Positions 1-64,000 of a stretch of DNA of 64,000 bases are shown one piece after another (position 1 is the first letter of the stretch; each line of letters opens with the position of its first letter). Origin of the DNA: Slackia sp. (lineage in GTDB: Bacteria > Actinomycetota > Coriobacteriia > Anaerosomatales > Anaerosomataceae). The position numbers and the translations under genes are program-made. The DNA lies in the NCBI GenBank assembly GCA_020725885.1, contig DYEA01000016.1, positions 62,001 through 126,000 of the forward strand. Reading direction: 5' to 3'. The notes beneath the pieces were generated by a model that had not been told where the DNA came from, did not search any database, and saw only the letters and a list, made by a program, of their open reading frames with translations.

Positions 1-168
1 GAGATCCGACACCTCAAGCCGCAGGTGCACTGGGGGCTGTACGACCCGAAGCGCGAGGAGGAGATCTTCGCGAATCTCGCCCGGTGCAACCAAGGCCCGC
101 TGTACGCCGAGAACCTGCGTGAGATCTACGAGGCGATCCTGCACGTGATGAAGGAGCTGAGGGACTGA
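1..168 (+). CDS. Chorismate mutase, AroQ type (3' end only)
   Basis: The last 55 codons of a gene that begins before the window. The helical sequence includes [19 protein letters not shown] and ends in an Ile/Leu-rich helix, which resembles the C-terminal part of AroQ-type chorismate mutases (chorismate to prephenate). The stop codon TGA shares its last base with the ATG of the DAHP synthase gene, so the two are almost certainly translationally coupled. In Bacillus-type AroA a chorismate mutase domain is fused in front of DAHP synthase; here the same order exists as two overlapping genes, which supports the call. The N-terminal catalytic residues are outside the window, so identification rests on the C-terminus and the neighbour. 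Confidence 0.6.
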
Positions 169-965
169 TGGCGCCCGACGCAGCACGCGCGGCCGAGGCG
201 GTGGTGCGCGACGGCGGCGTGACGCTCATCGCCGGCCCCTGCTCGGTCGAGAGCCGTGAGCAGATGATGGAGGTCGCCGCCGTCCTCGCCGAGCTCGGCA
301 TCAAGGTCATGCGCGGCGGCGCGTACAAGCCGCGCACCTCGCCGTTCTCGTTCCAGGGGCTCGAGGAGAAGGGGCTGGAGCTCCTGCGCGAGGCCGCCGA
401 CGCGTACGGCCTTCTCGTCGTCACCGAGGTCGTCGATTCGGCTCACGTCGAGCTCGTGGATGCGTACGCCGACATCTTGCAGGTCGGAACGCGCAACATG
501 GCGAACTTCAGCCTGCTGAAGAAGATCGGCGCGGCCACGGCGGAGTCGCGCAAGCCGGTGGTGTTCAAGCGCGGCATGGCCGCCACCATCGAAGAGTGGC
601 TCCAGGCGAGCAACTACATCACGATGCTCGGCAACGAGAACGTCATCTTGTGCGAGCGCGGCATCCGCACCTTCGAGACGGCGACGCGCTTCACGCTCGA
701 CATCAGCGCGGTGCCGGTCGTCAAGAAGCTGTCGCTCCTGCCGATCATCGTCGACGTCTCGCACCCCACGGGCCAGGCCGACCTCGTGCCGGCGTGCGCA
801 CGGGCCGCTGTGGCCGTCGGGGCGGACGGCGTCATGGTGGAGGTGCACCCGAACCCGCGCGAGGCCCTGTGCGACGGGCCGCAGTCGCTCGATCTTGCAG
901 GATTACGGAACCTTTACGCCGAACTAGAGCCTGTGGCGCGTGCAATCGGTCGGACACTCGCGTAG
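168..965 (+). CDS. aroF: 3-deoxy-7-phosphoheptulonate (DAHP) synthase, AroA I-beta type
   Basis: First enzyme of the shikimate pathway, condensing phosphoenolpyruvate and erythrose 4-phosphate in the cytoplasm. The 265-residue protein is a single TIM barrel with the family landmarks [12 protein letters not shown] near residue 21, [15 protein letters not shown] near residue 50, [13 protein letters not shown] near residue 131, and the late [10 protein letters not shown] segment. It lacks the N-terminal ferredoxin-like regulatory domain of Thermotoga-type enzymes, so feedback control, if any, probably comes from the chorismate mutase encoded immediately upstream with a one-base overlap. The ATG is fixed by that overlap. 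Confidence 0.93.
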
Positions 966-1010
966 CAGACCCGCAACCCCCTCATCGCGACACGACCGGA
1001 GACTGCACAG

Positions 1011-1217
1011 GTGACGGACGCGCCCGTAGGCAGGATATGCGCCCACTGCGGGTCTGTGGGCGAAGAGCGGCTTGGGCACTGCGACGAGTGCGGCATGCCG
1101 GTGTGCGTCAAGTGCGGCAATGTCCACTACACGCACGGCGAGCGCAAGGTGCTGCACGACGAGTGCCTCAAGGACAACCCCGGTGCGCACTTCAGCATGA
1201 TCAAGTTCGTGAAGTGA
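1011..1217 (+). CDS. Small zinc-ribbon protein, unknown function
   Basis: A 68-residue protein starting at GTG, with GGAG about nine bases upstream. It carries three CxxC pairs, CAHC, CDEC and CVKC, followed by H-x-T-H and a further Cys (DECLKD). This gives enough ligands for one or two structural zinc sites. The compact Cys spacing and the downstream helical tail ending in IKFVK resemble small zinc-ribbon proteins, but I do not recognise a named family. It lies between aroF and pcrA on the same strand and could be co-transcribed with aroF. Confidence 0.65.
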   Translation: MTDAPVGRICAHCGSVGEERLGHCDECGMPVCVKCGNVHYTHGERKVLHDECLKDNPGAHFSMIKFVK

Positions 1218-1320
1218 GCGGCGCGGGCGGAGCCGCGGCCAGTCCGGCATGCGCAGCGTGCTTGCCGCCTCGTGACCGCCCGTAGCGGCGCCGCCGCGCT
1301 TCCGGTACACTGAGCGCCCT

Positions 1321-3555
1321 ATGAGCCACCTCCTCGACCACCTCAACCCCGCGCAGCGCGACGCCGTCACCACCACCGAAGGCCCGCTCCTCGTGCTGGC
1401 CGGCGCCGGTTCGGGCAAGACGCGGGTGCTCACGCACCGCATCGCGTACCTCATCGCCGAGCGCGGCGTCTCGCCGGCGGAGATCCTCGCCATCACCTTC
1501 ACGAACAAGGCCGCGAACGAGATGCGCGAGCGGCTCGAGCGCCTCGTCGGCTATGCGGCGCGCGGCATGTGGGTGATGACGTTCCACGCGTTCTGCGTGC
1601 GCCTGCTGCGCGCGGAAGCGCACCGCATCGGCATGTCGACGCGCTTCACGATCTACGACGAAGACGACGCCAGGCGGCTGCTCGGCTCCATCATCACGGA
1701 CCTCAAGCTCGACTCGAAGCGCTACTCGGCCAAGATGGTCGGCGCCCGCATCTCGGCGTTCAAGAACGAGCTGATCTTGCCGGACGAGGCCGCACGGCGG
1801 GCGACGCTGCCGCCCGAGAAGGTCATCGCGCGAGTATACGAGCAGTACCAGCGGCGGCTCGCGCACGCCGAGGCCATGGACTTCGACGACCTGCTCGTGA
1901 ACGCGTGGCTGGTGCTCTCGCAGCACGACGACGCGCTCGCGCACTACCAGCGGCGCTTCCGCTACATCCTCATCGACGAGTACCAGGACACGAACCACGC
2001 GCAGTACGAGATCGTGAACCTGCTCGCGGCGCGGCACCGCAACCTGATGGTGGTGGGCGACGACGACCAGTCGATCTACTCGTGGCGCGGCGCCGACATC
2101 CGCAACATCCTCGAGTTCGAGAAGGACTACCCCGAGGCGACCGTGGTCCGTCTCGAGCAGAACTACCGCTCGACGCAGACCATCCTCGCTGCGGCCAACG
2201 CGGTGGTCGCCAACAACCTCGGCCGCAAGCCGAAGACGCTGTGGACAGCCAACGTCGGCGGCGAGGCGATCGTGCGTTACGTCGCGGCGGACGAGCGCGA
2301 CGAGGCGCGGTTCGTGGCCGAGGAGATCGAGCGGCTCGTGACGACAGAGTCGCGGCGCTACTCGGACTTCGCCGTGTTCTACCGCACGAACGCGCAGTCG
2401 CGCGTGGTCGAGGACCTGCTCTTGCGCACTGGCGTGCCGTACCGGCTTGTGGGCGGGACGCGCTTCTTCGACCGCGCCGAGATCCGCGACGTCATGGCGT
2501 GGCTCAAGGCGGCTGTCAACCCCGCCGACGTGCAGGCGCACGTGCGCGTGATGGGGACGTGGCCCGGCGTCGGCAAGACGACCATCGACGCCGTCGAGGC
2601 GCACTCGCTCGCCACGGGGCGGCCCTTCGGCGAGGCGCTGCGCGAGGCCGTCGAGCAGGATCTGGTGAGCGGAGCTGCGCGCAACCGGCTCGCAGCGCTC
2701 GCGGAGGCGCTCGACGCAGCCGCGGAGGCGGCGCAGGGCGACGGCTCGCTGCGGAAGCGGGTCGAGGAGATTGTGGCGGCGTCAGGCATCCTGTCACGCC
2801 TGCGGGCCGAGAACACCGAGGAGTCGCGCGGCCGCGCCGAGAACGTGGGCGAGTTCCTCGGCGTTGTCGACGAGTACGATGCGGTGCACGACGAGCCGGA
2901 ATTGCGCACGCTCGAGGCGTTCCTCGAGTGGGTCGCGCTCCGCACCGACCTGGACCAGCTCGACGACGCCGACGACGCGGTGACGCTCATGACGCTGCAT
3001 ACCGCCAAGGGCCTCGAGTTCCCGGTGGTGTTCCTCGTCGGGCTCGAAGACGGCATCTTCCCGCACGCGAACTCGATGATGGACCCCCAGCGGCTCGAAG
3101 AGGAGCGGCGGCTGATGTACGTCGGCGTGACGCGCGCGATGGAGCGGCTGTACATCACGCACGCGCACTCGCGCTCGCTGTACGGCGATTCGCGCCGCAA
3201 CCCGCCGAGCCGCTTCATCGAGGAGATTCCCGACGAGTGCATGCGCACGGAAGGCGTGGGCTCGTCGGGCTTCGGCGCGTCGGCGCCCGGGCGCGGGCGC
3301 GGCGACCGCGGCGGCTCCATCCGCTGGGCTGCGTCCGGCGGGGAGGGTGGCGGCCGCGTCTTCGGCTCCGGGCAGGCTCGCAGGAAGGGGCCCGAAGAGC
3401 CGCTGGCGCTCGAAGCCGGCGACCGCATCGAGCACAAGACGTTCGGGCGCGGGACGGTGCTCGAGGTCGCTGGTGACGCCGTCGTCGTCGAGTTCCCCGG
3501 GCTCGGGACGAAGAAGCTGCTTCTGGGGTACGCTCCCATCCGTAAGGTCGAATAG
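1321..3555 (+). CDS. pcrA: ATP-dependent DNA helicase, PcrA/UvrD type
   Basis: Superfamily 1A 3'-5' helicase for repair and for removing RecA or replication blocks. The 744 residues show Walker A GAGSGKT near residue 28, motif Ia AITFTNKAANEMRERL, motif II DEYQDTN near residue 222, motif III DDDQSIYSWRGA, motif IV QNYRST, motif V TLHTAKGLEFPVVFL and motif VI EERRLMYVGVTRA. The C-terminus ends in the small beta domain typical of PcrA (HKTFGRGTVLEVAGDAVVVEF), separated by a low-complexity Gly/Arg linker. There is no Shine-Dalgarno before the ATG; a TACACT hexamer ends about ten bases upstream, so the transcript may have almost no leader. Confidence 0.95.
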   Translation: MSHLLDHLNPAQRDAVTTTEGPLLVLAGAGSGKTRVLTHRIAYLIAERGVSPAEILAITFTNKAANEMRERLERLVGYAARGMWVMTFHAFCVRLLRAEAHRIGMSTRFTIYDEDDARRLLGSIITDLKLDSKRYSAKMVGARISAFKNELILPDEAARRATLPPEKVIARVYEQYQRRLAHAEAMDFDDLLVNAWLVLSQHDDALAHYQRRFRYILIDEYQDTNHAQYEIVNLLAARHRNLMVVGDDDQSIYSWRGADIRNILEFEKDYPEATVVRLEQNYRSTQTILAAANAVVANNLGRKPKTLWTANVGGEAIVRYVAADERDEARFVAEEIERLVTTESRRYSDFAVFYRTNAQSRVVEDLLLRTGVPYRLVGGTRFFDRAEIRDVMAWLKAAVNPADVQAHVRVMGTWPGVGKTTIDAVEAHSLATGRPFGEALREAVEQDLVSGAARNRLAALAEALDAAAEAAQGDGSLRKRVEEIVAASGILSRLRAENTEESRGRAENVGEFLGVVDEYDAVHDEPELRTLEAFLEWVALRTDLDQLDDADDAVTLMTLHTAKGLEFPVVFLVGLEDGIFPHANSMMDPQRLEEERRLMYVGVTRAMERLYITHAHSRSLYGDSRRNPPSRFIEEIPDECMRTEGVGSSGFGASAPGRGRGDRGGSIRWAASGGEGGGRVFGSGQARRKGPEEPLALEAGDRIEHKTFGRGTVLEVAGDAVVVEFPGLGTKKLLLGYAPIRKVE

Positions 3556-3576
3556 GTTCTCGCAAGGAGGCGCACG

Positions 3577-5202
3577 GTGGGTCCCATCCTGGTGTTCGGC
3601 CACCGGAACCCGGACAACGACTCGATCTGTTCGGCGGTCGCGTATGCGCACCTGAAGAACCGCACGGACGCCGACAACGTGTACCTGCCCGTGCGGCTCG
3701 GGCCGGTGCCGCCCGAGACGGCGTGGGTCTTCGAGCGGTTCGGGCTGGACCTGCCCGAGGAGGTCGGCCACGTCAAGACGCGGGTGCGCGACGTGATGAC
3801 GGAAGACCCGGTGGCCGTGGGCTGGGACGACACGGTGCTCGCGGCCGGCCGGCTCATGCGCGAGCACGGCGTCCGCGCGCTGCCCGTGGTGCGTGACGGC
3901 GCCGTCGCCGGCATCGTGAGCGCCGCGACGCTCGCCGAGCGCTACGTGCAGGAGACCGAGGTCCGCGGGTTCCACGCGAGTCCGGTGCGGCTGTCGAGCC
4001 TCGCGGAGGTCGTCGGCGGGCGGATCGTCGTCGGCGAGCCTGACGCGCTCATCTCGGGCGACGTGCTCGTGGGAGCGATGGAGCCGGAGACGATGCGCGG
4101 GTACCTCAAGCCGGGCGACGTGCTCATCGTCGGCGACCGCAAGCGCACGCAGCCGCTCGCGCTCGAGGCGGGCGTGGCGTGTCTGGTGGTCACCGGCGGC
4201 AAGACTCCAGAGCCCGTGGTGCTCGAGGCAGCGCGGTCGCGCGGCGCTGCGGTGGTGGTCACGCCGCACGACACCTTCGCGGCCGCGCGCCTCGCGGACC
4301 TGTCGCGGCCGGTCCACACGGTGCTCGACGCGACCGTGCCGCTCGTCGGACCGGAGGACCTCGTCGAGGAGATCGCCGAGGACCTGCTCGCGTCGGCTCA
4401 CCGCGAGGCGGTGGTCGTCGATGGAAATGGCGCGCTGCTCGGCGTCGTGACGCGTACCGACCTCGTCCGCGGCCGGCGCCGCCGCGTGGTGCTCGTCGAC
4501 CACAACGAGACAGCCCAGTCCGCGCCCGGCATCGAACAGGCGCAGGTGGTGGAGGTCATCGACCACCACCGCATCGGCGACGTGCAGACCGCCCAGCCGG
4601 CGCTGTTCTTGAACCTGCCGGTCGGCGCGACGGCGACGATCGTCGCCCAGCGCTACGGCGAGCTCGGAGTCGAGGTGCCGGAGCCGATCGCGGGCATCCT
4701 GCTCTCGGCGATCCTCACCGACACCGTGCTCCTCAAGTCGCCGACGACGACGGAGCGCGACGTCGAAGCGGCCGAACGGCTCGCGGCGCGCATCGGGACT
4801 ACGCCGGTCGAGTTCGGGCTCGAGATGTTCGACGCGCGGGCGCGTGCCGAGGACGAAGACGTCGAGCAGGCGGTGGGGCGCGACTTGAAGGAGTACCGGG
4901 TCGGAGACGCCGTGGTCGCGGTGGGGCAGGTCGAGACCGTCGACGCCGCCAAGGCGCTTGAGCGGTACGGCGACGTGGAGGCGGCCTTGGAGCGCGTGCG
5001 CGCCCAGCGGGGCTACGACCTGCTCGTGCTGATGGTGACCGACGTGCTCAAAGAAGGCAGCGTGCTGTGCGCCGCCGGCAAGACGCGGCTGCTCGAGCGC
5101 GCGCTCGATGCCCGGCTCGTCGACGGGCGCGTCTGGGTGGACGGCATGCTCTCACGCAAGAAGCAATTGGCGCCGCTGCTCATCGAGACGGCCGGGCGCT
5201 GA
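3577..5202 (+). CDS. Manganese-dependent inorganic pyrophosphatase with CBS and DRTGG domains
   Basis: Family II PPase (DHH superfamily) hydrolysing pyrophosphate in the cytoplasm. The 541 residues run: DHH motif I HRNPDNDS at 7-14; first CBS domain about 67-127; DRTGG domain about 140-250; second CBS about 255-300; VDHNE and IDHH metal motifs about 308-335; DHHA2 domain to the end. Plain family II enzymes are about 310 residues; the extra 230 match the CBS/DRTGG insertion of the adenine-nucleotide-regulated subclass, which is known to be inhibited by AMP or ADP and activated by ATP or diadenosine polyphosphates. GTG start with AAGGAGG six bases upstream. Confidence 0.92.
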   Translation: MGPILVFGHRNPDNDSICSAVAYAHLKNRTDADNVYLPVRLGPVPPETAWVFERFGLDLPEEVGHVKTRVRDVMTEDPVAVGWDDTVLAAGRLMREHGVRALPVVRDGAVAGIVSAATLAERYVQETEVRGFHASPVRLSSLAEVVGGRIVVGEPDALISGDVLVGAMEPETMRGYLKPGDVLIVGDRKRTQPLALEAGVACLVVTGGKTPEPVVLEAARSRGAAVVVTPHDTFAAARLADLSRPVHTVLDATVPLVGPEDLVEEIAEDLLASAHREAVVVDGNGALLGVVTRTDLVRGRRRRVVLVDHNETAQSAPGIEQAQVVEVIDHHRIGDVQTAQPALFLNLPVGATATIVAQRYGELGVEVPEPIAGILLSAILTDTVLLKSPTTTERDVEAAERLAARIGTTPVEFGLEMFDARARAEDEDVEQAVGRDLKEYRVGDAVVAVGQVETVDAAKALERYGDVEAALERVRAQRGYDLLVLMVTDVLKEGSVLCAAGKTRLLERALDARLVDGRVWVDGMLSRKKQLAPLLIETAGR

Positions 5203-5212
5203 GGCGGGCGCC

Positions 5213-5896
5213 GTGCGCGGCTTAGCCGTGAGAAGAGGGCCGCTGCTCGCCGTTGCGGCGGCATGCACGCTGTTCGTCGGCGTCGTGTGGCTGCTCGCGG
5301 TGCAAGTCCCGGAGGCAGGCTGGATCGACGTCGACGTCGCGCTTGCGCTCGAGGGTCTGCGGACGCCGGCGCTCGATGCGACCGCGCGGGTGCTCGCGGT
5401 CGTCGGGGACACCGCCGCCATGACGGTCGTGACGCTCGCGGCAGCGGCAGCGTTCGCGTCAGCGCGCCGCTTCCGTGAGGCCGCCTACGTCGCGCTCACC
5501 ATGGGAGCCGGGTTCGCGGCGAGCACGGTGGTGAAGGCGCTCGTAGACCGCGCGCGGCCCGCCGGCATCGCACTAGGTCCTGTCCCCGACGGCGCGAGCT
5601 TCCCCTCGGGCCACGTCGTCGCGGCCGCGTGTTTGGCGGGCGCGCTCGCGGTGGTCGTGACGATGTGGGGCGGCTCGACGCCGCGTCGACGAGCCGTCGC
5701 CTTCTTTACTGCCGCGGCGTGGGTCGTGCTCATGGCTGCGTCGCGCGTCTACCTCGGCGTGCACTTCGTAAGCGACGTGGTCGCTGGAGCGCTGCTCGGC
5801 GTGGCCGTCGTGGCGGTGTCGACCGCGCTCTTCTTCGGGGGGTCCTGTCCCGGTGCCGGGGAAGGCGCCTCGCCGCTCACGCCGCCGGAAGCGTGA
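5213..5896 (+). CDS. PAP2-family membrane phosphatase
   Basis: Integral membrane phosphatase of the PAP2 superfamily, of the kind that removes phosphate from undecaprenyl-diphosphate or phosphatidic acid. About 227 residues with five to six hydrophobic helices and the three signature motifs: K-x6-RP (KALVDRARP), PSGH (SFPSGHVVAA) and SR-x5-H-x3-D (SRVYLGVHFVSDVVAG). The reading frame extends upstream into the pyrophosphatase gene, but a GTG eight bases after GAGG, just past that gene's stop, is the sensible start; a second GTG lies five codons later. The last 20 bases overlap the 3' end of the convergent histidine-kinase gene. The substrate cannot be told from sequence. Confidence 0.85.
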   Translation: MRGLAVRRGPLLAVAAACTLFVGVVWLLAVQVPEAGWIDVDVALALEGLRTPALDATARVLAVVGDTAAMTVVTLAAAAAFASARRFREAAYVALTMGAGFAASTVVKALVDRARPAGIALGPVPDGASFPSGHVVAAACLAGALAVVVTMWGGSTPRRRAVAFFTAAAWVVLMAASRVYLGVHFVSDVVAGALLGVAVVAVSTALFFGGSCPGAGEGASPLTPPEA

Positions 5897-7640
5897 GCGT
5901 GACGGTGGTGCCGCGCCCGACCTCTGAGGCGATCGCCGCCGAACCGCCGCACCGCTCCATCGCGTGCTTGACGAGCGCGAGCCCGAGCCCGGTGCCGCCG
6001 CTGTTGCGCGACCGCGCGGCATCGACCCGGTAGAAGCGTTCGAAGACCCGCGGCAGGTGCTCCGGAGGGATGCCGACGCCGGTGTCGGCGACCTCGACGA
6101 CCACGGACCCGTTCTCAGCAGCGATGCGGACGGTCACAGACCCCTCGTCGGTGTAGGCGATCGCGTTCGCCAGCACGTTGTCCAGCGCGATAGCCAGGTC
6201 GGTCGCGTCGCACGCCGCATACACGTCGCGGCCTTCCACGGCGGAGGCGTCGATGCTCAGGATGAGCCGCTTCTCCTCGGCTGCCCGGCGGTGCGCCGAC
6301 ACTGCGAGGTCCACGGCCGCGCGCACGTCGACGGGACCCGCTGTGCTTGGCTCGCCCTCCAGCCGCGAGAGGTCGAGCAGGTCGCCCACGAGCGCGCGCA
6401 GCCGCTCCGCCTCGCGATGGATCTGGTCGAGGAAGGTGAGGGTTTGGGCAGTGTCCCCGTCGCGCGCCGCGGCCGCGGCCGACTCCGCGAGCAGCAGGAT
6501 GCCCGTGGCAGGGGTCTTGAGCTCGTGCGAGGCGTTCGCGACGAAATCGCGGCGCATCGCATCCAGCCGTGCGGATCGCGTCACATCGGAGACGATGACG
6601 AGATAGGTCGGCGGGGCATGGTGGGAGGTCAACGGCGCCGCTCGAAGCAGGTACGTGTGCTGCAGAGGGGTGGGACCGACCGACATCTCCGTCCGGCAGT
6701 CGGCTTCGAGCGCTTCGAGCACTGCGCTCCGCAGCGTCTCCGGGCCGGAGATCGTCGTCACCTCCCGTCCTGCTAGAGTTCGGGCGTACGGGTCGCCGAA
6801 CAGGTCGAGTGCGGCTCGGTTCGACGCCTTGATCACGCCGTTCTCGACGAGCAAGACTGCGTCGTCGAGCCCGTCGATGACTTCCTGCAGCCGAGCGCGT
6901 TCGCCCTCCAGCTGCGCGACGCGGCGCTGCAGCTGGTCTCGCAGGTACGAAAGCGACTCGGCGAGCGGTCCGAGCGGCCCGTGCACTCGATCGAGCCGCG
7001 CCGACAGGTCGCCTCGCGCCATGGTCTCGGCGGCGGCCGCCAGCCGTTCGACCGGCGCGGCGAACGCGTCTGCCAGCCGCCAGGCAGCGAAGAAAGCCCC
7101 GAAGAGCGCGACCACGAGCAAGGCGACGCCTGCCCGCCGCACGCCGCCGGTGACGTCTCGAGAATGCGCCAGCGGCTCCGCGGCCCTGACGACGGCGATG
7201 TCGTCGCTCATCTCGTCTGTGACCGGCACGGCGACGTACAGGAAGGGCTGCCCGAGTGTCTCCGACTGGCGCTGCGCTGTTCCGGTGCTCCCGCGGAGGG
7301 CTTCGACGACCTCAGGCCTGTCCGCGTGGTTCTCCATCGTAGCCGGATCCGCTTCCGAGTCGGCGAGCACCACGCCGTTGGCGTCGATGACGGTGAGCCG
7401 CACCGACGATGCGCGACCGAGCTGCCGGACGGTCTCCTGCATCGCGGGTCCCGGCTCGACGTCGCGCAAGGCGGATATCGTCAGGCGGGCCGCGGTCTCA
7501 AGCCCGGCCTGTTGCTGCGTGTCGAGCGCAGCGCTCAGCGGCCCGAACAGCAGGTACAGCCAGACGGCTGCGAGGACCGCGACCCCTGCTGCGACGCCGG
7601 CGAGGATCTGCGCCCGGTATGAGGCGAGGGGCGAGCGCAT
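5877..7640 (-). CDS. phoR: Sensor histidine kinase, PhoR-like
   Basis: Membrane sensor kinase of 587 residues. It has two transmembrane helices (about 9-33 and 165-190) flanking an extracytoplasmic sensor region, then a HAMP segment, a PAS domain about 250-350, HisKA with H-box NASHELKTPATG, and an HATPase domain with N-box LDNVLANAIAYTD, G1 DTGVGIP and G2 GGTGLGLALVKHAME. It lies one base downstream of the response-regulator stop, and the pair is divergent from pstSCAB. That context makes phosphate limitation the likely signal. No PhoU gene accompanies them in the window. Some other envelope stress as signal is not excluded. Confidence 0.88.
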   Translation of the reverse strand: MRSPLASYRAQILAGVAAGVAVLAAVWLYLLFGPLSAALDTQQQAGLETAARLTISALRDVEPGPAMQETVRQLGRASSVRLTVIDANGVVLADSEADPATMENHADRPEVVEALRGSTGTAQRQSETLGQPFLYVAVPVTDEMSDDIAVVRAAEPLAHSRDVTGGVRRAGVALLVVALFGAFFAAWRLADAFAAPVERLAAAAETMARGDLSARLDRVHGPLGPLAESLSYLRDQLQRRVAQLEGERARLQEVIDGLDDAVLLVENGVIKASNRAALDLFGDPYARTLAGREVTTISGPETLRSAVLEALEADCRTEMSVGPTPLQHTYLLRAAPLTSHHAPPTYLVIVSDVTRSARLDAMRRDFVANASHELKTPATGILLLAESAAAAARDGDTAQTLTFLDQIHREAERLRALVGDLLDLSRLEGEPSTAGPVDVRAAVDLAVSAHRRAAEEKRLILSIDASAVEGRDVYAACDATDLAIALDNVLANAIAYTDEGSVTVRIAAENGSVVVEVADTGVGIPPEHLPRVFERFYRVDAARSRNSGGTGLGLALVKHAMERCGGSAAIASEVGRGTTVTLTLPAA

Positions 7641-7641
7641 C

Positions 7642-8355
7642 TCATACCCGCTCGGCGTGCTCGGACTTCAATCGGGGCTCGAATCGGTATCCGACGCCGT
7701 GGACGGTATGGATGTACCGGTAGCGCGATGGCTCTTCGATGGCCTGCCGCAGCCTGCGGATGTGGACGTCGATCGTCCGCGACGACGACATGAACTCGTA
7801 GCCCCACACCTCCCTTGAGAGCCGCTCACGCGACATCAGCGCGCCGGGGTTCGACGCCAGCGCGACGAGCAACTGGAACTCTTTGAGGCGCAACTTAGCG
7901 GGCCGGCCGTCCACCGTCACGACGAGGTCGTTCGGCTTGATGACGAGGTCGCCGACCTCGATCGTGCGGGCGATCTCGAGCACGCGCCGCTCGCGCACCC
8001 GGCGTAGGTTCGCGCGGATCCGCGCGAGGAGCTCGTCCATCGAGAAGGGTTTGGTCACGTAGTCGTCCGCTCCCGCGTCGAGGCCGCGCACCTTGTCGCG
8101 CGGCTGATCGAGCGCGGTGACCATGATGATGGCGACGTCCGGATCCGCCTGTCGGACCTGCTCGGCGAAGCGGTATCCGTCGATGCCGGGCAGCATGAGG
8201 TCGAGCAGGATCAGGTCCGGATGCCGCGCGAGCGCGAGATCCAACCCGCTGCTGCCGTCCTCAGCAGCCAGGACGTCGAACCCTGCGCGCTTCAGCGCGT
8301 ACTCGACGGTCGTGCGGATGATCGGGTCGTCTTCCACGACGAGTATGAGCGACAC
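7642..8355 (-). CDS. phoP: OmpR/PhoB-family response regulator
   Basis: Receiver plus winged-helix regulator, 237 residues. The receiver has the acidic pair EDD near residue 6, the phospho-acceptor Asp in LLDLMLPGIDG, the switch Thr in MVTALD and the Lys in VTKPFSMDEL. The DNA-binding domain has the OmpR features LTLKE-like LRLKEFQLLVAL, RTIDVHIRRLRQ and the terminal wing TVHGVGYRF. A longer frame exists upstream, but the GTG six bases after AAGGGGAG puts the start exactly before the receiver domain. It should control the divergent pst operon, whose intergenic region carries repeated TGCAAC/ACAAC elements. Confidence 0.9.
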   Translation of the reverse strand: MSLILVVEDDPIIRTTVEYALKRAGFDVLAAEDGSSGLDLALARHPDLILLDLMLPGIDGYRFAEQVRQADPDVAIIMVTALDQPRDKVRGLDAGADDYVTKPFSMDELLARIRANLRRVRERRVLEIARTIEVGDLVIKPNDLVVTVDGRPAKLRLKEFQLLVALASNPGALMSRERLSREVWGYEFMSSSRTIDVHIRRLRQAIEEPSRYRYIHTVHGVGYRFEPRLKSEHAERV

Positions 8356-8418
8356 GGCGGCTCCCCTTCTTCGTGATCGCCGGCATTGTCGCAGCCGCAG
8401 AGCATCCGCAGGAACCGG

Positions 8419-8466
8419 TGCAACATACATTTCACAATCCTGCAGCGTTTGTAACAACCCTGCAAC
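8419..8466. promoter_or_regulatory. Candidate Pho-box-like repeats between phoP and pstS
   Basis: Three related elements lie in near-helical register: TGCAAC at 8419, TGCAGC at 8441 and TGCAAC at 8461 (steps of 22 and 20 bases). ACAATCCTGCA at 8434 and ACAACCCTGCA at 8454 form a 10-of-11 direct repeat. OmpR/PhoB regulators bind 11-base direct repeats on one face of the helix, and the site sits between the regulator and its expected target. Which protein binds is inference. Confidence 0.45.
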
Positions 8467-8555
8467 CATCGGCGCGCGGCGCAGCGATAGCCTGAGCGTG
8501 GTCCGGCGTCGGATCGGACTGTTGAATCGCGTGACGAAGGAGTTGATGAGCGCCC

Positions 8556-9428
8556 ATGAAGAAGATCGCCGTGCTCGGGCTGGCGTTCGCCCTCGCGCTT
8601 TCGGCAGCGGGGCTTGCTGGCTGCGGGCAGAACCAGCAGACAGGCGGGGAGCCTGCTGAGCCCGAGACCCCTGCGCTGTCCGGCACCATCACGATCCAGG
8701 GCTCGGACACGATGGTGAACCTGGCCACCGCGTGGGCCGAGAAGTTCATGGATGAGAATCCCGAGGTGGAAGTCACTGTGCAGGGCGGCGGTTCTGGCAC
8801 CGGCATCGCTGCGCTGATCAACGGCACGGTCGACTTCGCCAACGCTTCGCGCGAGATGAAGGAAGAAGAGATCGCCGAGGCGGAGAGCAAGGGGATCAAC
8901 CCGGTCGAGCACAAGGTCGCGATCGACGGCATCGCCGTGATCGTGAATGCGGCGAACCCGGTCGAAGCGTTGACGATGGAGCAGCTCGGCAAGATCTTCC
9001 GCGGCGAGATCACGAACTGGAAAGAGGTCGGCGGTCCTGACAAGCCGATCGTGCTGCTTTCCCGCGACAGCTCTTCGGGCACGTACGAGTACTTCAAGGA
9101 GGAAGTGGTCGGCAAGGACAAGGAGTACGCGAAGACCGCGAAGCTCCTGCCGTCGAGCCAGGCCATCGTCGATGAGGTCAAGGCCAACGAGGCCGGCATC
9201 GGGTACGTCGGCCTTGGTTACATCAGCGACGACGTCAAGGTCGTGGCTATCGACGGCGTCAAGGCGTCGGTCGAGACCGCCAAGGACGGCACCTATCCGA
9301 TCGCGCGCTACCTGTACATGTACAGCAACGGCGAGGTCGACGGTCTGCTGAAGGCGTACCTCGACTGGGTCCTCGGCCCGGAGGGCCAGGCTCTCGTGGC
9401 CGACGAGGGATTCGTCCCGCTGCAGTGA
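8556..9428 (+). CDS. pstS: Phosphate ABC transporter substrate-binding lipoprotein PstS
   Basis: High-affinity phosphate-binding protein of 290 residues. The N-terminus is a lipoprotein signal peptide with lipobox LAGC (Cys near residue 25), so it is tethered outside the membrane. The mature part has the PBP-like fold signatures: TIQGSDTMVNLATAWAEKF, VQGGGSGTGIAAL and LSRDSSSGTYEYF, whose Ser/Thr/Arg residues contact phosphate in the family. An AAGGAG lies 13 bases before the ATG, which is long for a Shine-Dalgarno spacing. It is the first gene of pstSCAB, divergent from the two-component pair. Confidence 0.95.
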   Translation: MKKIAVLGLAFALALSAAGLAGCGQNQQTGGEPAEPETPALSGTITIQGSDTMVNLATAWAEKFMDENPEVEVTVQGGGSGTGIAALINGTVDFANASREMKEEEIAEAESKGINPVEHKVAIDGIAVIVNAANPVEALTMEQLGKIFRGEITNWKEVGGPDKPIVLLSRDSSSGTYEYFKEEVVGKDKEYAKTAKLLPSSQAIVDEVKANEAGIGYVGLGYISDDVKVVAIDGVKASVETAKDGTYPIARYLYMYSNGEVDGLLKAYLDWVLGPEGQALVADEGFVPLQ

Positions 9429-9432
9429 CGGC

Positions 9433-10362
9433 ATGACAAACCTCACGGACCTGTCACACAGGCGGTCGGTCGGCCGCACGGCGATACGCCGTGCGGCCGA
9501 GGCCGTCGCAACGGCCATCATCCGCGCCGCAGGCTGGACTGCCATTGTCGTGCTTGCGGCTATCGCGCTGTTCCTCGCGTGGAACTCGCTGCGCGCGCTG
9601 GACGAGGTGGGGATCGCTTCGATCCTCACCGGGACGTCGTGGTATCCCACGTCTGACCCTGGCAAGTTCGGGGCCGCTCCCCTGGTGCTCGGCTCTCTCC
9701 TCGTCACCGTCGTGGCGCTCGTCGTGTGCGTGCCCGTCGGGTTGGCCGCGGCGGTCTTCTTGAGCGAGTTCGCGCCGCGACGCTTCAACGAGGTCTCCAA
9801 GGCCGTGATCGAGTTCATGGCCGCGGTTCCGTCGGTGGTGTACGGTCTCGTGGGCGTGGCGCTCGTCGTCCCGTCCGTGAAGTCCGCCTTCGGCCTTGAC
9901 AGCGGCCTGACGGCGCTCTCGGGCGGCATCGTGCTCGGCATCATGGCGTTGCCGACAGTGGTCTCGATCTCCGAGGACGCGCTGCACGCCGTCCCCTCGT
10001 CGCTCCGGCACGCCTCGTTGGCGCTGGGCAACACCCGCTGGCAGACCACGTACAAGGTGACCATCCCGGCTGCGAGCTCCGGCATCTTCGCGGCGGTCAT
10101 GCTCGGCGTGGGGCGCGCGATCGGGGAGACCATGGCCGTGCTGATGCTCACGGGCAACGCGGCCGTGATGCCGAAGACGGTGCTGGAGTCGGTCAGGACC
10201 ATGACGGGCACCATCGCGGCGGAGATGGGCGAGGTCGTGCAAGGCGGCCTGCACTACTCGGTGCTCTTCGTTGTCGGGCTGATCCTGTTCGTGGTCACCT
10301 TCGCCATCAATCTGGCCGCCGACGTGGTCCTCGAGCGGCAGCGGAAGCGGTGGGGCGCATGA
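9433..10362 (+). CDS. pstC: Phosphate ABC transporter permease PstC
   Basis: Inner-membrane permease of 309 residues with six predicted helices. The EAA loop that contacts the ATPase is seen at HAVPSSLRHASLALGNTRWQ, followed by VTIPAASSGIFAAVMLGVGRAIGETM, a PstC/PstA hallmark. It begins four bases after pstS ends, and its stop overlaps the pstA start as ATGA. It forms a heterodimer with PstA. The soluble segment between helices 1 and 2 is of the usual length. Confidence 0.94.
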   Translation: MTNLTDLSHRRSVGRTAIRRAAEAVATAIIRAAGWTAIVVLAAIALFLAWNSLRALDEVGIASILTGTSWYPTSDPGKFGAAPLVLGSLLVTVVALVVCVPVGLAAAVFLSEFAPRRFNEVSKAVIEFMAAVPSVVYGLVGVALVVPSVKSAFGLDSGLTALSGGIVLGIMALPTVVSISEDALHAVPSSLRHASLALGNTRWQTTYKVTIPAASSGIFAAVMLGVGRAIGETMAVLMLTGNAAVMPKTVLESVRTMTGTIAAEMGEVVQGGLHYSVLFVVGLILFVVTFAINLAADVVLERQRKRWGA

Positions 10363-11222
10363 GGCTCACCCGTGCGCAACGCGCCCGGCTCTCCGAGTCC
10401 GTGGCCCGATCGCTGCTCGGAGCCGCAGCCGCGGTCGTCATCGGGCTCGCGGCGTTCGTGCTCGTCTACATCGCGTGGAGGGGCGTTCCCGGCCTGAGCT
10501 GGGAGTTCCTGACGGAGGTGCCGCGCAACCGCGGGCGCGAAGGCGGCATCTTCCCGGCGCTCGTCGGGACGCTGTACGTCGTGGTCGGCACGGGTCTGCT
10601 GACTGTCCCGCTCGGCGTTCTGGGCGGAGTCTACTTGTCTGAGTACGCCCCGCGCCGTCCGTCGACCCGCCTCATCCGGCTCGCGGTCGCGAACATGGCG
10701 GGCGTGCCGTCGATCGTGTACGGCCTTTTCGGCCTCGCGGCGTTCGTGCTCGCGGCGGGATTCGGCCGCTCCATCCTGGCTGCGTCGCTGACTCTCACCT
10801 GCATGACGCTCCCGGTGGTCGTGACGGCCACGGAAGAGGCGCTGCGCCAGGTCCCGGCCGACCTGCGTCACGCGGCGCTCGCGCTCGGAGCGAGCAAGCT
10901 CCGCACGGTCATGACGGTGGTGCTCCCCGCGGCAGCTCCCGGGATCGTCACGGGCGTCGTCCTGGGCCTGGCGCGCGCCGCCGGCGAGACTGCGCCTATC
11001 CTGTTCACGGGCGCCGTGTTCCAGATGCGGCGGCTGCCAGACGGGCCCGGGTCGCAGTTCATGGCGCTGCCGTACCACATCTACACGCAGGTGACGTCGG
11101 TGCCGAACTGGAACCGGGACTTGGTGTGGGCGACGGCGTTCATCTTGGTCTTGACGGTCAGCGCCGCAAGCGCGGTCGCCGCGGTGTGGCGTTCATATAG
11201 GAGAAGGAGGACGGCGTGGTGA
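10359..11222 (+). CDS. pstA: Phosphate ABC transporter permease PstA
   Basis: Second permease of the Pst transporter, 287 residues from the ATG that overlaps the pstC stop. An in-frame GTG three codons earlier is possible, but the ATGA overlap is the more usual arrangement. It has six predicted helices and the EAA loop [20 protein letters not shown] followed by [13 protein letters not shown] and [15 protein letters not shown], which is typical of PstA. The 3' end overlaps the pstB start and contains the GGAGG used by pstB. Confidence 0.94.
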
Positions 11223-12088
11223 CGAGCCTGCGCTCAGCGGTGATGTCGGCGTTCTCGGCGGTTGTCGAGCCGGTCCGGGTCGAGGGCGGAGTCCTCGAGG
11301 AGGCGGAGCGTGCAGCGACCGGGCGCTTCGAGCTGCGTTCCGTGTCTGTCGCGTACGGGTCCGAGACCGTGATCGAGGACGTCACGATGAACATCCCTCC
11401 GCAGGCGGTCACTGCCCTGATCGGACCGTCGGGTTGCGGCAAGTCGACGCTCTTGCGGTGCCTGAACAGGATGAACGATGAGTTGGGCAACGTGCGGGTC
11501 GGCGGCACCATCGCCTTGGACGGTCAGGACATCATGGCCAAGAACGTCGACCCAGTGGAGCTGCGCATGCGGGTCGGGCAGGTGTTCCAGCGCCCGAACC
11601 CGTTCCCGATGAGCATCTACGACAACGTCGCGTACGGCCCCCGGACGCAAGGGATCCGGAATCGCGACGAGCTCGACGCGATCGTGGAGGACTCGCTCAG
11701 GCGGGCCGCGCTGTGGGACGAGGTGAAGGGCTCGCTGAAGAAGCACGCCTTCGACCTGTCGGGCGGGCAGCAGCAGCGTCTGTGCATCGCGCGCGCGCTG
11801 GCCACGCGGCCCGAAGTGCTGCTGATGGACGAGCCTGCCTCCGCGCTCGACCCGATCTCGACGCAGCAGATCGAGGACACGGTCGCAGAGCTCAAGCGCA
11901 CGGTCACCATCGTCATCGTCACGCACAACATGCAGCAGGCGGCGCGCATCTCCGACCAGACGGCGTTCATGCTGCGCGAGCGCCTCGACCAGCCCGCCCG
12001 GCTCATCGAAGTGGGCGAGACCCGCAAGATGTTCACGAACCCGGACGATCCTCGTACCGAGGCGTACATCACTGGCCGTTTCGGCTAG
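11216..12088 (+). CDS. pstB: Phosphate ABC transporter ATPase PstB
   Basis: ATPase of the Pst importer, 290 residues. It has Walker [10 protein letters not shown] near residue 71, the Q-loop [15 protein letters not shown], signature [16 protein letters not shown], Walker [14 protein letters not shown] and the H-loop [14 protein letters not shown]. Those Q-loop and H-loop variants are diagnostic of PstB. About 37 extra residues precede the usual start of the domain, longer than most PstB proteins. Two in-frame GTGs (11216, 11219) follow GGAGG at 5 and 8 bases, so the exact start is open. No phoU gene follows; a hairpin does. Confidence 0.94.
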
Positions 12089-12118
12089 ACTCGACTCGTT
12101 CCCGGCGGAGAAAAGAGG

Positions 12119-12148
12119 ACGAGGCCCGTTGGGGGGGACGGGCCTCGT
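12119..12148 (+). terminator. Hairpin terminator after pstB
   Basis: A perfect 10-base stem (ACGAGGCCCG with CGGGCCTCGT) encloses a G-rich loop and sits 31 bases after the pstB stop. Only a short TTC follows, so intrinsic termination may be partial, but it marks the end of the pst operon and separates it from the aldo/keto reductase gene. Confidence 0.7.
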
Positions 12149-12297
12149 TCAGGTGAGCGGCGTTCCCCGCGTCCGAGGGGGGAGGGAAGATGCGGGTCGC
12201 CCTGCTCGTCACGGAGTATAGCAACAACCGTGCCATGATGCAAGCATCTCTGGTAAAGATTCATTCGTTAATTCGACGACGATACGAGGAGGCGGTC

Positions 12298-13239
12298 ATG
12301 GAACGCGTCGCGCTTGCCGCGCTGGGAAGGCAGGTGAGCCGGGTCGCGCTCGGCACGTGGTCGATGGGCGGATGGATGTGGGGCGGCGCGGACGAGCGCT
12401 CGGCCCGCGCGACCATCGAGCGCGCGCTCGAGATGGGGATCGACGTCATCGACACGGCGCCGGTCTACGGGTTCGGGCTGTCTGAGCGGCTCGTCGGCGA
12501 GGTGCTGGAATCGCTCGGCGTTCGCGAGCGCGTCGTGATCGCCACGAAGTGCGGCCTGGTGTGGGACGAACGGCAGGAGCCGTGGCGCGACTCGTCGCCA
12601 GAGAGCATCCGCCGCGAGGTCGTCGCGTCGCTTGAGCGCCTGAAGACATCGTGGATCGACCTGTATCAGGTCCACTGGCCCGACGAAAGCACGCCTATCG
12701 AGGAGACCGCGGCAGCCATCCAGGAACTCGTCGACGAAGGTCTCGTCAGGGCCGTCGCCGTGTGCAACTACACTGCAGAGCAAGTGGATCGCTTCGCCCG
12801 CGCATGCCGTCTCGATGCCGTGCAGTTGCGCCTGAACCTCTTCGAGCGCGCGAACCTTCCCGTATTCGAGCACGCTCACGAGCGCGGGATGCTCACGATG
12901 GCGTACAGCCCGCTTGCGCGCGGGCTGCTCACTGGCAGCATGCGTCCAGACGTGGAGCCGAGCGACGCGGCCCGGCGCGCGCCGATGTACCACGGCGAGC
13001 TGTATCGGCGCCACCTGGCGGCCGTCGAGCAGCTGGACGCGTGGGCGCGTGAGCAGCACGGACGCCGCGTGACCCACCTCGCCGCACGCTGGTTGCTCGA
13101 CCAGCCCTCGGTGTCGATGATCCTGTGGGGCGCCAGGAAGCCGGAGCATCTCGACGCCATCGACGGCGTGTGGGGGTTCGCGCTCGAGGAGGACGACTTC
13201 GAGCGCATCGACGCGATCCTCGACGAAGCGCTCGGCTGA
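12298..13239 (+). CDS. Aldo/keto reductase
   Basis: Cytoplasmic NAD(P)H-dependent oxidoreductase of 313 residues with a TIM barrel. The AKR catalytic tetrad is visible: Asp in VIDTAPVYGFG, the Tyr of that segment, Lys in IATKCGLVW and His in YQVHWPD. It resembles the YajO/Tas/general-stress-protein-69 group in TWSMGGWMWGG and the later AYSPLARGLLTG. Start chosen at the ATG after GAGGAGG; the frame runs 36 codons upstream without domain sequence. The upstream 150 bases are AT-richer than the surroundings. Substrate unknown. Convergent with the MFS gene, five bases apart. Confidence 0.88.
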   Translation: MERVALAALGRQVSRVALGTWSMGGWMWGGADERSARATIERALEMGIDVIDTAPVYGFGLSERLVGEVLESLGVRERVVIATKCGLVWDERQEPWRDSSPESIRREVVASLERLKTSWIDLYQVHWPDESTPIEETAAAIQELVDEGLVRAVAVCNYTAEQVDRFARACRLDAVQLRLNLFERANLPVFEHAHERGMLTMAYSPLARGLLTGSMRPDVEPSDAARRAPMYHGELYRRHLAAVEQLDAWAREQHGRRVTHLAARWLLDQPSVSMILWGARKPEHLDAIDGVWGFALEEDDFERIDAILDEALG

Positions 13240-13244
13240 CCTGC

Positions 13245-14597
13245 CTAGCAGGGGCCGTCGCCCTCGCAGATGAGGGCGGGACGAGCGAGCAGCAGCACGC
13301 CGTAGGCGGCCACGACGGCGCCGCCGAGCGCGACAGCAGGCTGCGTGCCGATGCGTTCTGCAAGCCATCCGAACAAGGCAGCGCCGACGGGCATCATGCC
13401 CATGAAAGCCATCACGAACAGCGCCATGACACGTCCGCGCACCGCCCCTTCGGCCGCCAGCTGCAGCGAGGTGTTGATGCTGGAGACGATGGCCAGGAAC
13501 GCTGCCCCGATGGCGAACAGGACGATGCCGGAAGCCACGGGCATGCGGGAGGCGGCCAGCAGGATGACGCCGATGCCCATCGTCACGAAGCCGATCCGGA
13601 TGATGCGTTCGCGCCGGATCCTTCGTGACAGCGTGGCGACGACCAGCGCGCTGGCGAGCGCGCCCGCGCCGTTCGCCGCCATCAGAAGCGAGTAGCCGGT
13701 GCCTCCGAGGCGAAGCACGCTGCGGGCGATGGCTGGCAGCAGCGCCGCGAACGGCATCCCGAACGTCGTGAGCACGGCCGCGCTGATGAGCAGCCACGCC
13801 ACCCGCGGGTGCTCGCGGGCATACCGGACGCCTCCGAGGAGCATGTCTCGCGCCGAGCCGGCCGTGCGGCGAGGCCGATCGCTGCCGCGAGTGCGGATCA
13901 CCGCAAGCGCGGCGATGACGAACAAGAAGCTCGCCGCGTTCGCGTAGAACACGGCGGTGACGCCGAACACGGCGAAGACCCCCCCGCCGACGACCGGCCC
14001 CAGGAACCTCGCCGCGTTGAACTGGGCAGAGTTCAGCGCGATGGCGTTCATCAGCGACTGCGGCGGCACGAGCTCCGGGGTGAGCGCTTGCCACGCGGGC
14101 GACATGAGCGCCTGGAAGACGCCGCCCACAAGCACGAGCGAGTAGATCCATCCCATCGAGATGCGTCCGGTCTGGTTGAGGACGCCGAAAGCCACCGCTT
14201 GGAGCATCAGAGCGACCTGCGTGAAGATCAGGAGCTGCCTGCGGTCCAGACGGTCCGCGAGGACTCCTGCGAAGACGGCGAGGAACGTGACGGGAAGCCC
14301 AGAGAGCGCATTCACGAACCCGAGCGCTTGGGACGACGCGGTGAGGTCGTAGACCACCCAGCCCAGCGCCACGACCTGCATCCAGGAACCGACGTTCGAG
14401 AGCAGGGCGCCCGCGAACGCGAGCGCGAAGTCGCGGTATGCGAATGACTCGAACGTCTTGAAGCGCGACAGCAGCCCGGCCGGCGGGCTGCACGCATCGG
14501 CCTCGGCAGTCAGGGTGTCAGGTCCTTCCACGCAGGCGTCTTCGTCGTCTTGGGTCCTGACTTCGCTCGCATCGTGAGCCGCACGATCGGGCTCCAC
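13245..14597 (-). CDS. MFS transporter (MFS_3/EntS-like exporter group)
   Basis: Major facilitator protein of about 450 residues. A roughly 35-residue polar, acidic N-terminal tail precedes about twelve membrane helices. The motif-A-like loop GVLADRLDRRQLL between helices 2 and 3, together with AGALLSNVGSWMQ, LMNAIALNSAQFNAARFLGP and the cytoplasmic RTRGSDRPRRTAG loop, match the MFS_3 group that includes enterobactin exporters and macrolide efflux proteins. The GTG start lies six bases after GAGGAGG. Substrate cannot be assigned; there are no siderophore genes nearby. Confidence 0.82.
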   Translation of the reverse strand: MEPDRAAHDASEVRTQDDEDACVEGPDTLTAEADACSPPAGLLSRFKTFESFAYRDFALAFAGALLSNVGSWMQVVALGWVVYDLTASSQALGFVNALSGLPVTFLAVFAGVLADRLDRRQLLIFTQVALMLQAVAFGVLNQTGRISMGWIYSLVLVGGVFQALMSPAWQALTPELVPPQSLMNAIALNSAQFNAARFLGPVVGGGVFAVFGVTAVFYANAASFLFVIAALAVIRTRGSDRPRRTAGSARDMLLGGVRYAREHPRVAWLLISAAVLTTFGMPFAALLPAIARSVLRLGGTGYSLLMAANGAGALASALVVATLSRRIRRERIIRIGFVTMGIGVILLAASRMPVASGIVLFAIGAAFLAIVSSINTSLQLAAEGAVRGRVMALFVMAFMGMMPVGAALFGWLAERIGTQPAVALGGAVVAAYGVLLLARPALICEGDGPC

Positions 14598-14619
14598 GCA
14601 ATACCTCCTCGCCAAAGAC

Positions 14620-14646
14620 GCCGCCCCTGCGCTGGGCAGGGGCGGC
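14620..14646 (-). terminator. Hairpin terminator after the glutamate-synthase-like gene
   Basis: Perfect 11-base stem GCCGCCCCTGC/GCAGGGGCGGC with a 5-base loop, 51 bases past the stop of the upstream minus-strand gene and followed on that strand by GTCTTT. It separates the glutamate-synthase-like gene from the MFS gene. Confidence 0.75.
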
Positions 14647-14697
14647 ACACCTTCGTGCGGCTATTGTACGGCAGCGTTGCGCGCCGCGCGAAACGTT

Positions 14698-16287
14698 CTA
14701 TGCGTCGATGATGTCGAACGCCTCCTGGCGGTACGCATCCATCACGTACGGGATGCCGGAGATCTCGGCGGCCTCGCGGGTGAGCGCCATGAGGTCCGCC
14801 TGCGAGATCGTCGACAGCCGCATGTTGCGCGAGCCGCTCATCAGCTGCTGCAGGCCCACCTTGATCTTGTCGGCGAAGGTGTAGATGCCGATGGCGCCGA
14901 GCGGGAAGTTCTTCACCTCGTCGCCGTACTTCGCCTTGAGGGTCTCGTACGACACGAAGATCTCCTCGACGGTGGTCCCGTACTCCGAGACCGTCTTCGG
15001 CAGATCGTTGTTCTCCAGCCACTTGCCGATGTTCTTGCCGACGAAGCCGGGAATCATGAGCGCGCGGCCCATGCAGACGGCCTTCGTGTGCGGAGCGCCG
15101 AGCGCGAGCACCTTGAAGACGTGGTCCTCGGTGGAGAAGCCGCCGGCGATCGCGATGTCCGGCACGTACGCGCCCTTTGCGCGCAGGCGCTCGACGAGCT
15201 GGTTGGTCATGCACTGGAGGTAGAAGGTGGGGACGCCCCACTCCTCCATCATGCGCCACGGGCTCATGCCTGTGCCGCCCGGCGCGCCGTCGATGGTGAG
15301 CAGGTCGATCTTGGCGTTGCTCGCCCACTTGATCGCCATCGCGAGCTCACGCATCGGGTAGGCGCCCGTCTTGAGCGTCACGCGCTTGGCGCCGAGCGAG
15401 CGCAGGCGCTCGACCTCGGCGTAGAACGACTCCTCGTCGATGAAGCCGAGGCGGCTGTGGCGCTCGAAGTGCTTGATGGCGGTCGCGCGGTACGCCGCCT
15501 GGACGGCCGGGTCGCTCGGATCGGGCGTCACCAGGTAGCCGCGGCGCTGCAGCTCGAGCGCGCGCTCCAGCGAGTCGACCTTGATCTCGCCGCCGATGCA
15601 CTTCGCGCCCTGGCCCCACTTCAGCTCGATGGTCTCGACGCCGAGCTTCTCGATGACGTACTCGGCGACGCCGAGGCGCGTGTCCTCGACGTTGAGCTGC
15701 ACCAGGATGTCGCCGTAGCCCTCGTGGTAGCGGCGGTACAGCTCGACGCGGCGTTCCATGTCCGGCGCCTTGACGACCTTGCCCTTGTCGTCACGCTCGA
15801 GCGCGGGGTCGATGCCGCAGACGTTCTCGCCGCAGACGATGGAGATGCCGGAGATCGCGGCGCCGATGGCGAAGTGCTCCCAGTTCTTGCGCGCGATCTC
15901 GGTGGAGCCGAGCGCGCCGGTGAAGATCGGGAGCTTCATGCGGACCTTGTTCTGGTAGCCGAACTCGGTCTCGGTGTCCACCATCGGGAAGAGCGTGTTG
16001 TCGGGGTTGCCCTCGACGCCCTCAGGCAGGCCTTTGGCGCCGAGCGCGTAGCCCTGGATGTTCAGGTGCGAGTAGTCGACCGGGTAGTCCTTGTCGCCGC
16101 CGGCAGTGATCTCGCCGAACGGGCCCGGGTAGATGACCTCCCGGCCACGGAAGGTCGCCTTGAATATCTCGCAGTTGCCGCGGCACCCGTCGACGCAACG
16201 CGTGCAGATGCCGGATGAGGGCGACACGTCGCGCGAGCGGTTGCTCGTCTGGGTCGCCTCGTTCGCATTCGGACGCCTGAGATTCAT
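14698..16287 (-). CDS. FMN-binding glutamate synthase family protein
   Basis: A 529-residue protein homologous to the synthase (FMN) domain of GltB, lacking the glutaminase domain and the C-terminal beta helix. The FMN/2-oxoglutarate barrel is seen in KLPIFTGALGSTEIARKNWE, IELKWGQGAKCIGGEI, LLTIDGAPGGTGMSPWRMM and IAIAGGFSTEDHVFKVLALG. The N-terminus has a Cys cluster (C28, C31, C35, C39, in CTRCVDGCRGNC) that could hold an Fe-S centre. No gltD-like partner is in the window, so its electron and ammonia donors are unknown. It is divergent from glnA across a GlnR-like operator, which supports a role in nitrogen assimilation. ATG preceded by AGGGG. Confidence 0.85.
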   Translation of the reverse strand: MNLRRPNANEATQTSNRSRDVSPSSGICTRCVDGCRGNCEIFKATFRGREVIYPGPFGEITAGGDKDYPVDYSHLNIQGYALGAKGLPEGVEGNPDNTLFPMVDTETEFGYQNKVRMKLPIFTGALGSTEIARKNWEHFAIGAAISGISIVCGENVCGIDPALERDDKGKVVKAPDMERRVELYRRYHEGYGDILVQLNVEDTRLGVAEYVIEKLGVETIELKWGQGAKCIGGEIKVDSLERALELQRRGYLVTPDPSDPAVQAAYRATAIKHFERHSRLGFIDEESFYAEVERLRSLGAKRVTLKTGAYPMRELAMAIKWASNAKIDLLTIDGAPGGTGMSPWRMMEEWGVPTFYLQCMTNQLVERLRAKGAYVPDIAIAGGFSTEDHVFKVLALGAPHTKAVCMGRALMIPGFVGKNIGKWLENNDLPKTVSEYGTTVEEIFVSYETLKAKYGDEVKNFPLGAIGIYTFADKIKVGLQQLMSGSRNMRLSTISQADLMALTREAAEISGIPYVMDAYRQEAFDIIDA

Positions 16288-16338
16288 GCTGACCCCTGTT
16301 CCTCCCGTGTCTCTACGGCTGGCTGGTTTTGCGCTATG

Positions 16339-16365
16339 GTAACGCAGTCGAAACACAGTCGAAAC
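16339..16365 (+). promoter_or_regulatory. GlnR-type operator in the gltB-like/glnA intergenic region
   Basis: GTAAC (16339-16343), six bases, GAAAC (16350-16354), six bases, GAAAC (16361-16365). Both spacers end in CAGTC, so CAGTCGAAAC is also an exact 10-base direct repeat with 11-base period. This matches the actinobacterial GlnR consensus gTnAC-n6-GaAAc as I know it from Streptomyces and mycobacteria. It lies 48 bases before the glnA start and about 50 bases before the divergent glutamate-synthase-like start, so one site could control both. Confidence 0.7.
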
Positions 16366-16412
16366 CGCGAATCGGATAAACCAGCGAGCTCCTTGCGAGA
16401 AAGGGCGTGAAG

Positions 16413-17741
16413 ATGCCGCAGCAGTTGCGACACGACGCAGTGAAAGCCATCAAAGACCAGAAGGTGGAGTTCATCCACCTGTGGTTCACCGACGTGCTGG
16501 GCTTCCTGAAGAGCTTCACGATCGACGTCGAGGAGCTCGAGGTCGCGATGACAGAGGGGATGGGGTTCGACGGTTCGTCGATCCAGGGCTTCGCGCGCAT
16601 CCAGGAGTCGGACATGATCGCGCTTCCCGATCCGACGACCCTGCAGATCCTGCCCTGGCGGCAGAAGGGGTCGCTCGTCGCGACCATGTTCTGCGACATC
16701 GTCAAGCCGGACGGCTCCCCGTACGAGGCCGACCCGCGCTACGTGCTCAAGCGCAACCTCGCGCGCGCCGCGGAGATGGGCTACACCTTCTACGTCGGCC
16801 CTGAGCTGGAGTACTACTACCTGAAGAGCGAGACGGAGCCCGAACCGCTCGACAAGGGAACGTACTTCGACCAGACGACGCGCGACCTTGCGGTCGACCT
16901 GCGCAAGGACACGGTCCGCGCACTCAAGCGTTTCGGCATCCAGGTGGAGTACAGCCACCATGAGGTCGGACCGAGCCAGCACGAGATCGACCTTCGGTAC
17001 CGCGAGGCGTTGGCGATGGCCGACGCGGTGATGACGTACCGAGTGGTCGTCAAGGAGATCGCGCAGATGAACGGCGTGTACGCGACCTTCATGCCGAAGC
17101 CGCTCTTCGGCGAGGCCGGGAGCGGCATGCACGTGCACCAGTCGCTGTTCAAGGACGGCAAGAACGCCTTCTACGACCCCGAGGACGAGTACCACCTCTC
17201 GGCGACCGCCAAGGCGTACATCGCGGGCATCCTGGCACACGCGCGCGAGATCTGCGCCGTGACGAACCAGTGGGTGAACAGCTACAAGCGGCTCGTGTCG
17301 GGATATGAGGCGCCGGTCTACATCTGCTGGGCGCACCGCAACCGCTCGGCGCTCATCCGCGTGCCGATGTACAAGCCGGGCAAGGAGGCAGCGACGCGGA
17401 TCGAGCTGCGCTCGCCCGACCCGGCGTGCAACCCGTACCTCGCGTTCGCTGTGATGCTGGCGGCCGGCCTCGACGGCATCGAGCGAGGGCTCGAGCTGCC
17501 GCCGGACGTGACGGACGACGTGTACGAGATGTCCGACGAAGAGCGTGCCCGGCACGGCATCGAGCAGCTGCCCGAAGACCTGTACGAGGCCATCAAGGAG
17601 ATGGAGACGAGCGACCTCGTGCGTCGCGCGCTCGGCGACCAGGTCTTCGAGTGGTTCTTGCGGAACAAGACGGCCGAGTGGCACGAGTACCGCACGCGCG
17701 TGACCCCGTGGGAGACGGAGAACTACCTGCCGCTGCTGTGA
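16413..17741 (+). CDS. glnA: Glutamine synthetase, type I-alpha
   Basis: ATP-dependent ligation of ammonia to glutamate; cytoplasmic dodecamer. The 442 residues contain the N-terminal beta-grasp DGSSIQGFARIQESD, the ATP/metal signature YVGPELEYYYL and GSGMHVHQSLF, and the glutamate-binding ATRIELRSPDPACNPY. The segment DVYEMSDEERARHGIEQLP has the form of GSI-alpha enzymes rather than the adenylylated NLYDLP site of GSI-beta, so control is likely by feedback and transcription, not adenylylation. Start at ATG, eight bases after AAAGGG; a GTG two codons earlier is possible. The GlnR-like box upstream suggests nitrogen control. Confidence 0.96.
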   Translation: MPQQLRHDAVKAIKDQKVEFIHLWFTDVLGFLKSFTIDVEELEVAMTEGMGFDGSSIQGFARIQESDMIALPDPTTLQILPWRQKGSLVATMFCDIVKPDGSPYEADPRYVLKRNLARAAEMGYTFYVGPELEYYYLKSETEPEPLDKGTYFDQTTRDLAVDLRKDTVRALKRFGIQVEYSHHEVGPSQHEIDLRYREALAMADAVMTYRVVVKEIAQMNGVYATFMPKPLFGEAGSGMHVHQSLFKDGKNAFYDPEDEYHLSATAKAYIAGILAHAREICAVTNQWVNSYKRLVSGYEAPVYICWAHRNRSALIRVPMYKPGKEAATRIELRSPDPACNPYLAFAVMLAAGLDGIERGLELPPDVTDDVYEMSDEERARHGIEQLPEDLYEAIKEMETSDLVRRALGDQVFEWFLRNKTAEWHEYRTRVTPWETENYLPLL

Positions 17742-17853
17742 CGCAGGCGACGGGGTCGCGCGCACGCCGTTCGTCGCATGCTCCTTCAGACTGACGGCTC
17801 GACTGCCGAGACAAACGGTAGAGGAGCGCAGTCAGCGGATGCGGAGGCGTGCG

Positions 17854-18075
17854 ATGAACGGAGTGTGCGAGTTCAGCTCCCGGTGCGCGGTGTTTGCGGG
17901 CCGTTCGGTCGCTCCCGATGCCGCGTTCCGGTATCGGGACCACTTCTGCACCGGCGATCGACGCGCGTGCGCGAGGTGGGCGCTTGCCTCGGCCATCGGT
18001 ATCGAGCGCGTGCCGGACGACCTCTTGCCGCAGCAGCACGCTCGGGCGGACGAGTTCCTCATCCAGGTCGTCTGA
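17854..18075 (+). CDS. Small conserved Cys-rich protein, unknown function
   Basis: A 73-residue protein starting at ATG six bases after GGAGG. The pattern C-x5-C-x-F, then Y-R-D-H-F-C, G-D-R-R-A-CAR, then G-I-E-R-VP-DDL-LP, recalls a widespread family of short proteins with four Cys and a CAR...VP..L.P tail found in many anaerobes. I know no function for that family. The four Cys could bind a metal. It follows glnA by 112 bases. Moderately sure it is real because of the ribosome binding site and the family-like spacing. Confidence 0.6.
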   Translation: MNGVCEFSSRCAVFAGRSVAPDAAFRYRDHFCTGDRRACARWALASAIGIERVPDDLLPQQHARADEFLIQVV

Positions 18076-18214
18076 GCTTCCGCAGCGATTCGATCCGTCC
18101 TGCGGCAGCACGCTTCTTCGACGCGAGGAGGAGTCGGTCGATCGGCCTCGTCCCGGCCTCATCGCGAGATCCTCATGGCTAGAGCCGCGGGCGACCCATC
18201 ACGCACGGTCTCGC

Positions 18215-19762
18215 TCAGAGCCCGCGCGGTCCGAGCCACGACCTCAGGGCGCCCTGGACGCCTGCTGCTCCCGCGTCCACCACTTCGCTGAAGCGTTCCG
18301 GCAGACCTTCGAGCTCGGCCAGCGGGGCAGGGATGCAGGCGCGCGGCCCCGCGACGTCTGTCACGGCATGCAGGAGCGAGCTCGGCCCAAGCCCGGCGTA
18401 CTGCGGCGGCAGCGGGTCGGAGTGCCGCATGCCGAGCAGGGCCCGCAAGACGTCCGCCCCGAACTTCGCCCAGTGGGCCGTCGAAACCACGAGCACCGGG
18501 TTGTCTTGACGCAGCCGCTCGGCGACTTCCCAGGCGACGGCGGTGTGCGGGTCGACGAGGTACCCCGTCTCGTCGTGCAGGCGCTTGATGGTGGCGAGGG
18601 ACTCGTCGTTCCCGACCCAGTCGCCGGCGAGGAGCTCCCGCACGGCGCGGAACGTGTCCCGGTCCACCTGGAACCGCCGGCGCTCGGTCAAGTCGCGCAT
18701 CCACGCACGGACCCGCTCCGCCCCGGCCAGGTGGAACAGCAGGCGCTCCAGGTTGCTCGAGACGAGGATGTCCATGCTCGGGCTCGGGGTCGTCACGAAA
18801 GCGCGCGTCGAGATGTCGTAGGTGCCCGTCGCGATGAAGTCCGAGAGCACGTTGTTCTCGTTGCTCGCGCAGAGCAGGCGCTCGATGGGAACCCCCATGC
18901 GCTTCGCGTAGTACGCGCCGAGGATGTTGCCGAAGTTCCCGGTGGGGACGCAGACGTCGATCGGCCTGCCGGCGACGACGCCTCCCTGGCGCACCATCTC
19001 GGCGTACGCGCTCACGTAGTAGACGATCTGCGGCAGCAGCCGCCCCCAGTTGATCGAGTTTGCCGACGAGAGCGCGAGCCGGTGCTCCTCGTGGAGCCAA
19101 CGGTTGAAGCCGGGATCGTTGAACGTCGCCTTGACCGCGGTCTGGCAGTCGTCGAAGTTGCCGCGCACGCCGAAGACGGCCACGTTCGAGCCGCGCTGCG
19201 TCACCATCTGCATGCGCTGCATCTCGGACACGCCGCCGTGCGGGTAGAACACGGCGATCTTGGTGTGATCGCGATCGGCGAAGCCTTCGAGCGCCGCCTT
19301 GCCGGTGTCTCCCGAGGTCGCGACGAGGACGAGGAAGTCGTCTTCGAGGGCGCCCGCTTCCTGCTGCATCGCGATGGCTTCGGAGAAGAACAGGGGCATG
19401 CACTGCAGCGCCATGTCCTTGAATGCGGAGGTCGGACCGTGCCACAGCTCAAGCACGTGCATCCCCGGCACGACCTCTTCGACCGGCGCGATGCGCGGAT
19501 CGTCCCACTGATCCCCGTAGGCCGCTTGAGCGAGCTCGAGCGTGCGGTGCGGGGCGACGTCGACCTCGAACCAGCCGAAGACGCGGGCCACGCGCTCAGC
19601 GTACGGGAGCTCGGCGAGCGCGAGGACGTCTTCGAGGGAGACTGCTGGTATGCGCTCGGGGACGAAGAGCCCGCCGCCGTCGGCGATGCCCTTGACCACC
19701 GCCTCGGTGAACGCCGGCCGAGCATCGTCCAGGCCGCGGGTGTCGATGTAGCGAAGCGTCAT
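18215..19762 (-). CDS. thrC: Threonine synthase
   Basis: PLP enzyme converting O-phosphohomoserine to threonine. The 515 residues begin at ATG with MTLRYIDTRG, the typical N-terminus of the clostridial/yeast-like class. They show the PLP lysine K115 in HGPTSAFKDMALQ, VLVATSGDTGKAALEG, the phosphate loop VPTGNFGNILGAYYAKRMG and ANSINWGRLLPQIVYY. A large upstream open stretch has no ThrC similarity and is excluded. It is divergent from a phosphoglycerate-mutase-like gene that may supply the preceding homoserine kinase step. Confidence 0.95.
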   Translation of the reverse strand: MTLRYIDTRGLDDARPAFTEAVVKGIADGGGLFVPERIPAVSLEDVLALAELPYAERVARVFGWFEVDVAPHRTLELAQAAYGDQWDDPRIAPVEEVVPGMHVLELWHGPTSAFKDMALQCMPLFFSEAIAMQQEAGALEDDFLVLVATSGDTGKAALEGFADRDHTKIAVFYPHGGVSEMQRMQMVTQRGSNVAVFGVRGNFDDCQTAVKATFNDPGFNRWLHEEHRLALSSANSINWGRLLPQIVYYVSAYAEMVRQGGVVAGRPIDVCVPTGNFGNILGAYYAKRMGVPIERLLCASNENNVLSDFIATGTYDISTRAFVTTPSPSMDILVSSNLERLLFHLAGAERVRAWMRDLTERRRFQVDRDTFRAVRELLAGDWVGNDESLATIKRLHDETGYLVDPHTAVAWEVAERLRQDNPVLVVSTAHWAKFGADVLRALLGMRHSDPLPPQYAGLGPSSLLHAVTDVAGPRACIPAPLAELEGLPERFSEVVDAGAAGVQGALRSWLGPRGL

Positions 19763-19850
19763 GCGAGCATGGTAGCAGAAGGACGGCCGCTGTCCGGTGC
19801 GCATCGCGGTCCGGGCGCGTGGTAGGGTGGTAGCGGCGAGAGGAGGACGC

Positions 19851-21032
19851 ATGAAGCACGCGATCGTGATCCTGGACGGTGCGGCCGGCTGGCCCCTGGA
19901 GGAGCTCGACCGGCGGACCACGCTGGAAGCCGCGCAGACGCCGAACCTGGACGCTCTCGCGCGCGAGGGACTCGTCGGGCTGGCGCAGACCGTGCCGCTA
20001 GGAGCGGAGCCGTCCTCGTCCGCGGCGTGCACGTCCATCCTCGGCTACGACCCGGTGGCGGACTTCGTCGGACGAGGAGCCATCGAGGCTGCAAGCATGG
20101 GGATCGCGCTTGCGCCAGACGAGGTCGCGCTGCGCATGAACCTCGTGCACGTCGGCGGCGGCGTCATGCGCTCGTACTCGTGCGGCCACATCCAGACGGC
20201 TGAGTCGCGTCTGATCGTCGAAGACCTCGCAGCCGAGTTGAGCGACGAGACGTTCTCGTTCCATCCGGGGGTCTCGTACCGCCACATCCTGGTGGTGAAA
20301 GGCCACCCGGAGCTGCTCGACCTGGAATACACGCCGCCACACGACATCTCCGACCAGCCGGTCGCCGGGCGTGAACCGCGTGGCAAGGGCGCCGAGGTCC
20401 TGCTCGACTTGATGGAGCGGGCGAGGCCGGTCTTGGCCCGCTCGCAGACGAATCGGGCTCGCGCCGAGCGGGGCGACCTTCCGGCCACCGACGTCTGGCC
20501 GTTCTGGCCGGGCGTGGCGCCGAGCGGTCTGCGGCCGTTCGAGGAAGTCCGCGGGGTCCGGGCCGCGTTGACCTCAGGCGTCGACCTGCTGAACGGGCTC
20601 GCGGCGCTGTTCGGCATCGATCGGCTGCAGATAGCGGGCGTGACGGACGGGGCCGACACTGACTACGCTGCGCAGGCCGAAGGCGCGATCGCCGCGCTCG
20701 AGGATCACGACCTCGTGGTGATCCACGTCGAGTCGCCGGACGAGGAGGGCCACGCGGGCGATGTTGCCGGGAAGATCGAGGCGATCGAGGCGATCGACCG
20801 GGAGGTCGTCTCGCGGCTGCGAGCCCACGCTGGGCCGTTGCGGCTGCTGTGCATGCCCGACCACCCGACGCCGATCGCGCTCAAGACGCACGTCGGCGAG
20901 CCCGTGCCGTTCGTGCTGCACGGCCCCGGCGTGGAATCGAACGGCGCGGCCGCGTTCTCGGAACGCGCCGCCCAGGCGACGGGGCTCGTGCTCGATCCGG
21001 GCCGGCAGGTGATGGGCCTCCTGCTGGGGTGA
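19851..21032 (+). CDS. Phosphoglycerate-mutase-like protein; candidate homoserine kinase
   Basis: A 393-residue member of the cofactor-independent phosphoglycerate mutase/alkaline phosphatase superfamily, archaeal (ApgM-like) branch. Metal-site segments are present: VILDGAAGW (Asp at 9), VIHVESPDEEGHAGD and CMPDHPTP. In the nucleophile region EPSSSAACTSILGYDP the usual Ser-Asp pair reads Ser-Ser. A subgroup of this family is annotated as a proposed homoserine kinase because it sits beside thrC and hom in genomes lacking ThrB. Here it is directly divergent from thrC. So either phosphoglycerate mutase or homoserine kinase; context favours the second. ATG follows GAGGAGG. Confidence 0.75.
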   Translation: MKHAIVILDGAAGWPLEELDRRTTLEAAQTPNLDALAREGLVGLAQTVPLGAEPSSSAACTSILGYDPVADFVGRGAIEAASMGIALAPDEVALRMNLVHVGGGVMRSYSCGHIQTAESRLIVEDLAAELSDETFSFHPGVSYRHILVVKGHPELLDLEYTPPHDISDQPVAGREPRGKGAEVLLDLMERARPVLARSQTNRARAERGDLPATDVWPFWPGVAPSGLRPFEEVRGVRAALTSGVDLLNGLAALFGIDRLQIAGVTDGADTDYAAQAEGAIAALEDHDLVVIHVESPDEEGHAGDVAGKIEAIEAIDREVVSRLRAHAGPLRLLCMPDHPTPIALKTHVGEPVPFVLHGPGVESNGAAAFSERAAQATGLVLDPGRQVMGLLLG

Positions 21033-21046
21033 GAGGAGCGGCTGCG

Positions 21047-21628
21047 ATGGGCCTGTCCGAGTACCGCGCCAAGCGCGACTTCGACAAGACGACGGAGCCG
21101 GCCGGCGGCGAAGCGGCGAGCGCCGGCGGCGGGCCGCTCCGGTTCGTCGTGCACAAGCACGCGGCATCCCGTCTGCACTACGACCTTCGGCTCGAGCTTG
21201 ACGGCGTCCTCAAGTCGTGGGCGGTGCCGAAGGGTCCATCGCTCGACCCCTCGCAGAAGCGGCTTGCGGTCGAGGTCGAGGACCACCCGTTGGAGTACGC
21301 GGGATTCGAAGGGGTGATCCCCGAAGGCGAGTACGGCGCGGGCACCGTGATGGTCTGGGACGAAGGGGAGTGGGAGCCGCTCGGCGACCCCCACGAAGGC
21401 TTGCGAGGTGGCTCGCTCAAGCTCGTGCTGCGAGGTGAGCGGTTGAGAGGCGGATTCGCGCTCGTGCGCATGCGCCGGCGCCCGGGAGAGACGCGCGATA
21501 GCTGGTTGCTCATCAAGGAGCGCGACGAGCACGCGCGTGCGGGCTCCGATGCCGAGCTGCTCGCTGCGGATGCGGTCTCTGTGCGGACAGGCCGCACGAT
21601 GGAGGAGATCGCCCGAGACGCGCGATGA
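21047..21628 (+). CDS. Stand-alone LigD-type 3'-phosphoesterase domain protein
   Basis: A 193-residue protein corresponding to the phosphoesterase (PE) domain of the NHEJ ligase LigD. The core FVVHKHAASRLHYDLRLELDG, LKSWAVPKGPSLDP, VEDHPLEYAGFEGVIPEGEYG and GTVMVWDEGEW are classic PE signatures, with the His/Asp/Glu metal ligands of the family. PE domains trim 3'-ribonucleotides and phosphates at broken ends. There is no ligase or polymerase domain and no Ku gene in the window. The start ATG follows GAGAGGAG. It begins 14 bases after the PGM-like gene and is probably co-transcribed. Confidence 0.88.
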   Translation: MGLSEYRAKRDFDKTTEPAGGEAASAGGGPLRFVVHKHAASRLHYDLRLELDGVLKSWAVPKGPSLDPSQKRLAVEVEDHPLEYAGFEGVIPEGEYGAGTVMVWDEGEWEPLGDPHEGLRGGSLKLVLRGERLRGGFALVRMRRRPGETRDSWLLIKERDEHARAGSDAELLAADAVSVRTGRTMEEIARDAR

Positions 21629-21651
21629 CCCGGGCGTGCCCGGGCCATCGC
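21622..21651 (+). terminator. Hairpin at the end of the LigD-PE gene
   Basis: GCGATG-A-CCCGGGC / GCCCGGG-C-CATCGC: two perfect stems of 6 and 7 bases separated by one A-C mismatch, with a 2-base loop, overlapping the stop codon. A G-rich run rather than a T-tract follows, so it may act as a bidirectional or Rho-assisted end. Confidence 0.5.
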
Positions 21652-21708
21652 TGGGGGGAGGGTGCCGGCGGGACCGGAGGGGGTGACGGTCCCGGCCATG
21701 AGGGAGGG

Positions 21709-22023
21709 CTAACTGGTCAGCGCCTGCACGATGGTCTGGTACTGCTCGACGTCGATCTCGCCCCGCGCGAGGCGTTCGCGAGCGATGCGGAGGGCGTCGT
21801 CGGTCGAGAGGGCGTCCGGTGCAGAAGCGGTGGTCGGCTGGCTCGTCTGGCCCGCGCCGTGCCGGGCAGCCCGGACGATCAGCCACACCACGAGCGCGAC
21901 GATCGCGGCGGTCGCGAGCAGCCCGAACAGCCACCCTGCGAACGGGAAGAAGAACCCGTCGTGCATCGGGCCGTAGAACAGCCTGCTGCCGAGCGGCGCT
22001 CCTCGGAATGGGAATGCGTGCAT
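21709..22023 (-). CDS. SHOCT-domain membrane protein
   Basis: A 104-residue protein with an aromatic N-terminus (FPFRG, GFFFPFAGW), one strong membrane helix (about 36-58), a Thr/Ser/Ala linker, and a C-terminal SHOCT-like helix DALRIARERLARGEIDVEQYQ. SHOCT modules are short oligomerisation motifs often found at the end of small membrane proteins. Two adjacent ATGs follow AGGAGG at 4 and 7 bases; the second is used here. Function unknown. Confidence 0.7.
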   Translation of the reverse strand: MHAFPFRGAPLGSRLFYGPMHDGFFFPFAGWLFGLLATAAIVALVVWLIVRAARHGAGQTSQPTTASAPDALSTDDALRIARERLARGEIDVEQYQTIVQALTS

Positions 22024-22120
22024 CATCGTTCCTCCTTTCACGCGCCAGCGATGCTGGCATCTCGAAGGATGCCCGCGCGGTGTGCAGCGGGCGTGAGCGG
22101 CCCGTGAAGAAGTCGTGGAG

Positions 22121-23071
22121 TCAGGCGGCCTGGGGCGAGGTGCGGCGCGGAGGGCGCATCGGCGCGCTGGTGGCCAAGGCGACGCCCACGACGATGACGG
22201 CGGCGCCTGCGAGCGTCCAGGCGTCGACGGGCTCCGGGGGGACGAGCCCGACGCGCCCGGCAAGGTTGCCGAGCGCGACGGCGATGGCCGGGTTCACGTA
22301 GGCGTACGTCATGACCTTCGACGCCGGGGCGTTGCGCAGCAGCCACACGAACGCCGTGAACGCCACGCACGAGCCCACGATGGTGAGGTACGCGAGCGCC
22401 CCGATGCTCCGGGGCGTCAACACCAGGCGGCCCCACTCGCCTGCGACGGTCCCGATGCCGAGCAAGACGGCGCCTGCGATCAGCATCTCGTAACCGGTGA
22501 CCACCAGCGCATCGGCCTTGACGGGGCGACGCTTCGAGTACACGGACCCGCCTGTCCACAGCCAGGTCCCGATGACCTGTATGGCGATGCCGCCGAGCTC
22601 CTGCGGCGTCCCGTGGACGCCGGTGATGCGCGGCGCGACGAGCACGCCAAGCCCCGCAAGTCCGAGCGCGAGCCCGACGAGTCCTTGCGCTGACGGGCGC
22701 TCCATGTCGGGCAGCATCCACTCGGCGAGCGCGATCCACAGCGGCAGGAGTGCGACGACGAGCGCGGCGAGACCCGAGGGGATCACGCGCTCAGACAAGA
22801 ACGTCGAGTACATGCCGCCGACGAGCAGCAAGATGCCGACGATGGCCGTGGTGCGCAGGTCGTCCCGGCGCAGACGGACGCTCTTGCCGCGAAGCCACGA
22901 GAAGCCGAGCAGGATGAGCCCCGCCGGAAGCAAGCGAAGACCGGCGAACAGAGCGGGTGGCATCTCGGCCGTCAGCCCGATGCGGATCGCCAGGTACGTG
23001 GATCCCCACACCACGTACAGCGTCGCGAAGGCCGCGACGAGCTTCAGCGTGTGAGCGCGCGATCCGGGCAT
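22121..23071 (-). CDS. EamA/DMT-superfamily permease
   Basis: A 316-residue membrane protein with ten hydrophobic helices in two EamA repeats. The opening LYVVWGSTYLAIRIGL and the central GLVGLALGLAGLGVLVAPR are typical of RhaT/YedA-like exporters. Members move amino acids, nucleosides or other metabolites; the substrate here is unknown. It starts at ATG, divergent from the NUDIX gene. The C-terminus ends in a short basic tail. Confidence 0.87.
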   Translation of the reverse strand: MPGSRAHTLKLVAAFATLYVVWGSTYLAIRIGLTAEMPPALFAGLRLLPAGLILLGFSWLRGKSVRLRRDDLRTTAIVGILLLVGGMYSTFLSERVIPSGLAALVVALLPLWIALAEWMLPDMERPSAQGLVGLALGLAGLGVLVAPRITGVHGTPQELGGIAIQVIGTWLWTGGSVYSKRRPVKADALVVTGYEMLIAGAVLLGIGTVAGEWGRLVLTPRSIGALAYLTIVGSCVAFTAFVWLLRNAPASKVMTYAYVNPAIAVALGNLAGRVGLVPPEPVDAWTLAGAAVIVVGVALATSAPMRPPRRTSPQAA

Positions 23072-23161
23072 GGCTGTTGCTGCCTCCAGCTTGGCGGGAC
23101 GGGTATCGGGGCATCATACTCCGTGTCACGGCAGCATGCACCCGTCGAACAGGGAGACGCG

Positions 23162-23611
23162 ATGCGCGACGCGTTCCCACGCCCGGCGTTCACCGCCGAC
23201 ACCGTCCTCGTCCGCGACCGAGAGCGCGGGTGGGAGGTGCTGCTCGTCCGGCGCGGGAACCCGCCGTTCCAGGGATTGTGGGCGCTGCCGGGAGGATTCG
23301 TGGATGCGTACGAGCCTCCAGAGGATGCCGCGCGCAGGGAGCTCGAGGAGGAGACCGGCATCCGCTTCGAGGGTCCGCTCAGGCTGCTGGGCGTGTTCGG
23401 CGGTCCCGGACGGGATCCGCGCGGGTGGACCGTCTCCGCCGTGTACATGGGGCTCGTGGGTCCTAGCGATGCTGCAGAGCCGGTGGCCGGTGACGACGCG
23501 GCAGAGGCCCGATGGCATCGTCTCGATGCCTTGCCGGACCTGGCCTTCGATCACGCGGACGTGCTCGCGTCGGCGCGAGGGGTGCTTGAAGCAGGCTCGG
23601 TGCACGTATAA
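23162..23611 (+). CDS. NUDIX hydrolase
   Basis: A 149-residue cytoplasmic hydrolase with the complete Nudix box GGFVDAYEPPEDAARRELEE followed by ETGI, which supplies the Mg-binding Glu residues of G-x5-E-x7-RE-x2-EE. The N-terminal FTADTVLVRD and VLLVRRGNPPFQGLWALP resemble the ADP-ribose/NrtR-like and NadM-associated NUDIX groups, but there is no C-terminal winged helix, so a plain hydrolase is likelier. The ATG is preceded by GGGAG. Substrate uncertain (ADP-ribose or a nucleotide). Confidence 0.86.
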   Translation: MRDAFPRPAFTADTVLVRDRERGWEVLLVRRGNPPFQGLWALPGGFVDAYEPPEDAARRELEEETGIRFEGPLRLLGVFGGPGRDPRGWTVSAVYMGLVGPSDAAEPVAGDDAAEARWHRLDALPDLAFDHADVLASARGVLEAGSVHV

Positions 23612-23647
23612 TCAAAGCCGAGCGTGGCGCATGCGAGGGAGGGTGCC

Positions 23648-25810
23648 ATGAGCGCGAAGCGTACGTGGGCGGTTCTGCTGGCTCTCGTGATAGCGCTGGC
23701 AGCAGCCAGCCCCGGATACGGGTCCGTGTCCGGCGCGGCCCTCAGGCCGCTCGCTCTCGACGACGACATCCCGGGCGTCCCGCTTGACACGTACCCAGTC
23801 GTCTCGCGGACCGTCACGGGCACGCTCGATGCGGTGCCGATCTCGTCGCCTCCCGAAGACGCCATCGACCTGTTCTCGCTGTACCTTGCGCCGGGGGACC
23901 AGATCCAGGCGCGGCTCACCGGAAACCCCGGAACGGACTTCGACTTGTATCTCTTCAGCCCGGACTCCGTCACGTTCATCGCCGCCCACGAGGTGATGGC
24001 CTCGATCACGCCGGCCTCGTCGTCGGAGAGCATCTGCTACACCGCGAGCGAGCGGTTCGGCGCCGGCCGCTACTACCTGGCGGTCGTGACTTGGAATTCT
24101 GAAGGCTCGTACCAGCTGGACTGGCACGTCTCCGGCCGCTCCGACGGCAACGTGCCAGGTCGGACGCTCACGAAGTCGTCCGTCACAGGCACCGTCGACC
24201 CGTTCGCAGACCGCGACGACGTGTACGCGCTGCGGATCGCGGAGATGGCGAGCGTCGCGGTCACGCTCACGGTCGACGGAGCGACGGCGCCTGTGGACCT
24301 GGTCGTGTTCCCGCCCGTGTGGAACAACGGCGGCGTGCTCGAGCCGACGCTCGACGTGTACCACGCGGGAGACGCGACGGCGCGTCGCGGCACGGTGGTG
24401 ACCGCGACCGTCCAACCCGCGTCTGGGCGTGACGGCACGTGGTACCTGGACGTGCGCGCGGTCTCAGGCCCGGCGACCTACACCCTCGAATGGCAGGCGC
24501 AGGTGGACGACGTGCCTGGGACGCCGTTCGAGGGCCAGCCGGTCAGAGGCGACCTGGATCCGCGCCGGTTCATCAGCATGCCGCTGAGGTGGGGACAGGA
24601 GCTGCGGGGCTCGCTGTGGACGAGCCCGGTGGTAGCAGTGAACGGGACGCTGTACGGTCCTGCTGCGGCGTCGCGAAGCGACACGAGCGCCATCGTGTGG
24701 TCGACGAGCTGGCCCGCAGACAACCAACCCAAGAGGTTCTCGTACACCGTGCCGTCCGAGAACGCGGAAGGCGCCTACTTCTTGAACATCGAGAGGGCGG
24801 CGGACTACGCGCTGTTCGAGCAGCGGCTGTGGAGGGCGGTGTCGAGCCGGCGGCTCGACGGCGCAGACCGGTATGCGACCGCCGTGCGCATCGCCCAGTC
24901 GGGGTTCCGTGGCGGGTCGGACGTCGTCGTGGTCGCGAGCGGGGAGACGTTCCCGGATGCGCTCTCGGCGTCGGGGCTTGCGGGCGCGTACGACGCGCCG
25001 TTGCTGCTCGTCCGGAAGGCAGCGCTGCCTGACGTCGTCCGCGCGGAGATCGACCGGCTGGCGCCGTCGCGCGTGTTCGTCGTCGGCGGTCCAGGCGCCG
25101 TGTCAGACGCCGTGCTCTCCGCGATCGCCGCTCGGCCCAGCGTGAAGGACGTGACGCGCGTGTCCGGCGCCGACCGGTACGAGACGTCCGCGGAGGTCGC
25201 GCGGCGCATCGCGTCGCGGCTGGGTCCCGACTTCGACGGCGTGGTGTACGTGGCTCGCGGGGACCTGTTCCCCGACGCGCTTGCGGTCTCGCCGTTGGCG
25301 TGGCGCGGCAGGCGTCCGATCCTGCTGACGCGTCCCACGGCGCTCCCGGACAGCGTGCATGACGCGCTGCTCGGCCTGGCTCCGTCTGAAGCCGTGGTGC
25401 TGGGCGGCACGGGAGCGGTCTCTGCGGCCGTCTACGACGCGGTCGCTGCCCTGAGCGCCTCTGCGCGCCGTATCGATGGCGTGGACCGCTACGAGACGGC
25501 GGCGAAGGTCGCGCAGGACGGCATCGGCACGGGCGTTGCCAGCCCGGCGTTCGTGGCGCTCGCGACCGGCACGAACTTCCCGGACGCGCTCGCCGGCGGT
25601 GCGCTCGCAGGCGCGGAGTCGGGCGTCCTCGTGCTCACTCCGCCGGGCGCGCTCTCGCCGTATGCCGCCGGCTTCCTGTCGGGCGCGAAGGAGTCGGTTG
25701 AGGCGTGCCGGCTGCTGGGCGGCGCGGGCGCGCTGTCCGATGCCGTGCGGGCGTCGGTGGACGCGGCTCTCGCACGGACGTTCCCGGACGACCCGCCGTC
25801 ATGGTGGTGA
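23648..25810 (+). CDS. Secreted protein with PPC-like domains and three cell-wall-binding-2 repeats
   Basis: A 720-residue exported protein. A signal peptide (MSAKRTWAVLLALVIALAAA, with a likely cut after about residue 25) is followed by two or three beta-rich segments resembling PPC domains, with DxFDLYLFSPD-like motifs (about 70-165, 180-285 and onward). From about residue 400 there are three repeats that start with RLDGADRYATAV, RVSGADRYETSA and RIDGVDRYETAA and contain FPDAL and VVLGGTGAVS-like elements. These are cell-wall-binding repeat 2 modules, which usually come in threes and attach proteins to anionic wall polymers. No enzyme domain is visible. ATG with GAGGGAGGG upstream. Confidence 0.85.
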   Translation: MSAKRTWAVLLALVIALAAASPGYGSVSGAALRPLALDDDIPGVPLDTYPVVSRTVTGTLDAVPISSPPEDAIDLFSLYLAPGDQIQARLTGNPGTDFDLYLFSPDSVTFIAAHEVMASITPASSSESICYTASERFGAGRYYLAVVTWNSEGSYQLDWHVSGRSDGNVPGRTLTKSSVTGTVDPFADRDDVYALRIAEMASVAVTLTVDGATAPVDLVVFPPVWNNGGVLEPTLDVYHAGDATARRGTVVTATVQPASGRDGTWYLDVRAVSGPATYTLEWQAQVDDVPGTPFEGQPVRGDLDPRRFISMPLRWGQELRGSLWTSPVVAVNGTLYGPAAASRSDTSAIVWSTSWPADNQPKRFSYTVPSENAEGAYFLNIERAADYALFEQRLWRAVSSRRLDGADRYATAVRIAQSGFRGGSDVVVVASGETFPDALSASGLAGAYDAPLLLVRKAALPDVVRAEIDRLAPSRVFVVGGPGAVSDAVLSAIAARPSVKDVTRVSGADRYETSAEVARRIASRLGPDFDGVVYVARGDLFPDALAVSPLAWRGRRPILLTRPTALPDSVHDALLGLAPSEAVVLGGTGAVSAAVYDAVAALSASARRIDGVDRYETAAKVAQDGIGTGVASPAFVALATGTNFPDALAGGALAGAESGVLVLTPPGALSPYAAGFLSGAKESVEACRLLGGAGALSDAVRASVDAALARTFPDDPPSWW

Positions 25811-25830
25811 GAGCGCCGAGGGCGGCGCGG

Positions 25831-25859
25831 TTGACAGCGCGCGGACGCGCGCGTAGACT
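25831..25859 (+). promoter_or_regulatory. Promoter of the methionine T-box operon
   Basis: TTGACA (25831-25836), a 17-base spacer and TAGACT (25854-25859) form a near-consensus sigma-70-type promoter 21 bases after the preceding gene. Predicted transcription would start around 25866, just ahead of the T-box leader. Confidence 0.75.
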
Positions 25860-25887
25860 GCCGCTCCAATCCCATACGTGCCGTCGA

Positions 25888-26208
25888 TGGGGATGAGTAC
25901 GCGGGACCGGTAGGTCCGCCAGAGAGCCGGGGCAGCTGGAAACCGGCGTCCGAAAGCCCGCGGAACATGGCCCCAGAGGCATCCGGAGGAAACGCTTGTC
26001 GCAGGCGGAGTAATGCCGGACGGACGCCCCCGTTATCGCAGGCTTCGTGAGCATCGGACCCCCTCGGCTGACTCCCGCCGGCCGAGCAGGAAACGCCACC
26101 GGTCCCGTGCTCGAGATGAGGCCGCGCACGGCGCGGCGAAGTCGGGTGGTACCGCGAAGGCATCGACGCCTCTCGCCCTGACACGAACTGTCGGGCGGGA
26201 GGCGTTTT
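25888..26208 (+). promoter_or_regulatory. T-box riboswitch, methionine specifier, transcriptional
   Basis: Stem I can be drawn: TGGGG (25888-25892) pairs with CCCCA (25971-25975), and GCGGG (25901-25905) with CCCGC (25957-25961). The internal loop between them has AGUA on one side and GGAAC-AUG-G on the other. AUG at 25967-25969 is in the specifier position, i.e. Met. The distal CAGAGAG (25920-25926) fits the AG bulge. The T-box GGGTGGTACCGCG is at 26144-26156; its TGGT would pair with ACCA, fitting the discriminator A of tRNA-Met. It is followed by a terminator hairpin (26166-26205) and TTTT. Uncharged tRNA-Met should allow read-through into the homocysteine/methionine genes. Confidence 0.88.
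26166..26208 (+). terminator. T-box leader terminator hairpin
   Basis: ACGCCTC-TCGCCC-TGACA pairs with TGTC-GGGCG-GGAGGCGT around a short loop, followed by TTTT. It lies directly after the antiterminator T-box sequence, and the ATG of the first structural gene is 20 bases further on. Confidence 0.8.
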
Positions 26209-26227
26209 GCATGTCGGGAGGTGCAGG

Positions 26228-27400
26228 ATGGCGAAGACGTGGGACGAGATCAACGAGCGCATCGCGTCAGGCGCCGCTGTGGTGCTCACGGCGGAGGAGT
26301 TCGCCGAGCTGGCCGCGGACGTCGGCGTGAGCGAGGCGGCGCGCCGGGTCGACGTGGTGACGACGGGCACGTTCGGGCCGATGTGCTCCTCAGGCGTCGT
26401 GCTCAACTTCGGGCACAGCGACCCGCCCATCAGGATGAGCCGCATCACGCTGAACGACGTCGAGGCCTACGGCGGGCTTGCTGCGGTGGACACCTACCTC
26501 GGGGTGACGCAGCAAAGCGCGACGCGGGGGCTCGAGTACGGCGGTGCGCACGTCATCGAGGACCTGCTGGCGGGCAAGGCCGTCCGGCTGCGGGCGTGGA
26601 GCTCGGGCACGGACTGCTATCCGCGGACCGAGATCGACACGTGGGTCCGTCTCGACGACTTGAACCAGGCCTACTTCTTCAATCCACGGAACGCATACCA
26701 GAACTACGCCGTGGCGGTGAACTCGTCGGACGCCGTGCTGCACACGTACTTGGGGACGCTTCTGCCGAGGTTCGGCAACGCGACGTACTGCTCTGCAGGA
26801 GCGCTGTCGCCGCTCCTGAACGACCCGACGTATCGCACCATCGGGGTGGGCAGCCGCATCTTCGTCGCGGGGGCGCCCGGGTTCGTGGCGTGGGAGGGCA
26901 CCCAGCACAACCCGAACCAGCAGCGCGACGAGCACGGCGTGCCGGTCGCGCCGGCTGGGACCCTCGCGGTCATCGCAGACCTGAAGCGCGCGTCGACGCG
27001 GTTCTACGCAGCCGCGTCGATGACCGGGTACGGCGTGAGCGCCTTCGTCGGCATCGGCGTGCCGATCCCCGTGCTGGACGAGGACATCGCCGCGACGCTC
27101 GCGCTCACGGACGCCGACATCAGCGCGACCGTCTTCGACTACGGCGTCCAGCGCCGCAGCCGGCCGGCGCTTGGGCGGGTGACGTACGCGGAGCTGCGGT
27201 CCGGCGTGATCCAGGTGCAAGGCAAGAAGGTCCCGGCCGGTCCGATCAGCTCGCTCGCGAAAGCGCGCGAGATCGCGAGGGAGCTGAAGCGGTGGGTCGC
27301 GGAGGAACGGTTCACGCTCGCCGAACCGCTGCAGCGCTTGCCCCAGCCGGGCGAGCAGGGCGTCAAGCCGCTGGAGATCCGCGCTGAGGAGGCGATATAG
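26228..27400 (+). CDS. Homocysteine biosynthesis protein (DUF39/HcyBio, COG1900)
   Basis: A 390-residue protein of the DUF39 family. Members work with a NIL-ferredoxin to make homocysteine from aspartate semialdehyde and sulfide in Methanosarcina (the MA1821/MA1822 pair), bypassing acylated homoserine. Family-like segments are TTGTFGPMCSSGVVLNFGHSD near residue 42, a conserved Cys in RAWSSGTDCYPRTE near residue 124, FFNPRNAYQNYAVAVN and CSAGALSPLLNDP. It has no CBS domains at the C-terminus, unlike some homologues. It is the first gene behind the Met T-box, starts at ATG after GGGAGG and abuts the ferredoxin gene with no gap. Confidence 0.9.
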   Translation: MAKTWDEINERIASGAAVVLTAEEFAELAADVGVSEAARRVDVVTTGTFGPMCSSGVVLNFGHSDPPIRMSRITLNDVEAYGGLAAVDTYLGVTQQSATRGLEYGGAHVIEDLLAGKAVRLRAWSSGTDCYPRTEIDTWVRLDDLNQAYFFNPRNAYQNYAVAVNSSDAVLHTYLGTLLPRFGNATYCSAGALSPLLNDPTYRTIGVGSRIFVAGAPGFVAWEGTQHNPNQQRDEHGVPVAPAGTLAVIADLKRASTRFYAAASMTGYGVSAFVGIGVPIPVLDEDIAATLALTDADISATVFDYGVQRRSRPALGRVTYAELRSGVIQVQGKKVPAGPISSLAKAREIARELKRWVAEERFTLAEPLQRLPQPGEQGVKPLEIRAEEAI

Positions 27401-27808
27401 ATGCCGCGCAAGAGGCTCGACCTCACGTTCCCGCCACGGCAGGCCACGAAGCCCATCACGTATCACCTCGTGAAGGACTTCGACCTGGTGCCGAACATCC
27501 TGCGCGCACAGATCCATCCTGGCCAGGAGGGCCGCATGGTCCTCGAAGTGACCGGCCGCAAGGAGGACTTCGACGCGGGCATCGCGTTCCTGGAGTCCGA
27601 GGGCATCGTGGTCAAGCCTGCAGCGACCGACATCTGCCTGGATGCTGAGAAGTGCGTGCTGTGCGGCCTGTGCACGGCGGTGTGCCGTCCCGGGGCCCTG
27701 ACGCTCAATGGCCGCGGCGACGAGCTCGTGTTCGACAAGGACAAGTGCGTGTACTGCGAGGCGTGCGTGGTAGCCTGTCCGCGACGGGCCATCACGCTGG
27801 AGTTCTAG
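27401..27808 (+). CDS. NIL-domain 2[4Fe-4S] ferredoxin, homocysteine synthesis partner
   Basis: A 135-residue protein. Residues about 5-75 form a NIL domain (LTFPPRQATKPITYHLVKDF), a module otherwise found on methionine ABC ATPases where it binds methionine. Residues about 78-135 hold two [4Fe-4S] motifs, CVLCGLCTAVC and CVYCEACVVAC followed by P. This domain pair matches MA1822-type proteins that deliver electrons or sulfur with DUF39 proteins. The ATG follows the upstream stop directly, with GAGGAGG inside the previous gene. Confidence 0.92.
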   Translation: MPRKRLDLTFPPRQATKPITYHLVKDFDLVPNILRAQIHPGQEGRMVLEVTGRKEDFDAGIAFLESEGIVVKPAATDICLDAEKCVLCGLCTAVCRPGALTLNGRGDELVFDKDKCVYCEACVVACPRRAITLEF

Positions 27809-27826
27809 GCCGCGAGAGGAGCAGAG

Positions 27827-28168
27827 GTGCCGCAGCTTCGGTTCTTGCAGACCTTCGCAGCCCTGGCGCTCGCTGCCGTCGTCCTCACCGTCGTCGCGCT
27901 GCCGGTCGGCGCGCGCGGGGGCGCACGCGCCGGACGCCGGGTGCTCCGGGCCGGTGCGATCCTGCTGGCGGCGGGGCTCGCCGGAAGCGTCGCATGGGGC
28001 GTCGCGTCTGGCGAGTGGACGGTGTTCTGGCAGGAGCTCGGGCTCGATGCCGTCGTCCAGATCGGCGCCTTCGTGCTGATCGTGTACTCCACCGCCCACA
28101 ACTTCGTATCGCGCTACTTGGACGACAAGGCCGCCTCGGAGCGGGCGAGAGGAGCGGCGGATGCCTGA
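27827..28168 (+). CDS. Small three-helix membrane protein in the methionine operon
   Basis: A 113-residue protein with a GTG start and GAGAGGAG upstream. Three hydrophobic segments are visible: residues about 6-26, 42-60 and 72-92; the C-terminus is polar. I recognise no family. Its stop overlaps the metH start by eight bases, so it is an integral part of the operon. A sulfide, homocysteine or methionine channel accessory role can only be guessed. Its charge distribution (Arg-rich loop after helix 1) suggests the first loop is cytoplasmic. Confidence 0.6.
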   Translation: MPQLRFLQTFAALALAAVVLTVVALPVGARGGARAGRRVLRAGAILLAAGLAGSVAWGVASGEWTVFWQELGLDAVVQIGAFVLIVYSTAHNFVSRYLDDKAASERARGAADA

Positions 28169-30563
28169 CATCGCCGTCCGTCTTGGCCGCGAGGTGCTCG
28201 TCGTCGACGGCGCGATGGGCACGATGCTGCAGCGCGCGGGCATCCCGCCCGAGCAGCCGGGCATCCAGCTCAACCTGATCGCGCCCGAGGTCGTGGCCGA
28301 CGTCCACCGGAGCTACGTGCTCGTGGGTGCAGACTGCGTGACCACCAACACCTTCGGGGGGTCGCGGCCGAAGCTCGCGCAGCACGGGCTCGAGGGAATG
28401 CTGGAGGAGCTGAACCGCGCCGGCGTCCGGCTTGCGCGCGAGTCCGGAGCGCAGCACGTGCTCGCGGACGTCGGTCCGACCGGCTTGGTCATGGAGCCGC
28501 TCGGGAACGCGACGTTCGACGAGGTGTACGCGCACTTCTTCCAGCAGGTGCGCGCGCTGGCCGCAGAGTCGCCCGACGCTATCCTCATCGAGACGATGAC
28601 CGACATCGCCGAGGCCCGCTGCGCCGTGCTCGCTGCGCGCGACGCGTGCGACCTGCCCGTCTTCGTGACGGTCACCTTCGGGCGGGGCGGCGTGATGGAC
28701 CTCTCCGGCACGCCGCCGGAAGCAGCCGCGGCGATCCTCGAGTCGGCGGGGGCGGCCGCTGTCGGCATCAACTGCGGGCTCGGCCCAGCCGAGATGCTCC
28801 CGCTCGTCGAGCGCATGGCAGGTGCGACTGCGCTTCCCATCGTCGTGCAGCCGAACGCCGGCATCCCGCGCGTCGAGGGCGGAGCGACGGTGTTCCCGGG
28901 CACGGCGGACGAGATGGGCGCGTTCGCGGCCGAGTTCGTGCGCGCGGGCGCGTCGCTCGTCGGCTCGTGCTGCGGGTCGACGCCTGCGTTCACGGGCGCG
29001 ATCGTCGACGCAGCGAAGCGCCTGCCCGTCGCTCCTCGGACCGGTAGGGGTCCCGGCGTGGCGTTGGCGAGCCCGCGGCGGACGCTCGCTATCGGCGGCG
29101 GCAGAAGGATCGCCGTCATCGGCGAGCGCATCAACCCGACGGGGAAGAAGGCGCTCGCAGAGTCGCTGCGAGAGGGCTCGATGGCCCTCGTGCGGCAGTA
29201 CGCGGCAGAACAGGCGGCTGCGGGCGCTGATGCGCTCGACGTCAACGTCGGGGCGGCTGGCGTCGACGCGCGCGACGCGCTCTCAAGCGCCGTGCTCGCG
29301 CTCGTGGGGTCGTGCGACCTGCCGCTCGTGCTGGACAACACCGATCCAGAGGCGTTGGAGACAGCGCTGAAGCGATACCCGGGCCGGGCGCTCATCAACA
29401 GCGTCAACGGCGGCGAGGCGTCGATGGAAGCCATCCTGCCGCTGGCGAGACGGTACGGGGCAGCGGTGCTGGTGCTCGCGCTCGACGACGCCGGCATCCC
29501 GCACGACGCGGAGGGGCGGGTGCGGATCGTGGAGCGCGTCCGTCAGCGTGCCCGCGAGGCCGGCTTGTCGGACGACGACCTGCTCGTCGACTGCCTCGTG
29601 CTCGCTGCCGCTGCCGAGCCGGGCTCGGCGGTGCCGACGCTCGAAGCTTTGCGCGCCGTCAAGTCGCTCGGGCTCGCGACGGTCCTCGGCGTGAGCAACG
29701 TGAGCCACGGGCTTCCGGGCCGGTCCACGCTCAATGCCGCCTTCGCAGCGATGGCGGCTGCCGCCGGCCTCGACGCGGCCATCGTGAACCCCGGCGACGA
29801 GGAGGTCATCCGCGCTCTCGCGGCTGCGGAGGTGCTGTTGGGCCGGGACGAGCGGGCGGCGCGCTGGACGGCGATCCACGCAGTGCCGGCCGACCCCGTC
29901 GCGCAGGCGCAGGAGCGTTCGGTCGAAGCGCGGCTCGCGGAGTGCATAGAGCGTGGAGACGCCGACGGTGCGCCCGCGCTCGTCGAGCGCCTGATCGCAT
30001 CTGGCTGGGCTCCGGGCGACGTCATCGGGCAGGTCCTCACGCCGGCGATCCAACGGCTCGGCGACGCGTACGGTCGCGGTGAGGTGTTCCTCCCGCAGCT
30101 CATCGCAGCGGCAGACGCGATGAAGGCGGCCGTGGAGACTGCGAAGCGCCACTTGCCGCCTGGCGAGGGGTTGGCGGCGGGCCGCGTGGCCTTTGGCACC
30201 GTGAAGGGCGACGTGCACAGCATCGGCAAGGACATCTGCATCTCGATGCTCGAAAGCCAGGGCTTCGTCGTGGACGACCTCGGCGTGGACGTGCCGCCGG
30301 AGCGGTTCGCAGACGCTGCGCTGAGCGCCGACGTGGTGTGCGCGTCGGCGCTGATGACGACGACGCTTCCTGCGATGGAAGAGACGGTCCAGGCGGTCGC
30401 CAAGACGGGCACGCCAGTCCTCGTCGGCGGCGCCGTGGTGACTGCGGAGTACGCGGCGTCGATCGGGGCAGGATACGCTGCGGACGCGCCTGGCTGCGTC
30501 CAAGCGGTTCGAGCCGCGGTCGCGGCGGAGAGTGGAGACGCTCGCAAGGAGGACCGGCCGTGA
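28161..30563 (+). CDS. metH: Cobalamin-dependent methionine synthase lacking the activation domain
   Basis: An 800-residue protein with three modules. The homocysteine-binding barrel (1-300) has zinc Cys in GINCGLG and VGSCCGS. The methyl-THF (pterin) barrel (about 310-580) starts IAVIGERINPTGKKAL. The cobalamin cap and Rossmann domains (about 600-795) have KGDVHSIGKDI, the DxHxxG lower-ligand motif, at about 691-697. The C-terminal AdoMet-binding reactivation domain is absent, as in Thermotoga-type enzymes, so reductive reactivation of cob(II)alamin must come from another protein. The stop overlaps the next gene as GTGA. Start ATG after GAGAGGAG. Confidence 0.93.
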   Translation: MPDIAVRLGREVLVVDGAMGTMLQRAGIPPEQPGIQLNLIAPEVVADVHRSYVLVGADCVTTNTFGGSRPKLAQHGLEGMLEELNRAGVRLARESGAQHVLADVGPTGLVMEPLGNATFDEVYAHFFQQVRALAAESPDAILIETMTDIAEARCAVLAARDACDLPVFVTVTFGRGGVMDLSGTPPEAAAAILESAGAAAVGINCGLGPAEMLPLVERMAGATALPIVVQPNAGIPRVEGGATVFPGTADEMGAFAAEFVRAGASLVGSCCGSTPAFTGAIVDAAKRLPVAPRTGRGPGVALASPRRTLAIGGGRRIAVIGERINPTGKKALAESLREGSMALVRQYAAEQAAAGADALDVNVGAAGVDARDALSSAVLALVGSCDLPLVLDNTDPEALETALKRYPGRALINSVNGGEASMEAILPLARRYGAAVLVLALDDAGIPHDAEGRVRIVERVRQRAREAGLSDDDLLVDCLVLAAAAEPGSAVPTLEALRAVKSLGLATVLGVSNVSHGLPGRSTLNAAFAAMAAAAGLDAAIVNPGDEEVIRALAAAEVLLGRDERAARWTAIHAVPADPVAQAQERSVEARLAECIERGDADGAPALVERLIASGWAPGDVIGQVLTPAIQRLGDAYGRGEVFLPQLIAAADAMKAAVETAKRHLPPGEGLAAGRVAFGTVKGDVHSIGKDICISMLESQGFVVDDLGVDVPPERFADAALSADVVCASALMTTTLPAMEETVQAVAKTGTPVLVGGAVVTAEYAASIGAGYAADAPGCVQAVRAAVAAESGDARKEDRP

Positions 30564-31237
30564 TCGTGACGAAACCGCGTTCGCTCGAACGCATCCTCGA
30601 AGACTTGCAGTCGGTGGGCGCTCGCCGCGTGTTCGTCGTCGGGTGCGGGGAGTGCGCTACGGCCGCCAGGACGGGAGGCGAAGAAGAGGTCGCCGCGTTC
30701 TCGCGCTGGCTCGCGGAGCACGGCTTCGAGCCGACCGGTGGCGTGGTGCCCGAGGTGACGTGCCACCGTCCTGGCGCGGCTTCGGCTTTGCGCAAGCACC
30801 GAGAGGCGCTGGATGATTCGGACGCGGTGGTCGTGCTTGCGTGCGGGGCCGGGACGCAGGCCGTGGCTGACGCCGCCGGCCTGCCGGTGTTCCCCGGCCT
30901 CGAGTCTTCGTTCCTCGGCATGGCTGTCCGTAACGGCGAGTTCGAGGAGCGTTGCCAGATGTGCGGCGAATGCGTTCTCGACGCCACCGCCGGCATCTGT
31001 CCGGTCACTGCGTGCCCCAAAGGCCTGCTCAACGGCCCATGCGGCGCGATGTGGGAGGGCGTCTGCGAAGCTCTCGGCGACCAGGAGTGCGTGCACGTGC
31101 GGATCCGAGAACGCCTGGCTGCGCAGGGCAGGGGCGCGGCCGGCGTCCTGCCGCCGAAGGACTGGTCGAAGAAGCGCAAGCCGGACGCCGTGTCCGTGCG
31201 GGAGCGCGTGCGGCGCGGGCAGGAGGGCTCGCGATGA
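30560..31237 (+). CDS. metV: Methylenetetrahydrofolate reductase C-terminal domain protein, MetV-like
   Basis: A 225-residue Fe-S protein. GTG start overlapping the metH stop, with AAGGAGG eight bases upstream. The N-terminal half (VFVVGCGECATAARTGGEEE) resembles the CoM/CO-methylating partner domain. The C-terminal half carries Cys-rich CQMCGECVLDATAGICPVTAC and a PKGLLNGPCGAMW block, the MTHFR_C signature. In acetogens such a subunit (MetV) pairs with MetF and lets it take electrons from sources other than NAD(P)H, e.g. ferredoxin. It is overlapped ATGA by metF here, consistent with a complex. Confidence 0.88.
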   Translation: MIVTKPRSLERILEDLQSVGARRVFVVGCGECATAARTGGEEEVAAFSRWLAEHGFEPTGGVVPEVTCHRPGAASALRKHREALDDSDAVVVLACGAGTQAVADAAGLPVFPGLESSFLGMAVRNGEFEERCQMCGECVLDATAGICPVTACPKGLLNGPCGAMWEGVCEALGDQECVHVRIRERLAAQGRGAAGVLPPKDWSKKRKPDAVSVRERVRRGQEGSR

Positions 31238-32118
31238 GCCGGTTGCGCGACGCGCTCGAGCGCGGGGAGTTCGTCGTAACCGGCGAGATCGCTCCGCCGC
31301 GTGGATCCGACCTCGCCGCGATGCGCGAGACGATGCGCATCGTCGGGCCGCGCTGCCACGCGCTCAACGTCACCGACAACCAAGGCGCATCGCTTCACAT
31401 GTCGAGTTTCGCCGCGTGCCTCGTGGCCAAGGAGCTCGGCTACGAGCCCATCTTCCAGCAGACGTGCCGGGACCGGAACCGCCTCGCGCTGCAGTCCGAC
31501 CTGATGGCGGCGTGGGCGTTCGGGATCGAGAACGTGCTCGTCGTGACGGGGGACGACCCTCGGTCCGGGGACCATCCGCAGGCGCGCGGCGTGTTCGACC
31601 TGGACTCGACGCAGCTGCTTCAGGTCGCGGCCGGGATGAACGAGGGCCACGACATGCAAGGCCGGCCCCTGAGCGGCGGTCCCACCGGCTTCTACCTCGG
31701 TGCCGCGGTGTTTCCCGAGGCCGAGCCGTGGGGTGCGCAGCTTGCGCGGGCGGTCGGCAAGATCGAGGCCGGAGCGCGGTTCTTCCAGACACAGGCGGTC
31801 TTCGACCTCGACAAGCTTGTGCGGGCGGTCGACGCGCTGCACCAGCACGGCGCGAAGGTGGTCGCCGGGGTGCTCGTGCTTCGAAGCCCGCGCGTGATCG
31901 ACTTCGTAAACAAGCACCTCGCCGGGCTTGCGGTGCCCGACGACGTCGCGAAACGCATCCGGGAGGCACCTGATCCGGCCGAAGCGGCGATCGACCTCGC
32001 CGTCGAGCAGGTCGCGGCGATCCGCGACATCGCCGACGGCGTCCACGTCATGCCCCTCGGCCTCGACGCGCGCGTCCCGGAGATCCTTGCTCGCGCGGGG
32101 GTCGCCGCGGGTGCCTGA
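31234..32118 (+). CDS. metF: 5,10-methylenetetrahydrofolate reductase
   Basis: A 294-residue FAD-dependent TIM-barrel enzyme that makes methyl-THF for the MetH reaction. It has the catalytic Glu in VVTGEIAPPRGSD near residue 18, VTDNQGASLHMSS, VLVVTGDDPRSGDH and the late FFQTQAVFDLDKL (with the Gln used in folate binding). ATGA overlap with metV indicates a MetVF heteromer, as in acetogens. It is the last gene of the T-box operon; no clear terminator follows. Confidence 0.93.
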   Translation: MSRLRDALERGEFVVTGEIAPPRGSDLAAMRETMRIVGPRCHALNVTDNQGASLHMSSFAACLVAKELGYEPIFQQTCRDRNRLALQSDLMAAWAFGIENVLVVTGDDPRSGDHPQARGVFDLDSTQLLQVAAGMNEGHDMQGRPLSGGPTGFYLGAAVFPEAEPWGAQLARAVGKIEAGARFFQTQAVFDLDKLVRAVDALHQHGAKVVAGVLVLRSPRVIDFVNKHLAGLAVPDDVAKRIREAPDPAEAAIDLAVEQVAAIRDIADGVHVMPLGLDARVPEILARAGVAAGA

Positions 32119-32275
32119 GCGAAGCGGGGCGCACGCCGCGCCGTCGGGATACAAAGCGGCTGGGCGTCGCGCACGCGTATCCCGCGGACGTCGACAAGCG
32201 TTATCTTGGCTGAACGGCGATGAGCGCGCTGTGAGGAGTCGCGAGGTGCTAGGATTCGTAACAAGGAGAATTGCG
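32119..32275 (+). other. Intergenic stretch between metF and the TorD-like gene
   Basis: 157 bases with no supportable gene. It contains an AAGGAG at 32263-32268 serving the next gene. No clear terminator or consensus promoter was found by eye; TTATCTT near 32203 is a weak -10 candidate. Confidence 0.4.
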
Positions 32276-32986
32276 GTGCACCCGGCTCAGGCGGTCGCTG
32301 CGACGATGGCTGGTCTCGGAGAACAGGCGTGCAGGTGCGACCTCGAGTCGCGCATACGCACCTACGGCGCGCTCGCCGACGTGTTTGCCGGGTCGCGCGA
32401 GGAGGTCTGCGCGGCGGTCGGCAGGTTGCGAGGGGCCGGATCCTGGTGCTCGCTCGCGTTCTACGACGACGAGTCGATCCACGCGCTCGCCCGAGAGGCC
32501 GAGATCGCCGTGCGCAACCCGGACGCCGTCTCCGAGTTCCTCGTCGAGCGGCGCCGTCTGATCGGAGCGGAGTCGTTCGACCCGTTCGAGAACGTGGTTT
32601 CGCCGTGCGGGGCGATGTACGTCACGGACGATCCTGACACGCTGCTTGAAAGTCTCTCGAGCACCTATGCGCAGGCCGGCTACGTCGTGCGGTTCCGCGT
32701 CCCGTGCGAGTCGCACGTCGCGGTCGAGCTCGACTTCATGCGGTTCTTGCTGGAGTGCGTGCGGGCGCAAGACCCGAAGGCCGCCGAGGCGGCGGCCCGC
32801 TTCTTCATCGAGCACCTGTCGGGATGGTCGTTGCTGTTCGCGGTCGCGTTCGGCGATGCAGCGGCGACCCCGATCGCGCGCTACGCCGCCGTCACGCTCG
32901 ACCGCTTCCTGTCGTGCGAGGAGTCGGTCGTCAGGCACAGCGTCCCGGCGCGCTGCGTGCAGCACCGTCTGGCTGACCTTCCGTGA
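32276..32986 (+). CDS. TorD/DmsD-family molybdoenzyme chaperone-like protein
   Basis: A 236-residue all-helical protein. The block SRIRTYGALADVFAGSREEV, then SPCGAMYVTDD and LDFMRFLLECV, and FFIEHLSGWSLLFAVAF fit the TorD-like fold, whose members guard the cofactor insertion and Tat export of Mo/W oxidoreductases. The GTG start has AAGGAG seven bases upstream; the open frame extends further but without similarity. No molybdoenzyme structural gene is adjacent, but a MoaE-like gene follows, supporting a molybdenum link. Confidence 0.7.
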   Translation: MHPAQAVAATMAGLGEQACRCDLESRIRTYGALADVFAGSREEVCAAVGRLRGAGSWCSLAFYDDESIHALAREAEIAVRNPDAVSEFLVERRRLIGAESFDPFENVVSPCGAMYVTDDPDTLLESLSSTYAQAGYVVRFRVPCESHVAVELDFMRFLLECVRAQDPKAAEAAARFFIEHLSGWSLLFAVAFGDAAATPIARYAAVTLDRFLSCEESVVRHSVPARCVQHRLADLP

Positions 32987-33032
32987 CGGGCGGTATACTG
33001 GCTTCGGCCGGTCGTCGTCCGCAGGGAGCGTC

Positions 33033-33410
33033 ATGGCTGCTTCACTGAACCGTCCGTCTCTCGACGCGTGGCTTGACGAAGCGAAGCGCTCGTGCGACCT
33101 GTCGGCCACGGGCATGTTCCTCGTCCACAACGGCGTGGTCCGGGGCACCTCGCGTTCCGGAGAGATCGTCTCGGGCATGGATCTCGCCGTCGATCGCGTG
33201 AGGCTGGACGAGATCGTCGAGTCGGCCCGGCTGATGGAAGGCGTGACCTACGTCCGGGCCTGGGTCAACGAAGGGCGCCTCGAAGTCGGCGACGACATCA
33301 TGTACGTGGTCGTCGCCGGCGACATCAGGGAGCACGTGTTCGAAGCGCTGCAGGCGCTCGTGAAGATGATCAAGAGCCAAGTGGTGCGCGAGTTCGAGCT
33401 GCCTGCCTGA
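33033..33410 (+). CDS. MoaE-like molybdopterin synthase catalytic subunit homologue
   Basis: A 125-residue protein. MFLVHNGVVRGTSRSG, YVRAWVNEGRLEVGDDIM and VVVAGDIREHVFEALQ resemble the MoaE core, which adds dithiolene sulfur to precursor Z in the molybdopterin pathway. The C-terminus reads KMIKSQVVREFELPA and lacks the PIWKRE stretch whose lysines are catalytic in E. coli MoaE, so activity cannot be assumed. It may be a distinct MoaE-fold protein. No MoaD gene is near. ATG preceded by GCAGGGAG. Confidence 0.65.
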   Translation: MAASLNRPSLDAWLDEAKRSCDLSATGMFLVHNGVVRGTSRSGEIVSGMDLAVDRVRLDEIVESARLMEGVTYVRAWVNEGRLEVGDDIMYVVVAGDIREHVFEALQALVKMIKSQVVREFELPA

Positions 33411-33434
33411 TTCCGCGCGCGCGTCCTGCGAAGA

Positions 33435-35087
33435 TCACCCGCGCGGCGGCACCGCCAGATTGGGATCAGCGAACGCGAACGGCACGCCGTCGTTCTTCGA
33501 AGCGTACATGGCCATGTCCGCCGCGTGCATCAGCTCGCTGAAGCTGCGCCCGTCGGTGGGATAGAAGGCGATCCCCAGCGAGACCTCGATGGGCACCGCG
33601 CCGTCTTCGGTGATGAGCGGCTCTTCGAGCACCTTGACGATCTTGCGAGCGACGAGCCCCGCCGCTTTCCGTGAGTTCACGTTGGGCAGCAGGATCGTGA
33701 ACTCGTCGCCGCCCAGCCGTGCCACCGTGTCGCTTCTGCGGACGACCCTGCTCAGGCGGCGCCCGATCTCCGCGAGCAGCGCGTCGCCCACTGCGTGGCC
33801 CAGCGTATCGTTGACGAGCTTGAAGTCGTTGATGTCCATGAACATGACCGCGAAGCACGAGTCCTCGCGCTCGGCGCGGCTGATGGCGACGGCCAGGCGG
33901 TCGTCGAACAGCGCACGGTTCGGCAGCCCGGTGAGCAGGTCGTAGTACGCCATCTTCCGGATGGTCTCTTCGGCGCGCTTGCGCTCGGTGATGTCGTGCG
34001 CGACGGCCTGGACTGCAGGGCGCCCGTGGTACATCAGCGGAGTCGAGCTGACCTGCACGTCGACCGTCGAGCCGTCCTTCCTGAGGAACCGGAACTCGGT
34101 CGGCGGGAGCGGGCGACGCTCGATCACGGTCGTCCGGAGCGCGGCGGCGGCGCGGTCCTTGTACGCCGGATCCACGAACTCGAGCACGTGCGTGCCGAGC
34201 AGGTCCCGCGGGTCGTCGTAGCCGAGCATCCGCGCCCCGTTGGGGTTGATGAAGGACACGATGCCTTCGATGTGCACGAGGATCAGGTCGGGGGCCATCT
34301 CGACGAGGCTGCGGAACCGCTCCTCGCTCTCGCGCAGCGCCTTCTCGGCGCGACGCCGAACGGCGATCTCCTCGGTCAGGAGCTCGTTGGCCTTCTCCAG
34401 TTCGGCGGTCCGCTCGTGGACCTCGCGCTCGAGCCGTTCGTTGTACTCCTGCAAGGCGGTCTCGGCCCTGCGCACGTTGGTGATGTCCCGAGCGGTCTCG
34501 ACCACAGACTCGATCGAGCCGTCGGTCGCGAGGACGGGGTAGAACGTGGACTCGATCCAGCGCTCAGCGCCCGACGTGTCGACGCTGCGCCGGACGCTGT
34601 CCTGGGGAGCGTGGGTGCGGACGACGTCGTCCAGCCTGCACGCCTCGCACGGGCCGTCCAGTCCCAGCACCGCTTCGTAGCAGCGCTTGCCGACCAATGC
34701 GGCCGGGTCCAGCCCCGTGAGGCGCTTCGTGGCGGGGTTCGCGTAGCGGACGGTGTAGTCGGGATCGAGCACGACGACCGGGTCGGGGCTGTAGTCGTAC
34801 ACCATCTGGAGCTTGGAGCGCTCGTGCTCGAGCGTCCGCACGGTGGCGGCGTACTTGTCGAACATCGTCTGCGTGTACCAGGCGCCGCTCGCGATGAGCG
34901 CCGTGACGACGATGCGCAGCGCGAGCGTGGCCGGCTCAGGGTTCAAGAGGTCTTGCACGAATCCGCGGGCCTCGGGCGACAGCACGCCGTGCACGTAGCT
35001 CACGCCAAGCCAGAACGCGACTATGATGGCCAGAGCAGCAGCGAACAGCCGCGGCTCGGACCGCGAACCGTCTCGTGCGCGACCCAT
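33435..35087 (-). CDS. Membrane PAS-PAS-GGDEF diguanylate cyclase
   Basis: About 550 residues. Two membrane helices near the N-terminus (LFAAALAIIVAFWLGVSY and a second around residue 60) are followed by a PAS domain (about 95-210) containing a C-x2-C (PCEAC), a coiled coil, a second PAS (about 260-380) and a GGDEF domain. The catalytic RLGGDEF is intact, and RRSD lies five residues ahead, so the I-site for c-di-GMP feedback is present. The enzyme should make c-di-GMP from GTP in response to a signal sensed by PAS. ATG seven bases after AGGGG; another ATG five codons earlier is possible. Confidence 0.92.
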   Translation of the reverse strand: MGRARDGSRSEPRLFAAALAIIVAFWLGVSYVHGVLSPEARGFVQDLLNPEPATLALRIVVTALIASGAWYTQTMFDKYAATVRTLEHERSKLQMVYDYSPDPVVVLDPDYTVRYANPATKRLTGLDPAALVGKRCYEAVLGLDGPCEACRLDDVVRTHAPQDSVRRSVDTSGAERWIESTFYPVLATDGSIESVVETARDITNVRRAETALQEYNERLEREVHERTAELEKANELLTEEIAVRRRAEKALRESEERFRSLVEMAPDLILVHIEGIVSFINPNGARMLGYDDPRDLLGTHVLEFVDPAYKDRAAAALRTTVIERRPLPPTEFRFLRKDGSTVDVQVSSTPLMYHGRPAVQAVAHDITERKRAEETIRKMAYYDLLTGLPNRALFDDRLAVAISRAEREDSCFAVMFMDINDFKLVNDTLGHAVGDALLAEIGRRLSRVVRRSDTVARLGGDEFTILLPNVNSRKAAGLVARKIVKVLEEPLITEDGAVPIEVSLGIAFYPTDGRSFSELMHAADMAMYASKNDGVPFAFADPNLAVPPRG

Positions 35088-35296
35088 GCTGAATCCCCTC
35101 ATGAGAGCCCCTCATGCCGAGGATGGTCTTGCTAGACCATATCGGCACGCTCACCGACGATTGTTAGCCAGCGACCTGGTCGCCGCAACAGAGGCCCGCC
35201 GTTTCCTGACGAGCGGTTCGACGAACGGTTGGATGGCCCGGCGGACGGCTGGTGCTAGAATCGTCCGACACGTGGCAGCGGGAGCGGGAGGCGGAC

Positions 35297-36703
35297 ATGC
35301 GGATCGTGGTTCTTGGCGGCGGACCGGGCGGGTATTCGGCGGCCTTCGAGGCTGCGCGCCTCGGGGCGGACGTGGTGCTTGTCGAGCGCGACCGGCTCGG
35401 GGGGACGTGTCTGAACTGGGGGTGCGTGCCGACCAAAGCCATCCTGCGCTCCGCGCATGCCGTCCTGGACTCGCGGCGCGCGGACGCTCTCGGGCTGGCC
35501 GGCGGGGCGCTTTCGGTTGACCTGGACGCGCTCGTGCGCCGCACCGCGGGCGTGATGGACGAGCTGAGGAGCCAGCTCGAATCGACGGCGCGCCGCCTCA
35601 AGGTCTCGCTGGTCCACGGCACCGGACGTGTCGGACGCTCTGGCGTCGTCGAGGTCGCGCTCGCCGGAGGGGGGAGCGAGAGCGTCACGGCCGACGCCAT
35701 CATCGTCGCGGCCGGCTCTGAGCCCTTCCGTCTGCCCAACATCGACCACACGCTCGACGGCGTGTGGACGAGCGACGATGCCGTGTCGCTGCGTGGGATC
35801 CCGGAGCGGATCCTCGTCATCGGCGGCGGCGTGATCGGCCTCGAGTTCGCGTGCGCGTACGCGGCGTTCGGCAGCGAGGTCGCGGTGGTGGAGCTCACCG
35901 AGCAGGTGCTTCCCGGCATGGACAGACGCATCGCCCGTACCGTGCAGCAGGCGCTGGAGGAGCTCGGCGTCTCGTTCCGCCTTGGAGACGCGGTCGAGTC
36001 CGTCGAGCGCGCCGGTGAGACGATGCGCGCCGTCCTGCGCAGCGGCGAGGTGCTGGAGTCGCATGTCGTGCTCTCCGCCGTGGGACGTGTGCCGGCCGCG
36101 AGCGGCATCGGACTCGAGGATGCCGGCGTGGAGTTCGATCGCCGCGCCGTCAAGGTCGACGGGTCGTTCGCGACGACGGCCCCGGGCATCTTCGCGGTCG
36201 GGGACGCCATCGGCGGCATGATGCTGGCGCACGTCGCAGAAGCGGAAGGCCGTGCGGCGGCGCGCAACGCGGTCGCATGGCACGAGGCGCGGGTGGCGGG
36301 CGTCGAGCCCGCGTACGAGCGCGTCCGCTACGACTGCATCCCCGCGTGCGTGTACACCTTCCCGAACGTGGCGTCTGTGGGCGTGACGCGAGACGCAGCC
36401 GCAGCGGGCGGTATCGACGCGGTCCAGGCCGTCGCCAAGTTCACGGGCAACGCTCGCGCGCTGGCGGAGGGAGAGCCGGAAGGGTTCGTGCAGGTCGTCG
36501 CCGAGAAGGGCACAGGCCGGCTCGTGGGGTGCCAGATCGTCGGACCCTTCGCGGTGGAGATCGTCCACGAAGCGGCCGTCGCGATCCGCGAGGGGCTGAG
36601 CGTCGCGTCGCTCGGCGGCGCCGTCCACGCGCACCCCACGGTCTCGGAGACGCTGATGCTCGCGTGCGAAGAGGCGGCTTCGAAGGCGGGAGCACACCGC
36701 TGA
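35297..36703 (+). CDS. lpdA: Dihydrolipoyl dehydrogenase
   Basis: FAD-dependent disulfide oxidoreductase of 468 residues. The N-terminal FAD fold GGGPGGYSAAFEAARLG and the redox pair GGTCLNWGCVPTK are intact, with the NAD fold VIGGGVIGLEFACAY and the C-terminal HAHPTVSE His-Glu that activates the thiol. It reoxidises dihydrolipoamide on a 2-oxoacid dehydrogenase or on GcvH. Neither is in the window. TAGAAT at 35256 is a candidate -10. Start ATG after GGGAGG. Its stop overlaps the lipA start by one base. Confidence 0.93.
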   Translation: MRIVVLGGGPGGYSAAFEAARLGADVVLVERDRLGGTCLNWGCVPTKAILRSAHAVLDSRRADALGLAGGALSVDLDALVRRTAGVMDELRSQLESTARRLKVSLVHGTGRVGRSGVVEVALAGGGSESVTADAIIVAAGSEPFRLPNIDHTLDGVWTSDDAVSLRGIPERILVIGGGVIGLEFACAYAAFGSEVAVVELTEQVLPGMDRRIARTVQQALEELGVSFRLGDAVESVERAGETMRAVLRSGEVLESHVVLSAVGRVPAASGIGLEDAGVEFDRRAVKVDGSFATTAPGIFAVGDAIGGMMLAHVAEAEGRAAARNAVAWHEARVAGVEPAYERVRYDCIPACVYTFPNVASVGVTRDAAAAGGIDAVQAVAKFTGNARALAEGEPEGFVQVVAEKGTGRLVGCQIVGPFAVEIVHEAAVAIREGLSVASLGGAVHAHPTVSETLMLACEEAASKAGAHR

Positions 36704-37581
36704 TGGCGTACCAGCACGGAGAGCGCGCCGCAAGGATGCCGGCGTGGATGCGGCGGCCTCTCGCGCGAGAGGGGTCGTACACCGCCGTGAAGGGCGTCTT
36801 GGTGCAGCACGGGCTCAGCACCGTGTGCCAGTCGGCGAAGTGCCCGAACCAGGGAGAGTGCTTCTCGGCGGGCACGGCGACCTTCCTCGTCGCGGGGCCG
36901 GTCTGCACCCGTGCGTGCCGCTTCTGCGCGGTCGAGCCGGGCCGTCCCGCGCCGCTCGACCCGACGGAGCCGGACCGCGTCGCCGCCGCGGCCGCGCAGC
37001 TCGCGCTCGACCACATCGTCGTGACGATGGTGACGCGGGACGACCTCGAAGACGGGGCGGCCGGGCACGTGGCGAAGGTCATCCACGCCGTGCGAGGCGC
37101 GCGGCCAGGCACGGCGGTGGAGGTGCTGACCAGCGACTTCGCGGGTTCGTGGGCCGCGCTCGACACCGTGCTGGAGGCGGCCCCGGACGTGTTCAACCAC
37201 AACGTCGAGACCGTGCCGCGCCTGTATGCCTCGGTCAGGCCGCAGGCCGACTACGAGCGGAGCCTGCGCGTGCTCGCCCGCGCCGCCGAGCGCGGGACGC
37301 TGCCGGTGAAGTCCGGGCTCATGGTCGGCCTCGGGGAGTCGTACGAAGAGGTCGTGTCCGTGCTGCGCGATCTGCGTGATGCAGGCTGCTCGATCGTCAC
37401 GATCGGCCAGTACCTGCGGCCGAGCCCCGCTCATCTGCCGGTCGCCGAGTTCGTGCGTCCCGAAGTCTTCGAGGAGCTCGCCGCGCAGGCGCACGGCCTC
37501 GGGTTCGCCGCCGTGGCGTCCGGTCCCTTCGTGCGGTCGAGCTACCGGGCAGCAGAGGCGGCTACCGCGGCTCGAGCGTGA
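36703..37581 (+). CDS. lipA: Lipoyl synthase
   Basis: Radical-SAM enzyme of 292 residues inserting two sulfurs into octanoyl groups on carrier proteins. The auxiliary cluster motif CQSAKCPNQGEC, the radical-SAM motif CTRACRFC and the terminal RSSY are all present, and the family segment VTRDDLEDGAAGH follows. Coupled by TGATG to lpdA, implying a lipoyl-dependent complex elsewhere (glycine cleavage is a good guess). No LipB/LplA in the window. Its 3' end overlaps the convergent GGDEF gene by 20 bases. Confidence 0.95.
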   Translation: MAYQHGERAARMPAWMRRPLAREGSYTAVKGVLVQHGLSTVCQSAKCPNQGECFSAGTATFLVAGPVCTRACRFCAVEPGRPAPLDPTEPDRVAAAAAQLALDHIVVTMVTRDDLEDGAAGHVAKVIHAVRGARPGTAVEVLTSDFAGSWAALDTVLEAAPDVFNHNVETVPRLYASVRPQADYERSLRVLARAAERGTLPVKSGLMVGLGESYEEVVSVLRDLRDAGCSIVTIGQYLRPSPAHLPVAEFVRPEVFEELAAQAHGLGFAAVASGPFVRSSYRAAEAATAARA

Positions 37582-38605
37582 CGGGCTCTCCGGCCCGGTC
37601 GCGCCCGGCCCGCTTGGCCGCGTACAAGGACGAGTCCGCGGCCGCGATGATCTCGTCTGCGGTGCGGGGCTCGGAACCGGCGGGATCGAGCGCGACCGCC
37701 CCGCCGATCGTGACGCGGATCGGGATCTCCTGGCCGTCGTCGCTGAAGACCGAGCGGGTACGGACCGCTTCGAGCAGACGGCTGGCCAGCGCGCGGTAGT
37801 CGTCGGCTCCGGCCTCGGGCGCGACGACCACGAACTCGTCGCCGCCGTAGCGGAGCCCCATGTCAGACGACCTCACGGACGACTCGATGCTTGCGGCGAC
37901 GGCCCTGAGCGCCCGGTCTCCCACGCGATGGCCGTGCGTGTCGTTGATGGCTTTCAGGCCGTCGAGGTCGACGAGGGCGACGGCCACGGGCCTGCCGTAC
38001 CTCGCCGCCCAGGCCAGCCACTGCGGCAGGTGCGTGTCGAGCGCGCGCCGGTTCCGCAGGCCCGTCAGCGGATCCTTGGTCGCGAACCTTGTGAGCATGC
38101 GGTTGTCGGCGAGCGCGCGCTCGAGCACCTTCGCGAGCGTGGCGGAAAGCGAGCTCTGGTCCGCGTGCTTGCCGATTGCGCCGACGAGGCGCTCGATGTG
38201 GTGGCTGTACGCCACGTGCCGGTCTTGCGAGCGCGCGGGCTCCATCAAGTCGACCAGCTCGGCGAACAGGGGGTCGAGCATGAAGAACTCGACTTTGGCG
38301 GCGAGCGCCAGAGCCGCATCGGTATCCTCGGGGTCCGGCAAGGCGGTCCAGGCGCTGTCGACTTCGCGGCGGATGGTTTCCAGCCGTTTCAGCAAGGATT
38401 CAGGGTCGTCGACGATGTCGGGCAGCAGGCCGTGGTCCCACGCGTCCAGAAGCTCGGACCACCAGCCGACGTGCGTGCGCTCCTCGTCTGCGAGCGCGGA
38501 GAACAGCCGACGCACCTCGTCAGATGCGGTCGTGCTGGCCAGGGCGCGATACAGCCGCTCGGCCTGCGAGTCGAGCTCGACGCAGAGTGCAAGGATGTCG
38601 CGCAC
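37562..38605 (-). CDS. Ferritin-like domain fused to GGDEF diguanylate cyclase
   Basis: A 347-residue soluble protein. Residues 1-145 are four-helix-bundle-like with candidate di-iron ligands: E10 (or E16), E42 and H45 in an ExxH motif (EERTH), E106, and a fourth helix with H135/H136 and E138. This looks like a ferritin/rubrerythrin-type domain. The GGDEF domain follows with catalytic RYGGDEF at residues 252-258 and an I-site RSSD (245-248) five residues upstream of GGDEF, so it should make c-di-GMP and be feedback-inhibited. GTG start six bases after AAGGA. Metal binding is inferred. Confidence 0.8.
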   Translation of the reverse strand: MRDILALCVELDSQAERLYRALASTTASDEVRRLFSALADEERTHVGWWSELLDAWDHGLLPDIVDDPESLLKRLETIRREVDSAWTALPDPEDTDAALALAAKVEFFMLDPLFAELVDLMEPARSQDRHVAYSHHIERLVGAIGKHADQSSLSATLAKVLERALADNRMLTRFATKDPLTGLRNRRALDTHLPQWLAWAARYGRPVAVALVDLDGLKAINDTHGHRVGDRALRAVAASIESSVRSSDMGLRYGGDEFVVVAPEAGADDYRALASRLLEAVRTRSVFSDDGQEIPIRVTIGGAVALDPAGSEPRTADEIIAAADSSLYAAKRAGRDRAGEPVTLEPR

Positions 38606-38655
38606 GGCCGTCCTTCCGACGCTTCCAGTATGGCACGGTGCGGTAGGATTAGCAC

Positions 38656-39384
38656 ATGCCCTACGAGCCGCGCACATATCGCGAGCAGGTCGACCCGGCT
38701 GGTCTGGTCGGCTTCGAGGTGGTTCACGGCGAGACGGATCTGTTCGTGGCCGCTGCGCGCGACCTGGCAGAGGAGGCGCTCGACGTCGTGAAAGACCTGC
38801 GGCGAGCGCTCGACGCCTACGTCGTGACCCACCCGTGGTTCGCGGAAAGCCTGGCGCCGGTGCCGGTCGAGGACGACGCCCCGGGCATCGTGCGGTGGAT
38901 GGCCGCGGCCGCCGTCAGGACGGGCGTGGGGCCGATGGCCGCGGTTGCCGGCGCCGTCGCGGAAGCGGTCGCGCGCGCCTTGCAGCCGCGCTCGCGGGAA
39001 GTCATCGTCGAGAATGGCGGCGACGTGTTCATCCTGACCGAGACGGAGCGGCGGGTCCGGCTGGACGCGGGGGAGTCGCCGCTCTCGGGTCGCGTGGCCA
39101 TCGTCGTAGGACCTGCACCTGAAGGAGTCGCGGTCTGCACTTCGTCTGCGACGGTCGGTCCGAGCCTCAGCCTCGGCTCGGCGCACGCTGCGACCGTCGT
39201 CGCGAGCAGCGGCGCGCTCGCTGACGCGGCGGCGAGCGTCCTGGGCAACCTGCTGCACGATCCGGCAGACATCGCCGGCGCGCTCGAACGCGTCCTGGCC
39301 ATCGAGGGCGTCCTCGGCGCAGTGGCGGTCGTCGGCGATACGATAGGCGCGGCGGGCGCGGTCAGGCTCGATCGCGCCGCGTGA
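38656..39384 (+). CDS. UPF0280 family protein (COG2122, ApbE-like)
   Basis: A 242-residue protein with the family core VHGETDLFVAA near residue 30, HPWFAESLAPVPVEDDAPGI, RTGVGPMAAVAGAVAE and VIVENGGDVFI, which resembles the ApbE fold without its flavin-transfer Asp motif. The Methanosarcina homologue (MA1715, COG2122) has, as I recall, been tied to sulfide-based cysteine and homocysteine synthesis together with DUF39 and NIL-ferredoxin proteins, both encoded 11 kb away here. TAGGAT ends six bases before the ATG, and no Shine-Dalgarno is seen; a leaderless mRNA is possible. Confidence 0.85.
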   Translation: MPYEPRTYREQVDPAGLVGFEVVHGETDLFVAAARDLAEEALDVVKDLRRALDAYVVTHPWFAESLAPVPVEDDAPGIVRWMAAAAVRTGVGPMAAVAGAVAEAVARALQPRSREVIVENGGDVFILTETERRVRLDAGESPLSGRVAIVVGPAPEGVAVCTSSATVGPSLSLGSAHAATVVASSGALADAAASVLGNLLHDPADIAGALERVLAIEGVLGAVAVVGDTIGAAGAVRLDRAA

Positions 39385-39430
39385 CGGCGTTTCAGGACGA
39401 GACTGTGGCTGCCGAACGGGAAGGAGCGGC

Positions 39431-41794
<2,364 letters not shown>

Positions 41795-41795
<1 letters not shown>

Positions 41796-42793
41796 TGGCC
41801 TCGCGTGCTCGCGTCCGCATAGACCCGCGCCGGTGCGACCGCTGCGGCCGGTGTCTTTCTGTGTGCTCGCGCAACGCCATCCGCGTCGGCCGCACCTTCA
41901 TCGCGATCGATCCGGTCGCGTGCGATGCGTGCGGGGCGTGCGTCGACGCGTGCTCCCAAGGAGCGCTGACCGCTGACGTGGCGACGGGGAGCGCGCCGCG
42001 GCGTGCGAGCGTCCCAGTTCGAGCCGCGCCCCGTGCGCGCGCGGCTGCCGTCCCGGCAGCGACTCCGCGCTCGCGAAGCCAGAAAGCCGCGAGCGCCGCC
42101 GGCGACACTCAGTGGACGTTGCTCGAGGCGCTCACGATGCTTTCCGTCACGCTCGCCGCGTTCGTGGCCAAAGAGGCCGCGCTCGCGCTCGCTCCCGTGC
42201 GGGCGTTGCCTGTGGCGGCGATCGTGCTGGTGCGGGCCGCCGTCCTTGCCGGCTACTACGGCGTGCAAGTGGTCGCGCTGCGCTGGATCGTGTCGCGTCG
42301 CGGGATGGGGCTGCGCGATCTCGTCGCCGGTGACGGCGGCTGGGCGCGTTCCCGGGCCTGGGCCGTCGGGGCCGGAGCCGCGGCGCTCGTCGGGACGCGC
42401 GTGTTCGCGATCGCCTATGGGCTGCTCATGCGGGGCTTCGGCATCGTACCGGACTCGTCGGCGCTTCTGGAGACGTTCGGGGCGGAACCCGCCGGGCTCG
42501 TGCTCGCGGCCGTGCTGGTGGTCTTCGTCGGTCCGCTCGTCGAGGAGGCGGTGTTCCGCGGAGTCCTGCTCCAGGGGCTGGAGTCGAGGCTCGGGACCCC
42601 GCTCGCGATCGCGGTGCAGGCCCTCGTCTTCGCTGCGCTGCACCGTTCGGCGTGGCTGTTCGTGCCGATGGCGGTGCTGGGGGCCGCGCTCGGGTGGCTT
42701 GCGCACGCCACCCGGCGGCTGTCGCTCCCGGTGGCGGTCCATGCGTCGTACAATGCCATCACGGTCTTGGCCGCGTTCGCGCTGCACGGCTGA
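41795..42793 (+). CDS. Ferredoxin domain fused to CPBP (CAAX-like) intramembrane protease
   Basis: A 332-residue fusion. Residues about 10-65 hold two four-Cys motifs CDRCGRCLSVC and CDACGACVDAC, i.e. a 2[4Fe-4S] ferredoxin. After a 40-residue Ala/Arg/Pro linker come six to eight membrane helices with the CPBP/Rce1 signature: EEAVFRG (the EExxxR motif), FAALH (FxxxH) and HASYN (HxxxN/D). All catalytic residues are retained. The cluster end of each Cys motif has Ser where Pro is usual. Translationally coupled to ligA by TGATG. I know no established function for this combination. Confidence 0.8.
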
Positions 42794-42824
42794 GCGGCCC
42801 GCGGCGTCACGAGGAGGCGCTTCG

Positions 42825-43892
42825 ATGTCGGACGAGACGGCCCTGCCAGGGACCGGGGCCGCCCAAGGATTCGGTCAGCTGGCCGAGCGGGCGGTCCACC
42901 GCCTGTACGAACGCAGCCCCGAGAGCCGTCAGTTCATCAGCAGCTCGTACCAGGCCTGCCTCGAGGACATGGAGCATCACGCGCGCGCCCTCGCGGTCGC
43001 TCTCGAGACGGGCGAGCAGCGCCTTCTCGACGACTACGCGACGTGGGCGAAGGCTCTGCTGGCCCACCGTGGCCTCCCTGACTCGTGCCTCGTCGGGGCC
43101 CTCCTCGCGCTCCAGGAGACGGTCGCGGAGAGTCAAGACCCGGCTGCGGACCGCGCGGTGGCCATGCTCCAGGCCGCGCTCGCGCGGCTCGCTGAGGCCG
43201 ACCCCACGATACCCCCGTCGATCGACCCGTCCGACGACCTCGCGCCCATGGCCGCGCGCTACCTGGAGCTGCTGCTCGCCGGTGACCGGCCAGAAGCCAT
43301 GAGGCTTGTGCTCGACGCGGCTTCAGAGGGTATCGCGATCCGCGACCTCTACGACCGCGTCCTGCGGGCAGTCCAGCATGAAGTCGGCCGCCTCTGGCAG
43401 AGCGGACGCGTGAGCGTGGCGATGGAGCACTACATAACCGGCGTGAACCAGGTGCTCATGGCGCGGCTGTATCCGGTGGTGGCAGACCGGCCGTCGGCGG
43501 GTCCCAAGTTCGTCGGCGCGTGCGTCGGAGGGGAGCGTCACGAGCTCGGAATCCGTATGGTGTGCGACCTGCTGCAGCTTGAGGGCTGGGATGCCGTGTG
43601 CCTCGGAGCCGACACGCCGGTCGACGCCATCGTGGCTGCGCTCGCAGAACACAAGCCGGCCGTTCTCGGCCTGTCAGCGACGCTCGGGTTCAACGTTCCG
43701 CAGACCAGGCGGTTCATCGAAGCGGTGAGGGCGGCAGCGGGCGAGACGCGCGTGCACGTTATCGTGGGCGGCCGCCCGTTCGACGTCGTCCCTGATCTTT
43801 GGCGCCGCGTCGGCGCCGACGGCTACGCGCCGTCCGCCTCGGCAGCGGCGGAGTGGGCGCGGTCGCTCGTAGGCGGCGGCCAGGTCGCGTAG
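42825..43892 (+). CDS. Cobalamin-binding protein, CarH-like sensor without a DNA-binding domain
   Basis: A 355-residue protein. The C-terminal part has the CarH-type cap LWQSGRVSVAMEHYITG with W191-x9-E201-H202, and the Rossmann domain with E237-R-H239-x2-G242 (an ExHxxG lower-ligand motif) in GGERHELGIRMVCDLLQLEG. Together these two motifs suggest adenosylcobalamin light sensing rather than a methyltransferase. The residue after W191 is Gln, where CarH of Thermus has the upper-ligand His. Residues 1-135 form an unknown helical domain; no MerR helix-turn-helix is present. ATG after GAGGAGG. Output partner unknown. Confidence 0.8.
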   Translation: MSDETALPGTGAAQGFGQLAERAVHRLYERSPESRQFISSSYQACLEDMEHHARALAVALETGEQRLLDDYATWAKALLAHRGLPDSCLVGALLALQETVAESQDPAADRAVAMLQAALARLAEADPTIPPSIDPSDDLAPMAARYLELLLAGDRPEAMRLVLDAASEGIAIRDLYDRVLRAVQHEVGRLWQSGRVSVAMEHYITGVNQVLMARLYPVVADRPSAGPKFVGACVGGERHELGIRMVCDLLQLEGWDAVCLGADTPVDAIVAALAEHKPAVLGLSATLGFNVPQTRRFIEAVRAAAGETRVHVIVGGRPFDVVPDLWRRVGADGYAPSASAAAEWARSLVGGGQVA

Positions 43893-43895
43893 AAT
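43890..43895 (+). promoter_or_regulatory. Possible -10 element before gatC
   Basis: TAGAAT overlaps the stop codon of the cobalamin protein and lies 40 bases before the gatC start; no convincing -35 hexamer is seen. Weak evidence that gatCAB has its own promoter. Confidence 0.3.
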
Positions 43896-43934
43896 ACGCA
43901 CGCATTCGAGCATCTCGACGAAGGGTGTCCTGAC

Positions 43935-44237
43935 ATGGCGATCACTGAAGCCGAAGTCCGCCACGTGGCCATGCTCGCCCGGCTGGCGTTGACGGACGAG
44001 CAGGTGCAGCACCTTGCCCGCGAGCTCTCTTCGATCCTGGGCCACATCGACGAGATCAAAGCCCTCGACCTTGCTGGCGTCGAGCCCACCGCGCACGCGT
44101 TCCCGGTGCGCAACGTGATGCGACCGGACGAGGTCAGGCCCGGGCTGCCGCGGGACCTTGCGCTCGCGAACGCGCCTGAAGCGCGCGACGGGGCGTTCGT
44201 CATCCCGCGCATCGTCGGTGCAGAGGAGGGCGCGTGA
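43935..44237 (+). CDS. gatC: Glutamyl-tRNA(Gln)/aspartyl-tRNA(Asn) amidotransferase subunit C
   Basis: A 100-residue subunit that wraps around GatA and GatB and stabilises the complex. Typical N-terminal ITEAEVRHVAMLARLALTDEQ, followed by FPVRNVMRPDEVRPGLPRD and the C-terminal RDGAFVIPRIVGAEEGA. ATG preceded by GAAGGG. One-base overlap with gatA. Its presence means Gln-tRNA, and perhaps Asn-tRNA, is made by transamidation. Confidence 0.95.
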   Translation: MAITEAEVRHVAMLARLALTDEQVQHLARELSSILGHIDEIKALDLAGVEPTAHAFPVRNVMRPDEVRPGLPRDLALANAPEARDGAFVIPRIVGAEEGA

Positions 44238-45721
44238 TGGCGGATCGCACGCTCATGCACATGACTGCCGCGCGTCTTCGCGACGCGATCGCGCGCCGGG
44301 AGGTCTCTGCGCGGGAGGTCGCCGAGGCTGCGCTCGCGCAGGTCGAGGCACTCGACGCCCGCGTGCACGCCTTCAATCAGGTCACGCCGGACCTCGCGCT
44401 CGCCGCGGCGGAGCGCATCGACCGGATGGTCGCCGCCGGCGAGGATCTGCCGCCTCTCGCGGGCGTCCCTGCAGGCATCAAGGACAACATGAACCTGCTC
44501 GGGACGCGCACGACCTGCAGCTCCCGCATCCTCGAGAACTACGAGTCCGTCTACACGTGTACGGCGGTGCAGCGGCTGCTCGACGCAGGCGCGCTGCCCA
44601 TCGGCAAGTGCAACATGGACGAGTTCGCGTTCGGGTCCTCGACCGAGAACTCCGCGTTCGGGCCCACGCGCAACCCGTGGGACCTCGAGCGAGTGCCGGG
44701 CGGCAGCAGCGGCGGGAGCGCCGCGGCCGTGGCGGCCAGGATGGCGACGGTCTCGCTTGGCAGCGACACTGGTGGAAGCATCCGCCAGCCGGGCGCGCTC
44801 ACCGGCACGGTCGCGGTGAAGCCGACGTACGGGCGCGTGAGCCGGTACGGGCTCGTCGCGTTCGCGTCCTCGCTCGACCAGATCGGGCCGTTCGCCCGGA
44901 CCGTCGAAGACGCGGCGCTGGTGCTTCAGGCTATCGCCGGCAAGGACCCGATGGACGCTACGAGCGTCGACGAGCCCGTGAGCGACTACATCGCCGCGCT
45001 CGATGCTGGTGTCGCCGGCCTGCGCGTCGGGGTCGTGACGGACATGCTGGAGCTGGAAGGGTGCGCCGGCGAGGTCCGTGCGTCCGTGGAGCGCGCAGCG
45101 AAGGCGTTCGCAGACCTCGGCGCAGACGTCGGCGAGGTCGAGCTTCCGATGAGCCGGCACGGGCTTTCGGCGTATTACATCATCGGCCCTGCCGAGGCGT
45201 CGTCGAACCTCGCCCGGTTCGACGGCATCCGTTACGGCTATCGCGTTCCCGACGCAGAGGACGTGCTGGACCTTTGCATGCGGTCCCGTGCGGAGGGGTT
45301 CGGGACGGAGACGATACGGCGCGTCATGCTGGGCACGTACGCGCTGTCGGCCGGCTACTACGACGCATACTACGGACAGGCCCAGAAGACGCGCACGCTC
45401 ATCATGCGTGAGTTCGCTGAGGCGTTCGAGCGTTTCGACGTGCTGCTCACGCCGACCTCGCCGACCGTCGCGTTCAAGATCGGCGAGAAGGCCTCCGATC
45501 CGCTCGCGATGTACCTGTCGGACGTGTACACGATCCCGCTCAATCTCGCCGGGCTTCCGGGCATCAGCGTGCCTGCAGGGCTGTGCGAGGAAAGCGGGCT
45601 TCCTATCGGCGTCCAGATAGCCGCGCGGCACTTCGACGAGTCGACGATGTTCCGTGCGGCTGCTGCGTTGGAAGGCGCGCTCGGCCTGGACATGACCCCG
45701 CCGCTCGTACGTGAGACGTGA
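44237..45721 (+). CDS. gatA: Glu-tRNA(Gln) amidotransferase subunit A
   Basis: Amidase-signature enzyme of 494 residues releasing ammonia from glutamine for GatB. The catalytic Ser-cis-Ser-Lys is seen as Lys in GVPAGIKDNMN and the Ser-rich GGSSGGSAAAVAARM and GSDTGGSIRQPG. The rest includes KPTYGRVSRYGLVAFASSLDQ. ATG at the overlap is preferred to the GTG one codon earlier. GAGGAGGG lies upstream. Confidence 0.96.
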   Translation: MADRTLMHMTAARLRDAIARREVSAREVAEAALAQVEALDARVHAFNQVTPDLALAAAERIDRMVAAGEDLPPLAGVPAGIKDNMNLLGTRTTCSSRILENYESVYTCTAVQRLLDAGALPIGKCNMDEFAFGSSTENSAFGPTRNPWDLERVPGGSSGGSAAAVAARMATVSLGSDTGGSIRQPGALTGTVAVKPTYGRVSRYGLVAFASSLDQIGPFARTVEDAALVLQAIAGKDPMDATSVDEPVSDYIAALDAGVAGLRVGVVTDMLELEGCAGEVRASVERAAKAFADLGADVGEVELPMSRHGLSAYYIIGPAEASSNLARFDGIRYGYRVPDAEDVLDLCMRSRAEGFGTETIRRVMLGTYALSAGYYDAYYGQAQKTRTLIMREFAEAFERFDVLLTPTSPTVAFKIGEKASDPLAMYLSDVYTIPLNLAGLPGISVPAGLCEESGLPIGVQIAARHFDESTMFRAAAALEGALGLDMTPPLVRET

Positions 45722-45762
45722 GCGTCCCCGCGCTGGGCGAACGAGACGAAGGAGCTCCTGAA

Positions 45763-47265
45763 GTGGCCAAAGACCGTCTGGCAGGCGTGCTCGAACGATA
45801 CGAGGCAGTCATCGGTCTCGAGATCCATACCGAGCTCACCAGCCTGAACTCCAAGATGTTCTGCGGGTGTCCTGTGGCGTTCGGCGGCGAGCCCAACACG
45901 CGGGTGTGCCCGGTGTGCCTCGGCATGCCGGGGGCGCTCCCGGTGCCGAACGAGGCCGCGGTCGAGGCGACGGTGCTCGCTGGGCTTGCGCTCGACTGCG
46001 AGATCGCCCGGTTCAGCCAGTTCCACCGCAAGAACTACTTCTATCCGGACATGCCGAAGAACTACCAGATCTCCCAGTACGACCTGCCCTTCTGCACGAA
46101 CGGGCGCCTCGACGTCGAGGTCGGGGAGGGCGACGCTGCGTACGTGACCCGCATCGGCATCACCCGGATCCACCTCGAAGAAGACACCGGCAAGATGATC
46201 CACGTCGGCGGGGCAGAGGGGCGCATCGCCGGGGCGGACTTCTCGCTCGTCGACTTCAACCGCGCGGGCACCCCGCTCATCGAGCTCGTGACCGAGCCGG
46301 ACATCAGGACGCCAGAAGAGGCGCGCCGGTTCGCGCAGACGCTCCGCACGATCTTCCTCGCGCTCGGCATCTCCGACTGCAGCATGGAGGAAGGCTCGAT
46401 GCGCGTGGACGCCAACGTGAGCATCCGGCCCCGCGGCGCCTCGGAGTTCGGCACGAAGGCCGAGGTCAAGAACATGAACTCGTTCAAAGCGCTGCACGAC
46501 GCGCTCGCGTACGAGATCGTCCGGCAGGCCGACCTGCTGGATTCGGGCGGCCGCGTCGTGCAGGAGACGCGGCACTGGGACGCGGGCGCCAAGCGCACGA
46601 GCGCGCTGCGCTCGAAGGAGGAGGCGCACGACTACCGGTACTTCCCGGAGCCGGACATGGTCCCGTTCGAGTTCACGGACGAGTGGATCGAGTCCGTGCG
46701 TGCGAAGCTGCCGGAGCTGCCCGCCGCAAGGCGCGACCGGTACGTCTCCGACCTCGGCCTGCCGAAGCAGGACGCGCGCCTGATCGCCGACGACGTCGCG
46801 CTGTCGCGGTTCTTCGAGGCGGCGGTCCAGGCCGCCGGCGCGAGCCGCGCCAAGCCGGTTGCGAACTGGGTCTTGGGCGAGCTCTCCGCTCATCTGAACG
46901 CGACGGGCGCGGCGGTGGACGAATGCGGTGTCTCTCCCGCGATGCTTGCGGAGCTCGTCGTGCTCGTCGACGACGGCGTCATCTCGGGCAAGCAGGCCAA
47001 GGAGGTCTTCGCCGAGATGGTCGTCACTGGCGAGATGCCTGGCGCGATCGTGGAGCGCAAGGGCATGCGTCAGGTGTCTGACGAAGCGGCGATCGAGGCG
47101 GCCGTCCGCAAGGTGCTGGACGAGAACCCCGCTGAAGTGTCGAGCTACCGGGCGGGCAAGACGGGGCTCGTCGGCTGGTTCGTCGGCCAGGTGATGCGCG
47201 AGATGCGAGGTCAGGCGAATCCCGCCGTCGTCAACGAGGTCGTCCGGCGCCTCTTGGAGCAGTAG
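45763..47265 (+). CDS. gatB: Asp/Glu-tRNA amidotransferase subunit B
   Basis: Transamidation subunit of 500 residues. It binds the mischarged tRNA through YEAVIGLEIHTELTSLNSKMF, the Zn-site Cys residues in FCGC and CPVCLG, and the kinase-like active site; the YqeY-like C-terminal domain is present (AKEVFAEMVVTGEMPG). Start chosen at GTG eight bases after AAGGAG; an in-frame GTG overlapping the gatA stop would add 15 residues without similarity. Last gene of the operon. Confidence 0.94.
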   Translation: MAKDRLAGVLERYEAVIGLEIHTELTSLNSKMFCGCPVAFGGEPNTRVCPVCLGMPGALPVPNEAAVEATVLAGLALDCEIARFSQFHRKNYFYPDMPKNYQISQYDLPFCTNGRLDVEVGEGDAAYVTRIGITRIHLEEDTGKMIHVGGAEGRIAGADFSLVDFNRAGTPLIELVTEPDIRTPEEARRFAQTLRTIFLALGISDCSMEEGSMRVDANVSIRPRGASEFGTKAEVKNMNSFKALHDALAYEIVRQADLLDSGGRVVQETRHWDAGAKRTSALRSKEEAHDYRYFPEPDMVPFEFTDEWIESVRAKLPELPAARRDRYVSDLGLPKQDARLIADDVALSRFFEAAVQAAGASRAKPVANWVLGELSAHLNATGAAVDECGVSPAMLAELVVLVDDGVISGKQAKEVFAEMVVTGEMPGAIVERKGMRQVSDEAAIEAAVRKVLDENPAEVSSYRAGKTGLVGWFVGQVMREMRGQANPAVVNEVVRRLLEQ

Positions 47266-47347
47266 CGCCGTTTGGATGGCGATATACTCCGCACAGTGCC
47301 GAAACTATACCGCTCGTCAGGAATCCATGGATTCTTGCAAAAACCGC

Positions 47348-47376
47348 TTGCGTAGCCGCCAGGGCGTGGGTATAGT
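47348..47376 (+). promoter_or_regulatory. Strong promoter for the structured RNA
   Basis: TTGCGT (47348-47353), exactly 17 bases, TATAGT (47371-47376). The predicted start is near 47381-47383, at the first base of a 12-base closing helix. This is among the best -35/-10 pairs in the window. Confidence 0.75.
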
Positions 47377-47380
47377 CAGC

Positions 47381-47557
47381 AGTGTCCCGAGAGGTCGATC
47401 CGGGCGAACCGCGAAAGGCAGCGTACCAGTTGCTGCCGGCGGGGCGGAAGCGGAAGGGTCAGCGAAAGCGGTCCGGAAGCTCGAGTCCCAAAGGTAAGAA
47501 ACGGGAAGCTGCTCAGTACCGGAGCCGCCGGTGAGGTTTCTCGGGACACTCCTTTTC
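47381..47557 (+). ncRNA. Probable structured non-coding RNA of unknown class (6S-like size)
   Basis: About 177 bases in a 300-base stretch with no supportable gene. AGTGTCCCGAGA (47381-47392) pairs perfectly with TCTCGGGACACT (47539-47550), followed by CCTTTT. Inside, GGCAGC and GCTGCC (around 47418-47437) make a hairpin, and CCGGCGG (47436-47442) pairs with CCGCCGG (47525-47531). A strong promoter precedes it. The overall closed-ring shape and length recall 6S RNA, but I cannot match conserved 6S, SRP or tmRNA motifs. It is followed immediately by a convergent regulator gene. Confidence 0.65.
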
Positions 47558-47565
47558 CCAGGAAG

Positions 47566-48090
47566 TCAGGCCCGGGAGCCCCGATCGAGCAACGCTGCCG
47601 CTGCTGAGCGGACGGCGGCGTCCGGGTGACGGTCGCAGATCTCCTGAAGCGCCCGCAAAGGCGCGTCGGCAAGCCGGCGCAATGCGACGCATGCGGAGAT
47701 GGCTTGGTCGCGGTCGCCGCGCTCCGCCGTACGAGCGAGATCGGCGACCGTGCGCTCGACGGCATGAGCAGGGTCGGGGCTTCGTGGAGTCTCGGCCTCA
47801 GGCGTTCTCGGACGGGCAGTCCGTACCAGGAGGACCGCTGCCCACGACGCGGGTTCATGGCCGTACCGGGCGCAGATCCGCTCCGCGAGCGCCTCTCCCA
47901 TCAGCTCGTGGGGCGGCAACCCGAAGTGCCTGGCGAGCGCGAGGACAGCGGTGGGAGACGGAGACCGCTCGCCGCGCTCGATCCTCGAGAGCATTGCGAT
48001 GCTCAGCCCGGTAGCGCGTGCGACCTGGCTCAAGGTCTCGTTTCGCGAGGCCCGGAGCGAGCGGATCGTGTGTCCGACGGTGTTCGCCAC
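47566..48090 (-). CDS. XRE-family transcriptional regulator
   Basis: A 174-residue protein. The N-terminal helix-turn-helix (about 7-60) reads IRSLRASRNETLSQVARATG and LSRIERGERSPSPTAVLALA, a standard Cro/CI-type domain. The C-terminal 110 residues are Ala/Arg-rich with possible HEAT-like pairs (ADLARTAERGD, LRALQEICDRHPDAAVRSAAAALL), a plausible protein-interaction or ligand domain. It is divergent from a small Cys protein with overlapping promoters, so it may regulate itself and that gene. Confidence 0.82.
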   Translation of the reverse strand: MANTVGHTIRSLRASRNETLSQVARATGLSIAMLSRIERGERSPSPTAVLALARHFGLPPHELMGEALAERICARYGHEPASWAAVLLVRTARPRTPEAETPRSPDPAHAVERTVADLARTAERGDRDQAISACVALRRLADAPLRALQEICDRHPDAAVRSAAAALLDRGSRA

Positions 48091-48101
48091 GGCGTGATTT
48101 T

Positions 48102-48148
48102 ACTCGAATGGCAAAAGGTTTGACAAGTTTGGCAATTGCTGCTATCGT
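48102..48148. promoter_or_regulatory. Overlapping divergent promoters with TTTGRCAA repeats
   Basis: On the plus strand, TTGACA (48120-48125), a 17-base spacer and TATCGT (48143-48148). On the minus strand, TTGTCA reads back into a TAAAAT box with an 18-base spacer. TTTGACAA and TTTGGCAA are adjacent near-repeats nine bases apart inside the shared region. A regulator bound here could block both promoters; the XRE protein is the obvious candidate. Confidence 0.55.
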
Positions 48149-48175
48149 CGGTGCCGATCCACGAGGAGCGCGAAG

Positions 48176-48421
48176 ATGGCACGTGATGGACATACGCTGG
48201 AACTGGTGCAGCCCAGGCGTTCGCTCGCGGTGCGACATGCGTGCGGCCACGAGCACGTCCACGCCGTGCCGCGCGCCTTCGTGAACGGAGCGCCTTCGGC
48301 GCTGTTCCTGGCCGATGCGCTTGCGTCCAATGAGTGCCCTGCGTGCGCTGCCGGTCTTCCGAAATGGATCGCCGACCCTTCAGGCGCCAGCCAGTCGGCG
48401 AGCTCCGCGCCCGCGTGCTGA
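48176..48421 (+). CDS. Small Cys/His protein, unknown
   Basis: An 81-residue protein starting at ATG with GAGGAGCG upstream. It has a possible zinc site: HACGHEHVH in the first half and NECPACAAG in the second, spaced like a zinc ribbon. It opens with MARDGHTLELVQPRRS. It sits 27 bases after a good TTGACA/TATCGT promoter and is divergent from the XRE regulator. I do not recognise a family. The dedicated promoter and ribosome binding site support it being real. Confidence 0.6.
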   Translation: MARDGHTLELVQPRRSLAVRHACGHEHVHAVPRAFVNGAPSALFLADALASNECPACAAGLPKWIADPSGASQSASSAPAC

Positions 48422-48600
48422 GCGCCGGTCGCCATTATGCATCAGATACGTTCACGCTCGCTCATTCTATACAACAAGTGATTCCTTTCACTTCGTGCAT
48501 GGTATAATCCGTATCGAATCGTGAACTGCTCACGAAGGCTGCCTCCAACACGACGCCGCTTCGCGCAAGACGTCAGCGCTGCGCGAGACTGGGGGCGGAG
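48422..48600 (+). promoter_or_regulatory. Upstream region of the GGDEF-Mrp operon
   Basis: AT-richer than its surroundings. TATAAT at 48503-48508 is preceded by TGG (an extended -10, TGn), while the -35 is poor. About 90 bases of transcribed leader follow before the ATG. I looked for a c-di-GMP riboswitch (GEMM) signature in the leader and saw none. Confidence 0.55.
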
Positions 48601-49446
48601 ATGGCGGAGATCGTCGCTGATGAGGTGGTCTCGAGGCCAGCGTCAGTGCGCCTGAAGCCGACGCTTGTCGTCACGGCCGCATGGGGCTTCGTGGCCATCA
48701 TCGCTGCGTTCCGAGAGACGTCGGCGAGCGCGTGGCCGCTGTTCTGCATCCCGACCGTGCTGGCCGGCCTCCTGTTGCACGTCCCGGGCGCTCTCGTGTT
48801 CGGTGCGCTCAGTGCCGTGGTGGTCTTCCTTGCGACCGGCGATCCAGGCGTCACGGCTTGGGTCGGGCTCGGCGCGGCCGTGGCGGCGGGAGTGCTGGCC
48901 GGGGAGGCCGCTCAGCGATGGGAGGCCCAAGAGCGCCGGCTTGCGAGCGCGGTCGTGATCGATCCCGAGACGGGAGCGTGCACGCATGCGCACTTCGAGG
49001 CGCGGCTCCGCGAGGAGACTCGGCGATGCGTCAGGTACGGGTGCACGGTCGGAGCGCTCCGGATCTCGATCGACGGGTTCGCGGAGCTCGCTCAGAAGTT
49101 CGGCGCACGCCGGGCGGATGCCATGCTCCACCGGCTCGCGGAGCTCGTCCGGGCGACCATCCGTGAGACGGATACCATCGGCCGCGTCGGAGACCACGAC
49201 CTGGGGGCGCTCCTGCCGTTCGCGTCTGTGCCGGAGTGCGAGGCGGTGTCCCAGCGCATCCGCGAGGTCGTAGAGCAGGCGCGATTCGAAGGCGACTCGG
49301 TGGAGCCGACGGTGTCGGTGCGCGTATCGGTCTCGTGGGCGGTGTTCCCTGAGGAGGCGACGAGCGTCGAGGACGTGCTCGACCTGCTCGAGCAGCGTCT
49401 CGTCGGATCGCGGGGCACTGCCCTGGCGCCGGGAGCATCGAGATGA
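48601..49446 (+). CDS. Membrane protein with degenerate GGDEF domain and intact I-site (probable c-di-GMP receptor)
   Basis: A 281-residue protein. Residues about 20-100 contain three to four membrane helices (LVVTAAWGFVAIIAAF, LFCIPTVLAGLLLHV, VFGALSAVVVFLA, then WVGLGAAVAAGVLAG). A GGDEF-fold domain follows (about 118-270). The active site reads GDHDL at residues 197-201 instead of GGDEF, so catalysis is not expected. RETD at 188-191 is the I-site RxxD exactly five residues before. This pattern is that of PelD-type c-di-GMP receptors. The stop overlaps mrpE (ATGA), and all following genes are antiporter subunits. Confidence 0.8.
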   Translation: MAEIVADEVVSRPASVRLKPTLVVTAAWGFVAIIAAFRETSASAWPLFCIPTVLAGLLLHVPGALVFGALSAVVVFLATGDPGVTAWVGLGAAVAAGVLAGEAAQRWEAQERRLASAVVIDPETGACTHAHFEARLREETRRCVRYGCTVGALRISIDGFAELAQKFGARRADAMLHRLAELVRATIRETDTIGRVGDHDLGALLPFASVPECEAVSQRIREVVEQARFEGDSVEPTVSVRVSVSWAVFPEEATSVEDVLDLLEQRLVGSRGTALAPGASR

Positions 49447-49922
49447 AGGCGCTGCAGGCGGGGCTGTGGCTTGCCGCGTTCTGGTTGGTGCTTGCGGGGG
49501 CCTCGGGAGTTGCGACGGCGGTGGTCGGACTCGCGGGCGCTGCTGGACTGGCGGCGTGGGCGGCCTATAGCCTCTGGGCAGAAGACGACCCTCCCGTCCT
49601 GAGCGCCCGGCAGTGGATTCGCTTCGCCGGCTACTGCGTGGGCCTGGTGCGAGACATCGTCGCCGCGGCGATACTCGTGGCCGAGAAAGTACTCGATCCC
49701 CGGATGCCCATCGACCCGGTGCTCGTCGTCCACCGGGCGCGCTTCGGCCGCGAGGTGAGCAAGATCGCGCTTGCGAACTCCATCACGCTCACGCCCGGGA
49801 CGCTCACGGTCGACGTCGACGGCGACGAGTTCGTCATCCACTGCTTGGCGGAAGAGTTCAGCTCAGAGATCCGGGACGGCACGTTCGAACGCAGGATCAG
49901 GCGCGTCTTCGAGGAGCGATGA
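49443..49922 (+). CDS. mrpE: Mrp/Mnh-type antiporter subunit E
   Basis: A 159-residue membrane protein. Two to three N-terminal helices are followed by the MrpE family domain with VVHRARFGREVSKIALANSITLTPGTLTVDVDGDEFVIHCL, of which LANSITLTPGT is the hallmark. Part of the hydrophobic Na+/H+ antiporter complex. ATGA overlap with the GGDEF-like gene couples their translation. Confidence 0.92.
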   Translation: MKALQAGLWLAAFWLVLAGASGVATAVVGLAGAAGLAAWAAYSLWAEDDPPVLSARQWIRFAGYCVGLVRDIVAAAILVAEKVLDPRMPIDPVLVVHRARFGREVSKIALANSITLTPGTLTVDVDGDEFVIHCLAEEFSSEIRDGTFERRIRRVFEER

Positions 49923-49923
49923 G

Positions 49924-50199
49924 ATGGGCGCGTTCCTGTGGGGAGTGGCCATCTTCCTGCTCGCTGTGGCCTCGGTCTGCCTCTACCGGGCCTACCTTGG
50001 GCCGACGGTCCTCGACCGCATCCTCGCCGTGAACGTCATCGGCACCAAGACGATGGTGCTCCTCGTCATGCTCGCGTTCGTCTTCGAGCGTTCGTTGTAC
50101 GTCGACGTCGCGCTGGTGTACGCGCTGCTGAACTTCGTCACGACGGTGGTGGCGACGAGGTACTTCGAGACGGGGGCGCTGGAGGGGGACTGGCAGTGA
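49924..50199 (+). CDS. mrpF: Mrp-type antiporter subunit F
   Basis: A 91-residue protein with three membrane helices. YRAYLGPTVLDRILAVNVIG and VDVALVYALLNFVTTVVATRYF are the MrpF signature, with the conserved GPT-x-DR-x2-A loop and a membrane Asp/Tyr pair. ATG one base after the mrpE stop. GTGA overlap with mrpG. Confidence 0.92.
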   Translation: MGAFLWGVAIFLLAVASVCLYRAYLGPTVLDRILAVNVIGTKTMVLLVMLAFVFERSLYVDVALVYALLNFVTTVVATRYFETGALEGDWQ

Positions 50200-50537
50200 G
50201 CATCGTAGGCACAGTGCGCTACGCGGCGGCTGCGGTTCTGATGTGCGTCGGCGCATTCTTCTTCTTCGTCGGAACGCTCGGCCTGATCAGGTTCCCCGAC
50301 TTCTACTCACGTACGCACGGAGCGACCAAGTGCGACACGGTCGGGGCGGGCTCGATACTGCTTGGGCTGTGCGTGCTGAGGGGCCTTGAGGCCGACGTGC
50401 TGAAGATCCTCGCGATCGCCGCCATGGTGCTGCTCACGAGCCCGACCGCCGGGCACGCGCTCGCGCGAGCGGCGTACCGCACGGGGCTGCGGCCGTGGAC
50501 GCATCGCATCGGGGGAGGCGAGAGCGATGACGCTTGA
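50196..50537 (+). CDS. mrpG: Mrp-type antiporter subunit G
   Basis: A 113-residue protein with three helices. The family motif GLIRFPDFYSRTHGATKCDTVG follows the first two helices, then LLTSPTAGHALARAAY closes the third. GTG start at the mrpF stop. It precedes the MbhD-like gene with an 11-base overlap. Confidence 0.93.
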   Translation: MSIVGTVRYAAAAVLMCVGAFFFFVGTLGLIRFPDFYSRTHGATKCDTVGAGSILLGLCVLRGLEADVLKILAIAAMVLLTSPTAGHALARAAYRTGLRPWTHRIGGGESDDA

Positions 50538-50781
50538 GATGAGCCGTCTGTTCGACGCGGGGCTCATGGTCCTCCTCGTGCTCTGCGCGCTGGCTGTCGT
50601 GAGGACCAAAGACCTGCTCGCGGCGTCCATCGTGTTCTCGGCCTACAGCCTCGTGATGTGCCTCGTGTGGGACCACCGCGGAGCGCCTGACGTCGCGATG
50701 ACGGAAGCCGCGGTCGGGGCGGGTGTGACCACCGTGCTGTTCCTGTCGGCGATCAGCAAGACGGTGAGGAAAGAGAAGTGA
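50527..50781 (+). CDS. MbhD/DUF4040-like antiporter subunit
   Basis: An 84-residue protein with three helices. VRTKDLLAASIVFSAYSLVMCL and APDVAMTEAAVGAGVTTVLFL match the domain that is the MbhD subunit in archaeal membrane hydrogenases and the C-terminal part of MrpA in Mrp systems. Here it is a separate small gene, as in Mbh-type operons. GTGA overlap with the next gene. Confidence 0.85.
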   Translation: MTLEMSRLFDAGLMVLLVLCALAVVRTKDLLAASIVFSAYSLVMCLVWDHRGAPDVAMTEAAVGAGVTTVLFLSAISKTVRKEK

Positions 50782-51485
50782 AGCGGGCGTTGGTCATCGT
50801 GCTCCTCGCGATCGTGGCCATGCCGCTGCTGGCCGCCATGGCCGCTATGCCGCGGTTCGGGAGCGCTGAGCAGCCGGCATACACGCATGTCGCCAAACGG
50901 TACCTGGAGCGCGGCGTCGAGGAGGCCGGCGCCGAGAACGTCGTGACCGGCGTCATCTTGAACTACCGCGGGTTCGACACGAACGGAGAGGTGACGGTCA
51001 TCTTCACGGCGTGCGCCGCGGTCATCGCGGTGCTCGCTGGGTCGCGGAACAGGCAGGACCAGCGCGAGGCCGCGTCAAGCGTCCCGGAAAGCCTTGTGGT
51101 GCGGTACGTCGTGCGGTTGCTGGCCCCGTTCATCGCGCTGTTCGCGCTGTACGTCGTGCTGTTCGGCGAGGTCTCGCCAGGCGGCGGGTTCCAAGGAGGG
51201 ACCGTCTTCGGCGCGCTGCTGATCGTGATGACGGTGGCGGTCAGCCGCAACCAAGCGGAGCGGTTGCTGCCGCTGCGGATCCGTCCATGGCTGCAGATAG
51301 CGGGTCCTTTGTCATTCTTGGCTGTCGGGACGGCAGGGGTCGTCCTGACCGGTTGGTACCTCGGTTTTCCGCAGGGTGCGACGGCTGCGACGCGGTTGAT
51401 GCTCATGGTGTTGGAGTTCGGTATCGGCGTCGGTGGAGCGACGGTGATCGCGAGCATCTTCTGGCGGCTGGGTGATGAGGCATGA
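50778..51485 (+). CDS. mrpB: MbhE-MnhB-like subunit (MrpB)
   Basis: A 235-residue protein fusing two modules. The N-terminal 85 residues look like MbhE (TGVILNYRGFDTNGEVTVIFTACAA), and the C-terminal 150 are the MnhB domain (FGEVSPGGGFQGGTVFGALLIVMTVA). In Mrp the first is the MrpA tail and the second MrpB; Mbh splits them as MbhE and MbhF. GTG start. ATGA overlap with mrpC. Confidence 0.87.
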   Translation: MKRALVIVLLAIVAMPLLAAMAAMPRFGSAEQPAYTHVAKRYLERGVEEAGAENVVTGVILNYRGFDTNGEVTVIFTACAAVIAVLAGSRNRQDQREAASSVPESLVVRYVVRLLAPFIALFALYVVLFGEVSPGGGFQGGTVFGALLIVMTVAVSRNQAERLLPLRIRPWLQIAGPLSFLAVGTAGVVLTGWYLGFPQGATAATRLMLMVLEFGIGVGGATVIASIFWRLGDEA

Positions 51486-51835
51486 TCGGCATCCTGTGGG
51501 ACAACTTCGACTACGCCGTCTCGGTGCTCCTGTTCTTGATCGGGCTGTACTGCGTCATCGCCAAGAACAACCTGATCAAGAAGTTCATGGGCCTGAACAT
51601 CATGGAGACCTCCGTGTTCGCGTTCATCGTGGCCTTGGGCGTCGTGAAGGGCGGCAGCGCGCCGATCATGGAGCCGGGCGCCCGTCCTCCGTTCATCAAC
51701 CCGATACCGCAGGCGCTGATACTCACGGGGATCGTCGTGGCCGTAAGCACCACCGCGTTGGCGCTGAGCCTGATCGTGCGCGTGTGGAGGCAGTGCGGGA
51801 CCATCGAGGCCGACGAGCTGAGGGAGCTGGAGTAG
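51482..51835 (+). CDS. mrpC: NuoK-like subunit (MrpC)
   Basis: A 117-residue protein with three helices and the NuoK/MrpC sequence YCVIAKNNLIKKFMGLNIMETS and INPIPQALILTGIVVAVSTTALALSL. This is the E-channel subunit that links the antiporter modules in complex I relatives, and its conserved membrane Glu is at METS. ATGA overlap with the previous gene; the mrpD start immediately follows its stop. Confidence 0.93.
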   Translation: MIGILWDNFDYAVSVLLFLIGLYCVIAKNNLIKKFMGLNIMETSVFAFIVALGVVKGGSAPIMEPGARPPFINPIPQALILTGIVVAVSTTALALSLIVRVWRQCGTIEADELRELE

Positions 51836-53329
51836 ATGTGGTGGCAGTGGCCGCACTGGCTTCCGCTCGCGGTGCTCGTGCCGCTGGGAGGTGGGGTGGT
51901 CACGCCTGCGGTCGCGCGCGGGAGCGCTCGCCGCGCGTGGGGCTGGGCCGCCGGGGTGAGCGCCGCCACGGTCGCCGTCTCGCTGGCGCTCGTGATCCGG
52001 GTGGCGCGCGGCGGCCCCTTCTCGTACGCGTTCGGAGGCTGGCAGCCCCCGTACGGCATCGAGTTCCGCTTCGACGAGGTGAGCGCGTTCGCCTTCGTGG
52101 TGGCGTTCTTGGGGGCGCTCGCGATCGTCTTCTCGCGACAGTACGCACCGCACGCTCTCGCTGAACCGCGCGTGCCGTACTACTACACGCTGCTTCTGCT
52201 GGACATCGCCGGGCTCATCGGTTTCTCGGTGACCGGCGACCTGTTCAACATGTACGTGTTCATGGAAATCGTGTCCCTTACCGGATACGCCCTCGTCGCG
52301 ATCAGCGGCGAACGCATCGCGGAGATGGCCGCGTTCAAGTACCTGGTGCTGGGGGCCGTGTCCTCGCTGCTGGCGCTGTTCGGCATCGGCATGCTCTACG
52401 GGGTGACGGGCACCCTCAACATCGCGGACGCTGCGAGCCGGCTGGGGGCGGCGGCTTCCACCATGCCCGTGATCGTCGCGGTGGCTCTGCTGGTGCTCGG
52501 ATTCATGGTCAAGGCCGCACTGTTTCCGTTGCACGTGTGGTTGCCCGACGCGCACGCGATCGCGCCGAGCCCGGTGAGCGCGGTGCTGTCCGGTCTCGTC
52601 GTGAAGCTCGGCCTGGTCGGCATGCTGCGCTTGTACGGCGTGGTGTACGCGTCGAGGGCCGTCGACCTCTCGTCGCTCAACTGGCTCCTCACGTGGCTCG
52701 GAGCGGTCTCGATCGTCATGGGAGCGTTCTTCGCGATCTTCCAAGACGACATCAAGATGATGCTGGCGTACTCGACCATCTCCAACATCGGCTACATCGT
52801 CATGGGCTTCGGGTTGGCCTCGCAGTACGCGCTCGTCGGGGCGGCCGTCCACATCTTCAACCACGCGCTCATCAAGTCCGCGCTGTTCCTCGCTGCGGGG
52901 GCGATCATCTACCAGACGGGGTACAGGCGCCTGAGCGATCTCAGGGGCGTCGGTAGAGGCATGCCGTTGACTGCCGCTGCGCTCTCTGTGGGAGCGGTCT
53001 CGATCGTGGGCATCCCTCCCACCGCGGGATTCCTGTGCAAGTGGTACATCGCGCTCGGCGCGTTCGAGGCGAAGCGGGCGGCGTTCGGGTTCGCGCTCGT
53101 CTTCGGGGCGCTGTTCATCTTCGTGTACTACATCCGGATGGTGAACGCCTTCTACTTCCAGGAGCCGGTGCACGCCGACGTCACCCACGTCGGAGACCCC
53201 CCGCTTTCCATGCTCGTACCGGTGTGGATCCTTGCCGCGCTGTGCTTGATCATGGGGCTTGCTGGCAAGGTGCCGCTCACGTTCGTCGCGCCTGCCGTGA
53301 GCAGGCTGCTGGGGCCGTTGGGAGGCTGA
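51836..53329 (+). CDS. mrpD: Antiporter-like subunit D, first copy
   Basis: A 497-residue membrane protein with about 14 helices of the NuoL/M/N family. The proton path residues are present: Glu in VFMEIVSLTGY (TM5), Lys in MVKAALFPLHVWLPDAHA (TM7), Lys in GLVVKLGLVG (TM8). Nearest in character to MrpD/MbhH: SPVSAVLSGL and FFAIFQDDIKMMLAYSTISNIGY. ATG right after the mrpC stop. The third helix region contains PHALAEPRVPYYY. Confidence 0.92.
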   Translation: MWWQWPHWLPLAVLVPLGGGVVTPAVARGSARRAWGWAAGVSAATVAVSLALVIRVARGGPFSYAFGGWQPPYGIEFRFDEVSAFAFVVAFLGALAIVFSRQYAPHALAEPRVPYYYTLLLLDIAGLIGFSVTGDLFNMYVFMEIVSLTGYALVAISGERIAEMAAFKYLVLGAVSSLLALFGIGMLYGVTGTLNIADAASRLGAAASTMPVIVAVALLVLGFMVKAALFPLHVWLPDAHAIAPSPVSAVLSGLVVKLGLVGMLRLYGVVYASRAVDLSSLNWLLTWLGAVSIVMGAFFAIFQDDIKMMLAYSTISNIGYIVMGFGLASQYALVGAAVHIFNHALIKSALFLAAGAIIYQTGYRRLSDLRGVGRGMPLTAAALSVGAVSIVGIPPTAGFLCKWYIALGAFEAKRAAFGFALVFGALFIFVYYIRMVNAFYFQEPVHADVTHVGDPPLSMLVPVWILAALCLIMGLAGKVPLTFVAPAVSRLLGPLGG

Positions 53330-53330
53330 C

Positions 53331-54806
53331 GTGGAAGCGGTCGACGTCAGGGTCCTGCTCGCGCCGGCCATCTCGTTCGCGTGCTCGGGGCTCGTGTTCC
53401 TCATGGGCCGCAACGTGTTCTGGCGGCGTTTCTGGAGCTTGGGCGCGGCGTCGCTCAAGTTCGTCGTCGTGCTGTCCATGCTGCCTGCGGCGCTCGCGGG
53501 CAAGACGCTGGTCTGGAACCTCATCGAGTTCACGCCGGGCATCGGCATCGCCTTCCGCGCCGACGCGCTCGGCATGTTCTTCGCCTTGGTCTCGTCGGCG
53601 CTGTGGCTGATCACGACCGTGTATGCCATCGGCTACATGGAGCCCGAGCATGCCAAAGTGAGGTTCTTCGGCTTCTTCGCCCTGTGCGTGTCGACGACGG
53701 TCGGCGTCGCGTTCGCCGAGAACCTGCTCACGCTGTTCGTGTTCTACGAGACGCTCACGATCTGCACCTATCCGCTCGTCATCCACGAGGAGACGCCCGA
53801 GGCGCTTCGAGCCGGCCGGAAGTACCTCGCCTACACCTTGAGCGGCGGAGCCTGCATCCTGCTCGGGGCGGCGCTGACCTACCAGGTCGCCGGGACGCTC
53901 ACGCTCTCGAAGCCCGGGATCGTGCCGGCGTCCGCGGACGTGCGGACGCTCGCGGTGCTGTTCGCGACGCTCATCGCCGGCTTCGGCGTGAAGGCCGCGG
54001 TCATGCCGCTCCACGGGTGGCTGCCGAGCGCGATGGTGGCTCCGACGCCCGTGAGCGCGCTCCTGCACGCCGTGGCGGTGGTGAAGGTCGGAGCGTTCGG
54101 GGTGCTCCGGGTCGTCTACAACATCTTCGGGGTCGAGCTGCTGAAGCGCCTCGGGTTCGCGCTCCCCCTCGCGTACCTGGCCGCATTCACCATCATCGCC
54201 GGATCGGTGGCTGCCCTGTTCCAGGACAACCTGAAGCGGAGGCTCGCGTACTCGACGGTGAGCCAGCTCTCCTACATCGTCCTGGGAGCGGCGCTGCTGA
54301 CGCCTGCATCGGCGTCGGCCGCGGTCGCTCACATCGCGAACCAGGCGTTCGCGAAGATCACGATGTTCTTCGCCGCGGGCGCGATCCAAAGGACGACCGG
54401 GAAGACGCAGGTCCACGAGCTCGGAGGTATCGGGAAGCAGATGCCGCTGACGATGGCGGCCTTCACCGTGGCCTCGCTGTCCTTCGTGGGCATGCCGCTC
54501 ACGGGCGGCTTCATCACCAAGTGGTACCTCTCGGTCGGCGCGTTCGAGTCCGGCATGTGGTGGTTCGCGCTCATCATGGTCGCGAGCTCGCTGCTGAACG
54601 CCGCGTACTGGCTTCCTATCGTCTATCTCGCGTTCCTCAAGGGGCCGCAGGAGGTCGCGGCCGCCCCTCGTGAAGCGAAGCCGTCGCTGCTCGTTCCGAC
54701 CGTGGCGTGCGCCGTGTGGGTGCTGGTCCTCGGCACTACGAGCGACGTGCCGGGCATGCCCTTCGCGTTGGCGCGCGCGGCCGTCGAGTTCGTGTTCAAG
54801 ATGTGA
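53331..54806 (+). CDS. Antiporter-like subunit, second NuoM/N-type copy
   Basis: A 491-residue protein with about 14 helices. It has the same family plan: Glu in FVFYETLTICTYPLV, the VIHEETPEALRAGRKYL loop, Lys in FGVKAAVMPLHGWLP, and Lys in VAVVKVGAFG. LFQDNLKRRLAYSTVSQLSYI is the helix 10-11 loop. The HEETPEA loop is shared with the next copy, so these two look like recent duplicates. GTG start two bases after the previous stop. Confidence 0.9.
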   Translation: MEAVDVRVLLAPAISFACSGLVFLMGRNVFWRRFWSLGAASLKFVVVLSMLPAALAGKTLVWNLIEFTPGIGIAFRADALGMFFALVSSALWLITTVYAIGYMEPEHAKVRFFGFFALCVSTTVGVAFAENLLTLFVFYETLTICTYPLVIHEETPEALRAGRKYLAYTLSGGACILLGAALTYQVAGTLTLSKPGIVPASADVRTLAVLFATLIAGFGVKAAVMPLHGWLPSAMVAPTPVSALLHAVAVVKVGAFGVLRVVYNIFGVELLKRLGFALPLAYLAAFTIIAGSVAALFQDNLKRRLAYSTVSQLSYIVLGAALLTPASASAAVAHIANQAFAKITMFFAAGAIQRTTGKTQVHELGGIGKQMPLTMAAFTVASLSFVGMPLTGGFITKWYLSVGAFESGMWWFALIMVASSLLNAAYWLPIVYLAFLKGPQEVAAAPREAKPSLLVPTVACAVWVLVLGTTSDVPGMPFALARAAVEFVFKM

Positions 54807-54818
54807 TCGGAGGAGGCC

Positions 54819-56321
54819 ATGGGGGCAGGGGCTGAAGTGCTGTGGATGGTTCCGGCGGCGGTCTTCGCTCCGCTCGCCGGCGGTGTCGCAGCGGCGTTCT
54901 CCGGGTCGTGGCCCGAGGCACGGCGTCGGGCGCTTCTTGCCGTCGTGAGCGTGGTGACGCTCGTCCTGGCGGGGTCGGTGCTCGCTCGCGTCACCGCGGG
55001 CGACGACATGTCGGTCCGGCTCGTGAAGATGACGCCCCAGGTCTGGATCCACCTCCGCGTGGACGCGCTCGGGGCCCTGTACGGCGCAGCGGCCGCTGGG
55101 CTGTGGCTGCTCGCGTTGGTGTACTCGTTCGGGTACATGGCCGACGAGCACCGGCTGTCCCGCTACTACGCGTTCTTCATGCTGAGCCTTGCGTGGACGG
55201 TCGGCGTGGCGTACTCGGGCAACCTGCTGACGTTCCTCGTGTTCTACGAGCTGTTCAGCATCTTGACCTACCCGCTGGTCGTGCACGAGGAGACGCCCGA
55301 GGCGTTGGCGGCGGGCACCAAGTACATCGTGTACATCTTGATCGGCGGCAGCCTGGTGCTGCTCGCGATCGTGTACACGTACTTCCTGGCGGGCGGGCAG
55401 GACATCGGGGCGCCGCTGTTCGACGCCTCCGTTCCCAGGAGCCAGCTGCTCGTGGTGTTCTGGTGCTTCCTCGCGGGCTTCGGCGTCAAGGCCGCGCTCG
55501 TGCCGCTGCACGGATGGGTGCCTGACGCCCACCCGGCCGCGCCTGCGCCGTTCTCCGCGGTGCTCTCGGGCATGATGGTGGCTACGGGAACGTTCGGCAT
55601 CATGCGCGTCGTGTTCAACGTCTTCGGTGTCCGGCTGCTGGCCGAGCTCGGCGTGATGCGGGTCGTGGCAGGGCTGGCCGCCTTCACGGTGGTGTTCGCC
55701 GCAGTCCTTGCGATGCACCAGGACGACATCAAGCGGCGTCTCGCGTACTCCACCATCTCGCAGATGGGCTACGTGACGCTCGGGATCGCGCTGCTCGACC
55801 CGCTGGCAGCCACCGGCGCGATCGTGCACGTGGCGAACCACGCGTTCATGAAAGGCGCGCTGTTCTTCTGCGCCGGCCTCATCATCAAGCGGATGGGCGT
55901 CCGGTCCGTGAGCGAGCTTGCCGGAGCTGCGAAGCGCATGCCGGTCACGGCGGCCGCCTTCGCCCTGACGTCTCTGGCGATGATCGGCACGCCGCCGCTC
56001 GCCGGGTTCGTCAGCAAGTGGTACCTGGGGCTCGGGATCCTGGAGTCGGGCCAGGTGGCGTACATCGCGGTGCTGATCGGTGGCGCGCTGCTAGCGGGCG
56101 TGTACCTGCTGCCCATCGTGTACCGGATGTACTTCAGGGAGCCCGCGCCGATCGCCGCCGGGTCGCCGCTTGCGGAATCGGGGTCGTCGGAGGCGCCGGC
56201 GACCATGCTCATGCCGCTGGCCGCGGCGGTGCTGTTGACGGTCGCGCTCGGTCTGTGCACCACGCCGTCGTGGTCGCCGCTGCAGATCGCGAAGGCGGCG
56301 GCCGAAGGCTTCTTCCGCTAG
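54819..56321 (+). CDS. Antiporter-like subunit, third NuoM/N-type copy
   Basis: A 500-residue protein with about 14 helices. It has Glu in VFYELFSILTYPLV, the HEETPEALAAG loop, Lys in GFGVKAALVPLHGWVPDAH, and MHQDDIKRRLAYSTISQMGY. At the TM8 position where the other three copies have a Lys (VVKLG, VVKVG, MIKAG) it has Ala (MVATG), suggesting a changed ion path. ATG after GGAGGAGG. Close relative of the preceding copy. Confidence 0.9.
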   Translation: MGAGAEVLWMVPAAVFAPLAGGVAAAFSGSWPEARRRALLAVVSVVTLVLAGSVLARVTAGDDMSVRLVKMTPQVWIHLRVDALGALYGAAAAGLWLLALVYSFGYMADEHRLSRYYAFFMLSLAWTVGVAYSGNLLTFLVFYELFSILTYPLVVHEETPEALAAGTKYIVYILIGGSLVLLAIVYTYFLAGGQDIGAPLFDASVPRSQLLVVFWCFLAGFGVKAALVPLHGWVPDAHPAAPAPFSAVLSGMMVATGTFGIMRVVFNVFGVRLLAELGVMRVVAGLAAFTVVFAAVLAMHQDDIKRRLAYSTISQMGYVTLGIALLDPLAATGAIVHVANHAFMKGALFFCAGLIIKRMGVRSVSELAGAAKRMPVTAAAFALTSLAMIGTPPLAGFVSKWYLGLGILESGQVAYIAVLIGGALLAGVYLLPIVYRMYFREPAPIAAGSPLAESGSSEAPATMLMPLAAAVLLTVALGLCTTPSWSPLQIAKAAAEGFFR

Positions 56322-56334
56322 AAGGCGGTGCGCG

Positions 56335-58983
56335 ATGCACGGTGAGAGCGAGACATACACGAGCCTGCTGCCGATCGTGAGCGTCGCGCTGCCGCTCGCC
56401 GCTGCGGCAGCGGTGCCGGTGCTCGGGAGGATCCGCGCCGGGCTTCGCAACGCCTTCGTCGTCGGGGTGACCGCGGCGGCTCTCATCGTCGTCGCGGCCC
56501 TCGTCCCGGCGGTCGCAGAGCACCATCGCGTCGAGGCCCACGTCCCAGGGCTGATGGGAGGGCTCTCCTTCGCCGTCGACTCGTTCTCGCTCCTGTTCGC
56601 GCTGTTCGCCGCGTTCGTGTGGTTCGCCTCCACCTTGTACTCGCTCGACTACCTCGCGCACGAGCACAAGCACGACCGGTACCACGTCACGAACCTCGTC
56701 GCGCTCGCGTCCATGCTGGGCGTCGTGATGGCCGCGGACCTGGTGACTTTGTACCTGTTCTTCGAGGCGCTCGGGCTCGTGGCGTTCCTGTTCGTCATCC
56801 ACACGGAGACGGACGACGCCAAGCGGGCGGCCGTCAAGTACTTCTGGATGACTGTGATCGGCGGCTTCGCGCTGTTCGGCGGCATCATGCTGACCTTCGC
56901 GCTCGGCGGCACGGGCGCGCTGGCGCCGCTGCCCGCCGAGGGGGCCGCGTGGCTTCGCTGGACGGCTGCGGCGCTGCTGGTGCTCGGCTTCGGGGTGAAG
57001 GCCGGCATGCAGCCGGTCCACGTGTGGTTGCCAGACGCGCACCCCGTGGCGCCGTCGCCCGCGAGCGCGCTGCTTTCGGGCGTCATGATCAAGGCGGGCG
57101 CCTACGGCATCTTCCGCACCGTCACCGCGCTGTTCCGCCCCGAGGTCGCCGAGCACCTCGAAGAGCACGCGTGGGCGTTCAGCTCGCAGCTGGGCATGGT
57201 CGTGCTGTGGATCGGCATCTTCACGATGTCCACCGGCGTGTGCATGGCGCTGCTGCAGAGCAACGCCAAGCGCATGCTCGCGTACCACTCCGTGTCGCAG
57301 ATGGGGTTCATCCTCGCCGGCATCGGCGCCGCGGGGTACCTCGGGGCGCACGGCGCGATGGGGATCGCGGGCGGGCTGTTCCACGTGCTCAACCACGCGC
57401 TGTTCAAGGCGTGCCTGTTCCTCGGCGTGGGCGCGGTGTACGTCCGGACGCACTCGCTCGACATGTACCACCTCGGCGGGCTGTGGAAGCGCATGCCGGT
57501 CACGTTCGCGCTCATGACGATCGCGGCGGCGGGCATCACAGGCGTGCCGCTCTTCAACGGCTTCGTGAGCAAGTGCCTGATCCACCACGCGATCGTCGAG
57601 GCGTGGGAGCTGCACGAAGTCGCCGCGCTCGGCATCGCGGAGAAGATCTACATCGTCACGTGCGGCGGCACCGCGTGCTCGTTCATCAAGCTCATCGGCC
57701 TGGTGTTCCTGGGCAAGGAGAAGACCGAGTACGGGCCGGAGGTGCGCGAGGCGCCGGCGCGGATGCTGGCCGCGATGGGGCTGTTGGCTGCGGCCATCGT
57801 GACGCTCGGCGTCCGTCCGCAGATCGTCATCCGCGGGATCTTCGAGCCGGGTCTGCACCTGTGGGGGCTGCACCCGGACATCCTGGAGGAGTACCTGTCC
57901 GATTACTTCCTGAGCCGGGGCGACATATCCTCGGTCGTCGTCGCGTTCGCCATCGGCGCCACGGTGTTCACCGTCGGGATGAAGACGGGCCTGTTCCACG
58001 CGCACCTTCCGAACTGGGTCTCCATCGATTGGTGGTATGGGAAGGCGGTCCGTGCGCTGTGGCGGGTCACCGAGCTGATCGCACGCGCGTACGAGCGCTA
58101 CCTGCGTTTCGTGTCCGAGTCGCTCGAGGATGTGCGCGACGCGTACGAGCGGGTACGCGTCCGCGTCGAGCGCACGTACCGGCGAGCCATCGCGGTGGCG
58201 ACGGCCGGCGTAGCCGAGAGGGACGCGCAGCGGGCCATCGCGCGAGCAGAGGTCGTCCTTGACGTCGAGCGGCACGAGGAGGTGCGGACCGCCGTCGACC
58301 GAGCTATCGCCACGCTCGCGTCGGCCGGCGTAGTGGACGAGGCCGAATGGCGGGAGTCGGTCGAGGCCGTCCGGGAGTCTGCGGCCTACGTCGCGCACCG
58401 TCTGTTCGCGGTGCGGATGGCGGCGGTCCAGGACGCGGTCCGGCAGGGGCACGCACGCGCCGTCCTGGAGCGCATCGAAGGGCTCGTGGCCGACACGATT
58501 CCGGCGCGGGACCGCGTGGCAGCGGCCGCGATCGCTGCCGCTGCCGACCGGCGTGCGGGCCGCGACGTCGCCCGGCGGCTCGCCGCCGCCGCCAACGCCG
58601 CCGCAAGCGAGGAGCGCTTCGACCTGAAGCTTCGCGCGCTTGCGCGCCGCACTGCCGTGCCAGGGGAGCGGCTCGTGGCGGGGGCAGAGGGCGCTCCTGT
58701 GCAGGCGCTGCGAGGCCTCGAGCAGGCCGCAGGTGCGGTCGGACGACGCGCCGCGGCAGGCTCCGTGACGTGGGGGCGCTGGTTCGCCGACATGGTGCGG
58801 CTCGCGGTAGACGCGCTCGTGCGCGAGCGTGCAGGCCGCGTGTTCGACACCGCCAGCAGCGAGGAGAGCGTGCTCGCGACCCGGCGCGCCATCACCAGGT
58901 ACGCTCGCGACATGAGCTTCAACGTCGCCGTCGTGGCGGGGATGCTGCTCGTCTTCGTCGCTGCGCTTGCTCGCTCGCGCTGA
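56335..58983 (+). CDS. NuoL/MrpA-like subunit with a long C-terminal helical extension
   Basis: An 882-residue protein. Residues 1-560 are the NuoL/MrpA-type core: about 16 helices, Glu in LFFEALGLVAFLF, KAGMQPVHVWLPDAHP, VMIKAGAYG, and QSNAKRMLAYHSVSQMGF. From about residue 565 there is an unusual tail of about 315 residues, Ala/Arg/Glu-rich and strongly helical (ELIARAYERYLRFVSESL onward), ending in one membrane helix (NVAVVAGMLLVFVAALA). The tail may lie along the complex like the NuoL lateral helix or reach into the cytoplasm. ATG 13 bases after the previous stop. Confidence 0.88.
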   Translation: MHGESETYTSLLPIVSVALPLAAAAAVPVLGRIRAGLRNAFVVGVTAAALIVVAALVPAVAEHHRVEAHVPGLMGGLSFAVDSFSLLFALFAAFVWFASTLYSLDYLAHEHKHDRYHVTNLVALASMLGVVMAADLVTLYLFFEALGLVAFLFVIHTETDDAKRAAVKYFWMTVIGGFALFGGIMLTFALGGTGALAPLPAEGAAWLRWTAAALLVLGFGVKAGMQPVHVWLPDAHPVAPSPASALLSGVMIKAGAYGIFRTVTALFRPEVAEHLEEHAWAFSSQLGMVVLWIGIFTMSTGVCMALLQSNAKRMLAYHSVSQMGFILAGIGAAGYLGAHGAMGIAGGLFHVLNHALFKACLFLGVGAVYVRTHSLDMYHLGGLWKRMPVTFALMTIAAAGITGVPLFNGFVSKCLIHHAIVEAWELHEVAALGIAEKIYIVTCGGTACSFIKLIGLVFLGKEKTEYGPEVREAPARMLAAMGLLAAAIVTLGVRPQIVIRGIFEPGLHLWGLHPDILEEYLSDYFLSRGDISSVVVAFAIGATVFTVGMKTGLFHAHLPNWVSIDWWYGKAVRALWRVTELIARAYERYLRFVSESLEDVRDAYERVRVRVERTYRRAIAVATAGVAERDAQRAIARAEVVLDVERHEEVRTAVDRAIATLASAGVVDEAEWRESVEAVRESAAYVAHRLFAVRMAAVQDAVRQGHARAVLERIEGLVADTIPARDRVAAAAIAAAADRRAGRDVARRLAAAANAAASEERFDLKLRALARRTAVPGERLVAGAEGAPVQALRGLEQAAGAVGRRAAAGSVTWGRWFADMVRLAVDALVRERAGRVFDTASSEESVLATRRAITRYARDMSFNVAVVAGMLLVFVAALARSR

Positions 58984-58986
58984 GCG

Positions 58987-60237
58987 TCAGCGCACGGGCG
59001 AGATCGGTTCGTCTGACGCAAGCAGCGGCTGGATCTCGACCGGCTCGGGTACGGTGGCCGCGCGGTCGATGGCTCGCGCTTCGAGCATGCCGAGCGTCGC
59101 CGCGAGCGCGGTGAACAGGCCGCCGGCGATCAGCGTCTGCTGCACGCCGATCGTGGCGGCCAGAGCGGGAGCGAACGCGAGCGGCACGAGCTCGCCCGCT
59201 TGCTTATGCACCTGGGCCGTCCCGGTGACGCGGCCGATGAGCTCGTGCGGCGTGTCGCGGTGTATGAGCGTCCGCAAGAGCGGCTCGAGCGAGCCGACGA
59301 CCGTGCCCCACGCGAGCGCGCCGAGGACGATGATGCGAAGGTCGGCCGTGCCGACGTAGAGCACGCTGCCCGCACCCGTGAGCGCCACGGCGGTTGCGAG
59401 GCCCCTTGCGGAGATCGCGGAGCGCGGCAGGCGGCGGAGCAGGGTCGCTCCAAGCAGGATGCCTGCGCCGAACACCGCGTTGACGTACCCGATCGCCTCG
59501 ACGCCGGTCTTGACGACGTCGCGGTAGAAGAGCGGTTCGAGCGCGCCGAACGCCCCGAACCCGAGCCAGGTCACGGTGCCCGCCAGCACGTAGAAGCGGA
59601 TCGAGCGGATGCCGTATGCGGTCCGTATCCCCGCTGCGAGCTCAGAGAACGGGCCGGCGTTGTGCTCACGTTTGCGGGGGCCGTCGATCCGCGAGCGCCA
59701 GAACAAGGCGACGGCTGCGAGCGAGGTGAGCGCGTCGAACACGAACACGGCGTCGACGCCGACGGCGCGGGAGATCACGGCCCCGATGACCGGGCCGGCG
59801 ATGAACGCGAGCGAGCCGGCCGACTCGAGATACGAGTTCATACGGGCGAGGCTGCTGCGGTCGTCAACGAGGTACGGGGCGAGCGAGGCGCCGGCCGTCT
59901 GGATGGGCGACCCGGCGAGCCCCCACAAGGCGACAAGCGGGACGAGCATCGTGATGGAGTCCGCGTAGGCCACGGCGAGCGCGATCGGGACGAAGAACGC
60001 CTCAGCGCCCATGATGACGCGCTTGGGGCCGTGGCGGTCGACGAGCAGCCCGCCGAAGACGCTTCCCGCGATCGACGCAGCGCTCAAGCAGAACATCACC
60101 AGCGCGAGCTGGTGCGGCGTGGCGTGCAGCGAGTAGGCGGCCTTGCCCCACACGCCGATGAAGAACGCGGCTTCGCTTCCGGCGCGCGATATGAAGCGGG
60201 CGGCGAGCGCCCGGCGGATGTCTGGGCTGAGGTCCAC
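58987..60237 (-). CDS. MFS transporter (MFS_1/MFS_3-type)
   Basis: About 416 residues with twelve helices. Family loop GLLVDRHGPKRVIMG (motif A), AYLVDDRSS-like SLAPYLVDDRSSLARMNSYLESAG, and a large acidic C-terminal tail. It resembles the RhtX/macrolide exporter-like group. Two starts are possible, a TTG far up and a GTG nearer the domain; the GTG is taken because GGAG precedes it closely. Substrate unknown. Convergent with the antiporter operon. Confidence 0.78.
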   Translation of the reverse strand: MDLSPDIRRALAARFISRAGSEAAFFIGVWGKAAYSLHATPHQLALVMFCLSAASIAGSVFGGLLVDRHGPKRVIMGAEAFFVPIALAVAYADSITMLVPLVALWGLAGSPIQTAGASLAPYLVDDRSSLARMNSYLESAGSLAFIAGPVIGAVISRAVGVDAVFVFDALTSLAAVALFWRSRIDGPRKREHNAGPFSELAAGIRTAYGIRSIRFYVLAGTVTWLGFGAFGALEPLFYRDVVKTGVEAIGYVNAVFGAGILLGATLLRRLPRSAISARGLATAVALTGAGSVLYVGTADLRIIVLGALAWGTVVGSLEPLLRTLIHRDTPHELIGRVTGTAQVHKQAGELVPLAFAPALAATIGVQQTLIAGGLFTALAATLGMLEARAIDRAATVPEPVEIQPLLASDEPISPVR

Positions 60238-60386
60238 GCAGCTCCGTAGGACGAAGGGATGTATGCAGACGAACGCCAATGGTATACGAAAAGGCGGACC
60301 GCGTGCGGCGGTCCTCGTTCGATCGCGTGCTGGCAGCTGGAAGCCGCTGGGTGTAACCTCGTGACGGAGACGAGGGAGGCGATCGC

Positions 60387-61334
60387 ATGGCTGGCGTCAT
60401 CGAGTGCGTCAAGCTGACGAAGTACTACGGGAAGACCAGGGGCGTCGAGGACTTGACGCTCGAGGTGCCTCAGGGGTCGGTGTACGGGTTCTTGGGGCCG
60501 AACGGCGCGGGAAAGACGACGACCATCCGCTGCCTGCTCGGCATCTTGCGGCCCACCGGGGGCGAGGCGCGCCTCTTCGGCGAGCGGGTGCGGGTGGACG
60601 GGGCGGGCCTGCGCTCGCGCGTCGGCTATGTTCCGGGCGAGATACGGCTGTTCGACAAGGAGACCGGGCGCTGGCACATCGACTACGTGTCGGGGCTCCG
60701 CGGCGAGCGTCCTGCGGCTGCCGACGACCTCATCGAACGCCTCGACTTCGACCCGTCGCGCAAGGTCAAGGAGCTCTCCAAGGGCAACAAGCAGAAGCTG
60801 GCGCTGATCCTGGGCGTGATGCACGCGCCGGAGGTGCTGATCTTGGACGAGCCGACCTCCGGGCTCGATCCGCTGAACCAGGAGACGGTGTTCCAGATCG
60901 TCGAGGAGCGCGTGCGCGGCGGCGCGACCGTGTTTCTGTCGAGCCACGTGCTGTCGGAAGTCGAGCGGGTCTGCGACCGAGTCGGCATCATCCGCGACGG
61001 CACGCTGGCGGCCGAGGAGAGCGTCCGGAGCCTGCTCGACAAGCGGCTGCGCGAGATGACGGTGACGTTCGCGGATCCGGTCGGCGCGGAGTTCTTCGAC
61101 GGCCTCGCCGGGCTCACTCGCCTCGAGCAGCGCGGCCCGGCCACGTTCGTGGCGCGCGTGAAGGGCGACCACCTCGACGAGGTCGTCAAGCGGCTTGCGG
61201 GCGCTCGCGTCGTCGACTTGAGCATCCAGCACGCGAGCCTCGAAGAGGTGTTCATGGAGTTCTACCGGGGCGAGAGCGGCGAGGATCAGGCTGCACGCCC
61301 CGTCGATGACGCGGAAGGAGGCGAGCCGCGATGA
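60387..61334 (+). CDS. ABC transporter ATPase
   Basis: A 315-residue ATPase of the ABC-2 exporter class. Walker A GPNGAGKTTTIR near residue 38, a signature variant ELSKGNKQKLALI, Walker B VLILDEPTSGLDP and H-loop SSHVLSEVERVCD. The last 90 residues form a regulatory extension with an EVFMEFYRGES end. The atypical LSKGN signature is usual for bacitracin or antibiotic exporter ATPases. ATG after GGGAGG. ATGA overlap with its permease. Confidence 0.9.
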   Translation: MAGVIECVKLTKYYGKTRGVEDLTLEVPQGSVYGFLGPNGAGKTTTIRCLLGILRPTGGEARLFGERVRVDGAGLRSRVGYVPGEIRLFDKETGRWHIDYVSGLRGERPAAADDLIERLDFDPSRKVKELSKGNKQKLALILGVMHAPEVLILDEPTSGLDPLNQETVFQIVEERVRGGATVFLSSHVLSEVERVCDRVGIIRDGTLAAEESVRSLLDKRLREMTVTFADPVGAEFFDGLAGLTRLEQRGPATFVARVKGDHLDEVVKRLAGARVVDLSIQHASLEEVFMEFYRGESGEDQAARPVDDAEGGEPR

Positions 61335-62128
61335 GCTGGACGGTGTTCCGCGCTTCGCTCTGGCAGCGCCGCACGGCGATCCTGTGGTACGTGGTCGGCC
61401 TGGCCTTCTACTCCTGGCTCATGGTGTGGTACTGGCCGAGCATCGGCGGGAGCGAGTACCAGAAGCTCATCGAGAGCCTGCCCCCGGAGATGCTCAAGAT
61501 GTTCGGCGGCACGGAGATCTCGTTCGGGACGATGGGCGGCTTCTTCCAGGTCGAGTACCTCGGCCTGATGTGGATGATCATCGTGCTGTCCGCTGTGCTC
61601 GTGTACGCTTCGCGCTCCTTCGCCGGAGAGATTGCCGACGGCACGATGGAGCTGACGCTGTCTCAGCCCGTGTCTCGCGTGCAGGTCGCAGCGAGCCGCA
61701 TCGCGGGGCTGGCAGTCCTGTCGGGCGTCTTGTCGCTCGCGACGTTCGGGTCGGTGCAGCTGTTCGGGCCAGCCTACGACGTGCGCCTGAGCTCGCATGC
61801 GCTGTGGTCGCTCGTCGCGCTCGGCGCGCTGTTCATGCTCGCCGGAGGCGGCCTCGGGATGCTGATCAGCGCCTGCGTGCGAGGCGCCGGGAAGGCGGGC
61901 GGCATCGCCGCGGGACTGTTCGCGCTCATGTGGGCGAGCGACATCGTCTCGAACGTGTCGGACCTCGCGGACTTCTTCGGCCCCGTCAACCTGGTGAGCG
62001 CGTGGCAGCCCGGCGCGGTCATCGACGGCGCGAGCGTCAAGCCCGAGGCGTGGTGGCTGTACGGCCTCACGGCTGCCGTGTCGCTGGCGGCCAGCGTCGC
62101 GATCTTCTCTCGCCGCGACGCGGCGTGA
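61331..62128 (+). CDS. ABC transporter permease (ABC-2 type)
   Basis: A 265-residue membrane protein with six helices. The first is LWYVVGLAFYSWLMVWYW; a cytoplasmic stretch (FFQVEYLGLMWMI) leads into the rest, including FAGEIADGTMELTLSQPVSRVQVAASR, the ABC-2 coupling motif. It partners the preceding ATPase. The substrate is unknown; peptides, lipids or antibiotics are typical for this class. Confidence 0.85.
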   Translation: MSWTVFRASLWQRRTAILWYVVGLAFYSWLMVWYWPSIGGSEYQKLIESLPPEMLKMFGGTEISFGTMGGFFQVEYLGLMWMIIVLSAVLVYASRSFAGEIADGTMELTLSQPVSRVQVAASRIAGLAVLSGVLSLATFGSVQLFGPAYDVRLSSHALWSLVALGALFMLAGGGLGMLISACVRGAGKAGGIAAGLFALMWASDIVSNVSDLADFFGPVNLVSAWQPGAVIDGASVKPEAWWLYGLTAAVSLAASVAIFSRRDAA

Positions 62129-62222
62129 GCGGACCGGCGGTCCCAGACGCGGTCGCTGCCTTCCGGGTGGCGTGCACCTGCCTGGTTCGGGTACCGTTCT
62201 CGGTACGCTGAAGGAGGGTGCG

Positions 62223-63677
62223 ATGGACCTGCCTGGAGCGCCGAGCCCGCTTCTCACGGACCTGTACCAGATCACCATGGCGTACGCCTACTGGCGCAGC
62301 GGGATGGCGCGCCTGGACGCGTGCTTCCACATGGTGTTCAGGTCGCACCCGTTCGGCGGGGGCTACGCAGTTGCGTGCGGGCTCGCGCAGGCCGTCGAGT
62401 TCCTCGAGCGGCTGCGGTTCGAGCAGGACGACCTGGCGTACCTGGCGACGCTCACGGGCGTGGACGGGGCGCCGCTGTTCGCGCCGGAGTTCCTCGAGTG
62501 GCTCGCCGCCATGCGGTTCTCGTGCGACGTCGATGCCGTGCCTGAAGGGACTGTGGTCTTTCCGAACGAGCCGATCCTGCGCGTCGCGGGACCGATCGCG
62601 CAGGCCCAGCTCGTGGAGACGACGCTGCTCAACATCGTCGGCTTCCAGACGCTCGTGGCGACGAAGGCGGCTCGCGTGTGCCACGCAGCGAAGGGCGCTC
62701 CGGTCATCGAGTTCGGGCTGCGGCGCGCGCAGGGGCCGGACGGCGGCCTGTCTGCCAGCCGGGCGGCGTACGTGGGCGGCTGCGTGGCCACCTCGAACGT
62801 GCTCGCCGGCAAGCGCTACGGCGTCCCGGTCGGCGGCACGCATGCGCACAGCTGGGTGATGGCCTTCGAGCGGGAGATCGACGCGTTCGCCGCGTACGCG
62901 GACGCGATGCCGAACAACTGCGTGCTGCTGGTGGACACCTACGACACGCTCGAGGGGGTCCGCAACGCCATCGAGGTGGGCAAGCGGCTCGCGGAGCGCG
63001 GCCAGACGCTCGTCGGCATCCGCATCGACTCCGGCGACTTGGCGTGGTTCGCGGCGCGCGCCCGGGAGATGCTGGACGCGGCAGGCATGCGACACGTGAA
63101 GATCTACGCGTCGAACGAGCTCGACGAGCAGACCATCGAGGCGCTCAAAGACCAGGGTGCCCCGATCGACGTGTGGGGCGTCGGGACGAAGCTCGCCACC
63201 GCCGACGGGCAGCCGGCGCTCGGGGCGGTCTACAAGCTGTCCGCCGTGCGCGAGCCCGGGGGGCAGTGGGGGCCCCGCATCAAGGTCTCCGAGCAGAGCG
63301 CGAAGACGACCGTGCCCGGCGTCCTGCAGGTGCGGCGCTTCGTGAAGGACGGCGTGTTCGACGGGGACATGGTGTTCGACGAGACGAGGCCGTTGCCTGA
63401 CCGGTGCGAGATGGTCGATCCCGGCGACCCGATCAGGCGGAAGCGCATGTGCGGCGAGGTGCACGAGGACCTGCTCGTCCCGGTGTTCCGTCGAGGCGAG
63501 CGAGTCTACGAAGTGCCCGACGCGACGGCGGCCAGGGCGCGGGCGGCGGCGCAGCTCGCGAAGCTCGATCCGAGCGTCAAGCGCCTCGTGGCGCCGTACA
63601 TCTATCCCGTAGGCATCGAGTCCGGGCTGCACGAGCTGCGGACGGCGCTCATCGCGAAGGCGCGCAGGCGCGGCTGA
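62223..63677 (+). CDS. pncB: Nicotinate phosphoribosyltransferase
   Basis: NAD salvage enzyme of 484 residues joining nicotinate to PRPP with ATP. It has the N-terminal LLTDLYQITMAYAYW, the substrate site EFGLRRAQGPDGGLSASRAA, the phosphorylated His in PVGGTHAHSWVM, and the PRPP loop LVGIRIDSGDLAWF. ATG after AAGGAGGG. It lies nine bases before pncA, giving the classical nicotinamide-to-NaMN route. Confidence 0.94.
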   Translation: MDLPGAPSPLLTDLYQITMAYAYWRSGMARLDACFHMVFRSHPFGGGYAVACGLAQAVEFLERLRFEQDDLAYLATLTGVDGAPLFAPEFLEWLAAMRFSCDVDAVPEGTVVFPNEPILRVAGPIAQAQLVETTLLNIVGFQTLVATKAARVCHAAKGAPVIEFGLRRAQGPDGGLSASRAAYVGGCVATSNVLAGKRYGVPVGGTHAHSWVMAFEREIDAFAAYADAMPNNCVLLVDTYDTLEGVRNAIEVGKRLAERGQTLVGIRIDSGDLAWFAARAREMLDAAGMRHVKIYASNELDEQTIEALKDQGAPIDVWGVGTKLATADGQPALGAVYKLSAVREPGGQWGPRIKVSEQSAKTTVPGVLQVRRFVKDGVFDGDMVFDETRPLPDRCEMVDPGDPIRRKRMCGEVHEDLLVPVFRRGERVYEVPDATAARARAAAQLAKLDPSVKRLVAPYIYPVGIESGLHELRTALIAKARRRG

Positions 63678-63686
63678 AGGAGGTCG

Positions 63687-64000
63687 ATGTGAAGGCGCTC
63701 ATCTTGGTGGACTTGCAGAACGACTTCATGCCGGGCGGAGCGTTGCCGGTCCCTGACGGCGACGCGGTCGTGCCCTTCGCCAACGCGCTCTCGCCGCTGT
63801 TCTCGCTCGTCGTGGCGACGCAGGACTGGCACCCTCGCGGGCACGCGTCGTTCGCGTCCTCGCACCCCGGGAAGTCGCCGGGCGACGTGGTGCTCCTCGG
63901 CGATACCGAGCAGGTGCTCTGGCCCGACCACTGCGTCCAGAACACGCCCGGGGCGTCGTTCCACTCCGGGCTCGACGTCGTGCCGATCGGCCACGTGGTG
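63687..64000 (+). CDS. pncA: Nicotinamidase (5' part, cut by the window end)
   Basis: The first 104 codons of an isochorismatase-fold hydrolase releasing ammonia from nicotinamide. Catalytic Asp in LVDLQNDFMPGGAL near residue 8, the metal-binding DWHPRGHASF (Asp and two His), and the WPDHCVQNTPGA segment are present. The catalytic Lys and the nucleophilic Cys lie beyond the window. The start is the GTG of ATGTGAAG (the overlapping ATG runs straight into TGA), eight bases after AAGGAGG. Confidence 0.9.

Follow-up and report, generated by a model that had tools for sequence, protein, structure and literature searches.

A T-box leader with a methionine specifier precedes a DUF39-type methionine operon in Slackia sp. 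and its relatives in the order Anaerosomatales

A leader of the T-box family lies directly upstream of a six-gene operon for the synthesis of methionine from sulfide in Slackia sp., a bacterium of the Anaerosomatales, which is an order of anaerobic subsurface bacteria. The leader very probably acts as a class I T-box that reads tRNA-Met and controls the methionine operon by transcription termination. The RNA family is known; what is new is the target of the T-box (a DUF39 operon of a little-known sulfide-to-methionine route) and the lineage in which it is found. The window referred to below is the whole stretch of DNA that was analyzed (64,000 nucleotides of contig DYEA01000016.1), and all features given by window position are on its forward (+) strand.

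The initial annotation had read the leader as a complete T-box with specifier, T-box sequence, and terminator, and the covariance model of the family (RF00230) bears this out. The model matches positions 25874-26183 over its full length (model positions 1-219) with 61.2 bits and an E value of 4.8e-13 genome-wide (5.7e-13 locally), though the score falls under the Rfam gathering score of 93 bits. The match spans Stem I, Stem II, the IIA/B element, Stem III, and the antiterminator. The T-box sequence GGGUGGUACCGCG is found at 26144-26156, where UGGU (26147-26150) is complementary to the ACCA end of tRNA, and an intrinsic terminator hairpin with a T-run (TTTT) follows at about 26165-26208 (-33.0 kcal/mol). 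The 3' strand of the antiterminator overlaps the 5' strand of the terminator so that the two folds are mutually exclusive, and both are conserved. Upstream of the leader is a promoter-like site (TTGACA-17 nt-TAGACT, 25831-25859) with 10 of 12 consensus bases, which is the sole such site within the 6.7 kb from 25700 to 32400, where 0.2 would be expected. Judged by its sequence, the leader is an ordinary class I (transcriptional) T-box on every feature tested.

The other four T-box matches in the genome (87.5, 77.8, 77.2, and 33.3 bits) also score below 93 bits. Because T-box matches score below the gathering cutoff, an Rfam scan of the window at the default cutoff was empty, and such a scan misses every T-box found in the genome. 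The weakest match, before pheS (L005, G000:C8:25269-25327), comprises the 3' half of a T-box with no Stem I recognized; upstream of it, the letters GGUUCA may contain a UUC (Phe) specifier.

The specifier codon is AUG (Met) at 25967-25969, in the context GAA-C-AUG-G-CCCC. In the alignment to the Rfam model, GAA-N precedes the codon, and a purine separates it from the closing helix. The same position reads CUG (Leu) at ilvD, AUC (Ile) at ileS, and UGG (Trp) at trpE, and is thus cognate in all three of the other complete T-boxes of the genome (the genes were named from their translations). Since this position decodes correctly in those three T-boxes, the reading of AUG can be regarded as calibrated. 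A second internal control is provided by the trpE T-box, in which UGGC matches G73 of tRNA-Trp. The genome encodes three tRNAs with a CAU anticodon, all of which end in ACCA, complementary to the UGGU of the met leader. From their sequence features they are taken as the initiator (contig C17), the elongator (C1), and tRNA-Ile2 (C6). The presumed initiator tRNA (L176, positions 176-252, G000:C17) has the anticodon stem GUG/CCC, in which two of the customary three G-C pairs are present and the other position is a U-C mismatch.

The arrangement is conserved in the order, for which 69 genomes were sampled (the named members are Anaerosomatales and Coriobacteriia). DUF39 is present in 47 of the 69 genomes, and 45 of these are assessable, as two hold cut fragments. 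An AUG T-box lies directly upstream of DUF39 in 42 of the 45 (40 detected by pattern search and those of G091 and G129 by reading), while the reversed control pattern gave no match in the 69 genomes. Thus, the specifier proposed in the initial annotation recurs in relatives, and it is invariant across 25 aligned leaders. In the T-box fold of these 25 leaders, 15 pairs show changes on both sides, a count reached in 0 of 500 shuffles and to be compared with 0-9 for slid versions of the structure; the structure was the family model fitted to the leader of the window, the alignment was made by sequence, and kinship inflates such counts. The terminator is likewise conserved, with 87.9% of cells paired over the 25 leaders.

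The T-box is not indispensable, since the DUF39 loci of three of the 45 assessable genomes (G040, G065, and G105) have none. The DUF39 loci of G040 and G065 (L017 and L029), both in family f4, have no T-box at all, and both genomes also encode MetX. The locus of G105 (L184, G105:C12) has short segments similar to Stem II and to the terminator, a pattern suggestive of partial deletion of a leader. Away from DUF39, five candidates for a further Met T-box (L046, L047, L180, L181, and L182) were examined in the order and rejected because they lie in coding sequence or lack a T-box core; two other hits, at contig ends (G028:C20 and G071:C9), seem to be copies or pieces of the DUF39 leader produced by the assembly.

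The six open reading frames and families listed in the initial annotation were all recovered in the operon. The first gene (26228-27400, ATG start), preceded by the Shine-Dalgarno sequence GGGAGGTG at 26216-26223, encodes HcyBio/DUF39, the family that incorporates sulfur into homocysteine (PF01837, E 2.1e-145). It is followed by a gene for a protein with a NIL domain and a 4Fe-4S ferredoxin (27401-27808; PF09383, E 5.5e-17; Fer4, E 4.3e-13) and by one for a small membrane protein (27827-28168) that matches nothing in Pfam or NCBIfam; relatives of the latter were found by tblastn at 13 of 29 T-box-bearing named loci, some of which are on contigs that end early. MetH (28161-30563) possesses the homocysteine-binding, pterin-binding, and B12 domains (PF02574, PF00809, PF02607, and PF02310) but covers only positions 3-831 of the 1182 of TIGR02082, and its reactivation domain (PF02965) is absent both from the protein and from the genome. 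The operon ends with a MetV-like protein (30560-31237, GTG start; PF12225, E 3.9e-27) and MetF, the methylene-tetrahydrofolate (methylene-THF) reductase (31234-32118; PF02219, E 1.7e-32). MetH, MetV, and MetF each overlap the preceding gene by 4-8 nt (8 nt between the small membrane protein and MetH).

A third gene of the DUF39 route, COG2122 (UPF0280-like), lies at 38656-39384, 6.5 kb downstream and outside the T-box operon. Its product is 39% identical (E 5.8e-43) to its counterpart in a DUF39 operon of Bacillota (L128), which itself reaches E 1.8e-74 against NF003323, a score under the cutoff of that model. The genome therefore encodes HcyBio, the NIL-ferredoxin, and COG2122, the three proteins that are genetically required for homocysteine in Desulfovibrio vulgaris (PMC5764234). 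A RamA-like protein with a RACo_C_ter domain, encoded on contig 13, is the presumed B12 reactivator. MetH of D. vulgaris also lacks the reactivation domain (PMC5764234), and the RamA-like protein here resembles the solution of that organism. The initial annotation had placed the whole pathway in one tRNA-controlled unit; this holds for the six genes of the T-box operon but not for COG2122 or the presumed B12 reactivator, which lies on another contig.

The expectation that acyl-homoserine enzymes would be lacking was borne out in the genome, where no MetX (TIGR01392), no MetA (PF04204), and no convincing MetB, MetC, or MetY was found (matches to PF01053 are weak only, the best at E 5.8e-8). With MetX and MetA absent and the PF01053 matches weak, no acyl-homoserine route is evident. 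A second genome of the same genus (G005) also has DUF39 and the T-box and no MetX. Of the 52 genomes of the order with a completeness of 90% or more, DUF39 alone occurs in 22, DUF39 together with MetX in 15, MetX alone in 12, and neither in 3 (Fisher p 0.014, uncorrected for relatedness). Because several relatives also have MetX, DUF39 is not the sole possible route in them. Growth without yeast extract has been described for Parvivirga hydrogeniphila Es71-Z0120. The conserved AUG T-box provides independent support for the DUF39 genes serving methionine synthesis in these anaerobes.

The mechanism predicted from these features, including tRNA binding, antitermination, the enzyme activities, and the choice between initiator and elongator tRNA, is as follows. 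RNA polymerase would start near 25866 and transcribe the leader. An uncharged CAU tRNA would pair through its anticodon with the AUG of Stem I and through its ACCA end with the UGGU of the T-box, and the tRNA-bound antiterminator would permit transcription of the genes for DUF39, the NIL-ferredoxin, the small membrane protein, MetH, MetV, and MetF. When tRNA-Met is charged, the terminator would form. The enzymes would produce homocysteine from aspartate semialdehyde and reduced sulfur, make methyl-THF, and methylate the homocysteine. It is conceivable, if doubtful, that the T-box senses initiator tRNA-fMet specifically and gauges the capacity for initiation rather than the general Met-tRNA pool. 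The Met T-box of the Staphylococcus aureus metICFE operon is a precedent, as it binds the initiator tRNA and does so even after a change of the specifier (PMC3771891), so that the identity of the sensed tRNA may not follow from the AUG codon by itself. Furthermore, the anticodon and the ACCA end are common to all CAU tRNAs of the genome; hence, codon and T-box sequence do not choose among them. No feature favoring the initiator was found in the met leader, however. It is very improbable that the T-box has decayed to a relic, or works at the level of translation (class II), and exerts no control over transcription. T-boxes of other Actinobacteria are mainly translational and located on ileS (PMC1262725; PMC7583486), but their Stem I is truncated (PMC7583486) whereas that of the met leader is long. 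In addition, a strong terminator with a T-run lies just before the Shine-Dalgarno sequence, shares its 5' strand with the antiterminator, and is kept across the order.

The regulation of DUF39 operons in other phyla raises the alternative that S-adenosylmethionine (SAM), and not tRNA-Met, is the signal. When 80 named DUF39 loci were scanned for motifs, T-boxes preceded the gene in the order and S-box motifs occurred at most 350 nt before it in 21 loci outside the order, while many further outside loci showed neither motif. An Rfam search of 10 outside loci preselected on the motif found a SAM-I riboswitch before DUF39 (or DUF39-NIL) in 9 of the 10, with 75.8-101.2 bits. The nine loci are Bacillota records (including Peptostreptococcaceae and Halanaerobiaceae) and one Nitrospirae record; the tenth (L136, Endomicrobiales) scored below the SAM-I cutoff. 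As the loci were chosen on the motif, the search establishes that SAM-I riboswitches do occur before DUF39 in more than one phylum and does not give the frequency of this arrangement. For the operon described here, control by SAM is nonetheless extremely improbable. The met leader gave no match to SAM-I (RF00162) at E values up to 1, RF00230 alone being found, and the single SAM-I-like match of the genome (L196, positions 432-562; G000:C6:84931-85061; 38.7 bits against a cutoff of 44.4) precedes a metK-like gene, the translation of which resembles S-adenosylmethionine synthetase. One SAM-I-like match is present in 60 of the 69 genomes of the order, 16 of them over the cutoff; the downstream gene was checked in the genome of the window. 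It thus appears from sequence that methionine biosynthesis would follow the charging of tRNA-Met, and the synthesis of SAM would follow SAM itself.

The preferred reading, a transcriptional T-box responding to tRNA-Met, has a close parallel in the met leader of S. aureus (metICFE-mdh), in which a Met T-box and terminator also precede a whole methionine operon while relatives use SAM-I (PMC3771891). That system differs in that it controls a trans-sulfuration operon rather than DUF39, belongs to Firmicutes, and has been demonstrated experimentally, with a preference for the initiator tRNA (PMC3771891). The SAM-I riboswitches on DUF39-NIL operons of Bacillota and Nitrospirae share the two lead genes and the position with the present leader, but their ligand is SAM and they belong to another RNA family. 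Exchange of S-boxes for T-boxes is already known in staphylococci and Lactobacillales (PMC3771891; PMC3766115). The DUF39 operons carry different regulators for the same pathway (a SAM-I riboswitch in other phyla and a tRNA-Met T-box in one order), a naturally occurring swap. The question posed by staphylococci, why methionine is monitored through tRNA charging in some bacteria and through SAM in others, thereby becomes testable on a second, independent pathway.

Class II ileS T-boxes of actinobacteria (PMC1262725) belong to the same RNA family and phylum as the leader described here, but they are translational, respond to isoleucine, and have no terminator. For methionine operons of Actinobacteria, a survey published in 2005 detected no conserved RNA element (PMC1262725). 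With the present leader, the Actinomycetota, whose reported T-boxes are mainly translational ones on ileS, would gain a transcriptional Met T-box. The DUF39 route of Desulfovibrio and Methanosarcina employs DUF39, the NIL-ferredoxin, and COG2122 as here, and the available part of the source (PMC5764234) mentions no T-box for it; the locus tags given there for D. vulgaris are far apart, indicating that the genes are not in one operon. The initial annotation knew of no T-box on the DUF39 route, and none is named in the literature covered by a partial search.

In the leader, IIA/B and Stem III are separated by an additional, order-specific hairpin (26049-26112, about 65 nt), the outer stem of which is predicted by alignment folding. 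Its loop motif, CUCCCGCC (26072-26079), is present as such or in altered form in 35 of the 39 distinct leaders; it is missing from the other four (L028, L035, L120, and L189), in three of which the hairpin is mostly gone. The loop is complementary to the 3' strand of the terminator, GGCGGGAG (26194-26201), and this strand is its best complementary partner anywhere in the leader in 35 of 35 cases, with 5-9 consecutive pairs in the short loop taken. The median shuffle p is 0.036 per leader; the p values are descriptive because the leaders are related and G+C rich and the complementarity was noticed before testing. Two other observations were set aside: an invariant U-G pair of the terminator as evidence for pairing of the loop with the terminator, since the same wobble occurs in the terminator of the trpE T-box, which has no such hairpin, and a possible pairing of a linker CCACC with the T-box bulge, which was seen by eye and is absent in several leaders. 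The hairpin is treated as a lead only. Somewhat improbably, it might be a second antitermination element: after release of GGCGGGAG by the tRNA-bound antiterminator, CUCCCGCC would capture this strand and keep the very stable G+C-rich terminator from re-forming. In the lineage of L014 and L123, both sides have changed, the loop from G to A and the terminator from C to U.

Follow-up and report, generated by a model that had tools for sequence, protein, structure and literature searches.

c-di-GMP is known for the control of biofilm formation, motility and the cell cycle, and c-di-AMP controls K+ transport. Among the described systems closest to the locus analysed here is PelD of Pseudomonas aeruginosa and Bacillus cereus, a membrane-anchored degenerate GGDEF protein with RxxD and a third arginine, whose gene shares an operon with the membrane system that it controls. 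PelD has a TM-GAF-GGDEF architecture and belongs to the pel polysaccharide operon. PelD of B. cereus has a dead GGDEF domain, whose RxxD and third Arg bind c-di-GMP with a KD of 103 nM; when these residues were changed to Ala, no binding was detectable (PMC7112168). PleD and WspR are active cyclases, in which the same kind of site (I-site) provides feedback (product) inhibition. Four residues form the I-site of PleD (R359, D362, R390 and R313), of which R313 is contributed by the partner domain (PMC7288161), while in WspR the site includes R242 and R198 from the neighbouring domain (PMC2270323). In an ammonium transporter (PDB 8qj3, 8qj4, 8qpf), coupling to a GGDEF domain is achieved by fusion of the two.

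The window, i.e., the whole stretch of 64,000 nucleotides from Slackia sp. that was analysed, contains a gene (48601-49446, plus strand) for a membrane-anchored degenerate GGDEF protein situated in front of a multisubunit Mrp antiporter operon. This protein shares membrane anchoring, a degenerate GGDEF domain, RxxD and the third Arg with PelD, and it would likewise be encoded with the membrane system under its control, but it has no GAF domain and lies in an Mrp operon. The initial annotation had called the pattern PelD-like; the likeness holds for the presumed binding mode and does not extend to the GAF domain or to the pel operon. PelD was not found among the sequence matches at E 0.001, which is still compatible with a distant relation. 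The fold and the I-site residues, including the partner-domain arginine, are those of PleD and WspR, whereas the active site is gone, so the I-site can serve here only as a receptor. In contrast to the ammonium transporter, the GGDEF protein is separate and has a dead active site. The proposed system would resemble the c-di-AMP control of K+ transport in that a cyclic dinucleotide acts on ion homeostasis, although the nucleotide, the receptor domains and the transporters are all different.

Based on a full-text search, from whose coverage subscription literature was mostly absent, we found no paper linking c-di-GMP to Mrp antiporters; where both occur in one paper, titles and term counts point to sparse mentions only, and a paper on the c-di-GMP salt response of Halomonas does not mention Mrp. 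The receptor class is already known; as far as these searches show, the novelty lies in the target system, in the GAF-less architecture and in the conservation of active relatives next to the same transporter.

The GGDEF Protein and Its Predicted Fold

The ORF at 48601-49446 encodes a product of 281 aa, in which residues 120-267 match Pfam GGDEF (PF00990, E = 1.5e-17). Based on AlphaFold2 secondary structure and hydropathy, the membrane domain (residues 17-117, 48649-48951, including a linker helix) contains N-terminal hydrophobic helices at residues 18-37, 45-78 and 84-117, with about four TM passes. The GGDEF fold with its dead active site follows at residues 118-275 (48952-49425). The mean pLDDT of the model was 85 and mostly 92-98 within the GGDEF domain. 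VIA-align superimposed this domain on PleD, WspR and other GGDEF structures with Z of about 21-23; for PleD chain 9g86, Z was 22.4 with an rmsd of 2.0 over 159 residues. Thus, both the sequence profile and the predicted fold place the protein among the GGDEF domains. There was no Pfam match to a GAF domain, and the architecture consists of TM helices, a linker helix and GGDEF alone.

An XRE-type regulator gene (47566-48090) lies upstream on the opposite strand, and the GGDEF gene is therefore probably the first in its transcript. A sigma-70-like promoter match (10/12, extended -10) was observed at window positions 48120-48148, about 450 bases upstream of the GGDEF gene and at the divergent XRE gene.

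The Antiporter Operon

The GGDEF gene is followed by ten antiporter genes, all on the plus strand: mrpE (49443-49922, PF01899 (MNHE), E = 4.6e-29), mrpF (49924-50199, PF04066, E = 1.1e-18), mrpG (50196-50537, PF03334, E = 9.6e-29), a gene for an MbhD/MrpA C-terminal-like subunit (50527-50781, PF13244, E = 6.6e-22), a gene for a fused MbhE-MrpB subunit (50778-51485, PF20501 and PF04039) and mrpC (51482-51835, PF00420, E = 4.6e-26, also recognised by NCBIfam as subunit C). Three genes for MrpD-type antiporter subunits come next (51836-53329, E = 3e-64; 53331-54806, E = 1.2e-56; 54819-56321, E = 4.7e-58; all PF00361, Proton_antipo_M). The last gene of the operon (56335-58983, PF00361, E = 2.9e-55) encodes an MrpA/NuoL-like antiporter subunit with a long C-terminal extension; the following ORF, 58987-60279, has the opposite orientation. 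The extension comprises roughly 300 residues or more and has no Pfam match.

Since E, F, G, B, C and D-type subunits are encoded in one run, the operon is of the Mrp (CPA3) type. It contains no hydrogenase genes and so is not that of an Mbh-type energy-converting hydrogenase. The subunit order E-F-G-MbhD-MbhE/B-C-D is that of known Mrp antiporters and the Mbh antiporter module; the differences are the extra MrpD-type subunits, the absence of hydrogenase genes and the GGDEF gene in front. The stop of the GGDEF gene overlaps the start of mrpE by ATGA. ORF and Pfam analysis thus bears out the overlap and the nine further antiporter genes after mrpE that had been read from the sequence at the outset. 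It should be noted that the ATGA overlap is not special, because several genes of the operon overlap by 4 bases.

A Lost Active Site and a Retained I-Site

In place of GG(D/E)EF, the protein carries GDHDL (residues 197-201, 49189-49203). The I-site motif RETD (residues 188-191, 49162-49173) precedes it by five residues, as the initial annotation had stated, and its Arg188 and Asp191 were invariant in 57/57 homologues. PleD residues 285-446 align with residues 114-275, and the offset is 171 at both ends; therefore Arg188, Asp191, Arg219 and Arg142 correspond to PleD R359, D362, R390 and R313. Arg219 (49255-49257), the third I-site residue (of the PelD R402 type), was present in 55/57 homologues. 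In the sequence alignment, WspR R198 falls on Arg145, which together with Arg142 makes up the partner-domain arginines of the I-site (49024-49035 for the two).

To compare the two sites, we used 30 orthologues from the window's order (described below). Residues conserved in active homologues are the metal Asp (D156), the substrate Asn (N164), the second Gly (G198) and the signature acids (E199/E200). D156, N164 and G198 were kept in 0% of the orthologues, E199 in 23% and E200 in 13%. The signature itself takes many forms, such as GDHDL, DRHDL, GPISF, GPETF and HEGTF. The I-site residues were kept in 100% (R188, D191 and R145) or 97% (R142 and R219, the latter in 29/30) of the same proteins. 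The protein therefore lacks the GG(D/E)EF motif, metal Asp and substrate Asn of an active diguanylate cyclase, and it combines a destroyed active site with RxxD and the third Arg, as do degenerate-GGDEF I-site receptors.

RxxD by itself was rejected as a telling sign, since it is common in paralogous GGDEF domains: in five related genomes, 30/37 other canonical and 6/13 other degenerate domains carry it. The weight rests instead on its invariance in 30/30 degenerate orthologues. Against the 6/13 other degenerate domains, Fisher's test gave p = 5e-5, which is only a guide because the 30 orthologues share ancestry and the counts overstate their independence. The freely varying active site set against the fixed I-site within the same proteins is a stronger argument than the RxxD counts.

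A family-specific FEGD motif (residues 229-232, 49285-49296) was invariant in the 30 orthologues of the order. It also occurs in most active homologues and is absent from the PDB GGDEF sequences among the matches shown.

Conservation of Gene Order within the Order

An orthologue was found in 30/69 genomes of the window's order. The set was defined by E <= 1e-93 to the family profile, and the next matches, generic GGDEF proteins, began at 7e-44. All 30 orthologues are located directly 5' of mrpE, most with the 4-base overlap, so the conserved order that was to be looked for in related genomes is present. The initial annotation had named the loss of RxxD from homologues in this position as evidence against its proposal; such a loss occurs in 0/30 orthologues, and conservation extends to three more I-site arginines.

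In many genera, the GGDEF gene and mrpE form a constant pair among otherwise changing neighbours. The genes xre and gatB were found upstream in no more than four genomes, those of the genus, and hence the pairing is not a matter of general synteny. Three operons of the same Mrp type, all from one genus (two in G057 and one in G068), have no GGDEF gene, so its presence is not a condition for that of the antiporter. Genomes of the order also carry a second type of Mrp operon (in the window's own genome on contig C13, near 76.5 kb), which had no GGDEF gene 5' of it in the examples examined. A contig scan with a single protein query gave no match, and the alignment-based scan, which also covered taxa beyond the phylum, returned 20 loci, all within this group, including Coriobacteriaceae bacterium EMTCatB1 and Anaerosomatales MAGs; a record bearing the title Aeromicrobium is among them, but its sequence matches a genome of the order. 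The profile searches covered the phylum.

Homologues in Other Classes

A further 27 homologues from other classes of the phylum were examined, giving 57 together with the 30 orthologues. Nearly all of the 27 carry canonical GGEEF, the exceptions being GGGQF (L197), GSEEF (L218) and GAEEF (L223), and all 27 have RxxD. Eleven are encoded 5' of mrpE of a similar operon, among them L197, with its GGGQF signature and again a 4-base overlap; five are found at the 3' end of a different Mrp operon, beyond its last antiporter gene; and the remaining 11 lie away from Mrp genes. The existence of two separate arrangements with Mrp genes argues for a functional link between the GGDEF protein and the antiporter; the 11 homologues elsewhere speak against the reading as a receptor acting on Mrp.

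The simplest history would be that a membrane cyclase already linked to Mrp became catalytically inactive in the window's order, with its product site retained as a receptor. The homologue tree was midpoint-rooted with no outgroup, so this course of events is only inferred.

In several outer homologues, the gap between the GGDEF gene and mrpE is 190-403 bases, and in L199, L201, L202, L203 and L204 it is an active GGDEF gene that lies 340-403 bases from mrpE. A riboswitch in these gaps was considered and rejected, as there was no Rfam match at the gathering threshold; no Rfam riboswitch was matched in window positions 20000-64000 either.

Most of the homologues away from Mrp genes (L209, L210, L211, L216, L218, L219, L223) are encoded just 5' of a gene that looks from its sequence like a ROK-type kinase gene. 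This context includes another conserved gene, for a product of about 370 aa, and often an rsmI-like gene further on. By its sequence, this putative ROK-type kinase neighbourhood is a second conserved context of the GGDEF family.

Proposed Mechanism and Alternative Explanations

Based on the above results, we consider it rather likely that the product of 48601-49446 is a membrane-anchored c-di-GMP receptor that acts on Mrp, derived from a cyclase that was already encoded with Mrp and then lost catalysis while keeping a complete I-site. The antiporter is probably the target of this receptor, whose mode of action would resemble that of PelD. We suggest the following course of events. An intercalated c-di-GMP dimer would be held by Arg188, Asp191 and Arg219 of one GGDEF domain and by Arg142/Arg145 of the partner, and its binding, as in PelD, would clamp the two cytoplasmic GGDEF domains together. 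The clamping may then reach the membrane anchor via the helix that follows the last TM segment. This anchor, whose synthesis would keep step with that of MrpE, would be seated on the Mrp complex (MrpE being the likeliest site) and would raise or lower cation/proton exchange as cellular c-di-GMP changes. Control of the antiporter by the GGDEF protein is deduced here from gene order, which suggests physical contact and does not prove it.

It is unlikely, in our view, that the protein is a constitutive Mrp subunit or assembly factor, whose I-site residues are kept for the fold or for dimer contacts and sense no ligand. The tight coupling to mrpE and the presence of other invariant residues, e.g., FEGD, would agree with such a role, but many recognisable GGDEF domains in related genomes have no RxxD, which shows that the fold can do without this Arg. 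In addition, exactly the four I-site positions and the WspR partner Arg are kept, whereas the adjoining active site varies freely. That the protein with its altered motif still has some cyclase activity, residual or of an unusual kind, is hardly to be expected: a protein with AGDEF has reportedly been active elsewhere, but here 30/30 orthologues have lost the second Gly along with the metal Asp and the substrate Asn.

The ligand could be c-di-GMP and the target something other than the antiporter, with the protein serving, for example, as a partner for nearby cyclases or as a local signal sink. The two intact diguanylate cyclases reported 10-15 kb away are indeed present, with domains at window positions 33486-33950 (RRSD...GGDEF) and 37595-38080 (RSSD...GGDEF), and G002 has them at similar spacing. 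This arrangement is seen only within the genus and is absent in G014, whereas the pairing with mrpE extends across the order and into other classes, and we regard such a target as quite improbable. There is only a slight chance that the altered GGDEF cleft or the I-site senses a different nucleotide (GTP, (p)ppGpp or another cyclic dinucleotide). According to a review, there are degenerate GGDEF domains with GTP binding or with activity on ATP (PMC7288161), but in the present family the residues of the substrate cleft vary freely with no new conserved pattern, and it is the c-di-GMP site that is fixed.

Returning to the c-di-GMP receptor, a wider proposal, which we hold to be about as likely as not, is that c-di-GMP directly controls a multisubunit Mrp antiporter via a dedicated receptor evolved from an Mrp-linked cyclase. 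The flow of information would then have been reversed, from the state of the antiporter or membrane being reported to c-di-GMP to c-di-GMP acting on the antiporter. If this is true, a receptor of the Mrp operon connects c-di-GMP with the gradients of protons and sodium in the way that c-di-AMP is connected with potassium, and a cyclase has turned into a receptor while its active relatives still stand beside the same kind of transporter. The order consists of subsurface bacteria, in which c-di-GMP would directly control ion exchange. Since cultured members of the order exist, namely Anaerosoma tenue and Parvivirga hydrogeniphila (PMC9686372), the receptor proposal is open to experiment.

The c-di-GMP System of the Genome

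The genome holds 12 GGDEF domains, 2 EAL domains and one c-di-GMP-I riboswitch, and no PilZ domain was found in it. The c-di-GMP signal is therefore probably present with few recognised receptors. The riboswitch (L226, 69 bits) is located at G000:C4:52767-52855, and close downstream of it there is an ORF of 191 aa with a signal-like N-terminus and a metallopeptidase-like motif, HEVWHIID. A second candidate I-site receptor is a degenerate GGDEF protein encoded at G000:C6:214252-214572 (L012) and also in G002 (L164), in which the signature is GDGRY/GDGRF and RLVD is kept.
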